Below are positions 1-47,233 of a stretch of 47,233 bases of DNA, one piece after another (within the stretch, counting starts at the first letter, position 1; every line of letters begins with the position of its first letter). The translations under genes were made by a program, and so were the position numbers. The DNA lies in the IMG/VR virus record IMGVR_UViG_3300030688_000047, positions 1 through 47,233 of that record. The stretch is one strand, 5' to 3'. Source of the stretch: a virus. Below the pieces are notes generated by a model. The model searched no databases. It was not told where the DNA came from and saw only the letters and a program-made list of their open reading frames with translations.

Positions 1-1037
1 GTATTTATAGTTTTCACCATATCTTCATAAGCAGCAGTATGTCGTTCACCATCACCAGTTCCATTATCTGGAGAGTTACCATTCGCAGTCCCACTCCAAC
101 TACCATCTAACCCAGATGAGATGGATGAAGCTTTATATTGAGATCCTGGATCTCCAGAATTATAACTTGCAGCTCTAATAGCAGAAGCAACCATCTGTCC
201 GATGAATTTAGATGAACCAGTTACGCCAAAACAAGGACTATTAAAAACAGTTGAATTTGTAACAGTAAAGTTAACAAAATTAGAGGCGATTTCAAATATA
301 CCATCTCCAGAAGTATTTGCAATACTTAGTAGTGGGGAATTTAAAATCATATTTTTACCAGCTGAAATGAGCAATGTTTCTGGTATAATGATTTGCCCAT
401 TTTTTCCTTGTAAGTTTATCATACAGTCATCGGAGTTTGTTAAAACAACTTGTGGTTTATTACTATCAATACACACTGTATTTCCCAATATATCTCCAAA
501 ATAAGCAGTAGCATTATCCATATCTACTTCTAATTTATAAGATGTAAATTCACCATCACTATTAGCCAATGATATTCTAAAATGTTTTCCTCTTTTTGTA
601 TCTAATTCAATCAAATAAGTATTTGTATCATCGAGATCATCTTCGCCCTGCCTATTTGCTATTTCTATTCTTAGTGTTTCATTTTTCCGTAGGTATTTAT
701 CTCGACCATCACAAGACCAAGTAAATTTATCAGAACTTACTCTTCTAACAGTAACCTGTTCGCCTTTCATAACATCAGGAGGATATTTATGATTACCATC
801 ACCTTCATACGTAGCAGAAATATTATTTGATGTTGTTGTATTAAAAGTTATAGATTTACCAGAAGCATCCATAACCGCAATATTTGCGCTAGAATTCTTA
901 GCATCGATAGCACCAGTTTGCATTGGTTGTAATTCTGGAATATATACTTTTATAATTACACTATCTTTATCTTTATCTTCTGCAACATAACCATGAAATG
1001 TTTCTACAGAACTAACTCTATCTTTTGGTTCTGTCAT
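1..1037 (-). CDS. Probable baseplate/tail spike protein (3' end outside window)
   Basis: Open on the minus strand from an ATG at 1037 (ribosome site AAAGGA just upstream) to the left edge, at least 345 residues; the C-terminus is missing. The N-terminal ~60 residues (HGYVAEDKDKDSVIIKVYIP) look like an OB-fold as found in central spike proteins such as T4 gp5. The rest is rich in short beta-strand-like Asn/Ser/Thr/Gly stretches, compatible with a beta-helical spike. It is the last gene of the minus-strand run and is preceded by a strong terminator at 1060-1084, so it probably has its own promoter or relies on readthrough. A virion role is inference from composition and the OB-like start; no catalytic motif is visible. 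Confidence 0.55.
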   Translation of the reverse strand, partial: MTEPKDRVSSVETFHGYVAEDKDKDSVIIKVYIPELQPMQTGAIDAKNSSANIAVMDASGKSITFNTTTSNNISATYEGDGNHKYPPDVMKGEQVTVRRVSSDKFTWSCDGRDKYLRKNETLRIEIANRQGEDDLDDTNTYLIELDTKRGKHFRISLANSDGEFTSYKLEVDMDNATAYFGDILGNTVCIDSNKPQVVLTNSDDCMINLQGKNGQIIIPETLLISAGKNMILNSPLLSIANTSGDGIFEIASNFVNFTVTNSTVFNSPCFGVTGSSKFIGQMVASAIRAASYNSGDPGSQYKASSISSGLDGSWSGTANGNSPDNGTGDGERHTAAYEDMVKTIN

Positions 1038-1059
1038 TATGACTTATCCTTTAAAAAAT

Positions 1060-1084
1060 ATAAGGAGGGCAACACCCTCCTTAT
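1060..1084. terminator. Hairpin terminator
   Basis: A 10-bp perfect stem (ATAAGGAGGG with its complement) and a 5-nt loop. On the minus strand it is followed by a U-rich run, so it should end transcription coming from the FG-tail gene before the spike gene. Confidence 0.8.
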
Positions 1085-1096
1085 ATCTCATTGGCC

Positions 1097-2389
1097 TTAT
1101 AGGATATTTGGCATTCCGGGAGTTCCGCCAAACGAATTACTCCCAAAATTCGATCCTTCTCCAGCCATAGGGGCGCGATTTAATGGCATCGGTTTTTCGA
1201 TATTGAAACTACCAAAATTACTACTCTGATTAGAACCAAAGTTATTATTATTATTATTATTATTCCCAAATGAACTACCACCACCAAACATGGCTCCAAA
1301 CATACCACCACCATTCTGATTAGATTGATTATTCAAATTAGCAAATGAACCAGTGCTACCAAATCCAGAACCAAACAGATGTTCAGTATATGCATTCTTA
1401 GGTGTACTTAAATTATCACCAAAGAGACTATTTGATTTTGTTAAATTACCAAACATTGAATTTCCAGTACTCTGTTGCTGTTGAGCAGGCTTCTGGACAA
1501 TTCTAGCAACAGAAGAATTGATCTTATTTGCATCTTGTGCAACACTACTAGCAATTTTAATATACTTGGGAAGATTATTAACATGAATGGCAAACTGTGA
1601 CATATTCTTAGTATAAATACCATCAACCATATCAATAATAGGATTGATCTTATCATAGATTTTGTACAATAAATGAACAGTAGAAATCATTCGAGGACAC
1701 GGAGCAACTGGACCATCGAATTCAGGCTTTACATAATACTTTTCTTCAAGTTCATCAATAGTCTTAATATCAAAGATCTTTTCAGTAAGATACATAAGAA
1801 CTGCCCAAGTACCCTTACGGACATTGAACTTTTCTTTATAAGCATCAATGAGTTCTTGCTTACTATTTAAAAGACGAACATTCAAAGTACACATCATAGT
1901 TTTATCGCGATACATAACATCAACAAACATATCAGTTTCATTCTTAAGAATTTTATCAAATTCAACAAGAGTCTTTTCATCGACCTTGTCAACAATACCA
2001 CTAACAAGATTAATTAATTTTGTAGGAATAGTCTTTTCAGATTTATCTTTAGCTTTAACAGCTACTTTGATAAGCTCGCGATAAGCAAATTGAATCCAAC
2101 CAACAGCGCCGCCACGAACAGTTCTATAGAAGAAACGATTAGCAGGATGATCAGTGGTGAGCTCAGCAAACGGGTTAAGCATGAGTGCTTCTTGATCATT
2201 AAAGACTTCTTGGAATAATAATACATGGCGTTTCTCATCCTTACCAGAAGTAATCTTTATACGATTATCATTAGAATCGATAACATAACCATCATCATCA
2301 GTAGAATAAACAGGCGCAGATAAGTTAATTAAATATCTAAGACAATTCGTAACATCATGGGTTTTAACCATAACAATGTCAGCTGTCAT
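1097..2389 (-). CDS. Unrecognised protein with FG-repeat, Asn/Gly-rich disordered tail
   Basis: 430 residues, ATG with AAGGGGAC ribosome site. Residues 1-~295 look folded and helical (many charged residues, e.g. FAYRELIKVAVKAKDKSEK), with no family I recognise. Residues ~298-430 are low complexity: a QQQQ run, an eight-Asn run, and 11 Phe-Gly dipeptides (SMFG, SLFG, HLFG, GFG, MFG, SFG, NFG types) spaced by Ser/Asn/Gly linkers, resembling FG-nucleoporin repeats. The neighbouring upstream gene (2475-4115) also ends in an Asn-rich tail with two FG motifs. The role is unknown: it could be an inner-virion protein, or a protein that phase-separates or interacts with a phage compartment. The FG count is read directly; the functional analogy is speculation. 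Confidence 0.85.
   Translation of the reverse strand: MTADIVMVKTHDVTNCLRYLINLSAPVYSTDDDGYVIDSNDNRIKITSGKDEKRHVLLFQEVFNDQEALMLNPFAELTTDHPANRFFYRTVRGGAVGWIQFAYRELIKVAVKAKDKSEKTIPTKLINLVSGIVDKVDEKTLVEFDKILKNETDMFVDVMYRDKTMMCTLNVRLLNSKQELIDAYKEKFNVRKGTWAVLMYLTEKIFDIKTIDELEEKYYVKPEFDGPVAPCPRMISTVHLLYKIYDKINPIIDMVDGIYTKNMSQFAIHVNNLPKYIKIASSVAQDANKINSSVARIVQKPAQQQQSTGNSMFGNLTKSNSLFGDNLSTPKNAYTEHLFGSGFGSTGSFANLNNQSNQNGGGMFGAMFGGGSSFGNNNNNNNNFGSNQSSNFGSFNIEKPMPLNRAPMAGEGSNFGSNSFGGTPGMPNIL
1240..1263 (-). repeat. (AAT)n trinucleotide microsatellite
   Basis: An uninterrupted (TTA)n run on the plus strand encodes the poly-Asn stretch of the FG-tail protein. Such tracts change length by polymerase slippage, so the tail may vary between isolates without frame loss. 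Confidence 0.85.
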
Positions 2390-2422
2390 TTAAGTCCCCT
2401 TGGATTTTCTGAAGAATAGAAA

Positions 2423-2440
2423 TGGGTTGTCAACAACCCA
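2423..2440. terminator. Palindromic hairpin, probable terminator
   Basis: TGGGTTG and CAACCCA flank a TCAA loop in the gap between two minus-strand genes; only a moderate U-rich stretch follows on the minus strand. Confidence 0.55.
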
Positions 2441-2474
2441 CTCCGGTTTCAATTCTAGAATATGATATCATATT

Positions 2475-4115
2475 TTATAAAATAAGATCATCGTCGTTAT
2501 TGCTTTTAAAGATGTTGCTGTTATTATTTATAAAACTATTTCCGTTACCAATAGATCCAAAATTCTTATTCTTACGTCCTTCGTCGATAGCACCAAAAAG
2601 CTTCTGCATCTCAGAAGGACCATCATCCATACCAAGAAGAGGACGAGTATCATCACCAATACCAATACCTAATAAGGTACTCAAATTTCTACTGTTATAT
2701 CCAATCGCATCACCAGATCCAATAAGCGGAGAAATCATACCACCAAGAATAGTTGGAACTTCATAGTTTTCACGATATCGTTCATTGTCGCAAAGATAAT
2801 GAAAGTTAATATGCGTTAAACCAGCAAAACAGACACTTGCACTTAGTTCAAAATCACCACGTTGAAATTCAAGAACTTTAAAAATACCATTTGTAAGATC
2901 ACGAATAAAATATTGAAAATTACGAGCTTTAGTATCTTCATCAAGGTTGGGGACAAGATATCCAAGAGTACCCTGGGTAACTTCAAGGGCTCGTCCGCCA
3001 ACATTTAATTGTTGTTTATCATAAAAGCTATTGTAAACAAAACCAACATTTGCAATCATATACTGTGTCATAACAACAGGAATGACCTGTGCCAACATAG
3101 AGCTAGCTGCATTCGAAGCACATGCAACACTTTGATCTCTTTGGTTAAATCCATTACCAACATTGAAATCAATAATTTTAGGGTCAAATCGACTAACAAA
3201 ATCACCTAATGAAATACAACTATCGAGATCAAGAATGGAAGATCCAAAACTAACATCTCGTAAATTGTTTGTAAGACTATCAAAATAAGATTCTTGTAAC
3301 AAATCAGAATGCATCATCCCATTATTAGGACTACGAGCATCAATCTTAGTTTTAGCAATACCGCGAAGAATATGACCCATATTTTGAGATGGTGTTTTTA
3401 AACTAGTATTTGTAATAATAGCTTCACCTTGATTACCAAGCTTATTCATTTCAGTAATCATTGTAACAGAAGTATTATTCGTCAAATCGGTAACATTGCT
3501 TAATTCTTCAGGACGCATCAAATACGAATCGCGATCAGATAAGAACTGTAAAGTATTTCCGTGGATAATATCAGTATCATTTTGGAGACCAATAAGATCT
3601 TTATCACCATATCGTTGTGCAGTAACGCCAGTTTTATGAAGAATAATCATGACAGTATCGGGATTGATGGTACCATGCAGATTCATAGGTTCGTCACTAA
3701 ATCGTCCAAAATAGATAGTTCGACTATTTGCACATTGCATCTGAATACCACTGCTATTATAAATAGGAAGATTATCAATATACATAAGAAAAGTCCAGCC
3801 AGTTTCATGACTGAACTCACTGGCTTTAACAATACGATCAGGAGACCATTGTGATTTGATGGCTCCCTGAACATTAATATCATCAGCTAATTTCAAAACA
3901 AGATTTTCATTACATTGATGAACGGCATCGCTCATGCACTCTTGAACTTGTCCAAGAACACCACGATTAATTTCATATGTCATAGGACGTATACATTGAT
4001 CAGTAAAATTACGAGGGGAGAATATATAAATAACAACTTTCTTGTCATTATTAAATTTATTTTCAAACATGCCTTTATTATTCAATTCATAATCATTACC
4101 AATAAAGTTAGCCAT
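2475..4115 (-). CDS. Unrecognised, probably structural protein
   Basis: 546 residues with ATG and a GGAGGG ribosome site. The N-terminal two-thirds looks like a beta-rich folded protein (e.g. KKVVIYIFSPRNFTDQCIRP, TGWTFLMYIDNLPIYNSS), with no catalytic motif I recognise. The last ~60 residues are Asn/Gly/Ser-rich and contain LFG and NFG motifs plus an acidic DDDLIL end, echoing the tail of the next gene (1097-2389). Adjacent position and similar tails suggest the two act together. A virion structural role is the simplest guess, but a non-virion assembly role cannot be excluded. Confidence 0.8.
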   Translation of the reverse strand: MANFIGNDYELNNKGMFENKFNNDKKVVIYIFSPRNFTDQCIRPMTYEINRGVLGQVQECMSDAVHQCNENLVLKLADDINVQGAIKSQWSPDRIVKASEFSHETGWTFLMYIDNLPIYNSSGIQMQCANSRTIYFGRFSDEPMNLHGTINPDTVMIILHKTGVTAQRYGDKDLIGLQNDTDIIHGNTLQFLSDRDSYLMRPEELSNVTDLTNNTSVTMITEMNKLGNQGEAIITNTSLKTPSQNMGHILRGIAKTKIDARSPNNGMMHSDLLQESYFDSLTNNLRDVSFGSSILDLDSCISLGDFVSRFDPKIIDFNVGNGFNQRDQSVACASNAASSMLAQVIPVVMTQYMIANVGFVYNSFYDKQQLNVGGRALEVTQGTLGYLVPNLDEDTKARNFQYFIRDLTNGIFKVLEFQRGDFELSASVCFAGLTHINFHYLCDNERYRENYEVPTILGGMISPLIGSGDAIGYNSRNLSTLLGIGIGDDTRPLLGMDDGPSEMQKLFGAIDEGRKNKNFGSIGNGNSFINNNSNIFKSNNDDDLIL

Positions 4116-4134
4116 GAGTTCGTCCCTCCAAGGA

Positions 4135-5274
4135 TTAGACGGTTCGAATGAAATTAGAGCTTGTCAATAACAATAAAGCTAAATCAAAATAAATACAAAA
4201 CCAATCACGTACATTCTCTTCATTATAAACTATAATTACAGCTTCGTCGTTAAACGTCATATGAATACAAATTTTTATTTTACATAATGGATTATTCATA
4301 AAAGAACAACTAATGTTATTAGCGATATCGATATTGTGTTGTGCATACTTAAGTAATTTTTTTACAATTACTGAAAGTACATCTTTAGGACCATATGCAT
4401 TTCTAAAAGGATACTTTCTATTAAGTCTATCGATACAAATGCTATCGTGATTATCATCTACAAATACGTTACCATTAAGTAATATATAGTTATAATGCAA
4501 ATCAGTATATGCCCTTTTCAAAGATATAAACATCATAAAGATATCGTCAAATTGTTTATCATTAACAATAATATTCATTTTGTTACTGATGTCGTATAAA
4601 TCAAATTTATGAAGCTCTGACATATCCAATCCATAATTAGCATTCTGTTTAAAATGATCTAATGTTAAAGGTTCTGTTAATGCAATATTACTTAATGTAT
4701 CACTTATAGGAACTTTAGGAAATATATACCAATTATAATCATCCATAATAGGTCTCTTATTACGTTTTTCTGTATATAAAAAGTTCGTTAATGCAGTCGT
4801 ATCATAAAACGTCTGGCTTACAGTATTATAAAAATCTGAATATTTCATATATTGATTTTCTATCTGATATGAATTACTATCAAGTTTATTACAAAATGCT
4901 CTAAGTGGAGTATTATGTTTAAACTTTGTATTTGTTATTGATTTATGAATATTATTAATATGGTTAACAAAGATATAGTCATTTGAATGTGAACCTTCTT
5001 CAATATCATGAAAACTAACATGATACGGATAGTACATCTTATCATCTTTAAAACACAGTCTTTCAATGATAAAAGCTTTACCACATTGATATTCATACTC
5101 TATTAATTTTATAAAACTAGGATATGTTATATTTTGATCAGCTTCAATTTCTAATGGGTCTCCAACAATAGTAGGTTGATAAAATCCACTTATCATTCTC
5201 GTATAACCGAAAGAAGTGCCCGTGAGGACACTTCTATCTCGATCTAAAGAAATATAATTTATAATACTACTCAC
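4135..5274 (-). CDS. Unrecognised phage protein
   Basis: 379 residues. The start is GTG at 5274, overlapping the TGA of the upstream gene (GTGA overlap), so translation is probably coupled. The sequence is rich in Tyr, Asn, Asp and Ile with no signal peptide; the C-terminus is hydrophobic (YFDLALLLLTSSNF) but too short to call a clear membrane anchor. I recognise no motif. Its tight coupling to the 5271-6890 gene suggests a shared complex. Confidence 0.8.
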   Translation of the reverse strand: MSSIINYISLDRDRSVLTGTSFGYTRMISGFYQPTIVGDPLEIEADQNITYPSFIKLIEYEYQCGKAFIIERLCFKDDKMYYPYHVSFHDIEEGSHSNDYIFVNHINNIHKSITNTKFKHNTPLRAFCNKLDSNSYQIENQYMKYSDFYNTVSQTFYDTTALTNFLYTEKRNKRPIMDDYNWYIFPKVPISDTLSNIALTEPLTLDHFKQNANYGLDMSELHKFDLYDISNKMNIIVNDKQFDDIFMMFISLKRAYTDLHYNYILLNGNVFVDDNHDSICIDRLNRKYPFRNAYGPKDVLSVIVKKLLKYAQHNIDIANNISCSFMNNPLCKIKICIHMTFNDEAVIIVYNEENVRDWFCIYFDLALLLLTSSNFIRTV

Positions 5275-6890
5275 TCTTCGATCTTTTCTTCAGGCATTTG
5301 AGAGTTCCTGACCTGTAAAATTATTCTACAAATATCACGAACAACTTCATCGTCATAATAAACATCTTCTCCATTTTCAATATCCTGATTGATTAATTTG
5401 AATAACATAGGAGCAGTATTATATTTGTGATCATAGAGAATAATAAAATCTTTAAGACTATTAATAACATTGACAAAAGAATTATCACCAATAGAATTAG
5501 GAAACGATGCAATACAATTTCTATACTCAATTGTTTGATTATAACTCATATTAATACGATTGCCAACCGTTGATAATGCACTATCTTTCTTATCATTCGG
5601 TGTATTACATGTTAACAAATTAACAAGGGCAGATTTTCCACTCAATGCTAAATAAATTTGAGTTACAACAATGAGTTTACAGAACGTATCTGCATTAAGA
5701 TATTGTAACCCTTTTGCACCACCGATAATAGGACCGATGATCAAACCAGCAATAGTGGTATTAAAGCTATTAACTTGTACAATGTTATTCCGATAATAGT
5801 TAACAGCATCCCTAAACATATCAAAAGAAATATTGTAGTTCTTACAAACAGCTTCAATATGACAATTAACACCATACTCAATAATGATCGGAATATCAGC
5901 AGGTATTTGCGATACCTTCGAACTATGTTCGAGGTGTGTTGTATTAGACTCTTCATCACCACCACTAGATTCTGTAAGTTCTGTTCTACTCATGACATTG
6001 TTGCCACGATTAACTGTCATACTTAAAGCAGAGAAAGAACTCTTTGTACAAGTATCGATATATTTCATAACATCAGAATCATCTTTTAATAGATCAATAT
6101 TAATGAGTTTCTTAACAAGCATAGTAGCATAAATAAACTTACGAACACGAACAGGAGAATATCCGCTGATAGAAGCTGTAAACTTACTTCTATCATTGTT
6201 ATCTCGACGATTAATAATATTATCCAAATAGTTTGTAAACTTAGAATCAATAGTATCCAATTCACTAGTTCTTAATAACTTGTCTAAAATCTTAATACAA
6301 TAAATTTCTTTCATATCAGAAGAAATGAAAGATGTTGTCTTATGAATGATTTCTCCCCAAATAGGACAAATCATTTTACATAAAACAGAAATAGCAATAA
6401 CATTAACATAATCTACATATTTAAATGTTAATGAATTTGTATGGTGTGGCTCAGTCATAGCTTTATCGAGATTAGGAACAGGGATACCGGATTCTTTAAC
6501 AAATGTAATAAGCCTTGTAGGAAGACTCATATTCGAATTCTTAGAATTTGACAATTCTATTAATAGATCCCCAATAACCTCCAGGGAAACATTCATAGAT
6601 TTTTGATCATACATGTTTGTCGAAATAATCTGATTAGCTTTAATAAAGAACAATAATACTTCTCGTTGAAATTCTTCTGGTAAAGATTCGAGAAAAGCAT
6701 TCGCCGGAAGCATTAACTCATCCCAATGATTTTCTTTCTGCTTATCATAAGAGACTAATTTTTTATAAGAACCGCCTATATGAAACGTCACATCGTCGTC
6801 GGAATTATTGATATCAAAGTCATGAACAAGTTTAGCAATACCTGATTGAGGGCGGTCAGTTTCGGTAATAATCTTTATAATCTTTAACAT
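5271..6890 (-). CDS. Unrecognised phage protein
   Basis: 539 residues, ATG with an AAAGGGGA ribosome site. Mostly helical, with a Ser/Glu-rich low-complexity patch near residues 305-325 (ESSGGDEESNTTHLEHSS) that looks like a linker between two domains. The second half has a glycine-rich hydrophobic segment (IAGLIIGPIIGGAKG) and ALSGKSALVN, which resembles a P-loop fragment but lacks the full GxxxxGKS form. The acidic C-terminus overlaps the next gene by 4 nt. First gene after the terminator at 6954-6988, with an early-type promoter motif at 6921-6928. Confidence 0.82.
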   Translation of the reverse strand: MLKIIKIITETDRPQSGIAKLVHDFDINNSDDDVTFHIGGSYKKLVSYDKQKENHWDELMLPANAFLESLPEEFQREVLLFFIKANQIISTNMYDQKSMNVSLEVIGDLLIELSNSKNSNMSLPTRLITFVKESGIPVPNLDKAMTEPHHTNSLTFKYVDYVNVIAISVLCKMICPIWGEIIHKTTSFISSDMKEIYCIKILDKLLRTSELDTIDSKFTNYLDNIINRRDNNDRSKFTASISGYSPVRVRKFIYATMLVKKLINIDLLKDDSDVMKYIDTCTKSSFSALSMTVNRGNNVMSRTELTESSGGDEESNTTHLEHSSKVSQIPADIPIIIEYGVNCHIEAVCKNYNISFDMFRDAVNYYRNNIVQVNSFNTTIAGLIIGPIIGGAKGLQYLNADTFCKLIVVTQIYLALSGKSALVNLLTCNTPNDKKDSALSTVGNRINMSYNQTIEYRNCIASFPNSIGDNSFVNVINSLKDFIILYDHKYNTAPMLFKLINQDIENGEDVYYDDEVVRDICRIILQVRNSQMPEEKIEE

Positions 6891-6920
6891 ACGAAAATCC
6901 CCTTTCGATGCTTCTGTAAA

Positions 6921-6928
6921 GTAATATA
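6921..6928 (-). promoter_or_regulatory. Early-type promoter motif TATATTAC
   Basis: On the minus strand this octamer lies 31 nt before the ATG at 6890, in an A+T-rich context just after a terminator. It matches the TATATTAC core I recall for phiKZ early (virion RNAP) promoters, and the same octamer lies 29 nt before the RNAP beta-prime gene. Confidence 0.6.
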
Positions 6929-6953
6929 TATTTTAAAACAAGAAGGAAAAATC

Positions 6954-6988
6954 ACAAGATGACCAGACTTTGAGTCTGGTCATCTTGT
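6954..6988. terminator. Long hairpin terminator
   Basis: A 16-bp perfect stem (half-site GATGACCAGACT) with a 3-nt loop, just downstream of the SSB-like gene. Separates it from the 5271-6890 operon. Confidence 0.8.
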
Positions 6989-7001
6989 ATATATCAGATC
7001 A

Positions 7002-7631
7002 TCAGCCGCCGAAGATATCTTCCTGAGGAACACTCTTCTGATAACCACCACTACCACCAGTATTATTATTGGGGCGACCGCCCTGGCCGGCGAATTCGCG
7101 CTTATAGCTGGTCAGAAGAACAGCATAAGGAATGTCGGCACCAAGCTGTTCGATGATGGTTTCGACACCGATGTTTGAACGGCCGACTTCATCCATAGGA
7201 GTTTGAAGTTCAAAGTTCAGACTGGCCCGAATGTTGAACCGCAACCGCTCAGCCTTCTGGCCATTAACAGCGATATAACAGACGTTCTTGTCATTCCGAC
7301 CGATGACAACACACCCGTTGGGCATGAATTTCTTTTCTTTGTCATCATAAATCGTGAGATTGATCGTCTCGTGGGTCTCGGGATGCTGCTCTACCAGCAG
7401 CTTACGAAACTTGCTGCGCAGAACCACCATGGCATTGCGGCTCAGATTCCACTTGAACACAGGACCGCCCTGAACATTCTTGACCATGACGGCCAAGGAT
7501 GCGTTGCCGTTATAGACGCCAATATTCAGAGAAGCATCCTTGTTATCCGATCCTCGCAGATTGACCAGGCGAGAAAAATCGTAAGGCTTCGGCTCGAAGG
7601 GCTTCTGCTCATAGCTTTTTTGGTCAGACAT
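7002..7631 (-). CDS. Putative single-stranded DNA-binding protein (G+C-rich gene)
   Basis: 209 residues. Residues ~20-175 form a beta-rich region with alternating basic and aromatic residues (FKWNLSRNAMVVLRSKFRKL, VCYIAVNGQKAERLRFN). This is followed by a Gly/Asn-rich linker and a short acidic tip ending EDIFGG. A compact beta domain plus flexible linker and acidic-aromatic tip is the usual layout of SSBs, whose tip binds partner proteins. The gene is G+C-rich with C/G-ending codons, unlike its neighbours, as expected for a very abundant product. The assignment rests on architecture, not on a recognised OB signature. Confidence 0.5.
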   Translation of the reverse strand: MSDQKSYEQKPFEPKPYDFSRLVNLRGSDNKDASLNIGVYNGNASLAVMVKNVQGGPVFKWNLSRNAMVVLRSKFRKLLVEQHPETHETINLTIYDDKEKKFMPNGCVVIGRNDKNVCYIAVNGQKAERLRFNIRASLNFELQTPMDEVGRSNIGVETIIEQLGADIPYAVLLTSYKREFAGQGGRPNNNTGGSGGYQKSVPQEDIFGG

Positions 7632-7703
7632 AATCGATGGCTTTCCTTGTCAAAGGTCTTTTGGATTGTTAAAAAACTACATATCATGTATACTAAGCAT
7701 AAA

Positions 7704-8576
7704 TTATAATTTAAGAAAATCTAAATCGGTCTCTTTAATAGAGGTAGTTTCTAAAATAAACTTTTTCAATTCATAGTCTGTTCTAATAAACCAATTTTTA
7801 GTTTTGATATTTTCTAATAATTTCTTCTTATCTTTTTTTTCTAGAAGAGGTTTTAATACAGTACTGTCACCAAATACCCGATGTGTTATTGTATTAAACG
7901 GTACTCTTACATCTTTGATAAGTTTTTTACCAAAATCTTGATATTCTAAAATATTACCTTGATGCGACTCAATGACATTGATGTTCTTATAACTCTTATA
8001 GAGATGATAATCCATAGCAACGTGTGATAGTAATAATGTTCCTACATTACCGAATTTTTTACCGGTTATAAGAGGAAGAGCTTTGTGTGGATATACAGCA
8101 TCTTGAACATTTATTAAAAATCTTTGTATATTTTCATCTTCTGTTAAATCTACATATTTAGTTTTCTTATGAGCTTTTAACAATTCTCTATAAAGTTCAT
8201 CAAATTCTTTTTTCTGTCCAGTTTTTTCTAATCGTAAATATCTTGGAATATGTTCATAATCTGGTATGTAAAAAATGAGTCCTACTTTTCTAGTTTCTCT
8301 TGCTTGTGTATAAGCACTATAGTACGTTGTTAATTTCTCTATTTCATTATCAATTCCAAATACAAATTCGTCTAACTTCATTCCTGATCTAAAACAGTTT
8401 CTTCCTAATGTATAAACGTTTACAAAGAATAAATCCCATTCTTTTCTTCTGGCTTTATGCGCATTTTCTCTAAAGTAAAGAAGAATCTTATTAATTCCAA
8501 TACTACCACCAAGAATAAGATCTCCAGATTTAGAGGATACATCTGTATTATTAACAGCTGGAAACTGATAAGACAC
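7704..8576 (-). CDS. Unrecognised phage protein
   Basis: 290 residues. The start is GTG at 8576 with a strong GGGGAGG ribosome site; no ATG fits as well. The protein is lysine-rich and mixed alpha/beta, with a hydrophobic early segment (GDLILGGSIGINKILLYF) and a charged C-terminus. It lies 12 nt after the SbcD-like gene in the same run, so it may serve DNA metabolism, but no motif proves this. Confidence 0.8.
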   Translation of the reverse strand: MSYQFPAVNNTDVSSKSGDLILGGSIGINKILLYFRENAHKARRKEWDLFFVNVYTLGRNCFRSGMKLDEFVFGIDNEIEKLTTYYSAYTQARETRKVGLIFYIPDYEHIPRYLRLEKTGQKKEFDELYRELLKAHKKTKYVDLTEDENIQRFLINVQDAVYPHKALPLITGKKFGNVGTLLLSHVAMDYHLYKSYKNINVIESHQGNILEYQDFGKKLIKDVRVPFNTITHRVFGDSTVLKPLLEKKDKKKLLENIKTKNWFIRTDYELKKFILETTSIKETDLDFLKL

Positions 8577-8588
8577 GAAATACCTCCC

Positions 8589-9770
8589 CTAAATTAATGG
8601 TTCGTCGAGACTATCAAGAATAGACTGTATCATTTCTTCGGATAATTCGATATTTGATTTTAGTTTTAATCTTTCGTGAATTAACTTTGGTAATGTATCT
8701 GGAGTTGGAATTGGTCTATCTTTATTAATCTCTTTCATTTGATGTAACTTAAATTGATTATCTTTTTCTGTTTTATCTTTTTTATAAGTAAAGATAATAT
8801 TTGTGTAGTTTTGTTTTACATATCTTGTTAATATAGTTTTTACTTCTTTTGAATTATGAATAACTCTAACAAAACCATATACAGACCTATCCTTATAAAA
8901 CTTATCCATTCTTTTATCAAAGTCAGAAATGATATCATCAAGATCAGTTATGTTCATCATATTAAATGTTATATAAGGCATAGCATTTTTATTTTCTATA
9001 AACTTTGGAGTAAATCCATTTTCCATATCTAATATATAAAAGAATCCTTTGCGTTCTTCTTCATTATGAGCAAGTCTATCAAAAGATCCACTAAAGTATA
9101 CATTTTCATAAACAGACACAAGATGGATGTGTCCACATAACACTGCTTTCTTAACAAAATCCTTAAACTGCTCAGCAGAAAAAGTACACTTTGGTAATGA
9201 TATATTTTCTGGAAGAGCATGTGCAAAGTTGCCATGAACTGTCACATAGTCAACATGAGATACGTTATTAATAGATAGCAAATTCTTTACTTCTTCTATA
9301 ATAGCATAACTATCCTCATATGGTAAATCGTCAGGTATATAGATAAAAGATCTATTTAAACTATTGATGTTTTCATATGTTAATTTATCTATGTATTTTA
9401 AATCGTTTGTAAACTTGTGTTTATCATACAGTAATTTAAATAATGACATTTGATTTCTATCGTGAGAATATGTACCCCTCACAACACGAACAACAATACT
9501 TTCTTTATTACACCGATAAAGAAGATCAACTATAAAACCAAGAATGATATTTACACTAGGATTTAAATACAAAAGTGTATCTAGAAAATCACCATTGATC
9601 AAAAGAAGTTTTGTAGTTTCTTGTTTTAATAATGGAAATAAATACATATAAAGATTATCAATGATATATTGACTCGGTGTTTTATAATGTCCTAAATGAA
9701 CATCAGTTAAATTAATAATACCAAAATCAGTTGTCGTCTGGGACTTCCCATTCTGTGCTATCTTGTTCAT
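8589..9770 (-). CDS. SbcD/Mre11-like metallophosphoesterase (putative nuclease)
   Basis: 393 residues. Calcineurin-type phosphoesterase motifs occur in order: DVHLGH near residue 25 (DxH), INGDFLD (GD), RGTYSHDR in place of the usual GNHD, VHGNFAH, and LCGHIHL (GHxH). These bind two metal ions and cut phosphodiesters; SbcD/gp47 proteins pair with an SbcC-type ATPase in end processing. No SbcC partner is visible in the window. Asn of GNHD is replaced, but the His-Asp pair is kept. The called ATG overlaps the upstream gene by 44 nt and has a weak ribosome site, so the true start may be a little downstream at a non-ATG codon. Confidence 0.85.
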   Translation of the reverse strand: MNKIAQNGKSQTTTDFGIINLTDVHLGHYKTPSQYIIDNLYMYLFPLLKQETTKLLLINGDFLDTLLYLNPSVNIILGFIVDLLYRCNKESIVVRVVRGTYSHDRNQMSLFKLLYDKHKFTNDLKYIDKLTYENINSLNRSFIYIPDDLPYEDSYAIIEEVKNLLSINNVSHVDYVTVHGNFAHALPENISLPKCTFSAEQFKDFVKKAVLCGHIHLVSVYENVYFSGSFDRLAHNEEERKGFFYILDMENGFTPKFIENKNAMPYITFNMMNITDLDDIISDFDKRMDKFYKDRSVYGFVRVIHNSKEVKTILTRYVKQNYTNIIFTYKKDKTEKDNQFKLHQMKEINKDRPIPTPDTLPKLIHERLKLKSNIELSEEMIQSILDSLDEPLI

Positions 9771-10338
9771 TGATTTTTGTTTCTTCTATCTCTTTAGGAG
9801 GACCATTCTGAATAAAATCTCTAATAGACTTAATACAGTCCATAAATTCTTTCTGTGCTTCTTCAATCTCTATACCATCTACATTAAATTTTTTATCTAA
9901 AACTCTATATAAAACACCCCAAGCGGCACTTGAGTCTCTAGGAATCTGACTTGATGTTTTATTAACATATGCATTTAAACCAATTCTATCATTTCTACTT
10001 CTTTCGGCAGTATCTTTAGGGCGTCTAAATAATCTTGGTAATCTGAAAAGAACAAGATTGGGATCATTGTTATCAACAACATAAATCATTTCAAAGAAAT
10101 CTATTTTACGATCCATAAATTCTTCCACTAATTTTTTATATTTTTCATCTTCTCTATTACTATTGTTAGAATAAAAAATAGGCATAAACTTTTTAAACTG
10201 CATTAATGTAAAAGTATTATTCTTTTTTGAAATATCATCAAGGGTTTTTAAAGCAGTCTTACAAAAACTATTAATTTCATCTACAGCACTATGTCCACCG
10301 AGTTTCGCTAATAAATCTCTTGTAAAATCAAATGACAT
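9727..10338 (-). CDS. Unrecognised phage protein
   Basis: 203 residues, ATG with a GGGAG ribosome site. Mostly helical with a basic middle (RLPRLFRRPKDTAERSRNDR) and an acidic C-terminal tail. No family recognised. Its end overlaps the SbcD-like gene, suggesting coupled expression with it. Confidence 0.78.
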   Translation of the reverse strand: MSFDFTRDLLAKLGGHSAVDEINSFCKTALKTLDDISKKNNTFTLMQFKKFMPIFYSNNSNREDEKYKKLVEEFMDRKIDFFEMIYVVDNNDPNLVLFRLPRLFRRPKDTAERSRNDRIGLNAYVNKTSSQIPRDSSAAWGVLYRVLDKKFNVDGIEIEEAQKEFMDCIKSIRDFIQNGPPKEIEETKINEQDSTEWEVPDDN

Positions 10339-10350
10339 TTTAGTTCTCCC

Positions 10351-10743
10351 TTATGTGAATGACATGGTTATTTGATTATTGGTTATATTAACATTAGAAG
10401 TTAAACTATTCCATTGTCCATCTTCGATCCACATTATTTCAATAGTAATATCATAAAATCCAACTTTACTTGATGCATTATAAGTAACTTCAACTGTATA
10501 GTTATTTTCTCCAAATAATCTTGCCATAACATTCATTAGTTGTTTTTTAGTATTTGCTACATACTGATCAGGAGTATTTTCATATCGAGTTAATAAGTCA
10601 TGATTACTAATTAATAGATCTGGAAATAAGTCAGAAATACCCGCCTTCATACTAAAAAAATAATTCAACATATATGTTACTTTATCGGTACCGGTTTTTA
10701 ATAAACCAGTTGGTCCTAATGTTGGAATGACAATTGTTGCCAT
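10351..10743 (-). CDS. Small probable baseplate/virion protein
   Basis: 130 residues, ATG with AAGGATG upstream. The N-terminus (IPTLGPTGLLKTGTDKVTY) and a C-terminal half of alternating strands (VGFYDITIEIMWIED) recall the small GPW/gp25-type baseplate proteins in size and layout, but the diagnostic residues are not convincing. Lies between a probable structural gene and the DNA-processing genes. Confidence 0.7.
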   Translation of the reverse strand: MATIVIPTLGPTGLLKTGTDKVTYMLNYFFSMKAGISDLFPDLLISNHDLLTRYENTPDQYVANTKKQLMNVMARLFGENNYTVEVTYNASSKVGFYDITIEIMWIEDGQWNSLTSNVNITNNQITMSFT

Positions 10744-10760
10744 TTTCTACATCCTTGTAG

Positions 10761-10799
10761 TTTATAATGAGGATGGATTTTCACCCATCCCCATCATAA
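10761..10799. terminator. Hairpin terminator
   Basis: Long stem with two G-U pairs on the minus-strand transcript (half-site GGATGG), between the genes ending at 10804 and starting at 10743. Confidence 0.65.
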
Positions 10800-10803
10800 A
10801 ATT

Positions 10804-11415
10804 TTATCCTAAATCACAATCTGGATTTGTAGGATCTAACTTCATTACTCTAATAACAGTATCAACAAAATCACGAGTTCGTTCAATGGCATCTAATTCA
10901 CTTCTTGTTAATACAGGATCGTCACTATACCAAACATTTTTAAATGTAACAATTCCATTTTCATCCATGGCTTCCATAACATCATCAACTCTACCATTAT
11001 TAATTAATCTTCCATAAACATCTTCTTCATCAATATGTTCTGGATCAAATCCAAATCCACTAATTCTTCCTTGTTTTAATAGATTCAATACTGGCGCATA
11101 TGTAATAATAGGATGGAACATAATAGAAGGTGTATCTCTAAGATCATCTAATGTTTCTAACGGTTTGATATTATTTTCTTGTACATCGATAGTAGTCATG
11201 GCCTCATTGAACTTAACTTCAGACATACGAATATCACGAATGACTGTATCAACAAAGGATTTACGAATACTTGTAAAATCGTCTTGAATATTTCCAAAGA
11301 AGTTATTACTTTGAAATGAGTTATTGATCTTGTTAACAATGGCATCGTTTCCGCCACCACCTAAAAGATTACCAGCAAGAGGAAATGCACCTAACTGTGT
11401 CATAGTAAATGACAT
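10804..11415 (-). CDS. Unrecognised, probably structural protein
   Basis: 203 residues, ATG with an AGGAG ribosome site, 12 nt after the RNAP beta-prime exon 2. Gly-rich N-terminus (AGNLLGGGGNDAIVNK) with one FFG motif, then helical, with two segments sharing the phrase FVDTVIR (residues ~54 and ~185), perhaps a short internal repeat. No catalytic motif. Confidence 0.78.
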   Translation of the reverse strand: MSFTMTQLGAFPLAGNLLGGGGNDAIVNKINNSFQSNNFFGNIQDDFTSIRKSFVDTVIRDIRMSEVKFNEAMTTIDVQENNIKPLETLDDLRDTPSIMFHPIITYAPVLNLLKQGRISGFGFDPEHIDEEDVYGRLINNGRVDDVMEAMDENGIVTFKNVWYSDDPVLTRSELDAIERTRDFVDTVIRVMKLDPTNPDCDLG

Positions 11416-11427
11416 ATGGTTATACTC

Positions 11428-13271
11428 CTAATCAGAAGACAAGAATGCACTTAATGTAGACAGAACAGGATATGTCAAAGATACGCCAGATGCAATACCA
11501 AATGATTTTGTATTATGAATACGATTTGCTGGATGCAGAACACTGAACTTACGAGCAGCTTCATTTTCAAAGATAGGATTACCAGTCATCTCATCTCCGT
11601 CAAAGTCCGTTGTGTCCAGATATGTCGTTGAAGTTATCTCTCTCATATCCCGGTATGTTCTACCCGCCACATATCTTTATGTGGACCAGATCATATCTTT
11701 ACCCTGTCCAATTGGAGTAGGGTATCTCCTATTTCTTTCCCACTTGGGAGTCTACTGGGTGATAAACCCATGATCGTTGAACGTTCTTCATAGCACATCA
11801 TCCGATGTTCCGTAGAAGCTTCGCTGCGGACTTTCTCTATCATCATAGTTTTTACCATACCCAATTGATTAGATTGGCCACATCCTGTATATCTCATTTC
11901 TGAGGGATGTTTGGTATATGATGCTTAACGAGGTTTTCCCGCAATTAAGGAGAATTCTATCTTGAAATTACTTTCAAGTAGGCCAATTAACTTTGCATTC
12001 GGGTCCTTCGTAACATGACTAACAGGAACACCAATATTAATAGTATTATCATGTATGTTTGTTTTAAATTTAGTAATATACAAGAATTGAACACCGCCAC
12101 GTTTTAAACAAGGGTGTCTACAAAATGTCGTTGGTAATCCTTCAAATGGACTATCGTTAATAAGTTTAATAAATATATCATTGATATCTTTATCAAATTC
12201 AACCAAGGCGATACGTTGTCTAAGAACAGCATCTCCAGGAGCCATTTTGTAATCATCAATTAATCTACCAATAATGTGATCTTTATAAGTATTAACACCC
12301 ATAGACCATGGCAAGTACAAATGATCATATTTATCTTCATGTGGACAAATAACACCTCTAAAAGAAAAGTGTGTTCTAGTCCCTAAAATCTGACCTCTGA
12401 AAATAGATCTTTTTGCACCAATACGATCACTAATGATTTCATCGATATAACTGATATAAGATGAATAAACATCATAAATAGTTTTCAATAATGTTTTTAC
12501 TCGAACTGTTTCTCTATCTGAAATACATTGTAAATCAGTAGCAGCATTAAGGATAAGTTTAGATCCAGAATCAACAAATTGACGACCACCATGTGTTCCA
12601 TCGTTTGTAACAGAATGAACAACACTAGACAAAATAGGAAGCTTATTTGTAAAGACCAAATCTCTATTCTTTGCAATAACTTCTAAAATATCTTTCGTAA
12701 TTGGTTTCTTACTTGTAACACTATTGATACGTGCAAAGTAATCTATGATCTTATCAAAATTTTCATAGAAATAAACATAACCTTGTCCATCAATATGCAT
12801 TTCTAATTCAGGAGGTAATTGTGCATTAGGGTTTAAAATTGCTTCTAGGTACCCACTCTTTAACCAAGAATTTGTAAGAAGCTTATAAAACATAGGATGA
12901 AGTACTTTGATACCATGTGGAATAGATAACCAAGTTTTATGTTGAATTTTGTTATAAGCAGCGAAATCGTCAATAACTTCACTGTGACAAATATTACAAA
13001 TTTGTCCTTTATAATAATTACCAAAATAATGCCCACATTCACAAGATGCAATAAAACTCAAATCACCACTTCTTGAGAATAACATACGATTACGCTGTTG
13101 TGCATAATCTTTATTTCCTAAAGGAATTTCATTTAAACAAATAGCTTCTTTTGATCCAGCATATAATTCTTCTAAGTTACAAAAACCAACATGTCTAACG
13201 ATCTCTTTAGTAGACGTAGATGTAGATTCTAAATTTAAAATAGCATCAGGATTGAGTTTGTTAATATGCAT
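11428..13271 (-). CDS. RNA polymerase beta-prime subunit, N-terminal part, split by a group I intron
   Basis: Exon 1 runs from ATG 13271 (GAGGGG ribosome site 5 nt upstream; the more upstream TTG is not needed) to about 11990. It carries the zinc ribbon (CECGHYFG..CNICHSEV, ~residue 80), a counterpart of the R-rich RVDYSGRS region (GQILGTRTHFSFRGVI) and the approach to the active site (NIGVPVSHVTKDPNA). Exon 2 (from about 11610-11660 to 11428) carries TDFDGDEM, the catalytic Mg-binding loop of all multisubunit RNAPs, then ends at a normal stop. Like phiKZ-type polymerases, the subunit is split, and the C-terminal beta-prime part is not in this window. Without splicing the reading frame stops at 11925, so splicing is required. 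It is not clear whether this belongs to the virion or the non-virion polymerase. Confidence 0.9.
11610..11990 (-). ncRNA. Group I intron (no homing endonuclease) in the RNAP beta-prime gene
   Basis: Conserved core elements occur in order on the minus strand: AATTGCGGGAAAACC (P element, 11946-11932), GTCCGCAGCGA (Q; CCGC 11829-11826 pairs with GCGG 11942-11939 as P4), GTTCAACGATCAT (R, 11782-11770) and AAGATATGATCTGG (S, 11699-11686). GATCAT 11775-11770 pairs exactly with ATGATC 11694-11689 as P7. TGGGT/ACCCA at 11770-11756 is P8, and 11684-11667 is a perfect 7-bp P9 hairpin. CTTGAAA/TTTCAAG near 11980-11963 fits P2. Exact splice sites are uncertain; the 5' site lies between about 11993 and 11950 and the 3' site between about 11666 and 11608. 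Too small to encode a homing enzyme. Confidence 0.9.
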
Positions 13272-13299
13272 TTGATCCCCTCTGTATGTATGCAAAAAT

Positions 13300-13307
13300 G
13301 TAATATA
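13300..13307 (-). promoter_or_regulatory. Early-type promoter motif TATATTAC
   Basis: Exact octamer on the minus strand, 29 nt before the RNAP beta-prime ATG, in an A+T-only context. Same octamer and nearly the same spacing as at 6921-6928. Confidence 0.6.
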
Positions 13308-13375
13308 TATGTATATTATCTAAAGATAATATCATAATTTATAATTAACCTCAATTAAGAAAAATAAAAGAAATG

Positions 13376-13403
13376 ATGGTAGGGATCTTTCGACCCCTAC
13401 CAT
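13376..13403. terminator. Hairpin terminator
   Basis: A 9-bp perfect stem (ATGGTAGGG) with a 10-nt loop downstream of the abundant G+C-rich gene, followed on the minus strand by an A/T-rich run. Separates it from the RNAP gene. Confidence 0.8.
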
Positions 13404-13420
13404 ACATTCCAGAAACGAAC

Positions 13421-15007
13421 TTACAGGTACATGCCGCCGAGACCACCTTCGACAGTATTGGCACCCATGCTCAGACGAGCCTCGCTATAGCCCTTGGCCA
13501 TATCGATCAGCCAGTTGGTGTTACTGCTGCTGGTATTGCTGTTGGACTGCTTGATGGTCACGCCGTTGTTGATAGCATTGACCAGGGCCTGCACAAAAGA
13601 CGGCTTCAGGATGCTGACAATGTTGTACGACAGCGGAATGAACTTCGAATGCTTGGCGACAATCGAAGCCTGGTAATGCTGGTTCTCATAGACGTCCAGC
13701 AGGTTCGAGATTTCCTCAGCAGGATATCCCTTACCGCTGACCAGTGACATATAGTCGACGACGCGACTATCGGTCGGGCTGTCAGGGTAGTTGACGATGC
13801 CGGTGATGACCGTCGAAGCGACCGAAAAGATGTCGCTATTGCCATCATACGGCTTGCCCATAAAGTCACTGAAGGCATCGATGACCCGCTTGTTGTTGCC
13901 ATCGTCCATGAACAGCTTGAGCATGGACAGCGTCGGAACGCCAGGGATGTTATCGATAGCCAGAACAGGAGTCAAGCAGGCGATCTGGACGAACTGCTTA
14001 ACGTCGTCCATGTTGTCGCACGACATCAGTTCATTGCGGCTGTTGTCCAGAACATCCGGCATCAGGCGGCCGAGGTTCGGCTTTCCGCTTTCGAATGAAG
14101 TATAAGGCGACAGCCACAGACCATCATAGAGGAACTTCGACCCACCCAGGCCGATGGCGAGAGGAGCGAAGGCATTGATCGGCATGATCGAGAACACAGA
14201 AGAAATGTGCACGATCGGAGCCAGAACATGCGGAAGCTTTTCGCGAGCCAATGAGTTGTTCGGAGGATTGGTCCGAACGAAGCTGGTGTAGCCGCCGACG
14301 ACGAACAGCTGTTTCGGTTCCGTCGGTTCGTTGTTGGAGACCGACAGTTCGTCACGAACAGGAGAGCTGACAACGATGCCGTAGTCGAAACGCGGCTTGG
14401 TCACGAACGGCCAATGGCGATCGTAGTAGTTGTGGACTTCAGCCAACGACGTCGAGATCGTCAAGGTCGAACCCTTGAAGAAGCTGATCGACCCGTAGAC
14501 ATCCAGATTGCCAGGCTTGTTCGCCGAGAACGTAGACCGCAGATGGGCGATGATGGCGCCGACGCGAGTTTCGTTCTGGTAGTCTTCGGGAATGACGATG
14601 GCATTCTGAATGATGGTGCAATTCGCGAAATCAGCTTCGAGGCGCTTGCGAACGCTCGGGAAATAAGCGATGAACGCCTTGCGCTTGAATTCAAGAGTTC
14701 CGAACTGAACGCCCATGTCGGGGAACAGCAGAACATAGAACATGTTGTCGACCATCACCGCCAGAGTGTTGGACGGCTCAGGGATGCGAACGACCTTGGC
14801 GCCGGGGATTTCCTTTTCCATACGCTCGACGAACTTCGATAGCTGCGGGGACTGCGTCGAGAAGCTGTCAAATTCGGACAATGAACTGTGCAGGAGAGAA
14901 CGCTTCTTTTCCTGCTGAGAATTGCTGAAACCAGGAGCCTGCTTTTCGCCCTGCGGAGCCTTGGGAGAATCGCTTTCCTGAGTACCAAAACCGGAAACAC
15001 TAGACAT
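13421..15007 (-). CDS. Abundant G+C-rich phage protein, unrecognised (virion or compartment protein)
   Basis: 528 residues, ATG with an AAAGGGAC ribosome site. The first ~45 residues are Ser/Gln/Pro-rich and disordered; the rest is a mixed alpha/beta fold with segments such as VVGGYTSFVRTNPPNN. The C-terminus is Gly-rich (VEGGLGGMYL). The gene is G+C-rich with C/G-ending codons, one of four such islands in an A+T-rich genome, implying heavy translation. It has its own upstream region with a 5'-UTR hairpin and its own terminator. A weak resemblance (VGGY-x2-F followed by a VTH/VHI stretch) to the other G+C-rich minus-strand gene at 33734-35029 hints at distant paralogy. It could be a virion protein or another mass-produced protein such as a nuclear-shell type; sequence alone does not decide. 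Confidence 0.85.
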   Translation of the reverse strand: MSSVSGFGTQESDSPKAPQGEKQAPGFSNSQQEKKRSLLHSSLSEFDSFSTQSPQLSKFVERMEKEIPGAKVVRIPEPSNTLAVMVDNMFYVLLFPDMGVQFGTLEFKRKAFIAYFPSVRKRLEADFANCTIIQNAIVIPEDYQNETRVGAIIAHLRSTFSANKPGNLDVYGSISFFKGSTLTISTSLAEVHNYYDRHWPFVTKPRFDYGIVVSSPVRDELSVSNNEPTEPKQLFVVGGYTSFVRTNPPNNSLAREKLPHVLAPIVHISSVFSIMPINAFAPLAIGLGGSKFLYDGLWLSPYTSFESGKPNLGRLMPDVLDNSRNELMSCDNMDDVKQFVQIACLTPVLAIDNIPGVPTLSMLKLFMDDGNNKRVIDAFSDFMGKPYDGNSDIFSVASTVITGIVNYPDSPTDSRVVDYMSLVSGKGYPAEEISNLLDVYENQHYQASIVAKHSKFIPLSYNIVSILKPSFVQALVNAINNGVTIKQSNSNTSSSNTNWLIDMAKGYSEARLSMGANTVEGGLGGMYL

Positions 15008-15027
15008 TTTTTAGTCCCTTTTACTTG

Positions 15028-15049
15028 TGTTCCTCGTCGACAAGGAACA
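15028..15049 (-). promoter_or_regulatory. 5'-UTR hairpin upstream of the G+C-rich gene
   Basis: TGTTCCT and AGGAACA form a 7-bp stem about 20 nt before the start codon at 15007. The upstream gene is divergent, so this is not a terminator for it and most likely lies in the leader. A TATATTAT box (15067-15074) lies further upstream. Confidence 0.5.
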
Positions 15050-15203
15050 TGGTTATAACCAAATAAATAATATATGTTCACATTTCGTTTGAAAAATGCG
15101 ACATATATATCCCTCTAAGAAATCACCGATTTCTCGGCGAAGTCTCTACACAATATTATATTCACATTTATTTTTTTACAATAAAAGTATCATTTAAAAA
15201 TCT

Positions 15204-15213
15204 ATTATATGAT
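15204..15213 (+). promoter_or_regulatory. Late-type promoter motif ATTATATGAT
   Basis: Exactly 27 nt before ATG 15240. The identical 10-mer occurs exactly 27 nt before the ATG at 25735. It contains TATG, the short motif I recall for phiKZ late promoters. Confidence 0.5.
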
Positions 15214-15239
15214 TAACTCTTTTAGAGAGGAAATGGTTT

Positions 15240-16409
15240 ATGTTATTTCGATCTATGCAAACATATTTACCACATTTAAATGGAAAAGTATTTCCAAAAA
15301 CAAATATGTATATAAATAGTTTAAATGTAAGAAAGAATCTTATTTATAAAAGGTTTTTATATTCTAATAGTTTTGAAAGTGGTGCTATTAAACTTATAAA
15401 GAAAATCTTGTTAGATATGGATGTAGAGAATATGGTACTTAAAAGAAAAACTGATGTTTCTAGATACTTTGATGTTATGTTAAATGACAAAGATCAATTA
15501 GAAAGTATATTTGATATGAATGAAACAAATACTATTAGAATAAATAGTTTTGTGAGTTCTGACAAAGGTAGATGTAATGAATACATTATTCCAATCGAAA
15601 GTACAGATCCTTTACAAACATTACCATTTGAACAAGGATGGGATATGTGGAAACATATTCGTCCCGTTCGTATAATGGATATAAAGAGTAATGAGTTAAC
15701 TTTTAATACTTATCTAGATAAGATAATATTCAAAGAACAATGTCCTTCTCATATTGTTATTGGTATTGATGTTGTTGCTTTAGGTCTACAGTTTGTTAAT
15801 TATTTAAAGACCTTTAATCTACAGAAAACAGATGACAATGTTTCTAATTATATTCACAGATATGTATTATGTTTTATGTTAGATGATCTCATGAATAACT
15901 GGTTGATAAATCAGTACCAGTCATTACTAAGAGATGCTTATTTCAATGATAATTATGATTATACAAAAGAAGTTGCAAAAGATCAATTCTTTGGATTTAG
16001 AGGAAGTGAATATAATTTATTTATAGAAGAAATGGTTACAAATATAAAATTAGTAAAAGAGAAATCATTAAGAAGCGATATGTTTCTTAATAGTTTAAGA
16101 CTAGGAGATAGAGATTTTGTATCTTATATAAAACATATTTTAAAATATTGTTATATTAAAAACTTAAGACAATATAATTGGATGGAATTCTTAAGAGACT
16201 ATAGATACTTAGAGATCATTATGTATACATATTTTCTACAACGGGATACTGTACATAGCCAGAATTTAATGAAGGCTATGAATAGAGATATCCCTATTCT
16301 CATAGGTAATAAGTTCTGGTCAAATTGTAAAATAGAGAATACACGAAAATTGATAGAACATGAATTAACATTCAATATATTTACATTGATGAAAGATCAA
16401 GATGTATGA
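15240..16409 (+). CDS. Unrecognised phage protein
   Basis: 389 residues, ATG with a GAGAGG ribosome site. Largely helical, with many aromatic and basic residues (LKYCYIKNLRQYNWMEFLRD); no motif recognised. It is the only plus-strand gene between two long minus-strand blocks. Its coding end lies inside the perfect palindrome 16404-16437. Likely late-expressed given the TATG-type upstream motif; structural or assembly role is a guess. Confidence 0.82.
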   Translation: MLFRSMQTYLPHLNGKVFPKTNMYINSLNVRKNLIYKRFLYSNSFESGAIKLIKKILLDMDVENMVLKRKTDVSRYFDVMLNDKDQLESIFDMNETNTIRINSFVSSDKGRCNEYIIPIESTDPLQTLPFEQGWDMWKHIRPVRIMDIKSNELTFNTYLDKIIFKEQCPSHIVIGIDVVALGLQFVNYLKTFNLQKTDDNVSNYIHRYVLCFMLDDLMNNWLINQYQSLLRDAYFNDNYDYTKEVAKDQFFGFRGSEYNLFIEEMVTNIKLVKEKSLRSDMFLNSLRLGDRDFVSYIKHILKYCYIKNLRQYNWMEFLRDYRYLEIIMYTYFLQRDTVHSQNLMKAMNRDIPILIGNKFWSNCKIENTRKLIEHELTFNIFTLMKDQDV

Positions 16410-16437
16410 AGGGATGGCCTAGGCCATCCCTTCATAC
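16404..16437. terminator. Bidirectional palindromic terminator
   Basis: A 34-nt perfect palindrome (centre GGCCTAGGCC) lies between convergent genes, overlapping the stop region of the plus-strand gene and 2 nt from the minus-strand stop. Confidence 0.85.
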
Positions 16438-16438
16438 G

Positions 16439-16870
16439 CTAAATAGAGATAGTAAATCTCTTCACAGTATCTATCATTTGTTTTAACCAATTGTCATATT
16501 GTTCTAATGAAAAATAAAGGTCGCCTATTGATTTATTAAAGTTATTTGTTTCAGCATTATAAACAAATACGTAATCATTATCAGTGTTGTAATCATTAAC
16601 AAAACTATAAATAGATTTCGTTACTTCTGATACATCATATTTAAAATCACTAATAGATCTATTTACTGTTACGACTAATATAAATTTTTCTACAGTTTCT
16701 AATGTTAAAACTATGATATCATATTTGTCCGATGCTATAGGTCTGATAACTTTTAAGTTTTCAATACTATATTTTTTATCAATAATTCTACCAAAATTAA
16801 ATGTATAATAATTAAATTTATCTTTAGAAAGAACATCACCAAGAATATCAAATGTATCAAAGATAGCCAT
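16439..16870 (-). CDS. Small unrecognised protein, possible paralogue of its neighbour
   Basis: 143 residues; its ATG shares a base with the TAA of the upstream gene (TAATG), so translation is coupled. Alternating strand and helix, with a central KFILVVTVNRSISDFKYD segment that resembles the centre of the upstream protein. No motif. Being in the tail block suggests a small baseplate or chaperone role. Confidence 0.75.
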   Translation of the reverse strand: MAIFDTFDILGDVLSKDKFNYYTFNFGRIIDKKYSIENLKVIRPIASDKYDIIVLTLETVEKFILVVTVNRSISDFKYDVSEVTKSIYSFVNDYNTDNDYVFVYNAETNNFNKSIGDLYFSLEQYDNWLKQMIDTVKRFTISI

Positions 16871-17322
16871 TAATGTACCATAAAGTGTTTTCTGTGATAT
16901 AATGCATTATGTACTAAGAGATTATTCATATTTTGAATATGAATAGTATCGACAAATTCTTCAATATTCTTAAACTTATCAACAACAACAAAATAATGTA
17001 TACTTGTATCTATATTAGCATTCTTATAATCATTGATATTATTAAGAACTGTTGTGTACAACTCTGCATAATTATAACTGTTAGAGTTATTATTCATAAT
17101 GTAAACAGATGCTATATTTGGATCTATGCAATAATTTATAACAAGGATATACATTGAAATGTTCTTACCTTTATCTTTCTTAGACAATAAACAAGTTTGA
17201 TAGATCGGTGATTTTTTATTAATAGTTGTAAGTATCTCATTAATATCATCAATATAACCAGCTTTGTCTACTGTATTTAGTCGCATACAATTAATTAAAT
17301 ATTCTATAAAATCGTCCATCAT
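16870..17322 (-). CDS. Small unrecognised protein, possible paralogue of its neighbour
   Basis: 150 residues, ATG with a strong AGGGGGG ribosome site. Very Asn/Tyr/Ile-rich. The core (MYILVINYCIDPNIASVYIM ... DYKNANIDTSIHYFVVVD) parallels the next protein in length and order of strands. No motif recognised. Confidence 0.75.
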   Translation of the reverse strand: MMDDFIEYLINCMRLNTVDKAGYIDDINEILTTINKKSPIYQTCLLSKKDKGKNISMYILVINYCIDPNIASVYIMNNNSNSYNYAELYTTVLNNINDYKNANIDTSIHYFVVVDKFKNIEEFVDTIHIQNMNNLLVHNALYHRKHFMVH

Positions 17323-17343
17323 AAGACCCCCCTTTCTCGATTT

Positions 17344-18696
17344 CTACGATATCAATGCTGTTATATCGGACGAAGCTCTTATTACCATCTTTGCTTTTGC
17401 AGAATAACTAAGTTCACTCGATTGTCTTTTTACAGGTTCTATCTTGTAAATAACTCCATCTAATATACCCGTCTGTTTTGAGAATGCTCCATTATTATCA
17501 AAGTAATATTCTATTCGATGTCCTGGTCTAAAATAAAGAGGAATACATTGGAACCATTCACAGGAGATCATAGAACAATCTCCTTCAGCTATTCTACTAC
17601 TATACATACATAAGTTGTCTGATGCGTTTTGAATAAATTTATCATTATTATTATTGATGGATGAGAGAGTTCTATTTTTAGCAGTAGCTACAGTCAATGT
17701 ATTATTAACACTAGCAGAAGATTGACCACTATCATTATTAACAAAATTATCTAATATAGAAGATTGTCTAACAAAGCTGTAACTAGTAGCGCCGTTTTCG
17801 GCACTATGTTGTGATTTATCGACGTGACTAACTTTACTATTACTAACGATTTCAATAACATCATTTGTTATCTTGTGATAATTTTTAGAACCTTTAATAA
17901 CAGAATCTGGAACATTATAAATCTTTGCAATATTTTGATTATTAGGATTTGTCTCAAATGATGGATATACATACAAAACATCATCATTTGTATAATACCA
18001 ACAACATCCTTTATTATAGACACCATATTTATTCTGAAGAAATGTAAATATATTAGAAATATCATAAGCAGGAGGAATGACAATATATTCCCACTGGTAT
18101 GTATTATCTGACTGTTTTATTTCCATATTTGAAATATTTAATGCTTTAGCAATATGACCTAATGCATCATTTATATATGTCTTTGTAAAGGTAGTATGAA
18201 ATTGTATCTGCTTAATAGCATATAAATTAAAGTTAACAACATGTAGTTCTACAGGTATTTTTAAACTAACATGAGATTCTACTTTTGAAACTTGATCTGT
18301 AGGATGTAATTGTTCTGGGCTATATTCTTTATAAAGGTCTTTGGGGTTCTTTAACATAGCAATTCCAGATATCTTAATAGGATTTTTTGTATAATCTTTT
18401 TCTCCAGTAATGGGATCTTTATAAGTTAATACCATACTTATTCTAATATTAGATAGGTTTTTATAAAGATTGATATAATCAGTAGGAGCTACTTTAAAGT
18501 AAATATAGATAGCATCTGTAATAGTTTCAATATATTTACATCCAATAACAATTTTATCAATAATTTCTGGTGAGTATTTATAAGTAGCATCATCATCATT
18601 TAAAATTGTAAAATCTACAATGAATTCATTTGTTTTCTGTGATGCAATAACTGAATTCATAGCCAGCTGCATAGCCGGACTTAATGTTGTAGACAT
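17344..18696 (-). CDS. Probable baseplate hub protein (gp27-like)
   Basis: 450 residues, ATG. The domain order fits contractile-tail hubs: an N-terminal beta domain (FIVDFTILNDDDATYKYSP), a middle domain with a peptide resembling the hub family (DISNIFTFLQNKYGVYNKGC, then CWYYTNDDVLYVYPSF), and a C-terminal beta-barrel that closes the ring (FRPGHRIEYYFD ... GVIYKIEPVKR). Such hubs sit between tube and spike. It is followed by other tail genes on the same strand. Assignment is by pattern, not by a diagnostic motif; a different baseplate protein is possible. Confidence 0.55.
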   Translation of the reverse strand: MSTTLSPAMQLAMNSVIASQKTNEFIVDFTILNDDDATYKYSPEIIDKIVIGCKYIETITDAIYIYFKVAPTDYINLYKNLSNIRISMVLTYKDPITGEKDYTKNPIKISGIAMLKNPKDLYKEYSPEQLHPTDQVSKVESHVSLKIPVELHVVNFNLYAIKQIQFHTTFTKTYINDALGHIAKALNISNMEIKQSDNTYQWEYIVIPPAYDISNIFTFLQNKYGVYNKGCCWYYTNDDVLYVYPSFETNPNNQNIAKIYNVPDSVIKGSKNYHKITNDVIEIVSNSKVSHVDKSQHSAENGATSYSFVRQSSILDNFVNNDSGQSSASVNNTLTVATAKNRTLSSINNNNDKFIQNASDNLCMYSSRIAEGDCSMISCEWFQCIPLYFRPGHRIEYYFDNNGAFSKQTGILDGVIYKIEPVKRQSSELSYSAKAKMVIRASSDITALIS

Positions 18697-18711
18697 ACAT
18701 CCAACTCCATT

Positions 18712-19410
18712 TTAAATATATGAACTAAAGTTACTTGATGAAGATTTGTCATTTTCTAATGGGTCGACATTTATAGTAGGATCTTTTTCTAGGATAATAT
18801 TCTTCTTTTTATCCATAGCTTCCAGTGCTTTAATATTAATAGGACATGCAAAAATAGCAGAAATAATATCATCTGGATTTTCACCAGAAAACATAGCAAT
18901 TGCAGTAGCAGCATTAGTATTTTTAATATATTTTTCTTTCCAGTCTTTATGAATATTTAGAACTCTCTTAGCCAATGTAACAATATTTTCTCTTAGAAAA
19001 ATAAGATCTCTTACATACTCTCTGACTTCTGTTTCATTTAATAGATTTTTAATTTCTCTTAAATAACCATCGATATTGTGAAGAATGTATAATACATCCA
19101 TATCGTTCACAATCGTAAATAATATTTTAGATTTATTAAATTGAACCATATTGTTAATTGTTCTTCTTGTAAAAAAAGTCTCACTAATATCTTCATATAC
19201 AGTTCTCAATAATCCTGTTTCTTCATCAGCTTCATCGATCTCATCGTGGTTACAAAAGAAAGAATCTAGAACAGATGGCATCGCTAAAAAATCACCATCT
19301 AGAACAGCTTGTGGTACATTGGCTGTTGTACTAGGAACTCTTAAATCGTATAATGCCATATTGATATGATCAGTGAATGAATTATAAATACGCGGCATGC
19401 TTCGTTGCAT
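18712..19410 (-). CDS. Unrecognised tail-block protein
   Basis: 232 residues, ATG with an AAAGGA ribosome site, 5 nt after the preceding gene. Mostly alpha-helical (YLREIKNLLNETEVREYVRD, RVLNIHKDWKEKYIK) with a polar Ser-rich C-terminus ending SSSSNFSSYI. Could be a small baseplate or assembly protein. Confidence 0.75.
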   Translation of the reverse strand: MQRSMPRIYNSFTDHINMALYDLRVPSTTANVPQAVLDGDFLAMPSVLDSFFCNHDEIDEADEETGLLRTVYEDISETFFTRRTINNMVQFNKSKILFTIVNDMDVLYILHNIDGYLREIKNLLNETEVREYVRDLIFLRENIVTLAKRVLNIHKDWKEKYIKNTNAATAIAMFSGENPDDIISAIFACPINIKALEAMDKKKNIILEKDPTINVDPLENDKSSSSNFSSYI

Positions 19411-19415
19411 GATAA

Positions 19416-20744
19416 TTAATCCTTTATAGTTAGAGTCGCAATAGCCATATCAATAAGCCACATATAAATAGGAATGGTATAAAAACCATCACTGAGCGAT
19501 AGCTTGTTATATACTGTAACTATATCTAAAAATGATGTAATATCCGTTACAGACTTATTAGTAATTGTATCATAAACTAATTTCTCTAAATCGTTCATCT
19601 TATCAATTTCTGCATCATAAAAAGCTTTACTAAAGATATAATAAGAATCTTCACTTATCTTAGTTGAATTCTTATACATCGAATAACCGATCAGTTCATC
19701 ACCATCAATAGATCCTGTTAATGGAGTTTGGATATCATTCGGATTTGATAAAATAATAAATTTCTGATTAATAAGCGATGTAATGTTTGCATCAAAGTAT
19801 GTTGGGGTTAACTGATAAAAAGAAAAATTATTCATAAGGATTGTAACATCGGTATTAAATTTATCATTGAACATATCCCATATAGAAAATTCATAATACG
19901 GTAATGATGGATATAATTGTTTTGCTCTATTAATAGACTGTCTAATACTTATTCTACTTGTTAAGAAATTAACCAAATAAGGATCATAATAGTTTTCTGG
20001 TGAAGGATGCATGATACTGCCAATATCAGATCTAAAATATCTAGTATAATAATATTTAATAATTGTATCTTTAATAGCTTCTAATCTTTTTAATTGATTA
20101 AACTGATCTGTTTTTAATAATGTTGTACTATCTCCAAGAAATGTAGACTTTACAAAATTTACAGTATTAGAAACACTTGCTTCTATTTTAGCAAAAGAAT
20201 CATCTTCTGCGTAATATCTCTGTGTAAATGTAACTTTATGAAACGCTCCTTGTCTATAACCAATACGTTCAACCGAACCAATATGCATAATACCGGATTT
20301 ACCATCGTTTAATGTCATAATAAATAAATCCCCTTTTATAGGGACAATGCCAGGATATACTAAAGCAACACCACTGATAATAGAAACATTTCTATCCTTA
20401 TCATAACTAAATTGAAGTTGTTCTGAAAAGATCAATTCCATTTTATTAATTTTAGTATATGATTCATGAATCGTATTTGAAATTGTTGTCTGATCAATAG
20501 TCTGAGATTTTAGATCTGATACAGTATCGTTATTGTAATATGTAACTATAACATACGATCCTTTAATATATCCTAATAAATTACCATATTCTTCAGCATA
20601 TGTTTTTGGATCAATAGCAGTTCTTGTAATAAAAGTATCTTTTACATACTTTACTTTATCTAATGCAACAACTGGATCTTGTCCAGGAGATTGTGATCCA
20701 TCTGTAATAACCGGAGGGATACCTTTTCCAGTAGGAAGTGGCAT
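19416..20744 (-). CDS. Probable baseplate/tail protein, unrecognised
   Basis: 442 residues, ATG with a GAAAGGTG ribosome site. N-terminal Pro/Gly-rich segment, then a beta-rich stretch (NVSISGVALVYPGIVPIKGD, read with one residue omitted; GKSGIMHIGSVERIGYRQG) resembling OB-like or barrel domains of baseplate proteins, then a helical C-terminal half ending in a hydrophobic segment (IPIYMWLIDMAIATLTI). Same run as the putative hub. Confidence 0.72.
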   Translation of the reverse strand: MPLPTGKGIPPVITDGSQSPGQDPVVALDKVKYVKDTFITRTAIDPKTYAEEYGNLLGYIKGSYVIVTYYNNDTVSDLKSQTIDQTTISNTIHESYTKINKMELIFSEQLQFSYDKDRNVSIISGVALVYPGIVPIKGDLFIMTLNDGKSGIMHIGSVERIGYRQGAFHKVTFTQRYYAEDDSFAKIEASVSNTVNFVKSTFLGDSTTLLKTDQFNQLKRLEAIKDTIIKYYYTRYFRSDIGSIMHPSPENYYDPYLVNFLTSRISIRQSINRAKQLYPSLPYYEFSIWDMFNDKFNTDVTILMNNFSFYQLTPTYFDANITSLINQKFIILSNPNDIQTPLTGSIDGDELIGYSMYKNSTKISEDSYYIFSKAFYDAEIDKMNDLEKLVYDTITNKSVTDITSFLDIVTVYNKLSLSDGFYTIPIYMWLIDMAIATLTIKD

Positions 20745-20769
20745 ATTTTCACCTTTCTATCTGTTTTCT

Positions 20770-20796
20770 TGTAAGAGAGGTTTTGCCTCTCTTACA
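20770..20796. terminator. Hairpin terminator
   Basis: GTAAGAGAGG and its complement around a short T-rich loop, between two co-directional minus-strand tail genes. Confidence 0.75.
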
Positions 20797-20809
20797 GAAG
20801 TTTGATTTT

Positions 20810-22576
20810 TTAATCTATATAAATATTAGTATTAAAAGCTCGCAATGGAAGATTAATAGAACCAGAGTTCATTGTATTTACACCACGAATTAAATAGTTT
20901 TTATTAGGCGAACTCATGATATCTAGTGGTTCAATATCTCTTGTTGTTAAAATACAATTATTCATACAGTATAACAAGAACGTATCAAAAATAGTAGATC
21001 CTTTATCATTACCCACAGATGTCATATAATCCAATAATTGTTCGGCAGAAGTCGTATAGCCATAGATAGATTCTGTACACTTTCCATTCTCAATGAATTC
21101 ATTTAAGATATTATCCATTCCTCCACTATTCAATAAATTCTTCATGATAGATAATAATCTTTCATTGTGAACTAATCTAAAATGACCTAATTTCAAAATA
21201 CTATTAAGATTCCTACAAATCAATAATGGAAAGAAACTTTTGTATCTTATTAAATAAGGTATCCATTTTTGTGAAATAAAATTAAAAGATGTGCATTCTG
21301 ATACAACGAGCTGATATTGTGCTCTTCTATTCGAAACATTAATAAGTAGATTAAGCTCATTATCTATAGACAATTTACTTTTATCAACAAGAACACCATT
21401 ACAATATACAGATATATTTAACAAGCCAGTATTATCAAAAATTTCAGGACCGTGTTCTTTCATTAATCCTATAACAATATCATGAAACTTTAAGTCGTCC
21501 GGTAATTCTTGTAATGGGATATTAGTCACATCACCATCATCTAACAATACAACAGATATAAAAAATGGCTGAAATTTATAGAATTTGGAAAGAGAATCTG
21601 GGACAACAAAATCATTCCAGATTGGAATTCGTAATACAGGATTTGGTAAAGATTTATTATTATTCAAAAAACTATTAATACATTTCTCTTGATAGATTCC
21701 TGCCAATGCTGGAAAGTATGTTTCTTTATATGGTGGGATCATATATGTCGGGATAAGTTTATTATTTATAACACTTGGAAAACATGCTCTTAATAAGATA
21801 GGATTATTGAACTGAAAAGTATATGTGAAATTAATAGTAAATGAATCAAGGGATTCTTCTAGATTATTAGGTTCTGGTTTTGACTGTTGAATATCAAATG
21901 TTCCTAAAATATTTAATAACTTTCTTTTGATGACATATTGTTCCTGTGTTCCATCTCTAGAAACTAATTTAGTCAATGCGTTGTCAGAAAATTTATTAAT
22001 GTAATCTTCAAATGGTAGTTTTGTCTGATCTAACTCGAGCATATTGTAAATCGTATTTAATATATAAAGTAAATCACTATTAATGGGATAATGATAAACA
22101 ACATCTGTAAAGTTAAAAGTTGTATCTTTTGGATTTAAAAGATATAGTGTATTTAAAACACTATATGCATCTTGAGTATTCTTATATGTAATAGCAAAAT
22201 TGAGCTGAATCGATGCAGGAAGATCTATTTCAACAATCTTTATATCAGCAAACTTATCATAGAAGATACCATGTTGAGTATTTTTTATAGCATAATAAGC
22301 AGGATTGACATGCTTAAACTTTAAATTCTCCCACTTTGTATCTGAAGGATTTAAGTTATACTCGACTGAAACATCGCAGCGATCACTTGTTAATAATGCA
22401 TTATGATAATCATCCGATGTCTTAGAAGCAGATCTATAATCTGTAGTAATAGAAATATAATCTCTTACCTTTTCATACAAACCTAAGCGAATAAGCATAC
22501 CTCGAACGACTTGTTCAATAACAGGATCAAATATTTGAATGACTGATTCTTCTATTTTGGTATCTCTAAATGGCAT
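20810..22576 (-). CDS. Large probable tail/baseplate protein, unrecognised
   Basis: 588 residues, ATG with a TGGAG ribosome site. N-terminus is helical (VIEQVVRGMLIRLGLYEKVR), followed by mixed domains with Pro-rich loops (NDFVVPDSLSKFYKFQPFF) and a helical C-terminal part. First gene of the minus-strand tail block, diverging from the fibre locus. Size and position fit a baseplate wedge-type protein, but no family was recognised. Confidence 0.72.
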   Translation of the reverse strand: MPFRDTKIEESVIQIFDPVIEQVVRGMLIRLGLYEKVRDYISITTDYRSASKTSDDYHNALLTSDRCDVSVEYNLNPSDTKWENLKFKHVNPAYYAIKNTQHGIFYDKFADIKIVEIDLPASIQLNFAITYKNTQDAYSVLNTLYLLNPKDTTFNFTDVVYHYPINSDLLYILNTIYNMLELDQTKLPFEDYINKFSDNALTKLVSRDGTQEQYVIKRKLLNILGTFDIQQSKPEPNNLEESLDSFTINFTYTFQFNNPILLRACFPSVINNKLIPTYMIPPYKETYFPALAGIYQEKCINSFLNNNKSLPNPVLRIPIWNDFVVPDSLSKFYKFQPFFISVVLLDDGDVTNIPLQELPDDLKFHDIVIGLMKEHGPEIFDNTGLLNISVYCNGVLVDKSKLSIDNELNLLINVSNRRAQYQLVVSECTSFNFISQKWIPYLIRYKSFFPLLICRNLNSILKLGHFRLVHNERLLSIMKNLLNSGGMDNILNEFIENGKCTESIYGYTTSAEQLLDYMTSVGNDKGSTIFDTFLLYCMNNCILTTRDIEPLDIMSSPNKNYLIRGVNTMNSGSINLPLRAFNTNIYID

Positions 22577-22699
22577 ATAAATAACTCCATAATTTGAGAA
22601 AATTACTATAGGATGTTAAAAGTTATATAATAAAATATATGACGTATTTTAAGCCATAGTATGAATAATTTTCTACCTGTATTAAGGAAGGATTTTTCT

Positions 22700-23743
22700 A
22701 TGACAGAACCAAATGTTATTCCTATTAATGGATTAATACAAAGAATAGCAAGTAGTGATCAAACATGGTCAAATGTTAATGTTGCTATTCCTTATGGTCT
22801 TGTTGTTATTTCATCAGATGGAAATATAAAATTAGGCGATGGTACTTCCCTATACGGAGATCTTCCTGTTATAATTACTGTTGCTGACCTTATTGCATTG
22901 GGAGATGTCTCATCATATGCTCCTATTAAAGATCCTATTTTTCAAAACAGTGTTGAAGTCCCTACCCCTCCTAGTGGAGATAATAGTTTATATGCTGCAA
23001 ATACAAAATGGGTAACGGCTGCATTACAAACACTCTATGATGAATTATCTGGAGCCATTAGTGGTACGGCAGATACATTTGTCACAACTAATATATTTCT
23101 TAGTACTATTGGAAACTATGTAAAAACAGCCGATCTTACAGATACTTTAAATAATTATGTAACAAATGTAGTCTTAGCCGAAACTCTTACTGACTATGTA
23201 ACATCCATTATATTGGCGTCTACTTTGCAAGAATATTTATCAATATCGTCTTTCGATTCAATAATAAGTGAGTATTCTACAACAGATTTTATGAATGACT
23301 CTATTTCATCTGCATTACAGAATTATGTATCAACAAATACATTGTCCAGTACTCTAAGTAATTACTTAACAGCAATACAGATATATGGTCAGTTAGAAAA
23401 AACTGCGAAACTGGATAAACCTAACACTTGGAAAGCCGTACAGGCTCCAGCCGGAGGTCCTATACAGTTTTCATCAAATATAACTTGGGATTTAAGTATG
23501 TGGCAGAGTGCTAATGTTACATTAGTAGGAAACTGCAATATAGCATTTTGTAATCCTGTTCCAAATGCTACATATCAGTTAATGATTTACTCAAATGGTT
23601 ATAGTCCTAATTGGTCTACAAACATATTCTTTCCTCAAGGATCTATTCCTACATTAACAGGAATATGTGTCTTGTCATTTGCTTATGATTCTGTTAATAA
23701 ATTATTGGTCAATACTGGTGTTTCAATCAATGAACTCGTTTAA
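22700..23743 (+). CDS. Tail fibre with Mtd-type N-terminal domain
   Basis: 347 residues. I start at ATG 22700 because AAGGAAGG lies just upstream; the ATG at 22661 has none. The N-terminus (PYGLVVISSDGNIKLGDGTS) matches the tropism-determinant N-terminal domain that attaches fibres to the baseplate. A shaft of repeated 12-15 residue units follows, with the pattern L-x2-TL-x2-YVT (DTLNNYVT, ETLTDYVT, STLSNYLT), likely a trimeric coil. The last ~100 residues are a beta-rich head with no chaperone. A paralogue follows directly. Role: host receptor binding. Confidence 0.85.
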   Translation: MTEPNVIPINGLIQRIASSDQTWSNVNVAIPYGLVVISSDGNIKLGDGTSLYGDLPVIITVADLIALGDVSSYAPIKDPIFQNSVEVPTPPSGDNSLYAANTKWVTAALQTLYDELSGAISGTADTFVTTNIFLSTIGNYVKTADLTDTLNNYVTNVVLAETLTDYVTSIILASTLQEYLSISSFDSIISEYSTTDFMNDSISSALQNYVSTNTLSSTLSNYLTAIQIYGQLEKTAKLDKPNTWKAVQAPAGGPIQFSSNITWDLSMWQSANVTLVGNCNIAFCNPVPNATYQLMIYSNGYSPNWSTNIFFPQGSIPTLTGICVLSFAYDSVNKLLVNTGVSINELV

Positions 23744-23759
23744 GAGATAGGAGAAGTAT

Positions 23760-24950
23760 ATGTCTATGTCAACACCCATAGTTATTCAAGGTATTTTTCA
23801 AAGATTAAATGCCACACAAGCAGATTGGAATAATACATCAGTTCCTATTCCATATGGTCTAATTACTATAGATAGTAGCACGGGTATCATTAAAATAGGT
23901 GATGGTGTTACACTTTATGCCAATTTAAAAACATTATGTAATATAAATGATTATATTAATCTTTTCAATATTTTAAATTCGAAAGCCGATACAACCAATG
24001 CTACCTTTACAGAAAGTTGTAATGTTCCAGATCTTGCTACTGATAATAATTCATCTGGCGCTGCCAATACCAGGTTTGTGAATGCTGCTATCACAACAGC
24101 TCTATCAGAGATTACACAGACAGTTGGTACTGGACAATCAGATTTAACAAACGAACTTGTTACATTCGAACAATCAGTTGATAGCAGTATTGCTCAGATT
24201 ATACAAGATTTAAATAGTTATGAAAAAATCACCGATCTTGATACTACATTATTGGATTATGTCACTTTAGATGCATTAAATAAAATATTGGCTGAATATA
24301 GCCCTGCTGGCGATTATGTCATGTCTGATAATATTAGTACATATTTAACTGATTATGTAACAAATAAAATACTAACAGCAACTTTACAGAACTATGTAAC
24401 GAATACTGCATTAGCTACAGCTTTAGCAAACATTGATCTTTCCGAATATGTATCAACGACAGTATTAAATACTACATTAGAAGATTATACATCTAATGTG
24501 AGTGCAAATTCCAATACTCCATTTAATTCTATTCGGGTTGTTGGTACTGGAACAACACCGGCTGATAAATTTATTGATGCTAGTAATGGCTATTTCAGAA
24601 TTATGGACAATACCGATGCTGGAAATGCACTAATGACTATTGATACTTCTGGTAACTTAGTGGCACTGGCAAATCTTACTGCATATTCTGATATTAAATT
24701 AAAGAAAGATTTAAAAGTTATTGAGGATTCTATCAGTAAGATTAAACAATTGACTGGATATACATACACTCGTATAGATACTGGAGAACGCCAGTCTGGT
24801 CTTATTGCCCAGGATATTCAAAAGGTTTTACCAGAAGTTGTCATTAATAATAATGATACATTAAGTGTTGCTTATGGAAATATGATGGGTATTATTGTAG
24901 AAGCAATAAAAGATATAGATAGACGATTGTCAATTATAGAAAATAAATGA
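23760..24950 (+). CDS. Tail fibre with S74 intramolecular chaperone
   Basis: 396 residues, ATG with an AGGAGAAG ribosome site. Same N-terminal domain as its neighbour (PYGLITIDSSTGIIKIGDGV) and the same YVT shaft repeats (TLLDYVTLDAL, TLQNYVTNTAL). The C-terminal ~90 residues are a peptidase S74 chaperone: SDIKLKKDLKVIEDSISKIK, then GLIAQDIQKVLPEVV, then MMGIIVEAIKDID. These domains trimerise the fibre and cut themselves off at the conserved Ser before KL. It is therefore a trimeric receptor-binding fibre. Paralogous to 22700-23743. Confidence 0.9.
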   Translation: MSMSTPIVIQGIFQRLNATQADWNNTSVPIPYGLITIDSSTGIIKIGDGVTLYANLKTLCNINDYINLFNILNSKADTTNATFTESCNVPDLATDNNSSGAANTRFVNAAITTALSEITQTVGTGQSDLTNELVTFEQSVDSSIAQIIQDLNSYEKITDLDTTLLDYVTLDALNKILAEYSPAGDYVMSDNISTYLTDYVTNKILTATLQNYVTNTALATALANIDLSEYVSTTVLNTTLEDYTSNVSANSNTPFNSIRVVGTGTTPADKFIDASNGYFRIMDNTDAGNALMTIDTSGNLVALANLTAYSDIKLKKDLKVIEDSISKIKQLTGYTYTRIDTGERQSGLIAQDIQKVLPEVVINNNDTLSVAYGNMMGIIVEAIKDIDRRLSIIENK

Positions 24951-24963
24951 TTTATTTTATGTG

Positions 24964-25003
24964 GTTAAGGATAGGATGAGCCTAGGCTCATCCTATCCTT
25001 AAC
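24964..25003. terminator. Bidirectional palindromic terminator
   Basis: A 40-nt perfect palindrome (centre GAGCCTAGGCTC) directly after the S74 fibre gene, followed by a T-run on the plus strand. Confidence 0.9.
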
Positions 25004-25071
25004 TTTTACAATTTATCGTATAGAATAAATTATATATAGTATCAACCATAGAGACACAGGAGACATATACT

Positions 25072-25643
25072 GTGGCAGAAAATACAGGAACAATTACTAT
25101 GGTAAATATTGCTGCTAATTTAAATAACTAAGATACTCAAAAAAACACTCGATTGGACAAACGATAAAAGTTATGCTAATTTTAATCTTGGCAATATCAT
25201 TAGTTTCATCAGAGATAAAACATATGTTCTATTTGATGAAAGTCAGATAACCAGTTATAATTTCTGTAATATGAATAGTGCTTTTTATTTAGCTGTTGAT
25301 ATGTCAGGTAATATTATTTCTTGCCCTAATGCTAGCAGTCTTGATATTGCTTTAAATGGAAAATCACACAACGTGGATCTATTACTGATATTACTAATGT
25401 TAAATTAGATGCAATTACTCACTGGTCTCAAAGAGATAATTGTAAATCATGTCCTGTTGTTGGTATTTGTACTGGTTCTTGTATGTCGTTATACGGTGAA
25501 CTCTTTGATCAAAATTGTGAAATGAATTATACTTCTTATATTGTTCCTTTTGTTCTTGCTTTTGAAATGAAAACTGGATATATTCCTGTTTATATTGATA
25601 GAGATAATCTTCCTGAAAATAGACGGAATATCTGGGGTTCTTA
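25072..25643 (+). pseudogene. Frameshifted remnant of a radical-SAM SPASM-domain gene
   Basis: A GTG start with an AGGAGA site (25072) opens a 19-codon frame, then two shifted frames continue. Frame 2 (about 25130-25407) reads CNMNSAFYLAVDMSGNIISC. Frame 3 (25374-25643) reads NCKSCPVVGICTGSC, then a further Cys in DQNCEMNY. Together these give the SPASM pattern: Cys, G-x4-C, C-x2-C-x5-C-x3-C, then Cys, which binds auxiliary 4Fe-4S clusters in peptide-modifying radical-SAM enzymes. The radical-SAM core (CxxxCxxC) is absent, so only the C-terminal domain is left. Two frame changes make a functional product unlikely. Unusual in a fibre locus. Confidence 0.75.
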
Positions 25644-25657
25644 AGACAACTGATATG

Positions 25658-25690
25658 AGATAGGAGAAGGTATCGCGCCTTCTCCTATCT
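25658..25690. terminator. Hairpin terminator
   Basis: A 13-bp perfect stem (AGATAGGAGAAGG) with a 7-nt loop just after the SPASM remnant, followed by TTTAAAT. Confidence 0.8.
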
Positions 25691-25698
25691 TTAAATCC

Positions 25699-25708
25699 AT
25701 TATATGAT
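25699..25708 (+). promoter_or_regulatory. Late-type promoter motif ATTATATGAT
   Basis: Exactly 27 nt before the ATG at 25735, just past the terminator; identical in sequence and spacing to 15204-15213. Confidence 0.5.
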
Positions 25709-25734
25709 CTGTATTTCTATTAGGAGGAATCATT

Positions 25735-25785
25735 ATGTATATTTTAAATAGATTAGAATTCTATTCAAACAAAAAAGTTTATTAA
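25735..25785 (+). CDS. 16-codon leader of the adhesin, out of frame at an A6 tract
   Basis: ATG with a strong TAGGAGG ribosome site encodes MYILNRLEFYSNKKVY and stops 2 nt before the adhesin ATG at 25788, which has no ribosome site of its own. Near its end is AAC AAAAAA G; a -1 shift on AAAAAAG would carry translation into the adhesin frame (giving KKSLLTMFILNPA). It may be a frameshifting leader, a re-initiation leader, or a one-base lesion. Confidence 0.5.
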   Translation: MYILNRLEFYSNKKVY

Positions 25786-25787
25786 CT

Positions 25788-26513
25788 ATGTTTATACTCA
25801 ATCCTGCCAGCTCTGTACAATCAGTAGTAATAAATTTATCTGGAACTATTTATAATTACGTATTAAATACTGATCTTACTACTAATTATGGTTGGAATGG
25901 TAAAAATCCTATTAATGTCAAATTAAATATTGCTTCATCTGCAATTATCGGATCGATATCAACAAGTACGTATGCACTAACTATCAATAGTTTTCCTGCT
26001 AGTTCTAATATTTCTCTTAATGTAATGGTTGGTGCTTATATTGTAGGTGCCGGCGGCCAGGGCGGCGGTGGCGGTGGTGGTGATGGCGGTGGCGGTAGCG
26101 GTGGCAGCGGTGGCCCTGCCATTTCCACCTTGCAGAAAATCACAATCACAAATTTAGGCACGATCCAGAGTGGCGGTGGTGGTGGTGGCGGTGGCGGATG
26201 TGAATACACGACTTATGGCTGGGGCGGCAACGGTGGCGGCGGCGCAGGGGCAGTTCCCGGATGGAGTCCGTCAAACGGATATAACGGCGCCGGCAATTCA
26301 GGAACCCTGTCGGTAGGTGGCGGCGCTCAGGGCGGCGGCACCTCTGGTGCTGGTTCCAGTGGTGCTGGGGGAGCCCCCGGTGCGTACGGCCAAAACGGGT
26401 CTGTCGGATCATACAACGGCGGCGGGAACGGTGGCCCGCCCGGTTATGCGATCACCGGCATTTCAAATGTGACTTGGATAGCTAAGGGCACGATCCTTGG
26501 CCCGACGCAGTAG
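25788..26513 (+). CDS. Gly-rich tail adhesin, recombinant
   Basis: 241 residues from ATG 25788. Residues 1-~85 are encoded in A+T-rich DNA typical of the genome. From about 26045 the DNA turns abruptly G+C-rich and encodes glycine runs (QGGGGGGGDGGGGSGGSGGP, CEYTTYGWGGNGGGG), ending GYAITGISNVTWIAKGTILG. Gly-rich loop arrays are typical of phage receptor-binding tips (as in T-even gp38). A second, A+T-richer copy of the ending lies at 26675-26845, showing that this C-terminal part was swapped in. The effective start may be at 25735 through a frameshift. Confidence 0.8.
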   Translation: MFILNPASSVQSVVINLSGTIYNYVLNTDLTTNYGWNGKNPINVKLNIASSAIIGSISTSTYALTINSFPASSNISLNVMVGAYIVGAGGQGGGGGGGDGGGGSGGSGGPAISTLQKITITNLGTIQSGGGGGGGGGCEYTTYGWGGNGGGGAGAVPGWSPSNGYNGAGNSGTLSVGGGAQGGGTSGAGSSGAGGAPGAYGQNGSVGSYNGGGNGGPPGYAITGISNVTWIAKGTILGPTQ

Positions 26514-26690
26514 GAGAAATTTGAAATGAAATCACGTTTTCACCTTATTGCAGCGGCATCGATGGGCCTGGTGCTGGGCAAATACGGCTTCGATGCCGCC
26601 GTGCACCACTACATCCTGGCTCATCCCGAAGTCTTGTCGGAAATGTCGGCTCGCCTTCAGCAACGCCGGCAGGCGGAAGCGTCTTAGCTG
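26045..26690 (+). mobile_element. Horizontally acquired G+C-rich cassette in the adhesin locus
   Basis: Boundaries are composition breaks, not defined ends. The left break is in the first Gly codons of the adhesin; the right break is near the stop of the small ORF 26526-26687, where the old adhesin 3' end resumes. Contains the Gly-rich C-terminus and a small bacterial-like ORF. No transposase or terminal repeats; Gly-codon repeats at both ends make homologous recombination likely. Confidence 0.65.
26526..26687 (+). CDS. Small ORF resembling the N-terminus of a DsbA/ScsC-type thiol isomerase
   Basis: 53 residues, ATG with an AGGAGAAA site. Hydrophobic N-terminal segment (FHLIAAASMGLVLG), then VHHYILAHPEVLSEMSARLQ, which matches the HPEVL-type helical N-terminal (trimerisation) domain of proteobacterial DsbA/ScsC-family proteins. 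The thioredoxin domain with its CxxC is absent. Codons are G+C-rich. Probably a bacterial or prophage fragment carried in with the adhesin cassette; whether it is expressed or useful is unknown. Confidence 0.55.
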   Translation: MKSRFHLIAAASMGLVLGKYGFDAAVHHYILAHPEVLSEMSARLQQRRQAEAS

Positions 26691-26845
26691 GCGGATGGAG
26701 CGATTTCGGTCAGGCTGGATCTCGTGGTACTGACGACGGTCTTGGAAATTCTGGATCTGGTGGCGGTGCTGCCGGTAATTGTATTGTGGGCATAAGTTAT
26801 GCTACCATAACAGGAACTGGGCTTATTTTAGGTCTCACTAAATAG
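26675..26845 (+). pseudogene. Orphan 3' end of the original adhesin gene
   Basis: Open frame without a start, reading GSVLAGGWSDFGQAG, Gly-rich linkers, then CIVGISYATITGTGLILGLT and a stop. Its ending parallels that of the intact adhesin (AITGISNVTWIAKGTILGPT). It is the displaced C-terminus left behind after cassette insertion. Confidence 0.75.
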
Positions 26846-26881
26846 TTTTAATAAAGCAAACACATACAAGGAAAACTAAAG

Positions 26882-27517
26882 ATGACAAGTCAGACAACAG
26901 GTTTCTTAGATACCGAAAAATATTATCACCCTGTTTTAAATGAATACTTTAGTGATGGCGCATTCTTTACGTTAAATGGATTTCAGTATCATGGATCTAT
27001 GATATCCAATCCTGATTTTAGAACATTAAATGGATTTGTTGATATTAACTATCATGATACTCTTCCTGATATTACGTATTACGATGTTGTTGAAAACAGA
27101 AATGGTCCAGATATCACATATACGGCAACACCTAAAGCTTATACTGAACTATTAACTACATTATCAAATATCGCTAAAGCAAACAGAGATACTGCACTTA
27201 GTAAATCTGTTATTTATAACGGTGTTAATATTAGTATTCTAAATAACGATTTGAATTCTCTATTATCTCAATTAACAAATGGTACTATCGCTTCTCCCAT
27301 CTATTGGTGTGGTCGTATAGCACTAGAAGTTTCAGATATAACATCAATTACCACATTCATTAATCAGTGTATTCAAACAATTTATAAAACACAATTTGAT
27401 CTTTCAAATCAGATAGAAACATTATGTAATAATAACAACTTTGATGAATTAGTTACGTTAGATTTGATGGCGCCATTTGATGCTATTAATACAACTATAG
27501 ATCAGGGGAATACATAA
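26882..27517 (+). CDS. Fibre-locus accessory protein, DUF4376-like
   Basis: 211 residues, ATG with an AAGGAAAA site. The second half (VIYNGVNISILNNDLNSLLS ... YWCGRIALEVSDITSITTFI) resembles DUF4376 domains found in phage tail-fibre and fibre-assembly proteins; the first half contains DFRTLNGFVDINYHD. It sits between the adhesin and two small beta proteins. Likely binds or chaperones a fibre; the resemblance is by eye. Confidence 0.6.
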   Translation: MTSQTTGFLDTEKYYHPVLNEYFSDGAFFTLNGFQYHGSMISNPDFRTLNGFVDINYHDTLPDITYYDVVENRNGPDITYTATPKAYTELLTTLSNIAKANRDTALSKSVIYNGVNISILNNDLNSLLSQLTNGTIASPIYWCGRIALEVSDITSITTFINQCIQTIYKTQFDLSNQIETLCNNNNFDELVTLDLMAPFDAINTTIDQGNT

Positions 27518-27520
27518 TTC

Positions 27521-28030
27521 ATGTCAAGCGATCTATCTGCTGTAACTTGTTTTTTAGTACCTAAAAACCCTAATGGTATTTTAGCTGGAGAAGTATCGTT
27601 TAATGGATCTCCTCCAGATATTTGTTATGATAAAAATAGTGGTATATTTTGGACATGTATACAATCTGGAGATGCTCAGACTGCATTATGGGCTCCTCAA
27701 TCGCTCGTTGTTGATGAAGTAACAATACCGATATTAGAAGTAGACAATACAAACAATAATTCTAGATGTCTTTTAAATGGTACTAAATTTATTGTTCTAC
27801 CAGATATAAGTTCACTAACAAATTACTTCAATATTGAATTTTTAAATATGACTACAGATGCTATTGTCTTGAATTGTGCACCAACCAATACATTTTCTAT
27901 CAATGATAATACTACATATGTATTAGCAAAAAACAATAAAATGAGTCTTCTTGGGTATAATGATGTATGGTATATAAATGCATTTGATTCTGGTAATAGT
28001 TCGTCTAGCAATGCTTACTGGTATAAATAG
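27521..28030 (+). CDS. Small fibre-associated beta protein
   Basis: 169 residues, ATG with an AGGGGAA site, 3 nt after the preceding gene. The C-terminal half (FIVLPDISSLTNYFNIEFLN ... MSLLGYNDVWYI) is a beta domain of the kind found in phage fibre tips, ending in a W-containing strand. The next protein has the same plan, so they may be distant paralogues. Confidence 0.7.
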   Translation: MSSDLSAVTCFLVPKNPNGILAGEVSFNGSPPDICYDKNSGIFWTCIQSGDAQTALWAPQSLVVDEVTIPILEVDNTNNNSRCLLNGTKFIVLPDISSLTNYFNIEFLNMTTDAIVLNCAPTNTFSINDNTTYVLAKNNKMSLLGYNDVWYINAFDSGNSSSSNAYWYK

Positions 28031-28039
28031 GAGAAATAC

Positions 28040-28414
28040 ATGATCAACTTAAAAGACTACATTATCGCAACTATAAAACCATTTATGTTGGCATATGGTA
28101 ATTCACAAACAAATCCAGTTTATACTACGTGTCTTACATCAGGATCTGTTTATACCTTAGGTATTTATCAATCAAATGTTGTTATCGTCAGTATTCGATA
28201 TGACAATCCAGAAAATGTAACAATCAATCTTCCTGCTACTCCAGATACAAATACGGTATATTTTATTAAAGATACTAAAAATATAGCACAGTACTTTAAT
28301 ATAACAATTTGTGGTAATGGAAATAAGATCGATGAACAAGATAGTGTTTTGTTAAGACATAATGGCGATAGTGCTATTTGTGTATTTGATGGTACAAGCT
28401 GGTCTACAGTGTAA
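28040..28414 (+). CDS. Small fibre-associated beta protein
   Basis: 124 residues, ATG with a TAGGAGAAA site. Shares with its neighbour the order: strand-rich LPATPDTNTVYFIKDTKNI, then FNITICGNGNKIDEQDS, then AICVFDGTSWSTV, a common fibre-domain pattern in tailed phages. Last gene of the plus-strand receptor-binding locus. Confidence 0.72.
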   Translation: MINLKDYIIATIKPFMLAYGNSQTNPVYTTCLTSGSVYTLGIYQSNVVIVSIRYDNPENVTINLPATPDTNTVYFIKDTKNIAQYFNITICGNGNKIDEQDSVLLRHNGDSAICVFDGTSWSTV

Positions 28415-28418
28415 TGAC

Positions 28419-28449
28419 AACAGAAGAGAGGCTTAGCCTCTCTTCTGTT
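28419..28449. terminator. Bidirectional palindromic terminator
   Basis: A 14-bp perfect stem (AACAGAAGAGAGGC) with a TTA loop between convergent genes. Confidence 0.88.
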
Positions 28450-28460
28450 ATCTATATTGT

Positions 28461-28853
28461 CTAGATGATCCTTTGTGAGATCATACTTAATAAACTTTCA
28501 AGATGAACTATCTCTTCACTAACATCTTGTAATGTTAATCCCATTTTCTTAAAGAACAAAGTAGTATCAAAATAATAAATCTTTTTAATATTATTCTTAT
28601 TAACCAATTCGACGAGAATAAAAGTAGTCGTGCTTGGATTATAAAGTCTTTTCTTAATAACAGTACCATCTTCTTTAAACATATACTTTTTAATACTATT
28701 TCCTAAAACTTCATTCGTTTCTCTACGATTAACATCTTGAAAACTTGTAATTCTGTGATACATCAAATCTTTATTTTTAATACTTTTAATAAGATCAATG
28801 GTTTTAATAATTTCACTACTAACATAATCCTTACCCAAACTCATAGCATCCAT
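28461..28853 (-). CDS. Small unrecognised protein downstream of the RecA-like gene
   Basis: 130 residues, ATG with an AAGGA site 3 nt after the RecA-like stop. Helical N- and C-terminal parts with a beta middle (TTTFILVELVNKNNIKKIYY). Tight linkage suggests it works with the RecA-like ATPase, for example as a loader, but no motif proves it. Confidence 0.75.
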   Translation of the reverse strand: MDAMSLGKDYVSSEIIKTIDLIKSIKNKDLMYHRITSFQDVNRRETNEVLGNSIKKYMFKEDGTVIKKRLYNPSTTTFILVELVNKNNIKKIYYFDTTLFFKKMGLTLQDVSEEIVHLESLLSMISQRII

Positions 28854-28856
28854 ATT

Positions 28857-30245
28857 TTATTTATCCTTCTTTTGTCCGAGGTTGAAATACTTAGACTCAT
28901 ATTTACCAGTAACAATAGCAACAATATCATAAACAGATAAATATGGAGTTGTATTTTCTTTATCATAAGTCCAAAATCCGCGAGACTCTAATATATCATT
29001 AGCCAATCCATCTTTTCCCAAGATACCTTCTGCAAATTTATTAATATCAATTGTAAAATCAACATCTAATAGAGATAGATTCCAATTATCTTTAATATAC
29101 TTAAATTGACTTACAATTTCTAATCCTCTACGAAGTTTAGGATCGCTATCAGTCTTAACACGAATAGTCGTTCTTGATAGTTTTTCACCAGGATAAATAC
29201 AAAGCTCATGATCTTGCTTATTACCATTTAAACCATAATAATCATGATTTCTAAGATAATGATAAAATGATAAGGAAGTACGAATGCCTTCATATTGCGA
29301 AACAACAAAGGGACAAATAGAACCAGAAACGTTATTCTTATTTCTAGCAATAATCGTTGTTAATTCACTAAGCTCAACATCAGATCCGTTCTTAATCGGA
29401 TATAAACATTTTTTATTGCTATCTAACAATAACTCAACTTTACGAGTATCACTTAGATTAGAAATCAAGAATGTAAAATCAGCACCAACGCCTTTGATCT
29501 TATCAGATCCTTTCATATGCTGTAAGTCTTTAGGTGTAGCAGCATATGGATTAAGATCCATTTTATCACCAATGTGCGCAGTCAACACAAAGATAAATCC
29601 GTACTTAACAGCAAACACAGGAAGTTGTGACATCATCAATGTTTTCATCTTACCATCTGTCATGAATACCATGTTCTGATCAGAAGATCCAACATCAACT
29701 TTTTCAAAACTTTCAACAACTTTAGTGCTATTCATTTTTGTCCAACTATCGAATACGACAATAGTAGGTCTTAAGATTTTAATTTTCTCGCCTTTAATAT
29801 CAGTAAATGGAGACTCTTCAGTAAAATCTTTCTTATGTTCTAATTTCATTTTACCAATTTGAATAATAAGTTTAAAGACTTCTTCAGGAGTATAGTCAGT
29901 TGTTTTAATAATACGAATGCGCTCTTCGATACCTTTACGAAGACTTTCAGGAATAAACTTGAGAAGTCTCTGGATCTTCTGAGCAAATTCAGTATCATAA
30001 ATAATACAATCAGTATCTGGATAGAATATCAATGTAAATAAAACTTTACTAATAGCTTCAGTCGATTTAAACATTTGTTCACGACCAACTGTAGCATTCG
30101 TGGACGTTAATCCACCATTCATAATCATACCACCATGATGACCAGGAACAAAAACACCAGTTGCACTATCATAATGAGTACCAGTATTAAAATGTGGAGT
30201 AAATGCAGTTTCTTTGATAGAAACAGATGAAAAGATACTAACCAT
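28857..30245 (-). CDS. RecA/UvsX-like recombination ATPase
   Basis: 462 residues, ATG with an AAAGG site. The P-loop position carries an expanded, unusual form: NGGLTSTNATVGREQMFKST, ending in K-S/T but without a compact GxxxxGK. Downstream, CIIYDTE fits the catalytic acidic residue and TIVVFDSWTKM a Walker B strand; FIFVLTAHIGDK fits the sensor strand. Such extended loops are seen in divergent jumbo-phage RecA-like proteins, as far as I recall. Role: strand exchange in recombination-dependent replication and repair. A DnaB-family relative is an alternative. Confidence 0.7.
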   Translation of the reverse strand: MVSIFSSVSIKETAFTPHFNTGTHYDSATGVFVPGHHGGMIMNGGLTSTNATVGREQMFKSTEAISKVLFTLIFYPDTDCIIYDTEFAQKIQRLLKFIPESLRKGIEERIRIIKTTDYTPEEVFKLIIQIGKMKLEHKKDFTEESPFTDIKGEKIKILRPTIVVFDSWTKMNSTKVVESFEKVDVGSSDQNMVFMTDGKMKTLMMSQLPVFAVKYGFIFVLTAHIGDKMDLNPYAATPKDLQHMKGSDKIKGVGADFTFLISNLSDTRKVELLLDSNKKCLYPIKNGSDVELSELTTIIARNKNNVSGSICPFVVSQYEGIRTSLSFYHYLRNHDYYGLNGNKQDHELCIYPGEKLSRTTIRVKTDSDPKLRRGLEIVSQFKYIKDNWNLSLLDVDFTIDINKFAEGILGKDGLANDILESRGFWTYDKENTTPYLSVYDIVAIVTGKYESKYFNLGQKKDK

Positions 30246-30372
30246 ATCTTTTATACCTTTTCTGAACTAAAGTTAATTTATAGTATTTTTACTTTATTTA
30301 AAGATATATTTTTTACTATTATTTACTTTGTCATTTTATGACTAATCCTTTTTAAAAGAAAGGGAAATCAGT

Positions 30373-31263
30373 ATGAGTACCAATACTATACATAATTTTA
30401 CATCTATTTTAGGATCTAAAAAACAAGAACTTTTATCATTTAAAACATGGTCTAGATTAAATGAAAAGATAACACAATTAGAAAGTATTTATGATTGTAC
30501 TGAAATAGATAATCTATTAACGATGTTCTACAGTCATCTTTATAATTTAAGTGAAACTGATAGTTACTATACTGCTCTACTTATTTATATCCAAAACAAT
30601 ATATTGAGTGTTGTATATGCTGCATATTGTAAAACTGTTTTATACCCAATGTCTTATCAAAGTTTTATAAAGTTTTTCTTAAGTTCAAAAGATCTATTTG
30701 CTACTTTAAAAGAAACAAAGAATGACATATCAGATCATAATAGTAATATAGATACACATCCAGATCTCTTTACACAATTTAAGAATCTAAATATACCTCA
30801 ATATATTCCAACATATGCATACTCTTATATCCCTAGTGATTTTATTGAAAATGTTACTATTAATCAAATTAGTTCTGATATAGGAAATACAATTTCTATT
30901 TCTTTTAATATAGATGAATTAACATCAACTAAAAATCTATTAACTTTTATATCAAATGCTGGATATTCGGATATCATTTTCTTGAAAAAAGAAGATGTAC
31001 TTATATTGACTGTCAATGGTCCTGATTTTACCGAAACACAATCTTTACCTCTTGTTATGGGTATTAATAAATTTATGTTAAGTATGAATACTACATCTGT
31101 AAACATTTACTATACAGATACTTCGAATTCATTTCAGTATATATCTAAATCATTAAAAACAAACATCATAATAAATGCTATAAAATTTCAAGATACATCT
31201 ATTTCTGAATTATTTGTTTATAATAGATGTTTATCTGATGATTTAATAAATTTATTTTTCTAG
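30373..31263 (+). CDS. Probable fibre/attachment protein with C-terminal lectin-like domain
   Basis: 296 residues, ATG with an AAAGGGAAA site. N-terminal half is helical; residues ~155-296 are beta-rich and end NAIKFQDTSISELFVYNRCL SDD-type, the closing strand of concanavalin/LamG-like domains. The next gene also has a lectin-like domain. A TATG-type motif (30337-30340) lies 33 nt upstream of the start. Likely a late virion protein that binds surface glycans. Confidence 0.6.
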   Translation: MSTNTIHNFTSILGSKKQELLSFKTWSRLNEKITQLESIYDCTEIDNLLTMFYSHLYNLSETDSYYTALLIYIQNNILSVVYAAYCKTVLYPMSYQSFIKFFLSSKDLFATLKETKNDISDHNSNIDTHPDLFTQFKNLNIPQYIPTYAYSYIPSDFIENVTINQISSDIGNTISISFNIDELTSTKNLLTFISNAGYSDIIFLKKEDVLILTVNGPDFTETQSLPLVMGINKFMLSMNTTSVNIYYTDTSNSFQYISKSLKTNIIINAIKFQDTSISELFVYNRCLSDDLINLFF

Positions 31264-31289
31264 GAAACAGAGGAAAGGATCTTTAAAAA

Positions 31290-32861
31290 ATGGTCAAAGG
31301 AACTATAACAGGGTTTGACTCTATTACAACTGGAGATGATACTGTAAAAATAAATAAAGATACTCTTTCATTGTCGGCACTTGTAGATAGAATAAAAACA
31401 ATTGAAAAAGACTTTGATCCGAATACTATTTCAACATTAAAAGATATTATCAATAATCACTTAATGGATAACTCAAATCCTCACAATATCGATACTATGA
31501 GTATTAATCTTGATGTTATGCAAGCTATTTACAATGCCTGGTTATTATCTGGAAATGTTGGGACTTACAAAGATTTTGAAATACAGATATTTGGTGTTAT
31601 GGGAGAATCTTCTTTTGATTCTGTTATTGTTACGAATACAGAAGTTGAAGACTTGATATCCCTTCATAATCTGGATAAGAATGCACACTCTAATCTTATA
31701 AACTCTTTTATGCCTGGTATTCCTCCTACATCAGATCCTGTCTTTTCTTTTAATGGATTTATAAATTCTATTCTCGGATCATATTCTTTAAGTATTCAGA
31801 AAATTAATACTATTGATATTAATGGTAATCTTTCTAATATAAATGGATTAGTTGGAGATTATACATTCAATGATCCGATGTATCCTATTTATGGAGCTTT
31901 ATCAAATATTAATACATCTAGTGAAGATCTATCAAATATATCATTAGTAAATACATCTATAAGACCATCTTCTATTTCTTCATTATCTAAATACTATCAA
32001 TTGAATGATAATTCTTCTACGAATATGTTTGGATTTACGTATCCATTTTCTTTATCTTCTTCAAATATATTGAATTTAAATTTTATGATATATCCATTAA
32101 ATTCAAATAGATATATAAAAGTATTTATAACAGATAAAGTATCTGATTATTTTTATATTGATCTTCAAGAACAAACTATCATCTCTACATGTAGCGACTT
32201 TACAACCTATTATTCTTTTTTACCGAATGGTTCTATTAAATTAGGATTTGATTATAAATCAACAAATGATATTACTTCTTCGGTTAGTGTAATTTCAGTT
32301 CCTTCATTAGACAGCGATATATATTTAGGAACAGATGCTCCTTTATTTATTATCTATGGATTACAACAAACTATTATTCCTGGCTTACATCCTCTTATTA
32401 TTACGAACGGATCACAACAAACAATTCCTGTTAATACTTTAAATATTCCTATTTCATTAAATTCTCAAGAAGGTATGTTCGTATTAAGATTTGTAGCATT
32501 TAATGATACGACTGAAAAAGTATTATTATCGTTTGATAATGGATTGACGTTTGTTATTATGAATAGCATTTTAACTATAACCTGTCCATACGAAGATACG
32601 AACTTACAGATTACAACATCAATAAATACTGGAATTGAAACAGCGATAGCATTTGGATATTCTGTAGATGGTATTTCTATTCTAGCAAAGAATAAAACAT
32701 TAGTATCATTAGAAGCATATGGATTTACGATGGACAATACAACATTAATGACGATAGGAGATACTCAATATCCATTAAATGGTTATGTTGGAGAATTTAC
32801 ATCTTATAATAGTAGTGATACCAATGGAAATCAATTAACATTTTTAGTAGGAGCATCGTAG
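31290..32861 (+). CDS. Tail fibre protein with lectin-like domain
   Basis: 523 residues, ATG with an AGGAAAGGA site. N-terminal third has two motifs common in tail-fibre hinge regions: NHLMDNSNPHNIDT and LHNLDKNAHSNLINSFMPG. From residue ~180 follows a concanavalin-like domain (NINGLVGDYTFNDPMYPIYG ... GYVGEFTSYNSSD). Ser/Thr/Asn/Ile-rich as expected for fibres. Followed 2 nt later by a coupled gene. Confidence 0.75.
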   Translation: MVKGTITGFDSITTGDDTVKINKDTLSLSALVDRIKTIEKDFDPNTISTLKDIINNHLMDNSNPHNIDTMSINLDVMQAIYNAWLLSGNVGTYKDFEIQIFGVMGESSFDSVIVTNTEVEDLISLHNLDKNAHSNLINSFMPGIPPTSDPVFSFNGFINSILGSYSLSIQKINTIDINGNLSNINGLVGDYTFNDPMYPIYGALSNINTSSEDLSNISLVNTSIRPSSISSLSKYYQLNDNSSTNMFGFTYPFSLSSSNILNLNFMIYPLNSNRYIKVFITDKVSDYFYIDLQEQTIISTCSDFTTYYSFLPNGSIKLGFDYKSTNDITSSVSVISVPSLDSDIYLGTDAPLFIIYGLQQTIIPGLHPLIITNGSQQTIPVNTLNIPISLNSQEGMFVLRFVAFNDTTEKVLLSFDNGLTFVIMNSILTITCPYEDTNLQITTSINTGIETAIAFGYSVDGISILAKNKTLVSLEAYGFTMDNTTLMTIGDTQYPLNGYVGEFTSYNSSDTNGNQLTFLVGAS

Positions 32862-32863
32862 AC

Positions 32864-33667
32864 ATGATTTACAGAACAGACATTTCGTATGTTCCTTTAA
32901 ATCAGTATCTGACAGATATTGACTATTATGGATTAGAAAATATTTCATTCCAAAATAAAATATTTGATTTCTTTATTAAATATTTTAAGAATCTTAGTAC
33001 AAGTATATTAGGCTTATTTAGTGATTTTAAAAGATCAGAATTAAAAGTATTTGTTGATTCTAATCATACTGCTGTAAATTCTTATCTAAAAAATAAAGAA
33101 ATAAATATGTTTTCTATGATCTATATACCAACCGGAATGATATGTACGTATAGATATGCTACAGATACATTATTTAAACTTCTTGATAAAATAGATATCA
33201 ATGACACTATAGAGGTTATGCATAAATTTATAATAAATAAAGAATTTCATAAAATTAGACATATTCTAGAAAAGATCAATAAAGTAGATATTTCATATCT
33301 TGAAAAACAACTACAAACTATATTTGTAAAAAATAGTATTTCTAATACCATTTTGAAAAATGTTGTTTCTTCCGTAGAAGATTTAAATTATATTACAGAT
33401 CATTTACTGAAACTAGATGATACTTTCAAAGACTCTATTTCTCATGGAAAACATATATTTGATTTAGAGAAAGAAACAGATAAAATAATTTCACAATTAG
33501 AAAACAACAAGAAAACATTTAACTTAACAACTGATGATATTCGTGACTTGAGTAATATATTAAGAATATTTGCTATTCAAATAGATGCATATGCTACAGT
33601 TATTCAATCATTTCAAATGGTAGAACATAATTTTAAATTGACTTTGAGTAAATTGGTTTATGATTAA
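32864..33667 (+). CDS. Unrecognised helical virion-block protein
   Basis: 267 residues, ATG 2 nt after the stop of the fibre gene, with AGGAG inside the end of that gene, so coupled. Predominantly alpha-helical with long amphipathic stretches (KHIFDLEKETDKIISQLENN) that could form a coiled coil. Probably works with the two preceding fibre genes as a connector or assembly factor. Confidence 0.72.
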   Translation: MIYRTDISYVPLNQYLTDIDYYGLENISFQNKIFDFFIKYFKNLSTSILGLFSDFKRSELKVFVDSNHTAVNSYLKNKEINMFSMIYIPTGMICTYRYATDTLFKLLDKIDINDTIEVMHKFIINKEFHKIRHILEKINKVDISYLEKQLQTIFVKNSISNTILKNVVSSVEDLNYITDHLLKLDDTFKDSISHGKHIFDLEKETDKIISQLENNKKTFNLTTDDIRDLSNILRIFAIQIDAYATVIQSFQMVEHNFKLTLSKLVYD

Positions 33668-33682
33668 AATAAAAAAATAAAG

Positions 33683-33714
33683 AGATACGGAGGAGCTTGC
33701 GCTCCTCCGTATCT
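33683..33714. terminator. Bidirectional palindromic terminator
   Basis: A 14-bp perfect stem (AGATACGGAGGAGC) with a TTGC loop between convergent genes. Confidence 0.9.
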
Positions 33715-33733
33715 ACTTTAGTTGGTTTTCTGC

Positions 33734-35029
33734 TTAACGCAGAATGCCCAGGATGGTCGGGTTCTCCACAGGATGCTTTCCTTCGACCTGACGATTGATG
33801 ACGTCGGTCTTCAGACGCTGGAACGTGGTGGCGCCGAGAATCAGGGCCGGATCGAGAACCGCCGCCTTCAACTTGCCGCTCGGATAGGTGATGTCATCAC
33901 CGACCGGACGATCGAAGTTGTTGGCCGTGATGTCGGTGACGCCGGTCCAGATGGTTTCGTTGTTGTTGATCAGGGTCATCATCGCACGGATGGTATTGCC
34001 GGTGTCGTCCATGTGATGGCTGATGACCAGAGCAGTTTCATCATAGACGGCATTGCCATCGCCGTCGGTCTTCGGCGTGGAGGTGGCACGCGCTTCGACC
34101 AGATTGTGCATCAGATCGATTTCAATGTCGGTGATGTCGGCACTGACCGGCTTGTCGAGATTGGCAGTCACGGTGTCGGAGTGCAGATCCTTCCAATGAT
34201 CGATCTTGGCGATGCCGGCGGCGGTGTCATTCTTCAGGCCGAAATGCGGAACGAAGATCTGACTGTACAGCGGCCAATCCAGTTGAAGAGCACCGACGGC
34301 CAAACGACGCTGCATCGCATCGATCAGATTGGCCAGCGGAGTATCATCTTCCAGAGGAGTGGCCAGGACCTTGCCGTCGGCGGCCGAAGCGAACGCCGCA
34401 TGAACCAGGGTCATGCCGATTTCGAACAGCTTGCTGTCGCCGCCGAGCGGAATGACATGCGTGACCTGGAAGAAAGTCTGGATCAGGGTGTTCGGAGAGA
34501 ACTTGTTGTAGAAAGCGAAACCGATATAGCCACCGACTTCGACGACGCAGCTGACGTGCCGCTGACGACCACGGGTCTCGTCATTGGCATTCTTCGGATG
34601 GTCATAAGCCTGGCGATTGATGTTGATCGACCGGGGCTTGCCGGCATGCTTGTTGGCGACGACGATGACATTGCCGACTTCACGGGCGCCATATTCGTTC
34701 ACGGTCGGATAAAGAGTCTGGGCCTTGCCGGCGTTCGAGGACATGACATGGGCGCGGACATTCAGCATCGACTTGATGATGGCGATGAAATTCTCGGTCT
34801 TGATGCCGCCCTTGACCAGCTCACGGCAGGTCTTGCCGGTGATCGAAGTCATGTTCAGCTGCGGAACGTCCTTGTCCTGCGGCACCTCCGAGACCAGCGG
34901 CCAGGATTCGATCTCCTTGCGCATGCTGTCCCAGTCGATGAGGGGGGCTGCGGACTCCGAAACAAGAGTACCAATCATGGTAGCAGAAGTCAAAGCGTCA
35001 GCAGTCAGCGTGGAAATATCAAAGTGCAT
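33734..35029 (-). CDS. Abundant G+C-rich virion-type protein, unrecognised
   Basis: 431 residues, ATG with a GGGA site. Strongly G+C-rich with C/G-ending codons and many Asp/Ala/Thr. Contains a beta-rich middle (HVSCVVEVGGYIGFAFYNKF, QTFFQVTHVIPLGGDSK) weakly similar to 13421-15007. No catalytic motif. The composition says mass production, as for capsid, tube or sheath proteins. Own leader with hairpin and own terminator. Several long antisense frames here are artefacts of G+C-rich codons. Confidence 0.85.
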   Translation of the reverse strand: MHFDISTLTADALTSATMIGTLVSESAAPLIDWDSMRKEIESWPLVSEVPQDKDVPQLNMTSITGKTCRELVKGGIKTENFIAIIKSMLNVRAHVMSSNAGKAQTLYPTVNEYGAREVGNVIVVANKHAGKPRSININRQAYDHPKNANDETRGRQRHVSCVVEVGGYIGFAFYNKFSPNTLIQTFFQVTHVIPLGGDSKLFEIGMTLVHAAFASAADGKVLATPLEDDTPLANLIDAMQRRLAVGALQLDWPLYSQIFVPHFGLKNDTAAGIAKIDHWKDLHSDTVTANLDKPVSADITDIEIDLMHNLVEARATSTPKTDGDGNAVYDETALVISHHMDDTGNTIRAMMTLINNNETIWTGVTDITANNFDRPVGDDITYPSGKLKAAVLDPALILGATTFQRLKTDVINRQVEGKHPVENPTILGILR

Positions 35030-35058
35030 TTATTTAATTCCCAATTTTAACGGATTTT

Positions 35059-35101
35059 AGAGAATAGACTGATCAAGACGCGTTCTTAACCAGTCTTCTC
35101 T
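35059..35101 (-). promoter_or_regulatory. Leader hairpin or terminator before the G+C-rich gene
   Basis: AGAGAA-t-AGACTG pairs with CAGTCT-TCTCT around a second inner stem (AAGACGCGTTCTT). Lies between the fibre gene ending at 35136 and the start at 35029; a TATATTAA box (35107-35114) is upstream of it, so it may sit in the leader, like the hairpin at 15028-15049. It could also terminate the fibre transcript. Confidence 0.55.
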
Positions 35102-35135
35102 ACATATTAATATATATGTATTTTTTATTTCAAAT

Positions 35136-37394
35136 TTAACTATCTGCTAAAATAGTCATTGTTTTAGGACCAGCAGAAGTGTATATTAGTTTAGTAGTAT
35201 GATTGTATTTTTCATAATAAATAATATCATCCGAAGAAGATTCGTTTATAATAAAATTAGGATATGGATTACTAATAGTTGTATATGTATAAAATTCTAA
35301 ATCACTTAAATTAGCAATAGGTAAAGAACAAACGTCGTTATAAAAAATAGGATCTAACTGAAAACCATTTTCTAAAACAGTTAAGTATCCAATGAGACCT
35401 CTCATATTACCATCAGACCATTTATTATTGTTATATGTTAATGTATTTACTTTTACATTAATATAATTTAAATCGCAAATAGTATTCTCATCTGTCTGCA
35501 ATGAAATAATAAAAGAAGATACTGGTTTTGATTGTATCGTAGCATATCCAATAGGACCATCAATAATACTTACATTTGAAGTAGATACAGTAAATGTATC
35601 TATTGTATTATCTTCATAATTAACTATAATACTAAATGTGTTAGGAATAGTATTTGTTGTTTCTTTATTAAAATGAACTGTTATTTCATTTATAACTAAT
35701 GGATTTATTAAAACTTGATTGATTGACAGAATATTAGAAGTTGATGTTGACATATTGTATTTATAAATATCGTAATTATTTTCAGTAATATCTATATTTG
35801 TAAGAGTAGGGATATTATAATACGCATCCGTTATTGTGCATTCAGAAAATACATTTATTCCATTGGAATTCTTTTTATTTGTGTAGAGATAAGGAAGTGG
35901 ATATAATTCTAAAGAAATAGTTTCTTGATCTGTAGATGTATATGCAACCATATATGTATGATTTTGTACCAGGGTATTTATATCAAAATAAAAAGGAGAT
36001 ATGACAGACATCAAAGAAGTAGCTGAATTATCTGGTGTTCTCATAGCAACACCGATATTGGTATTTATAGCAATATCATTTAAATTAGTATCTGCAAAAA
36101 TAATATCAAATCCGAATGTATAATTTTCAAGAGTTGTATCAGTCTGTTCAATTGAAACTGTAATAGAATCTGCTGAAATAGAATTCATAGGAATAGAATA
36201 TAATTGATACCCAGAAATATTCTCATTAAAGACGGATGTAAATTCTTTTACATATCCATTTGTACTAACAATAAGTTTTAAAGGACATCCAGTATCTAAA
36301 GATGCATTACTAACAATATTAATTGTTTCTAATAGTCGAGTTTGTGTAAATGTATATGTAACTGTTGGTAGTTTTGAAGAAGGAATGACTGCATATCTAG
36401 AATCGATAGGAACTGTTGCATCTATCATAGAAACACAATCTATATCTTTATCATTAATCAATATTGTTCCTGATTGTAAACAAAAATTAGTTTTGGAAAT
36501 ATGGTTTAAATATTGTGTTATGAAGGTAACAGGAACATCAATATATCCAGAAAAAAGTTCTTTAGGATAATTACCATTTAGATTACAAACGATCGTATTT
36601 GGTTTATATGTTCCAATGAGAGAAAGATCTGTTTTTAAAGCATACTGACTATGCGTGTGGTTAACAGGAGCAGCATTAATAAGTTCTGGCGTAATATTGT
36701 GAGGATTTTTAGCAGCAAGGTGTGCTTGCATAGTCGTTGCTAGAATAGTACCAACTGCCTGATCCATATCATTCTTTGTAATATAATTACTTAAATCAGA
36801 ATAATTAAAATAACTTGCTATTTGTGAATTAATATAATCATAAAGCTCTTGACTAACTTTGATAAGATAACCATTTAGAATAGTAGTTGATCCATTTGTA
36901 TCAGGATCAACTTGTTGAATTGTTAATGTATCAGTAAGTGAACTACTAACAGGATAAACTGTACCACATCTACCGGTTGTTGTAATAGTTCTTAAAGATT
37001 CGCCGTTTAAAGTTATATTTAAATATCCAGTCAATTCTTTAATATCAAAACATAAGAAATAATACCCGGCACTGTCATAAACATTAGGTATTGTAATAAA
37101 ATTATTTATACTACCTTCAACATAATCTATCGTTAATGAACCATCTAAACTCTCCCAACCAGAATAGATCCAACCATATTGGATATCAGTAGATGAATTT
37201 GTAAATGTTGATGATAATAACGATTCACTAAATATATTTGTAAAGTTAGCACTTAACTTATCTAAAACATCCATCCAATTTTTATTTAAGTTACCAAGAG
37301 CTTTATGTAAAGCAATAGTGTTAGGAACTACATTAGGAGATATGACAGTAGGATCTGAAGTTATTTTTGGCGGTTTTGTCGTAAATTCGACCAT
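35136..37394 (-). CDS. Large tail fibre / appendage protein
   Basis: 752 residues, ATG with an AAAGGA site. Residues ~220-250 carry the fibre collar motif HLAAKNPHNITPELINAAPV NHTHSQYAL, typical of phage fibres. The long C-terminal region is Thr/Ser/Asn/Ile-rich and beta-dominated (e.g. SADSITVSIEQTD). The N-terminus (LNKNWMDVLDKLSANF) is helical and could attach to the baseplate. Role: host attachment or long tail appendage. No S74 chaperone at its end. Confidence 0.75.
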   Translation of the reverse strand: MVEFTTKPPKITSDPTVISPNVVPNTIALHKALGNLNKNWMDVLDKLSANFTNIFSESLLSSTFTNSSTDIQYGWIYSGWESLDGSLTIDYVEGSINNFITIPNVYDSAGYYFLCFDIKELTGYLNITLNGESLRTITTTGRCGTVYPVSSSLTDTLTIQQVDPDTNGSTTILNGYLIKVSQELYDYINSQIASYFNYSDLSNYITKNDMDQAVGTILATTMQAHLAAKNPHNITPELINAAPVNHTHSQYALKTDLSLIGTYKPNTIVCNLNGNYPKELFSGYIDVPVTFITQYLNHISKTNFCLQSGTILINDKDIDCVSMIDATVPIDSRYAVIPSSKLPTVTYTFTQTRLLETINIVSNASLDTGCPLKLIVSTNGYVKEFTSVFNENISGYQLYSIPMNSISADSITVSIEQTDTTLENYTFGFDIIFADTNLNDIAINTNIGVAMRTPDNSATSLMSVISPFYFDINTLVQNHTYMVAYTSTDQETISLELYPLPYLYTNKKNSNGINVFSECTITDAYYNIPTLTNIDITENNYDIYKYNMSTSTSNILSINQVLINPLVINEITVHFNKETTNTIPNTFSIIVNYEDNTIDTFTVSTSNVSIIDGPIGYATIQSKPVSSFIISLQTDENTICDLNYINVKVNTLTYNNNKWSDGNMRGLIGYLTVLENGFQLDPIFYNDVCSLPIANLSDLEFYTYTTISNPYPNFIINESSSDDIIYYEKYNHTTKLIYTSAGPKTMTILADS

Positions 37395-37445
37395 TTATAT
37401 ACGAGTCCTTTTCAGGAGAGAGGAATTCATAAGATGGATTTAAAC

Positions 37446-37475
37446 AGAGTGATGTGGGATATCCCACATCACTCT
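37446..37475. terminator. Palindromic terminator
   Basis: A 30-nt perfect palindrome (centre GTGGGATATCCCAC) between the helicase and fibre genes, both minus-strand. Confidence 0.85.
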
Positions 37476-37483
37476 TGTAATAT

Positions 37484-39052
37484 TTAGAAAATGTCCATAA
37501 CAACATGTTGTTTTTGTCTATCATCATCATTTGTAGGAATAGCATAAATATCTCTTGTAAATGTAGGTTTACCATCAATGTCGTCTTTAATACCATAATC
37601 AGAAAATCTATACGCAAAGAATTTATGTGCATCTTTTGTTTTATCTTGATATCTATGTTTACCACGTTTAAACGTGAGATAATAAATACCATCTTGGTTC
37701 TTTTCAATATGAATAAATATTTCAAGATCAACTTCTCTAGCGACATCCATACTTTCTGCAATATGCTCTGTATCAAATCGTTTAACAATATTCTTAATAC
37801 CAGTATTTACAAGTTCGGTTGCTTTACGATTTAGAGGATGTGCCGTAATAAGACTAATACCTTTTGATTTTGTGTAATTACAAGCATTACTAAAAAGTTC
37901 CTTAACAAGAAGATGGGTTCCGACTGATGAAGATCGTTCAGATCCATTTCCTTTATACATAAGATTCATATAGTCGATAACAGCTAATTTTATTTCATAT
38001 CCAGAGTTCTCATAATATTCAACAACATTAACAAAATCTTTAAATCCAAATTCTGAAGGAAGATAACGAAGAATAATAAACGACCATCCCATCTTATTAA
38101 AGAATTTGTACATCCAATCAATAATAGCATCATCATCCATATCGCTAGAATCTTTATTATTAATATTTTCATAATAATGCTTGAAGACCCACATCATGTT
38201 CTGGAAGGCTTCATTTTCTAATGATATGAACAATGCTAATGGTTTTTTAGAAATATCTTTGAGATTTGGTTTATTGTACAAGATAGCATGAGTAGCAACA
38301 CTCATACATAGACCAGATTTATAGTTATGCGGAAGAGCATAAAAAACAACAGACTCACCTTCCATGATTCCACCACGACCAGGACCAGTCATGATATTCA
38401 AACCTTGAAGGCCTGTTTTGAATATACCATTAATAGCTCTATCTTTATATTTTGTAATACCTTTCTTGAGAGAATCTTTCTCAGAGAAATCTATACTTTC
38501 TACTGGTTTTTTAGCCAATGTATTTTTCATCATAGAAGACATAGCTTCTTCAAATATTTGTTGAATAGCATTTGCTTGTTTATTAATTTCACTTAATTCT
38601 TGTTCTTGGTCTTCACTATTTAAACTATCTGCAAATTTACTAAGAGCAATATAACCGCGTCTTTGATGTTTACTGATCAAATGCCACATGAGTGCCATTT
38701 GTACTTTCTTAGCAGTCTCTTCTAATTGTTGAAAACTGATTTCCACTTTACTTAAGAAAATACTTTCAAGTAATTTTAAAGTTTCTGATTTATTAAAAGC
38801 ACTCTTATCTGTATTGATTTTCAACAATAATGATTTTAGACCAGCTTCGTCATTTTTAGTTATATTGTTCCTCAGGATCTCTTTAATAAGTTTAACATAA
38901 AAACGACTATTGTCATTTTCTGATGGCGTATTTGTTTTACTATCATCGTCATATATTTTAATAAGATCCTTAACAGTTGCTTTAGTCTTATCTGAATTTT
39001 CATAAATAAGTAGAATCATACAATCAATAAAAAAGTCAGGAGAAAAAAGCAT
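37484..39052 (-). CDS. DnaB-like replicative helicase
   Basis: 522 residues from ATG 39052 (AAAGGGGA site 7 nt upstream; the TTG six bases earlier is unnecessary). Residues 1-~190 are a helical N-domain. The C-terminal RecA-fold has: a degenerate P-loop (VVFYALPHNYKSGLCMS, only KS kept), ALFISLENE (catalytic Glu), LAVIDYMNLM (Walker B), SLITAHPLNR (sensor) and YLTFKRGKHRYQ (Arg finger region). This order is the gp41/DnaB family. It unwinds the replication fork as a hexamer. The missing GxxxxG part of the P-loop is unusual. Confidence 0.82.
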   Translation of the reverse strand: MLFSPDFFIDCMILLIYENSDKTKATVKDLIKIYDDDSKTNTPSENDNSRFYVKLIKEILRNNITKNDEAGLKSLLLKINTDKSAFNKSETLKLLESIFLSKVEISFQQLEETAKKVQMALMWHLISKHQRRGYIALSKFADSLNSEDQEQELSEINKQANAIQQIFEEAMSSMMKNTLAKKPVESIDFSEKDSLKKGITKYKDRAINGIFKTGLQGLNIMTGPGRGGIMEGESVVFYALPHNYKSGLCMSVATHAILYNKPNLKDISKKPLALFISLENEAFQNMMWVFKHYYENINNKDSSDMDDDAIIDWMYKFFNKMGWSFIILRYLPSEFGFKDFVNVVEYYENSGYEIKLAVIDYMNLMYKGNGSERSSSVGTHLLVKELFSNACNYTKSKGISLITAHPLNRKATELVNTGIKNIVKRFDTEHIAESMDVAREVDLEIFIHIEKNQDGIYYLTFKRGKHRYQDKTKDAHKFFAYRFSDYGIKDDIDGKPTFTRDIYAIPTNDDDRQKQHVVMDIF

Positions 39053-39161
39053 CAACAAATCCCCTTTCTGTTTCCTAATATTTATAGCGTCAAATTAACA
39101 TATTATAAGTCTTTAATAGATTTTTTTATCTATTAAATCTCCAGTGAAGGACAATGCTCCC

Positions 39162-40838
39162 ATGGACAGACAGCCACTTATTGTTTTAAATGATATTTTC
39201 AGAAATATTTCAGTACTTGATAAAGTTATTTTTGATGATACTGCTATTAATTTAGATCTTAAAATAAATATAGACATTAGAAATGTCGATCTTGATAATG
39301 ATAAGCTTCTTTTAGAACAAATTATTATGTATAAATATTTTAATATATTTGTTGAATCTAATACTCATTCTCATGTTCTTGCTTTATTATCATTGGTTAA
39401 AGATAATATCATTACTATGTCTCAATCAGTTAAAGATAGCCAGATTGGTCAATATGTAAATAAGTATATTCATACAAACAATATTATTGATAGTGATATT
39501 CCTTTATTAAAAGGATTATATCTGAAACACGGATTATCTAAATTAAATGGTATTCTAGCTATCTTCTCAGCTATTAATTTTGAAACTACCAATACAAAAA
39601 CTATTTTTTATGTCCCTAGAGTCAATTTGAAAAGCGATCTATTCCCATTACAATTAGATCCTATCCATCATGTTGTCATTGATACAGATGAATTGATTTG
39701 TAATAGCAAATTTAATAAGAATTCGGATAATTACTGGAAGATGATAAATAGTCTTAAGTTTCTTACGATGAAACCTAGCTTTTTAGAAATTGCTAAAGTT
39801 ATTGCATTGACTGCTCTTCCTATTAATGCTATTAATAATGGTATTATTTCATATAAGAATTTTGTCTGTGCAAATCTTTGTTTGAAATATACTAAGAATA
39901 AAGCATTTGCCATACATGTTAGCAATTTTGAAAATGTTGGTGCCGACAATACTGGTTATTACATTTATGATGTTAAAGACGCCACTCGTTATTGGGAAAG
40001 AATACGTGATGCTTTAGAAGGAATTGAAAATTATGATAGTATTGATAGAGTTCTTATTTATGTTGATGATTATTATTATAAAAAATCACCAAATGGTTTC
40101 GTATCCGGTAGTGGACACGATACTGGATATTTTTATGGATTAGAAGCTCTAGGCGATGTTAAAGATGATGAAGAAGACGATGAGGAAAATGAAGATAAAA
40201 CAGATGCCACTGAAAATAATCAAGATGATAATATCGAAGCAGATAAACCCATATCAGAAGAAGATGATCCTGAAAATACAGTAGATAATAAAGACACAAA
40301 GGGATCAGACGATGAAACGAAAGTTCCTAACAAAGATGATTCGTCTGATGCTTCCCCAAGTTCTGATATTTCTGGTGAAGATACTACCAATAATAATAGT
40401 AATAGTGATGCTAATCCTGATAGTACTATCAGCGATGATGACACCAATTCACAAGGAACCGATGAATCTGGCGATGGAACATCTGATGACGCTAACTTTG
40501 GTGATACAAACACTATAGATAATGGTGATGATGATAATATAGACAATCAAGACGATGGTTCTGCATCATCTGAAGTCTCTGATGAAATCTCCGAAGATGA
40601 GAATTCTCAGCTGTTCATTCCGCTGATCGATTCCAAAGAGACTCTAAATGATCATTTTGTTAGACTCGCTGTTGCTAAACTCAATGGTGATATTAAGAAT
40701 GATCCTCAGTATTCTTCAGAAACTAAAGCCTATCTTGACGAATGGTGTAAGCTGTGGTTATTCACATCTTCCATTGATGCAACCAAAACGCTCTTGACCA
40801 AGCTTGGTCTTAATACGCGTATTTCAGGAGTTCTTTGA
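39162..40838 (+). CDS. Capsid-adjacent protein with long acidic linker (possible scaffold/head-core)
   Basis: 558 residues. I start at ATG 39162, with GAAGGA upstream; GTG 39144 is an alternative. Residues 1-~320 form a folded domain. Residues ~325-480 are almost only Asp, Glu, Asn, Ser, Thr and Gly, very acidic and disordered. The last ~75 residues (IDSKETLNDHFVRLAVAKLN ... LTKLGLNTRISGVL) look folded. It ends 2 nt before the capsid gene. Folded head, acidic linker and short C-terminal element recall prohead scaffolds or inner-head proteins. Near the 3' end codon use shifts towards that of the capsid gene. Confidence 0.7.
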   Translation: MDRQPLIVLNDIFRNISVLDKVIFDDTAINLDLKINIDIRNVDLDNDKLLLEQIIMYKYFNIFVESNTHSHVLALLSLVKDNIITMSQSVKDSQIGQYVNKYIHTNNIIDSDIPLLKGLYLKHGLSKLNGILAIFSAINFETTNTKTIFYVPRVNLKSDLFPLQLDPIHHVVIDTDELICNSKFNKNSDNYWKMINSLKFLTMKPSFLEIAKVIALTALPINAINNGIISYKNFVCANLCLKYTKNKAFAIHVSNFENVGADNTGYYIYDVKDATRYWERIRDALEGIENYDSIDRVLIYVDDYYYKKSPNGFVSGSGHDTGYFYGLEALGDVKDDEEDDEENEDKTDATENNQDDNIEADKPISEEDDPENTVDNKDTKGSDDETKVPNKDDSSDASPSSDISGEDTTNNNSNSDANPDSTISDDDTNSQGTDESGDGTSDDANFGDTNTIDNGDDDNIDNQDDGSASSEVSDEISEDENSQLFIPLIDSKETLNDHFVRLAVAKLNGDIKNDPQYSSETKAYLDEWCKLWLFTSSIDATKTLLTKLGLNTRISGVL

Positions 40839-40840
40839 CA

Positions 40841-43156
40841 ATGAGCAAACTTAATTCATGGAAGCAGCAGCTGCGTGGTGTTGCCCAGAACAGCGGTCTG
40901 TCTCTGGGTGCTGCGTTCACTCTGGCTGCGGCGACAGAATCATTTCTGAGTTCGAATTCATTGGTTGCTTCGGTCACCAATGCTGCCGGCCTGGAATATT
41001 TCGACAAGCCGATGACCGTCATTCGTGGCGCTGAAGAGCGCATCGACCTGGCCGCCGTTGAAAACTTCGTCATCGGTACCATCGAATCGATGAGCGGCTC
41101 GACCCAGAACAATCGTCTGGATCGTACCAATCCTCGCATTGCGGCGGCCATCGAAGCTGCTACGCTTGGTGTCATGGGGCATCTGCATTCGACCAATGCC
41201 AACTTTGCTGATGCCAAGGGCGGCGTTGCCGGAACCGAATGCATCGCTCTGGGCTCGCTGTTCGGCAATGGTGGTGTCAATGCTGTCACTAACGATATCG
41301 CTGCCGGCGAGTCGTTCGGTGAAGGCATCGATAGCGTCGTCACCGATGTTCGTCTGTCGATCTCGCTGACCATGCTGCGCGTCTTCAAGTCGCTGATCGA
41401 TCGTATCCTGCCGCGCATCGCTACCGAAGAAACCGTCGTCGTCACCAAGATCGCCAATGGCGATGTTTACGATCTGGCTGCTTCGCAGAACCCGAACGCC
41501 GATATTCGCTATTCGAACGCCATTCGCACTCCTCTGATCCGGCTGATGCGCGATCCTTCGTTCGTCGACACCACCGCCAAACGTGTCGAACTGTTCATGG
41601 AAAACGACGATTCGACCAACCCTGTCCTGGTTCACCAGAACTTGGTTAAGGTCGGCGTGCCGTTCAACATGTTCAAGCTCGGCGTCAGCTCCAACACCGT
41701 CGGCTACGACAATCTGAACTGGACTGACATCATCGGCGAAGGCGCCTATGTTCGCGAAGTCTGGATCGCCGTCACCGACGGCACGACCACGGAATATATC
41801 CCTGTTCGTACCGAATATCAGGCAGCCTCGCGTCTGGTGCAGCGCACCAACACGAACGACTCGGCCGATCGTGAAGCAGCTCCTCGTATCCAGCGTGTCA
41901 TTCCTTCGACTGCTGTTACCGCTGCGGGCACTGCGTCATCGTTGTTGTCTGTTCTTGGTGACGCCGGTGCCGAAATCGATCTCAACTTCACCATGAAGCT
42001 TAACCTCAAGACCGGCGCCTCGACAGGCTATGGTAGCTTGAACGCCCAGCTTTTCCCTGCCGCCGGCACGACCGTTGCGGATGCCGTGAATACTGCTTAC
42101 AACAAGCTGTCCTTCTCGCTGTTCGCTTTCGAACCCTTCGCCCAGTACAGCGAAGAAAATATGCGCAAGGCGAATATTTCGGCTCGCGTGACACAGAAGG
42201 AGCAGTCCTTCTATATTCCCGTGTCTCGCATGTACACCGCCGAATACAGCATCAAGGACACTGAAGGCAAGTCGGCCGAAGACATCATCAAGATCCTCAA
42301 TGATATCATGTCGCTGGGCAATGATGCCAAGGCCGTTCGCATGATCGGCGAGTGCCTGAACAACGTCTACAATCGCCTGAAGCACGAGGAAACCGATCCC
42401 CTCATCGACTGGTACAATTCGGTGGCTCAGGACTTCCTGGCCGGCACTCTGTGTAACCCGAATGTCTGGCGTGGTGTTCTGGACGTTTCCAATGCCGTCG
42501 TTATGCGTGAAACCGAGCGTAACTCGGACATGCATTCGCTGGTTATGAATCGTCTGAATGCGATCATCGCCGACTCGCAGCTGACCTCGCTGTACCTGAA
42601 CCAGCTGAACCCTGGCGAAAAGGCTGTGTATCGTCTGGTCACCACCCCGACGATCATTGCAACCCTGCTGGCCATCAAAACCTACTTCAACGAACTGAAC
42701 GACACTCGCGTCGAAGAAGCTCCGTCGGCAGACTACAGCTTCTATCTTCCGAACGGCTCACGCATCGACTGCGTCGCCACGTCGTACAAGAACTTTGAAG
42801 GTCTGATGCTCATCGTCCCGGTTCGCGATGCTGACCCGGAAAGCGTCATCAGCTTTGGCAAGAATCTGGACCGTGGCATCTTCGCCGGCAAGTTCACGTT
42901 CAACAACGCCATGGCCGTGACTCAGCGCGCTGTCGCCAACAGCCGTGAGGTCGTCTACCCGACGAACCCGATCGGCATGATCATCAGCGTTAAGGGTCTC
43001 GATGCCATTCTGAAGCTGATGTTGTCTGAATCCATCCAGGTGAACAACAATCCTCTGGTTGGCAACGATGGCGTTCTGACTTCAGGTGTCGATGGTGTCG
43101 GTCAGGCCTTAGTTAATGCCGATGCTGAAATCGATGAGACTGATCCCCAGGCTTAA
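40841..43156 (+). CDS. Putative major capsid protein (phiKZ gp120-like size)
   Basis: 771 residues from ATG 40841 with an AGGAG site inside the preceding gene; an upstream TTG is not needed. Strongly G+C-rich, Ala/Val/Asn-rich, with a mixed fold and no catalytic motif. Its length matches the roughly 750-residue capsid proteins of phiKZ-like phages. It is the largest G+C-optimised gene here, follows a scaffold-like gene and has its own strong terminator. An early cleavage site of the prohead protease would be expected but I cannot place it. Alternative: another very abundant virion protein. Confidence 0.65.
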   Translation: MSKLNSWKQQLRGVAQNSGLSLGAAFTLAAATESFLSSNSLVASVTNAAGLEYFDKPMTVIRGAEERIDLAAVENFVIGTIESMSGSTQNNRLDRTNPRIAAAIEAATLGVMGHLHSTNANFADAKGGVAGTECIALGSLFGNGGVNAVTNDIAAGESFGEGIDSVVTDVRLSISLTMLRVFKSLIDRILPRIATEETVVVTKIANGDVYDLAASQNPNADIRYSNAIRTPLIRLMRDPSFVDTTAKRVELFMENDDSTNPVLVHQNLVKVGVPFNMFKLGVSSNTVGYDNLNWTDIIGEGAYVREVWIAVTDGTTTEYIPVRTEYQAASRLVQRTNTNDSADREAAPRIQRVIPSTAVTAAGTASSLLSVLGDAGAEIDLNFTMKLNLKTGASTGYGSLNAQLFPAAGTTVADAVNTAYNKLSFSLFAFEPFAQYSEENMRKANISARVTQKEQSFYIPVSRMYTAEYSIKDTEGKSAEDIIKILNDIMSLGNDAKAVRMIGECLNNVYNRLKHEETDPLIDWYNSVAQDFLAGTLCNPNVWRGVLDVSNAVVMRETERNSDMHSLVMNRLNAIIADSQLTSLYLNQLNPGEKAVYRLVTTPTIIATLLAIKTYFNELNDTRVEEAPSADYSFYLPNGSRIDCVATSYKNFEGLMLIVPVRDADPESVISFGKNLDRGIFAGKFTFNNAMAVTQRAVANSREVVYPTNPIGMIISVKGLDAILKLMLSESIQVNNNPLVGNDGVLTSGVDGVGQALVNADAEIDETDPQA

Positions 43157-43197
43157 TACCTGCGAATAAGTCAAAGTCGAAAAACACGTGATGCATG

Positions 43198-43223
43198 GGA
43201 TGGTGGGCGAAAGCTCACCATCC
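43198..43223 (+). terminator. Rho-independent terminator of the capsid gene
   Basis: GGATGGTGGGC and GCTCACCATCC form an 11-bp stem with a GAAA tetraloop, followed by TGTGTATTTTTTTG. Confidence 0.9.
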
Positions 43224-43311
43224 TGTGTATTTTTTTGTATAAATCAAAAATTAAATTAACTTAAAGACCGACATCATATGTATTTTCAACATAAGACATC
43301 AAGGATCTCTT

Positions 43312-45090
43312 ATGTCAAGTAACCCAGAACCTATCAATGTCTATAATGAAAAACCTGTTTATGAATTTGTTCATAGTTGTCATGTTGATTATGAAGACGG
43401 TGATGCAGTTGTTGCTAAAGTTAATAGACACCACATGGGAATATCAACCCCAGAAGTTATTGTTATCGATAAACCTAAAAGGAGTTTTTATTTAACAAAA
43501 CCTGGATTAAGAACACATAAGTATAAAAAAGAATATGAATATATGGAAAATCTTGATAAGTATGATGTTTATAATCATGAATTACCAAGAGAGTTATTTC
43601 ATAGGCTAAATGGATTTTATCCTAGAAGAAATCCTCAATTAAATCAATTATGCGATAGTCCTTATGTCTATGGTGCTGATATCCATATTGAAGTATTAAT
43701 TAAAGGAGCTTTACAGAAAACATTTGAAAAAAGTGGATTAAGACCATCTGCTGTTACAACTGGATTTTTCGATACTGAAGCTGATATGTTAGAAACAAAT
43801 GGTAAAGATATTAATCTCATTACTGTGACTCATGAAAATAAAGTCTATACTGCTATATGGAAAAAGTTCTTTAAGAAAAGAATAATCATCGATGGTAAAG
43901 ATAGGTTTGTCGATGCTTCTCTAGATGAATTAATTAAATTAAAAGACGAAGTATTGGAGCCACATATCGAATCTATTAGAAAAGCCCTTCCTAAAGTTAG
44001 GATTCCTAAATTTGAATATCAGTATTTTTTACACGATGACTTATTAGAATGTATCAAATGGATCTTTGAACAGATCCATGTTAATATGACTGATTTTATT
44101 GGTATATGGAATATGGGTTATGATATTCCTCAAGTTATTAGAAACATTCAAAGATTAAATGGTAATGTAGAAGATATCATGTGTTATCCAGGATTAGCGA
44201 AAAAATATAAAAAAGTTAAGTATGACACCGACCATAGCAAAGTAGATCATTTTACAAAGAAATGGGATTGGTTTCATTCAACTAGCGGAAGTCAATTCAC
44301 GAATGCCACTTCGTTATATAGCTTATTAAGAACAGTTATTGGTAAAGAAACCTCTTATAAACTAGATGATATCTTGCATAAGAATATCGGTGTTGGCAAA
44401 TTAACATTTAAAGATGCCGATCCAATTATTGCAGAATTAACTGATACCAACTGGCATCGGTATATGCAAAGAAATGAATTTTTGAAATACATTCTTTATA
44501 ACCAATTCGATTGTATTTCATTACAAATCATGGAATGGAAAAATCGTGATGAAGAACAGATGGTTATGTTGGCTGGGCCAAGTAGATTGTGTAAATGGTC
44601 TAGACAAACTCGCAAAGCTGCTGACGATCTCTACTTTGATATTCTACAAGAAGGTAAAGTCCTTGTTAGTACAGGACGAACTATGTTTAATGAATTTGAT
44701 TGGATGTTGGGTAAAACTGGTGGTGCAGTTCTAAGACCAGAAAAGACTTATGATCTAGGCATTAATATCTTTAGAGATATGACTGGTATTAAATCACTAA
44801 TGCGAAGTTTCGTGAATGATATTGATTTTAGCGCATTTTATCCAACAGTAGAATGTGTTATGAATATCAGTAAAGAAACTAAATTAAATAGTGCTTATTT
44901 AATTGAAGGTATGGATAAAAATAAAACACAGAGATTCTTCTCATTATTTATTAGTACTGATGAAAATAGTGTACAGATAATGAATACTTATTTTGGATTA
45001 CCGAATTATAGTGATATGAACAAATTATTCTTAGAAAGTTTAAAAAATAACCCTGTATGCATAGAACATAAGAATGTAGCACGATATTGA
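43312..45090 (+). CDS. B-family DNA polymerase, N-terminal part (exonuclease plus motif A)
   Basis: 592 residues, ATG with an AAGGA site. The proofreading exonuclease motifs are present: FFDTEADM (Exo I, DxE), IWNMGYDIP (Exo II) and YNQFDCIS (Exo III). Polymerase motif A is DIDFSAFYPTVECVMNIS. The frame then stops ~75 residues later, before motif B (KxxxNSxYG) and motif C (YxDTDS). A perfect terminator follows at once, so there is no intron and no adjacent second half. The polymerase must be completed by a separate gene elsewhere, or this is a truncated copy. A TATG-type motif (43277-43280) is 32 nt upstream. Confidence 0.9.
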   Translation: MSSNPEPINVYNEKPVYEFVHSCHVDYEDGDAVVAKVNRHHMGISTPEVIVIDKPKRSFYLTKPGLRTHKYKKEYEYMENLDKYDVYNHELPRELFHRLNGFYPRRNPQLNQLCDSPYVYGADIHIEVLIKGALQKTFEKSGLRPSAVTTGFFDTEADMLETNGKDINLITVTHENKVYTAIWKKFFKKRIIIDGKDRFVDASLDELIKLKDEVLEPHIESIRKALPKVRIPKFEYQYFLHDDLLECIKWIFEQIHVNMTDFIGIWNMGYDIPQVIRNIQRLNGNVEDIMCYPGLAKKYKKVKYDTDHSKVDHFTKKWDWFHSTSGSQFTNATSLYSLLRTVIGKETSYKLDDILHKNIGVGKLTFKDADPIIAELTDTNWHRYMQRNEFLKYILYNQFDCISLQIMEWKNRDEEQMVMLAGPSRLCKWSRQTRKAADDLYFDILQEGKVLVSTGRTMFNEFDWMLGKTGGAVLRPEKTYDLGINIFRDMTGIKSLMRSFVNDIDFSAFYPTVECVMNISKETKLNSAYLIEGMDKNKTQRFFSLFISTDENSVQIMNTYFGLPNYSDMNKLFLESLKNNPVCIEHKNVARY

Positions 45091-45091
45091 A

Positions 45092-45127
45092 ATAAGGGGG
45101 TACGGGCAATTGCCCGTACCCCCTTAT
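45092..45127. terminator. Bidirectional palindromic terminator
   Basis: A 36-nt perfect palindrome (centre GGGCAATTGCCC) between convergent genes. Confidence 0.92.
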
Positions 45128-45133
45128 AATTGT

Positions 45134-47233
45134 CTATTTCTTCAATTTAATACGAATACCATTTTCATCCATATCACCAGTATAATAATCATTGTTATTA
45201 AAGATTTCATTAACTTCTGGAGTTAATTTATCATATACATCATCTCCAATAATATCAATAATGTATGAAGACTGATGAAAATCTTGACCAATATGTTTAT
45301 TATTTAAAACAAATATACTGGAACGAAGAAGTATATTAATAAAAGCAACAGCATCCATATCTTTACGGAATTCTTTAATATAAGTTTTATAATTAATAAG
45401 ATTATCTGTATAATCTACTTTAATGGTAGGACTGGTGTTTTTCTCAACTTTATCATAATCATCAAAGTATTTAAATGTAACACAATCCTCTATATAGCTC
45501 ATCAGCTTCCAATTAGTAATCTTCTCAATATACTTATGATGTTTAACTAGTTCTTTAACAATATAAGGATTACTAATTACGATTTCATTAGTATTACATT
45601 TGCTCGGTATATCTTTTCTCAGTACCAAGGTTCCAAGTATTGTTTTCAAATCAATATTGTTAGAGTATGTATGATGTTCTGACCACTCAATAAGTTCTGG
45701 TGGTTTTACCCTAATACTAAATATAAAACAATCATTACTATAACTTCTATACTTCAAACCATACTTACGAATAGGATATTTAATATCGTTTATAGTAAAA
45801 TATTCCTCAACATAAATAGATTTATTCTTAATATATTTAATAATATCATCTATTTTAAGAAAACTAAGTTCAGTAGTTTGGACATGGATATCATTTGTAT
45901 GTATAATATTAAATTTACTATCATTAACAACATCTTCACCAATTTTACAAGCTTTAAGAACAATCTGATTACAAATGTCTCTAAACTTTGAATAGTGGTC
46001 ATTCTCATCAACATGTACATAGCTATCTGGAACGATATGTTCAATAACACCTTCTGTACCTTCACGACCAGTAGTTTTATATTCAGATTTTTTATTTAAT
46101 TTTTCTTTCTCATTATGTAAAATTATTTTAACACGATACGGCTTTTTTGCCAGTAAACAAAAGCGATGAAAAGTAATACTTAGTTGTTCACCATCTATAG
46201 TCACACCCCACAATGTCACAAAGTTATATACTTCTTCAATATATTGTTTATGTTTATAAAGTTCATCGCAGACATATTTATTACTAGTAATTTTAATATG
46301 TTTAAAATGATCTGTTTCGGATTTAAGTGTATGTATAGCTTCTTTAATCTTCAAATTTTCTTCATATTTAATTCTTTGATTCATATTAATTTCATCAATA
46401 TTTGCTTTAGTAAAATTAAAGTAAAATCTTGTACCCGCAATACATTCTTCAGATTTATCAAAATTTACATTATATCTAGCAATAGGATATGCAATATCAT
46501 TAAGATAGAATTTCTTTTCAGCATAAATAGTAAGAGTTTTTAAGAGTTTAATAACTTTATTTAAATCAATGTTATTATCTTTTTCCATAATAAAAGTAGT
46601 ACCAGAAATAATATCACCTGAAGTAATGTTTTGAATATATTCTTCAGTTTTTTCACGAGCCACATTACAAATATTTTCGGTATATTCTTGTATCGTTGTC
46701 ATGCAGACCTCGTTGTCTTGTGTGTTATTAAACTTATTATTAGTGAATACAACAATACATGTAGCTTCGTTTATATTAAAAAGACTATAACCATATTTTT
46801 CATTAATATAGTTAATAATATCTTTAGTAATACCAAATTTTTCTTTCTCTAACAATAGTTCTACTATCAATCCTGATTTAATTGTCAGTTTAGTCTTTCT
46901 TTTATTATATGCAGAAATAATAAAATCCGAAAGGCGTTTCAATGTATGTTCATAATTAGCTACATCATCAGTTGATTTTTCATTATATTTCTCAAACTGG
47001 AATATTACCCTAGTACCTTCAGTAATTGTTTTAATAAGTTTATATTCGACAACATTCAATTTAAACTCTTTATCAAAACATTTAAATGTGATATACTTAG
47101 TTGGGGGACAATCTGTTAATGCTTCACGAACATCCTTGAAAACTTTATTTTTCATATATTCATATACAGTAAATATCTTACCATCGCCATCAATAATAGC
47201 TTTAGAAATTTTACCATACAAATCAGTAACATA
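45134..47233 (-). CDS. Large unrecognised protein with internal repeats (5' end outside window)
   Basis: At least 699 codons; open to the right edge. The first in-frame start in the window is a TTG at 47221 with no visible ribosome site, so the true start is probably outside. Lysine- and isoleucine-rich, no signal peptide. Contains two clear copies, and a fainter third, of a ~230-residue unit. Compare IYAEKKFYLNDIAYPIARYN with IYVEEYFTINDIKYPIRKYG, and ITSNKYVCDELYKHKQYIEE with ISNPYIVKELVKHHKYIEK. No catalytic motif recognised. Confidence 0.8.
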   Translation of the reverse strand, partial: YVTDLYGKISKAIIDGDGKIFTVYEYMKNKVFKDVREALTDCPPTKYITFKCFDKEFKLNVVEYKLIKTITEGTRVIFQFEKYNEKSTDDVANYEHTLKRLSDFIISAYNKRKTKLTIKSGLIVELLLEKEKFGITKDIINYINEKYGYSLFNINEATCIVVFTNNKFNNTQDNEVCMTTIQEYTENICNVAREKTEEYIQNITSGDIISGTTFIMEKDNNIDLNKVIKLLKTLTIYAEKKFYLNDIAYPIARYNVNFDKSEECIAGTRFYFNFTKANIDEINMNQRIKYEENLKIKEAIHTLKSETDHFKHIKITSNKYVCDELYKHKQYIEEVYNFVTLWGVTIDGEQLSITFHRFCLLAKKPYRVKIILHNEKEKLNKKSEYKTTGREGTEGVIEHIVPDSYVHVDENDHYSKFRDICNQIVLKACKIGEDVVNDSKFNIIHTNDIHVQTTELSFLKIDDIIKYIKNKSIYVEEYFTINDIKYPIRKYGLKYRSYSNDCFIFSIRVKPPELIEWSEHHTYSNNIDLKTILGTLVLRKDIPSKCNTNEIVISNPYIVKELVKHHKYIEKITNWKLMSYIEDCVTFKYFDDYDKVEKNTSPTIKVDYTDNLINYKTYIKEFRKDMDAVAFINILLRSSIFVLNNKHIGQDFHQSSYIIDIIGDDVYDKLTPEVNEIFNNNDYYTGDMDENGIRIKLKK

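Follow-up and report, generated by a model that had tools for sequence, protein, structure and literature searches.

A probable gp70-family protein with an FG-rich tail, encoded beside the import factor PicA in a phage of the nucleus-forming kind

How do proteins pass across the shell of the phage nucleus, in which no protein-sized pore has been seen, and which partners make the import factor PicA gather at its single focus (passages in PMC11087766 and PMC12908238)? A stretch of viral DNA of 47,233 nucleotides (IMG/VR record IMGVR_UViG_3300030688_000047; hereafter, the window) brings these questions to a single gene, whose product ends in a series of Phe-Gly (FG) dipeptides. The initial annotation had proposed that such a tail could form a selective gate if the phage builds a nucleus-like shell. 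Here we ask what this protein is, which kind of phage encodes it, and whether FG itself or a more general property of the tail is kept in its family. Coordinates of the features discussed are collected in Table 1.

Table 1. Features of the window discussed in the text
Feature	Coordinates	Strand	Basis
Baseplate assembly protein, next gene downstream of the FG gene	3-1037		phrog_3216 E 3e-40
gp70-family protein (phiKZ gp70 / PhiPA3 gp64 counterpart), probable	1097-2389	-	430 aa, ATG start; profiles and gene order
Predicted disordered FG tail, residues 299-430, 11 FG, C-terminal tip PNIL	1100-1495	-	sequence, AlphaFold2
Predicted folded N-terminal domain of the FG protein, residues 1-298	1496-2389	-	AlphaFold2
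PicA (Imp1; phiKZ gp69 family), C-terminal tip DLIL	2475-4115	-	phrog_3141 E 3e-5 (phiKZ gp69 family)
Extra gene between gp68 and PicA	4135-5274	-	no PHROG or Pfam match
phiKZ gp68 family, non-virion RNA polymerase component	5271-6890	-	phrog_3209 E 2e-25
ChmC/Imp6 family (phiKZ gp67)	7002-7631	-	phrog_3284 E 2.7e-5
SbcD-like nuclease (phiKZ gp65)	8589-9770	-	phrog_100; 36% identity to phiKZ gp65, E 1e-47
phiKZ gp59 family	10804-11415	-	BLASTP E 1e-4 to phiKZ gp59; phrog_3254 E 8e-7
Non-virion RNA polymerase subunit (phiKZ gp55)	11925-13295	-	phrog_2987 E 1.4e-60; BLASTP E 3.8e-33 to gp55
Divergent ChmA (chimallin), very probable	13421-15007	-	hhalign; same slot before gp55

All 11 FG pairs of the protein (starting at residues 313, 323, 339, 343, 364, 368, 374, 384, 392, 415 and 420) lie within its last 132 residues, about one per 11 residues, and Gly follows 11 of the 13 Phe of this tail. 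Asn (25), Gly (23), Ser (18), Phe (13) and Gln (8) are its commonest residues, and nine residues are charged (four Lys, three Glu, one Asp, one Arg). In 100,000 shuffles of the 132 residues FG occurred 2.28 times on average and never more than 9 times, short of the observed count; this bears out the FG-rich, charge-poor tail described in the initial annotation. The related tail claimed there for the neighbouring PicA stands in part: two FG are indeed found near the end of that protein (residues 507 and 519), but its last 42 residues include 10 charged ones and are not charge-poor. The DNA encoding the FG tail is nearly free of tandem repeats, with only a (TTA)7.7 run, corresponding to a run of Asn, and a 24-base unit in 1.9 copies, so most of the FGs are not recent slippage copies. 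In an AlphaFold2 model (52 aligned rows) block means are 72-97 for residues 1-290, indicating a folded N-terminal domain, and 61 for residues 291-300, while pLDDT falls below 50 at residues 305-334 and 340-428. The same phage is present on three other IMG/VR contigs; the loci compared are identical to the window across 16,890 shared bases, so natural variation is not visible in them.

Direct searches found no match for the FG protein (P0001) among phages and viral contigs, and none for the product of its neighbour (P0002) among phages; the assignment therefore had to come from synteny and profiles. The FG protein also matched no Pfam family at E 0.01 and none of the PHROG models at E 1e-3. With a gp70 profile built from 26 named phages it was the best of the 38 window ORFs (chosen from 57 listed; all profile-search E-values refer to these 38), at E 2.1e-4. 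A grown profile of 98 members, which included the related locus L055 and excluded the window, again ranked it best of the 38, at E 7.2e-9 over profile positions 17-265 of 282. When five gp70 members of the window's clade were compared by hhalign with 25 others from outside that clade, the result was 98.2% (E 3.6e-14), against 0.16% for the control. Since this profile-profile comparison succeeds, we read the PHROG miss as a limit of sensitivity. The comparison of the N-terminal domain with nucleus-forming phages, suggested in the initial annotation, thus places it in the gp70 family. By fold, the best PDB match of this domain has only E 1.1; two phage proteins in BFVD match the model, which was built with gp70 relatives, at E ~1e-6 (prob 1.00).

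Gene order points the same way: the FG gene lies directly downstream of PicA, as does gp70 in phiKZ, PhiPA3, RAY, pVa-21 and Moabite, and in the clade loci L055, L077, L134 and L131/L132. PhiPA3 gp61 (ChmC), gp63 (PicA) and gp64, the last as a GFP fusion, localise to the nuclear shell; all three are expressed early and were not found in virions, and gp63 and gp64 were pulled down with gp2 (ChmB), according to passages in PMC10643120. In all likelihood, judging from profiles and gene order, the FG protein is a shell-associated gp70, the counterpart of PhiPA3 gp64; its own localisation to the shell would follow by analogy with the published one of gp64. An equation of gp70 with Imp3 was considered and dropped. 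Imp3 is listed among the proteins identified in the PhiPA3 study in a review (passage in PMC12908238), and the texts examined give no gene number for it; Imp3 is probably gp59, in the window 10804-11415. The word gp70 is absent from two reviews of phage import factors.

The surroundings of the gene match the core block of nucleus-forming phages, with a divergent chimallin, polymerase subunits, SbcD, a ChmC-family gene, PicA and gp70. In phiKZ the order is gp54 (chimallin), gp55, gp59, gp62-67, gp68, gp69 (PicA), gp70, and a phiKZ-like order from SbcD through gp70, with small extra genes in some, is found in PhiPA3, RAY, pVa-21 and Moabite. The PicA gene of the window was matched by a profile of 26 named phages at E 4.8e-8 and by a grown profile of 99 members, including L077 of the window's clade and leaving out the window, at E 8.1e-11. 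Between gp68 and PicA the window's clade has one or two additional genes, and phiKZ none: L055 has an ORF (14367-15473) similar in size to the window's, L077 has two genes (14504-15733 and 15743-16990) and L131 has one (14691-15947). The ChmC-family protein of the window terminates in QEDIFGG; in loci L049-L125, acidic tips resembling that of SSB (DDDIPF or DDDIF) are frequent among proteins in the ChmC slot (the gene before gp68).

The chimallin was detected with more effort. No match to the chimallin PHROG model was found in the window or its 208-kb twin record, and chimallin alignment A4 matched neither this twin nor the record of L055. A chimallin HMM of 14 members ranked the product of 13421-15007 first of the 38 window ORFs at a marginal E of 0.003, one of 71 members gave E 0.052, and as a single sequence the protein reached 1.6% against chimallins. 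Profiles built from its own clade, which comprises L055 and L077, then L134 and L130-L133, changed this: three clade members against 28 chimallins gave 98.3% (E 1.4e-14), and five against 28 ChmA gave 99.0% (E 3.7e-18, 445 columns). Cross-controls stayed low, at 0.25% for the ChmA clade against gp70s, 0.16% for the gp70 clade against chimallins and 0.10% for the PicA clade against chimallins. Chimallin profiles match 16 of the 17 named gp70-bearing records searched, SEGD1 being the exception. A divergent chimallin is thus very probably present in the window phage, although only profile-profile comparison that included members of its clade brought it out. A structure model of the protein from three sequences was poor (pLDDT 36), too poor for a fold test; the Foldseek list obtained with it contains many acetyltransferase folds, every match at E 0.06 or worse. 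The C-domain of chimallin is reported to be GNAT-like (passage in PMC9365700), and we set this likeness aside as support because of these E-values.

Among further features, a tubulin-family (PhuZ-like) match was found in the twin record (place 106925-107179, in a 361-aa frame, E 1.1e-5). Such matches are present in four of six records (the twin, phiKZ, PhiPA3 and that of L134), all under the Pfam cut-off, and absent from the L055 and L077 records. Of the features of Chimalliviridae, PicA and the conserved gene block are present in the window. Together with the divergent ChmA and the ChmC-family gene they firmly support, by gene content, a phage of the nucleus-forming kind, as the initial annotation had supposed. 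Further sources are PMC13282480, PMC12571901 and PMC10299810 (each cited for passages).

We then compared the tails of 102 gp70 proteins: those of 26 named phages, 71 complete ones from loci L049-L125, four clade members and the window. Near-copies were kept, the fragmentary tail of L098 was left out, and tail boundaries were set by the end of the profile, or by eye for the four clade members. Tails are 88-352 residues long (median 170). In every one of them the four commonest residues make up a larger share than in the N-terminal domain (median 54% versus 35%), and 101 contain an 80-residue stretch with an entropy below that of any stretch in their own N-terminal domain, 93 of them by more than 0.2 bit. 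Charged residues account for less than 25% in 90 tails; at least 33% are charged in the remaining, mixed-charge 12. Sorted by which of Phe, Tyr, Trp and Met is most frequent, the 90 charge-poor tails divide into 34 led by Met, 25 by Tyr, 18 by Phe and 13 by Trp. FG, by contrast with this general bias, is sparse: 66 tails have none, 24 have one and eight have two, followed by L055 and L096 with four each, L082 with seven and the window with 11. Shuffling reached the observed FG count in 0 of 20,000 cases for the window, 43 for L082, 254 for L055 and 1087 for L096; pairing of Phe with Gly is above composition clearly in the window and L082, weakly in L055 and doubtfully in L096.

When the tails with at least four FG (four rows) are mapped onto a PicA tree of 83 phages, this FG class needs four changes, and the charge class needs five; this is a quick tree with near-copies thinned by hand and long branches, including the window's, so that single placements are unsure. 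The group table of the tree, from which 68 rows are left out, gives three changes for FG, two of them forced by starred branches. FG tails seem to have arisen more than once. Even within the window's clade the tails differ, with FGGQ repeats in L055, SRFS, TRFS and SKFS in L077, and a single FG in the whole protein of L134. FG is not a trait of the gp70 family; what is kept is a biased, mostly sticky tail, as a property and not as letters. The reading of the protein by its FG, as proposed in the initial annotation, is accordingly divided: the counterpart in PhiPA3 does localise to the shell, but FG is not kept. The tail of PhiPA3 gp64 lacks FG altogether, so localisation to the shell does not need FG; a relative without the motif that shares the function, which the initial annotation had counted against its proposal, is found here for localisation and for this one relative.

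Some tails and neighbours deserve mention in their own right. The mixed-charge tails, mostly of Arg/Asp type, are those of Moabite, DT01, EaH1, FBKp24, SPLA10, pVa-21, FLC8, PCH45, L088, L105, L109 and L111; sequences of this type resemble eukaryotic speckle-type sequences. The gp70 of Pseudomonas phage Churi (OM718002.1) is annotated as 'Med15 subunit of mediator complex protein', perhaps owing to a Gln-rich tail. An FG-rich ORF of a related phage, L097 (4381-5106, nine FG), has CxFG pentapeptide-like repeats, perhaps forming a beta-helix, and does not belong to the gp70 family.

A second property links gp70 to PicA. In the window, PicA ends in DLIL (2478-2492) and gp70 in PNIL (1100-1114), and the endings of the two proteins are GFGNI and GFGNI in L085, DLGLL and GLGLL in PhiPA3, DDII and GDII in L123, and DLSF and SLSF in L077. 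For 46 phages with PicA identities below 40%, the window included, the mean BLOSUM62 score over the last five residues is 0.04 within a phage versus -4.39 for shuffled partners and was reached in 0 of 5000 shuffles, as were the scores for the last three and last eight residues. In a stricter set of 29 phages (PicA identity below 30%), shuffles equalled the score in 176 of 5000 cases over three terminal residues, in 7 over five and in 12 over eight. The same score applied to control pairs, from those of the 46 phages that had the genes, gave 1707 of 5000 for gp68-gp70 and 766 for gp68-PicA (30 phages each), and 2634 for chimallin-gp70 and 1714 for chimallin-PicA (19 phages each); when just the final residue is scored, a weak excess is seen in these gp68 and ChmA controls too (33 to 216 of 5000). 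Terminal Leu is found in the gp70 of 15 of 83 phages, and PicA ends in Leu in all 15 (4.2 expected). An ending of the form [LFMI]G[LI][LI] occurs in two of 397 PhiPA3 ORFs, PicA and gp64 only; this pattern was picked after both tips had been seen, and the count is a measure of rarity rather than a blind test.

The resemblance has limits. A tree-paired test of Leu endings gave 3.5 same and 0 opposite cases (p 0.125), the same direction without significance, and aromatic endings showed no trend (2.4 same, 3.2 opposite). We gave up the claim of statistical independence after this test, which had too few independent cases. Within its clade, the window shows a clear match, as does L077; L055 shows a loose one, and L134 (DFSF/PLAV) and L131/L132 (ANRD/RRYF) show none.

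From the homology, gene order, predicted disorder and tip resemblance computed here we infer a role in docking and gathering. gp70, whose gene follows directly on that of PicA, is probably part of the phage nuclear shell, and its folded N-terminal domain would dock onto the shell or onto PicA. Its tail, predicted to be disordered, would bear many weakly sticky groups, which are Phe-Gly in the window and Met, Tyr, Trp or Arg/Asp in other phages. Such a tail could serve as a flexible multivalent scaffold that gathers PicA and its partners, or keeps them, at a single patch of the shell. The PicA-like last residues may dock both proteins on a common partner. FG would then be one lineage's spelling of a sticky tail rather than a conserved code. 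PicA forms one focus per nucleus, at which stalled cargo gathers, and AlphaFold2 gave no confident PicA oligomer, further partners being expected (passages in PMC11087766); the single focus seen by microscopy in other phages may be such a scaffolded patch. A scaffold of this kind fits because gp70 is a PicA-adjacent protein of a shell family with a sticky disordered tail and a PicA-like tip. Against it stand the uneven tip match in the window's own clade, the non-significant tree-paired test and the fact that disordered tails may be plain linkers. We favour this proposal tentatively, rating it a little short of an even chance.

The main rival is precisely such a linker: a plain flexible tether, whose chemistry hardly matters and which merely spaces the folded domain from a C-terminal docking tip. 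It would explain why the residues of the tail change so freely although all 102 proteins keep a biased one, why the tips of gp70 resemble those of PicA, and why ChmC-slot proteins in several loci carry SSB-like tips. It accounts less well for FG pairing far above composition in the window, and also in L082, and for the charge-poor state of 90 of the 102 tails, which goes beyond what a linker requires. We regard a mere tether as unlikely, albeit a serious contender.

A role on the RNA side, in which gp70 would join ChmC and the polymerase in releasing transcripts or exporting mRNA and its tail would aid an RNA-rich zone at the shell, is improbable. It draws on the gene order of PhiPA3, RAY, pVa-21 and Moabite, where gp70 immediately precedes a polymerase beta gene, on the 12 Arg/Asp tails, which could bind RNA, and on the ChmC-family gene upstream of PicA. 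Yet the next gene is baseplate-like rather than a polymerase gene in the window, L055, L077 and L134, an ORF intervenes in L131/L132, and it is PicA that the gp70 tip resembles.

Marginally less probable still is a nuclear-pore-like FG gate, the kind of role proposed in the initial annotation. In the version considered here, PicA with its cargo would pass through a selective phase made by the FG tails where import takes place, and other proteins would be kept out. The FG density and scarcity of charge in the window's tail, the encoding of a shell protein family beside PicA, the FG-rich tails of L082, L055 and L096, and the four changes needed for four FG rows on the PicA tree would all suit a gate. 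But 98 of the 102 tails have fewer than four FG, those of the clade members L077, L131, L132 and L134 among them, and pairing exceeds composition weakly in L055 and not clearly in L096; moreover, no protein-sized pore has been seen in the phage nuclear shell, according to passages in PMC11087766 and PMC12908238. Its broader form is equally doubtful: that nucleus-forming phages independently built a pore-like selective phase, with gp70 tails as a cohesive shell patch around PicA, PicA, which shares the tip of gp70, held in that phase as its transport receptor, and FG convergent on nuclear pores here, apparently separately in L082 and perhaps in L096. That gp70 is a virion tail or baseplate protein, an outcome the initial annotation had set against its own proposal, is very improbable: the downstream gene does encode a baseplate assembly protein, but PhiPA3 gp64 shows the opposite behaviour, being at the shell and absent from virion mass spectra (passages in PMC10643120), and gp70 adjoins polymerase genes in other phages.

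As a shell protein encoded beside PicA, with a PicA-like tip and, in some lineages, FG repeats, gp70 is a concrete candidate for a part in protein import; all relatives examined carry a biased tail that is presumably disordered. In the open-licence literature searched we found no description of a nucleoporin-like gp70 tail or of a tip shared with PicA.

Compared with known systems, the closest relatives are PhiPA3 gp64 and phiKZ gp70 (phrog_3520), which share with the window protein the homologous N-terminal domain (20% and 16% identity, respectively), the place after PicA and a biased C-terminal tail; their tails are rich in Met, Gln and Pro, whereas the window's is rich in FG, and the window protein has no direct PHROG match. 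PicA (Imp1, phiKZ gp69) and gp70 are encoded by adjoining genes, have similar tips within phages and are both published at the shell, but no sequence relation between them is seen and the tail of PicA is short or absent in many phages. Bacterial SSB has a disordered linker and a short acidic tip at its free C-terminus; gp70 resembles it in the linker and the short tip, the latter being mostly hydrophobic and PicA-like instead of acidic. FG nucleoporins of the yeast Nup100/Nup116 type have FG repeats in Asn/Ser/Gly/Gln linkers with few charges. The window protein differs in having one short FG block; no nucleoporin homology was found in it by Pfam (E 0.01) or in the PDB (none below E 1.1 by fold and E 0.22 by profile), and no pore scaffold is known for it. 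What the two share is repeated FG in few-charge Asn/Ser/Gly/Gln linkers, predicted to be disordered in the window's tail. Should that tail act as a phase, transport chemistry of the FG type would have two origins, one in eukaryotes and one among viruses that infect bacteria.
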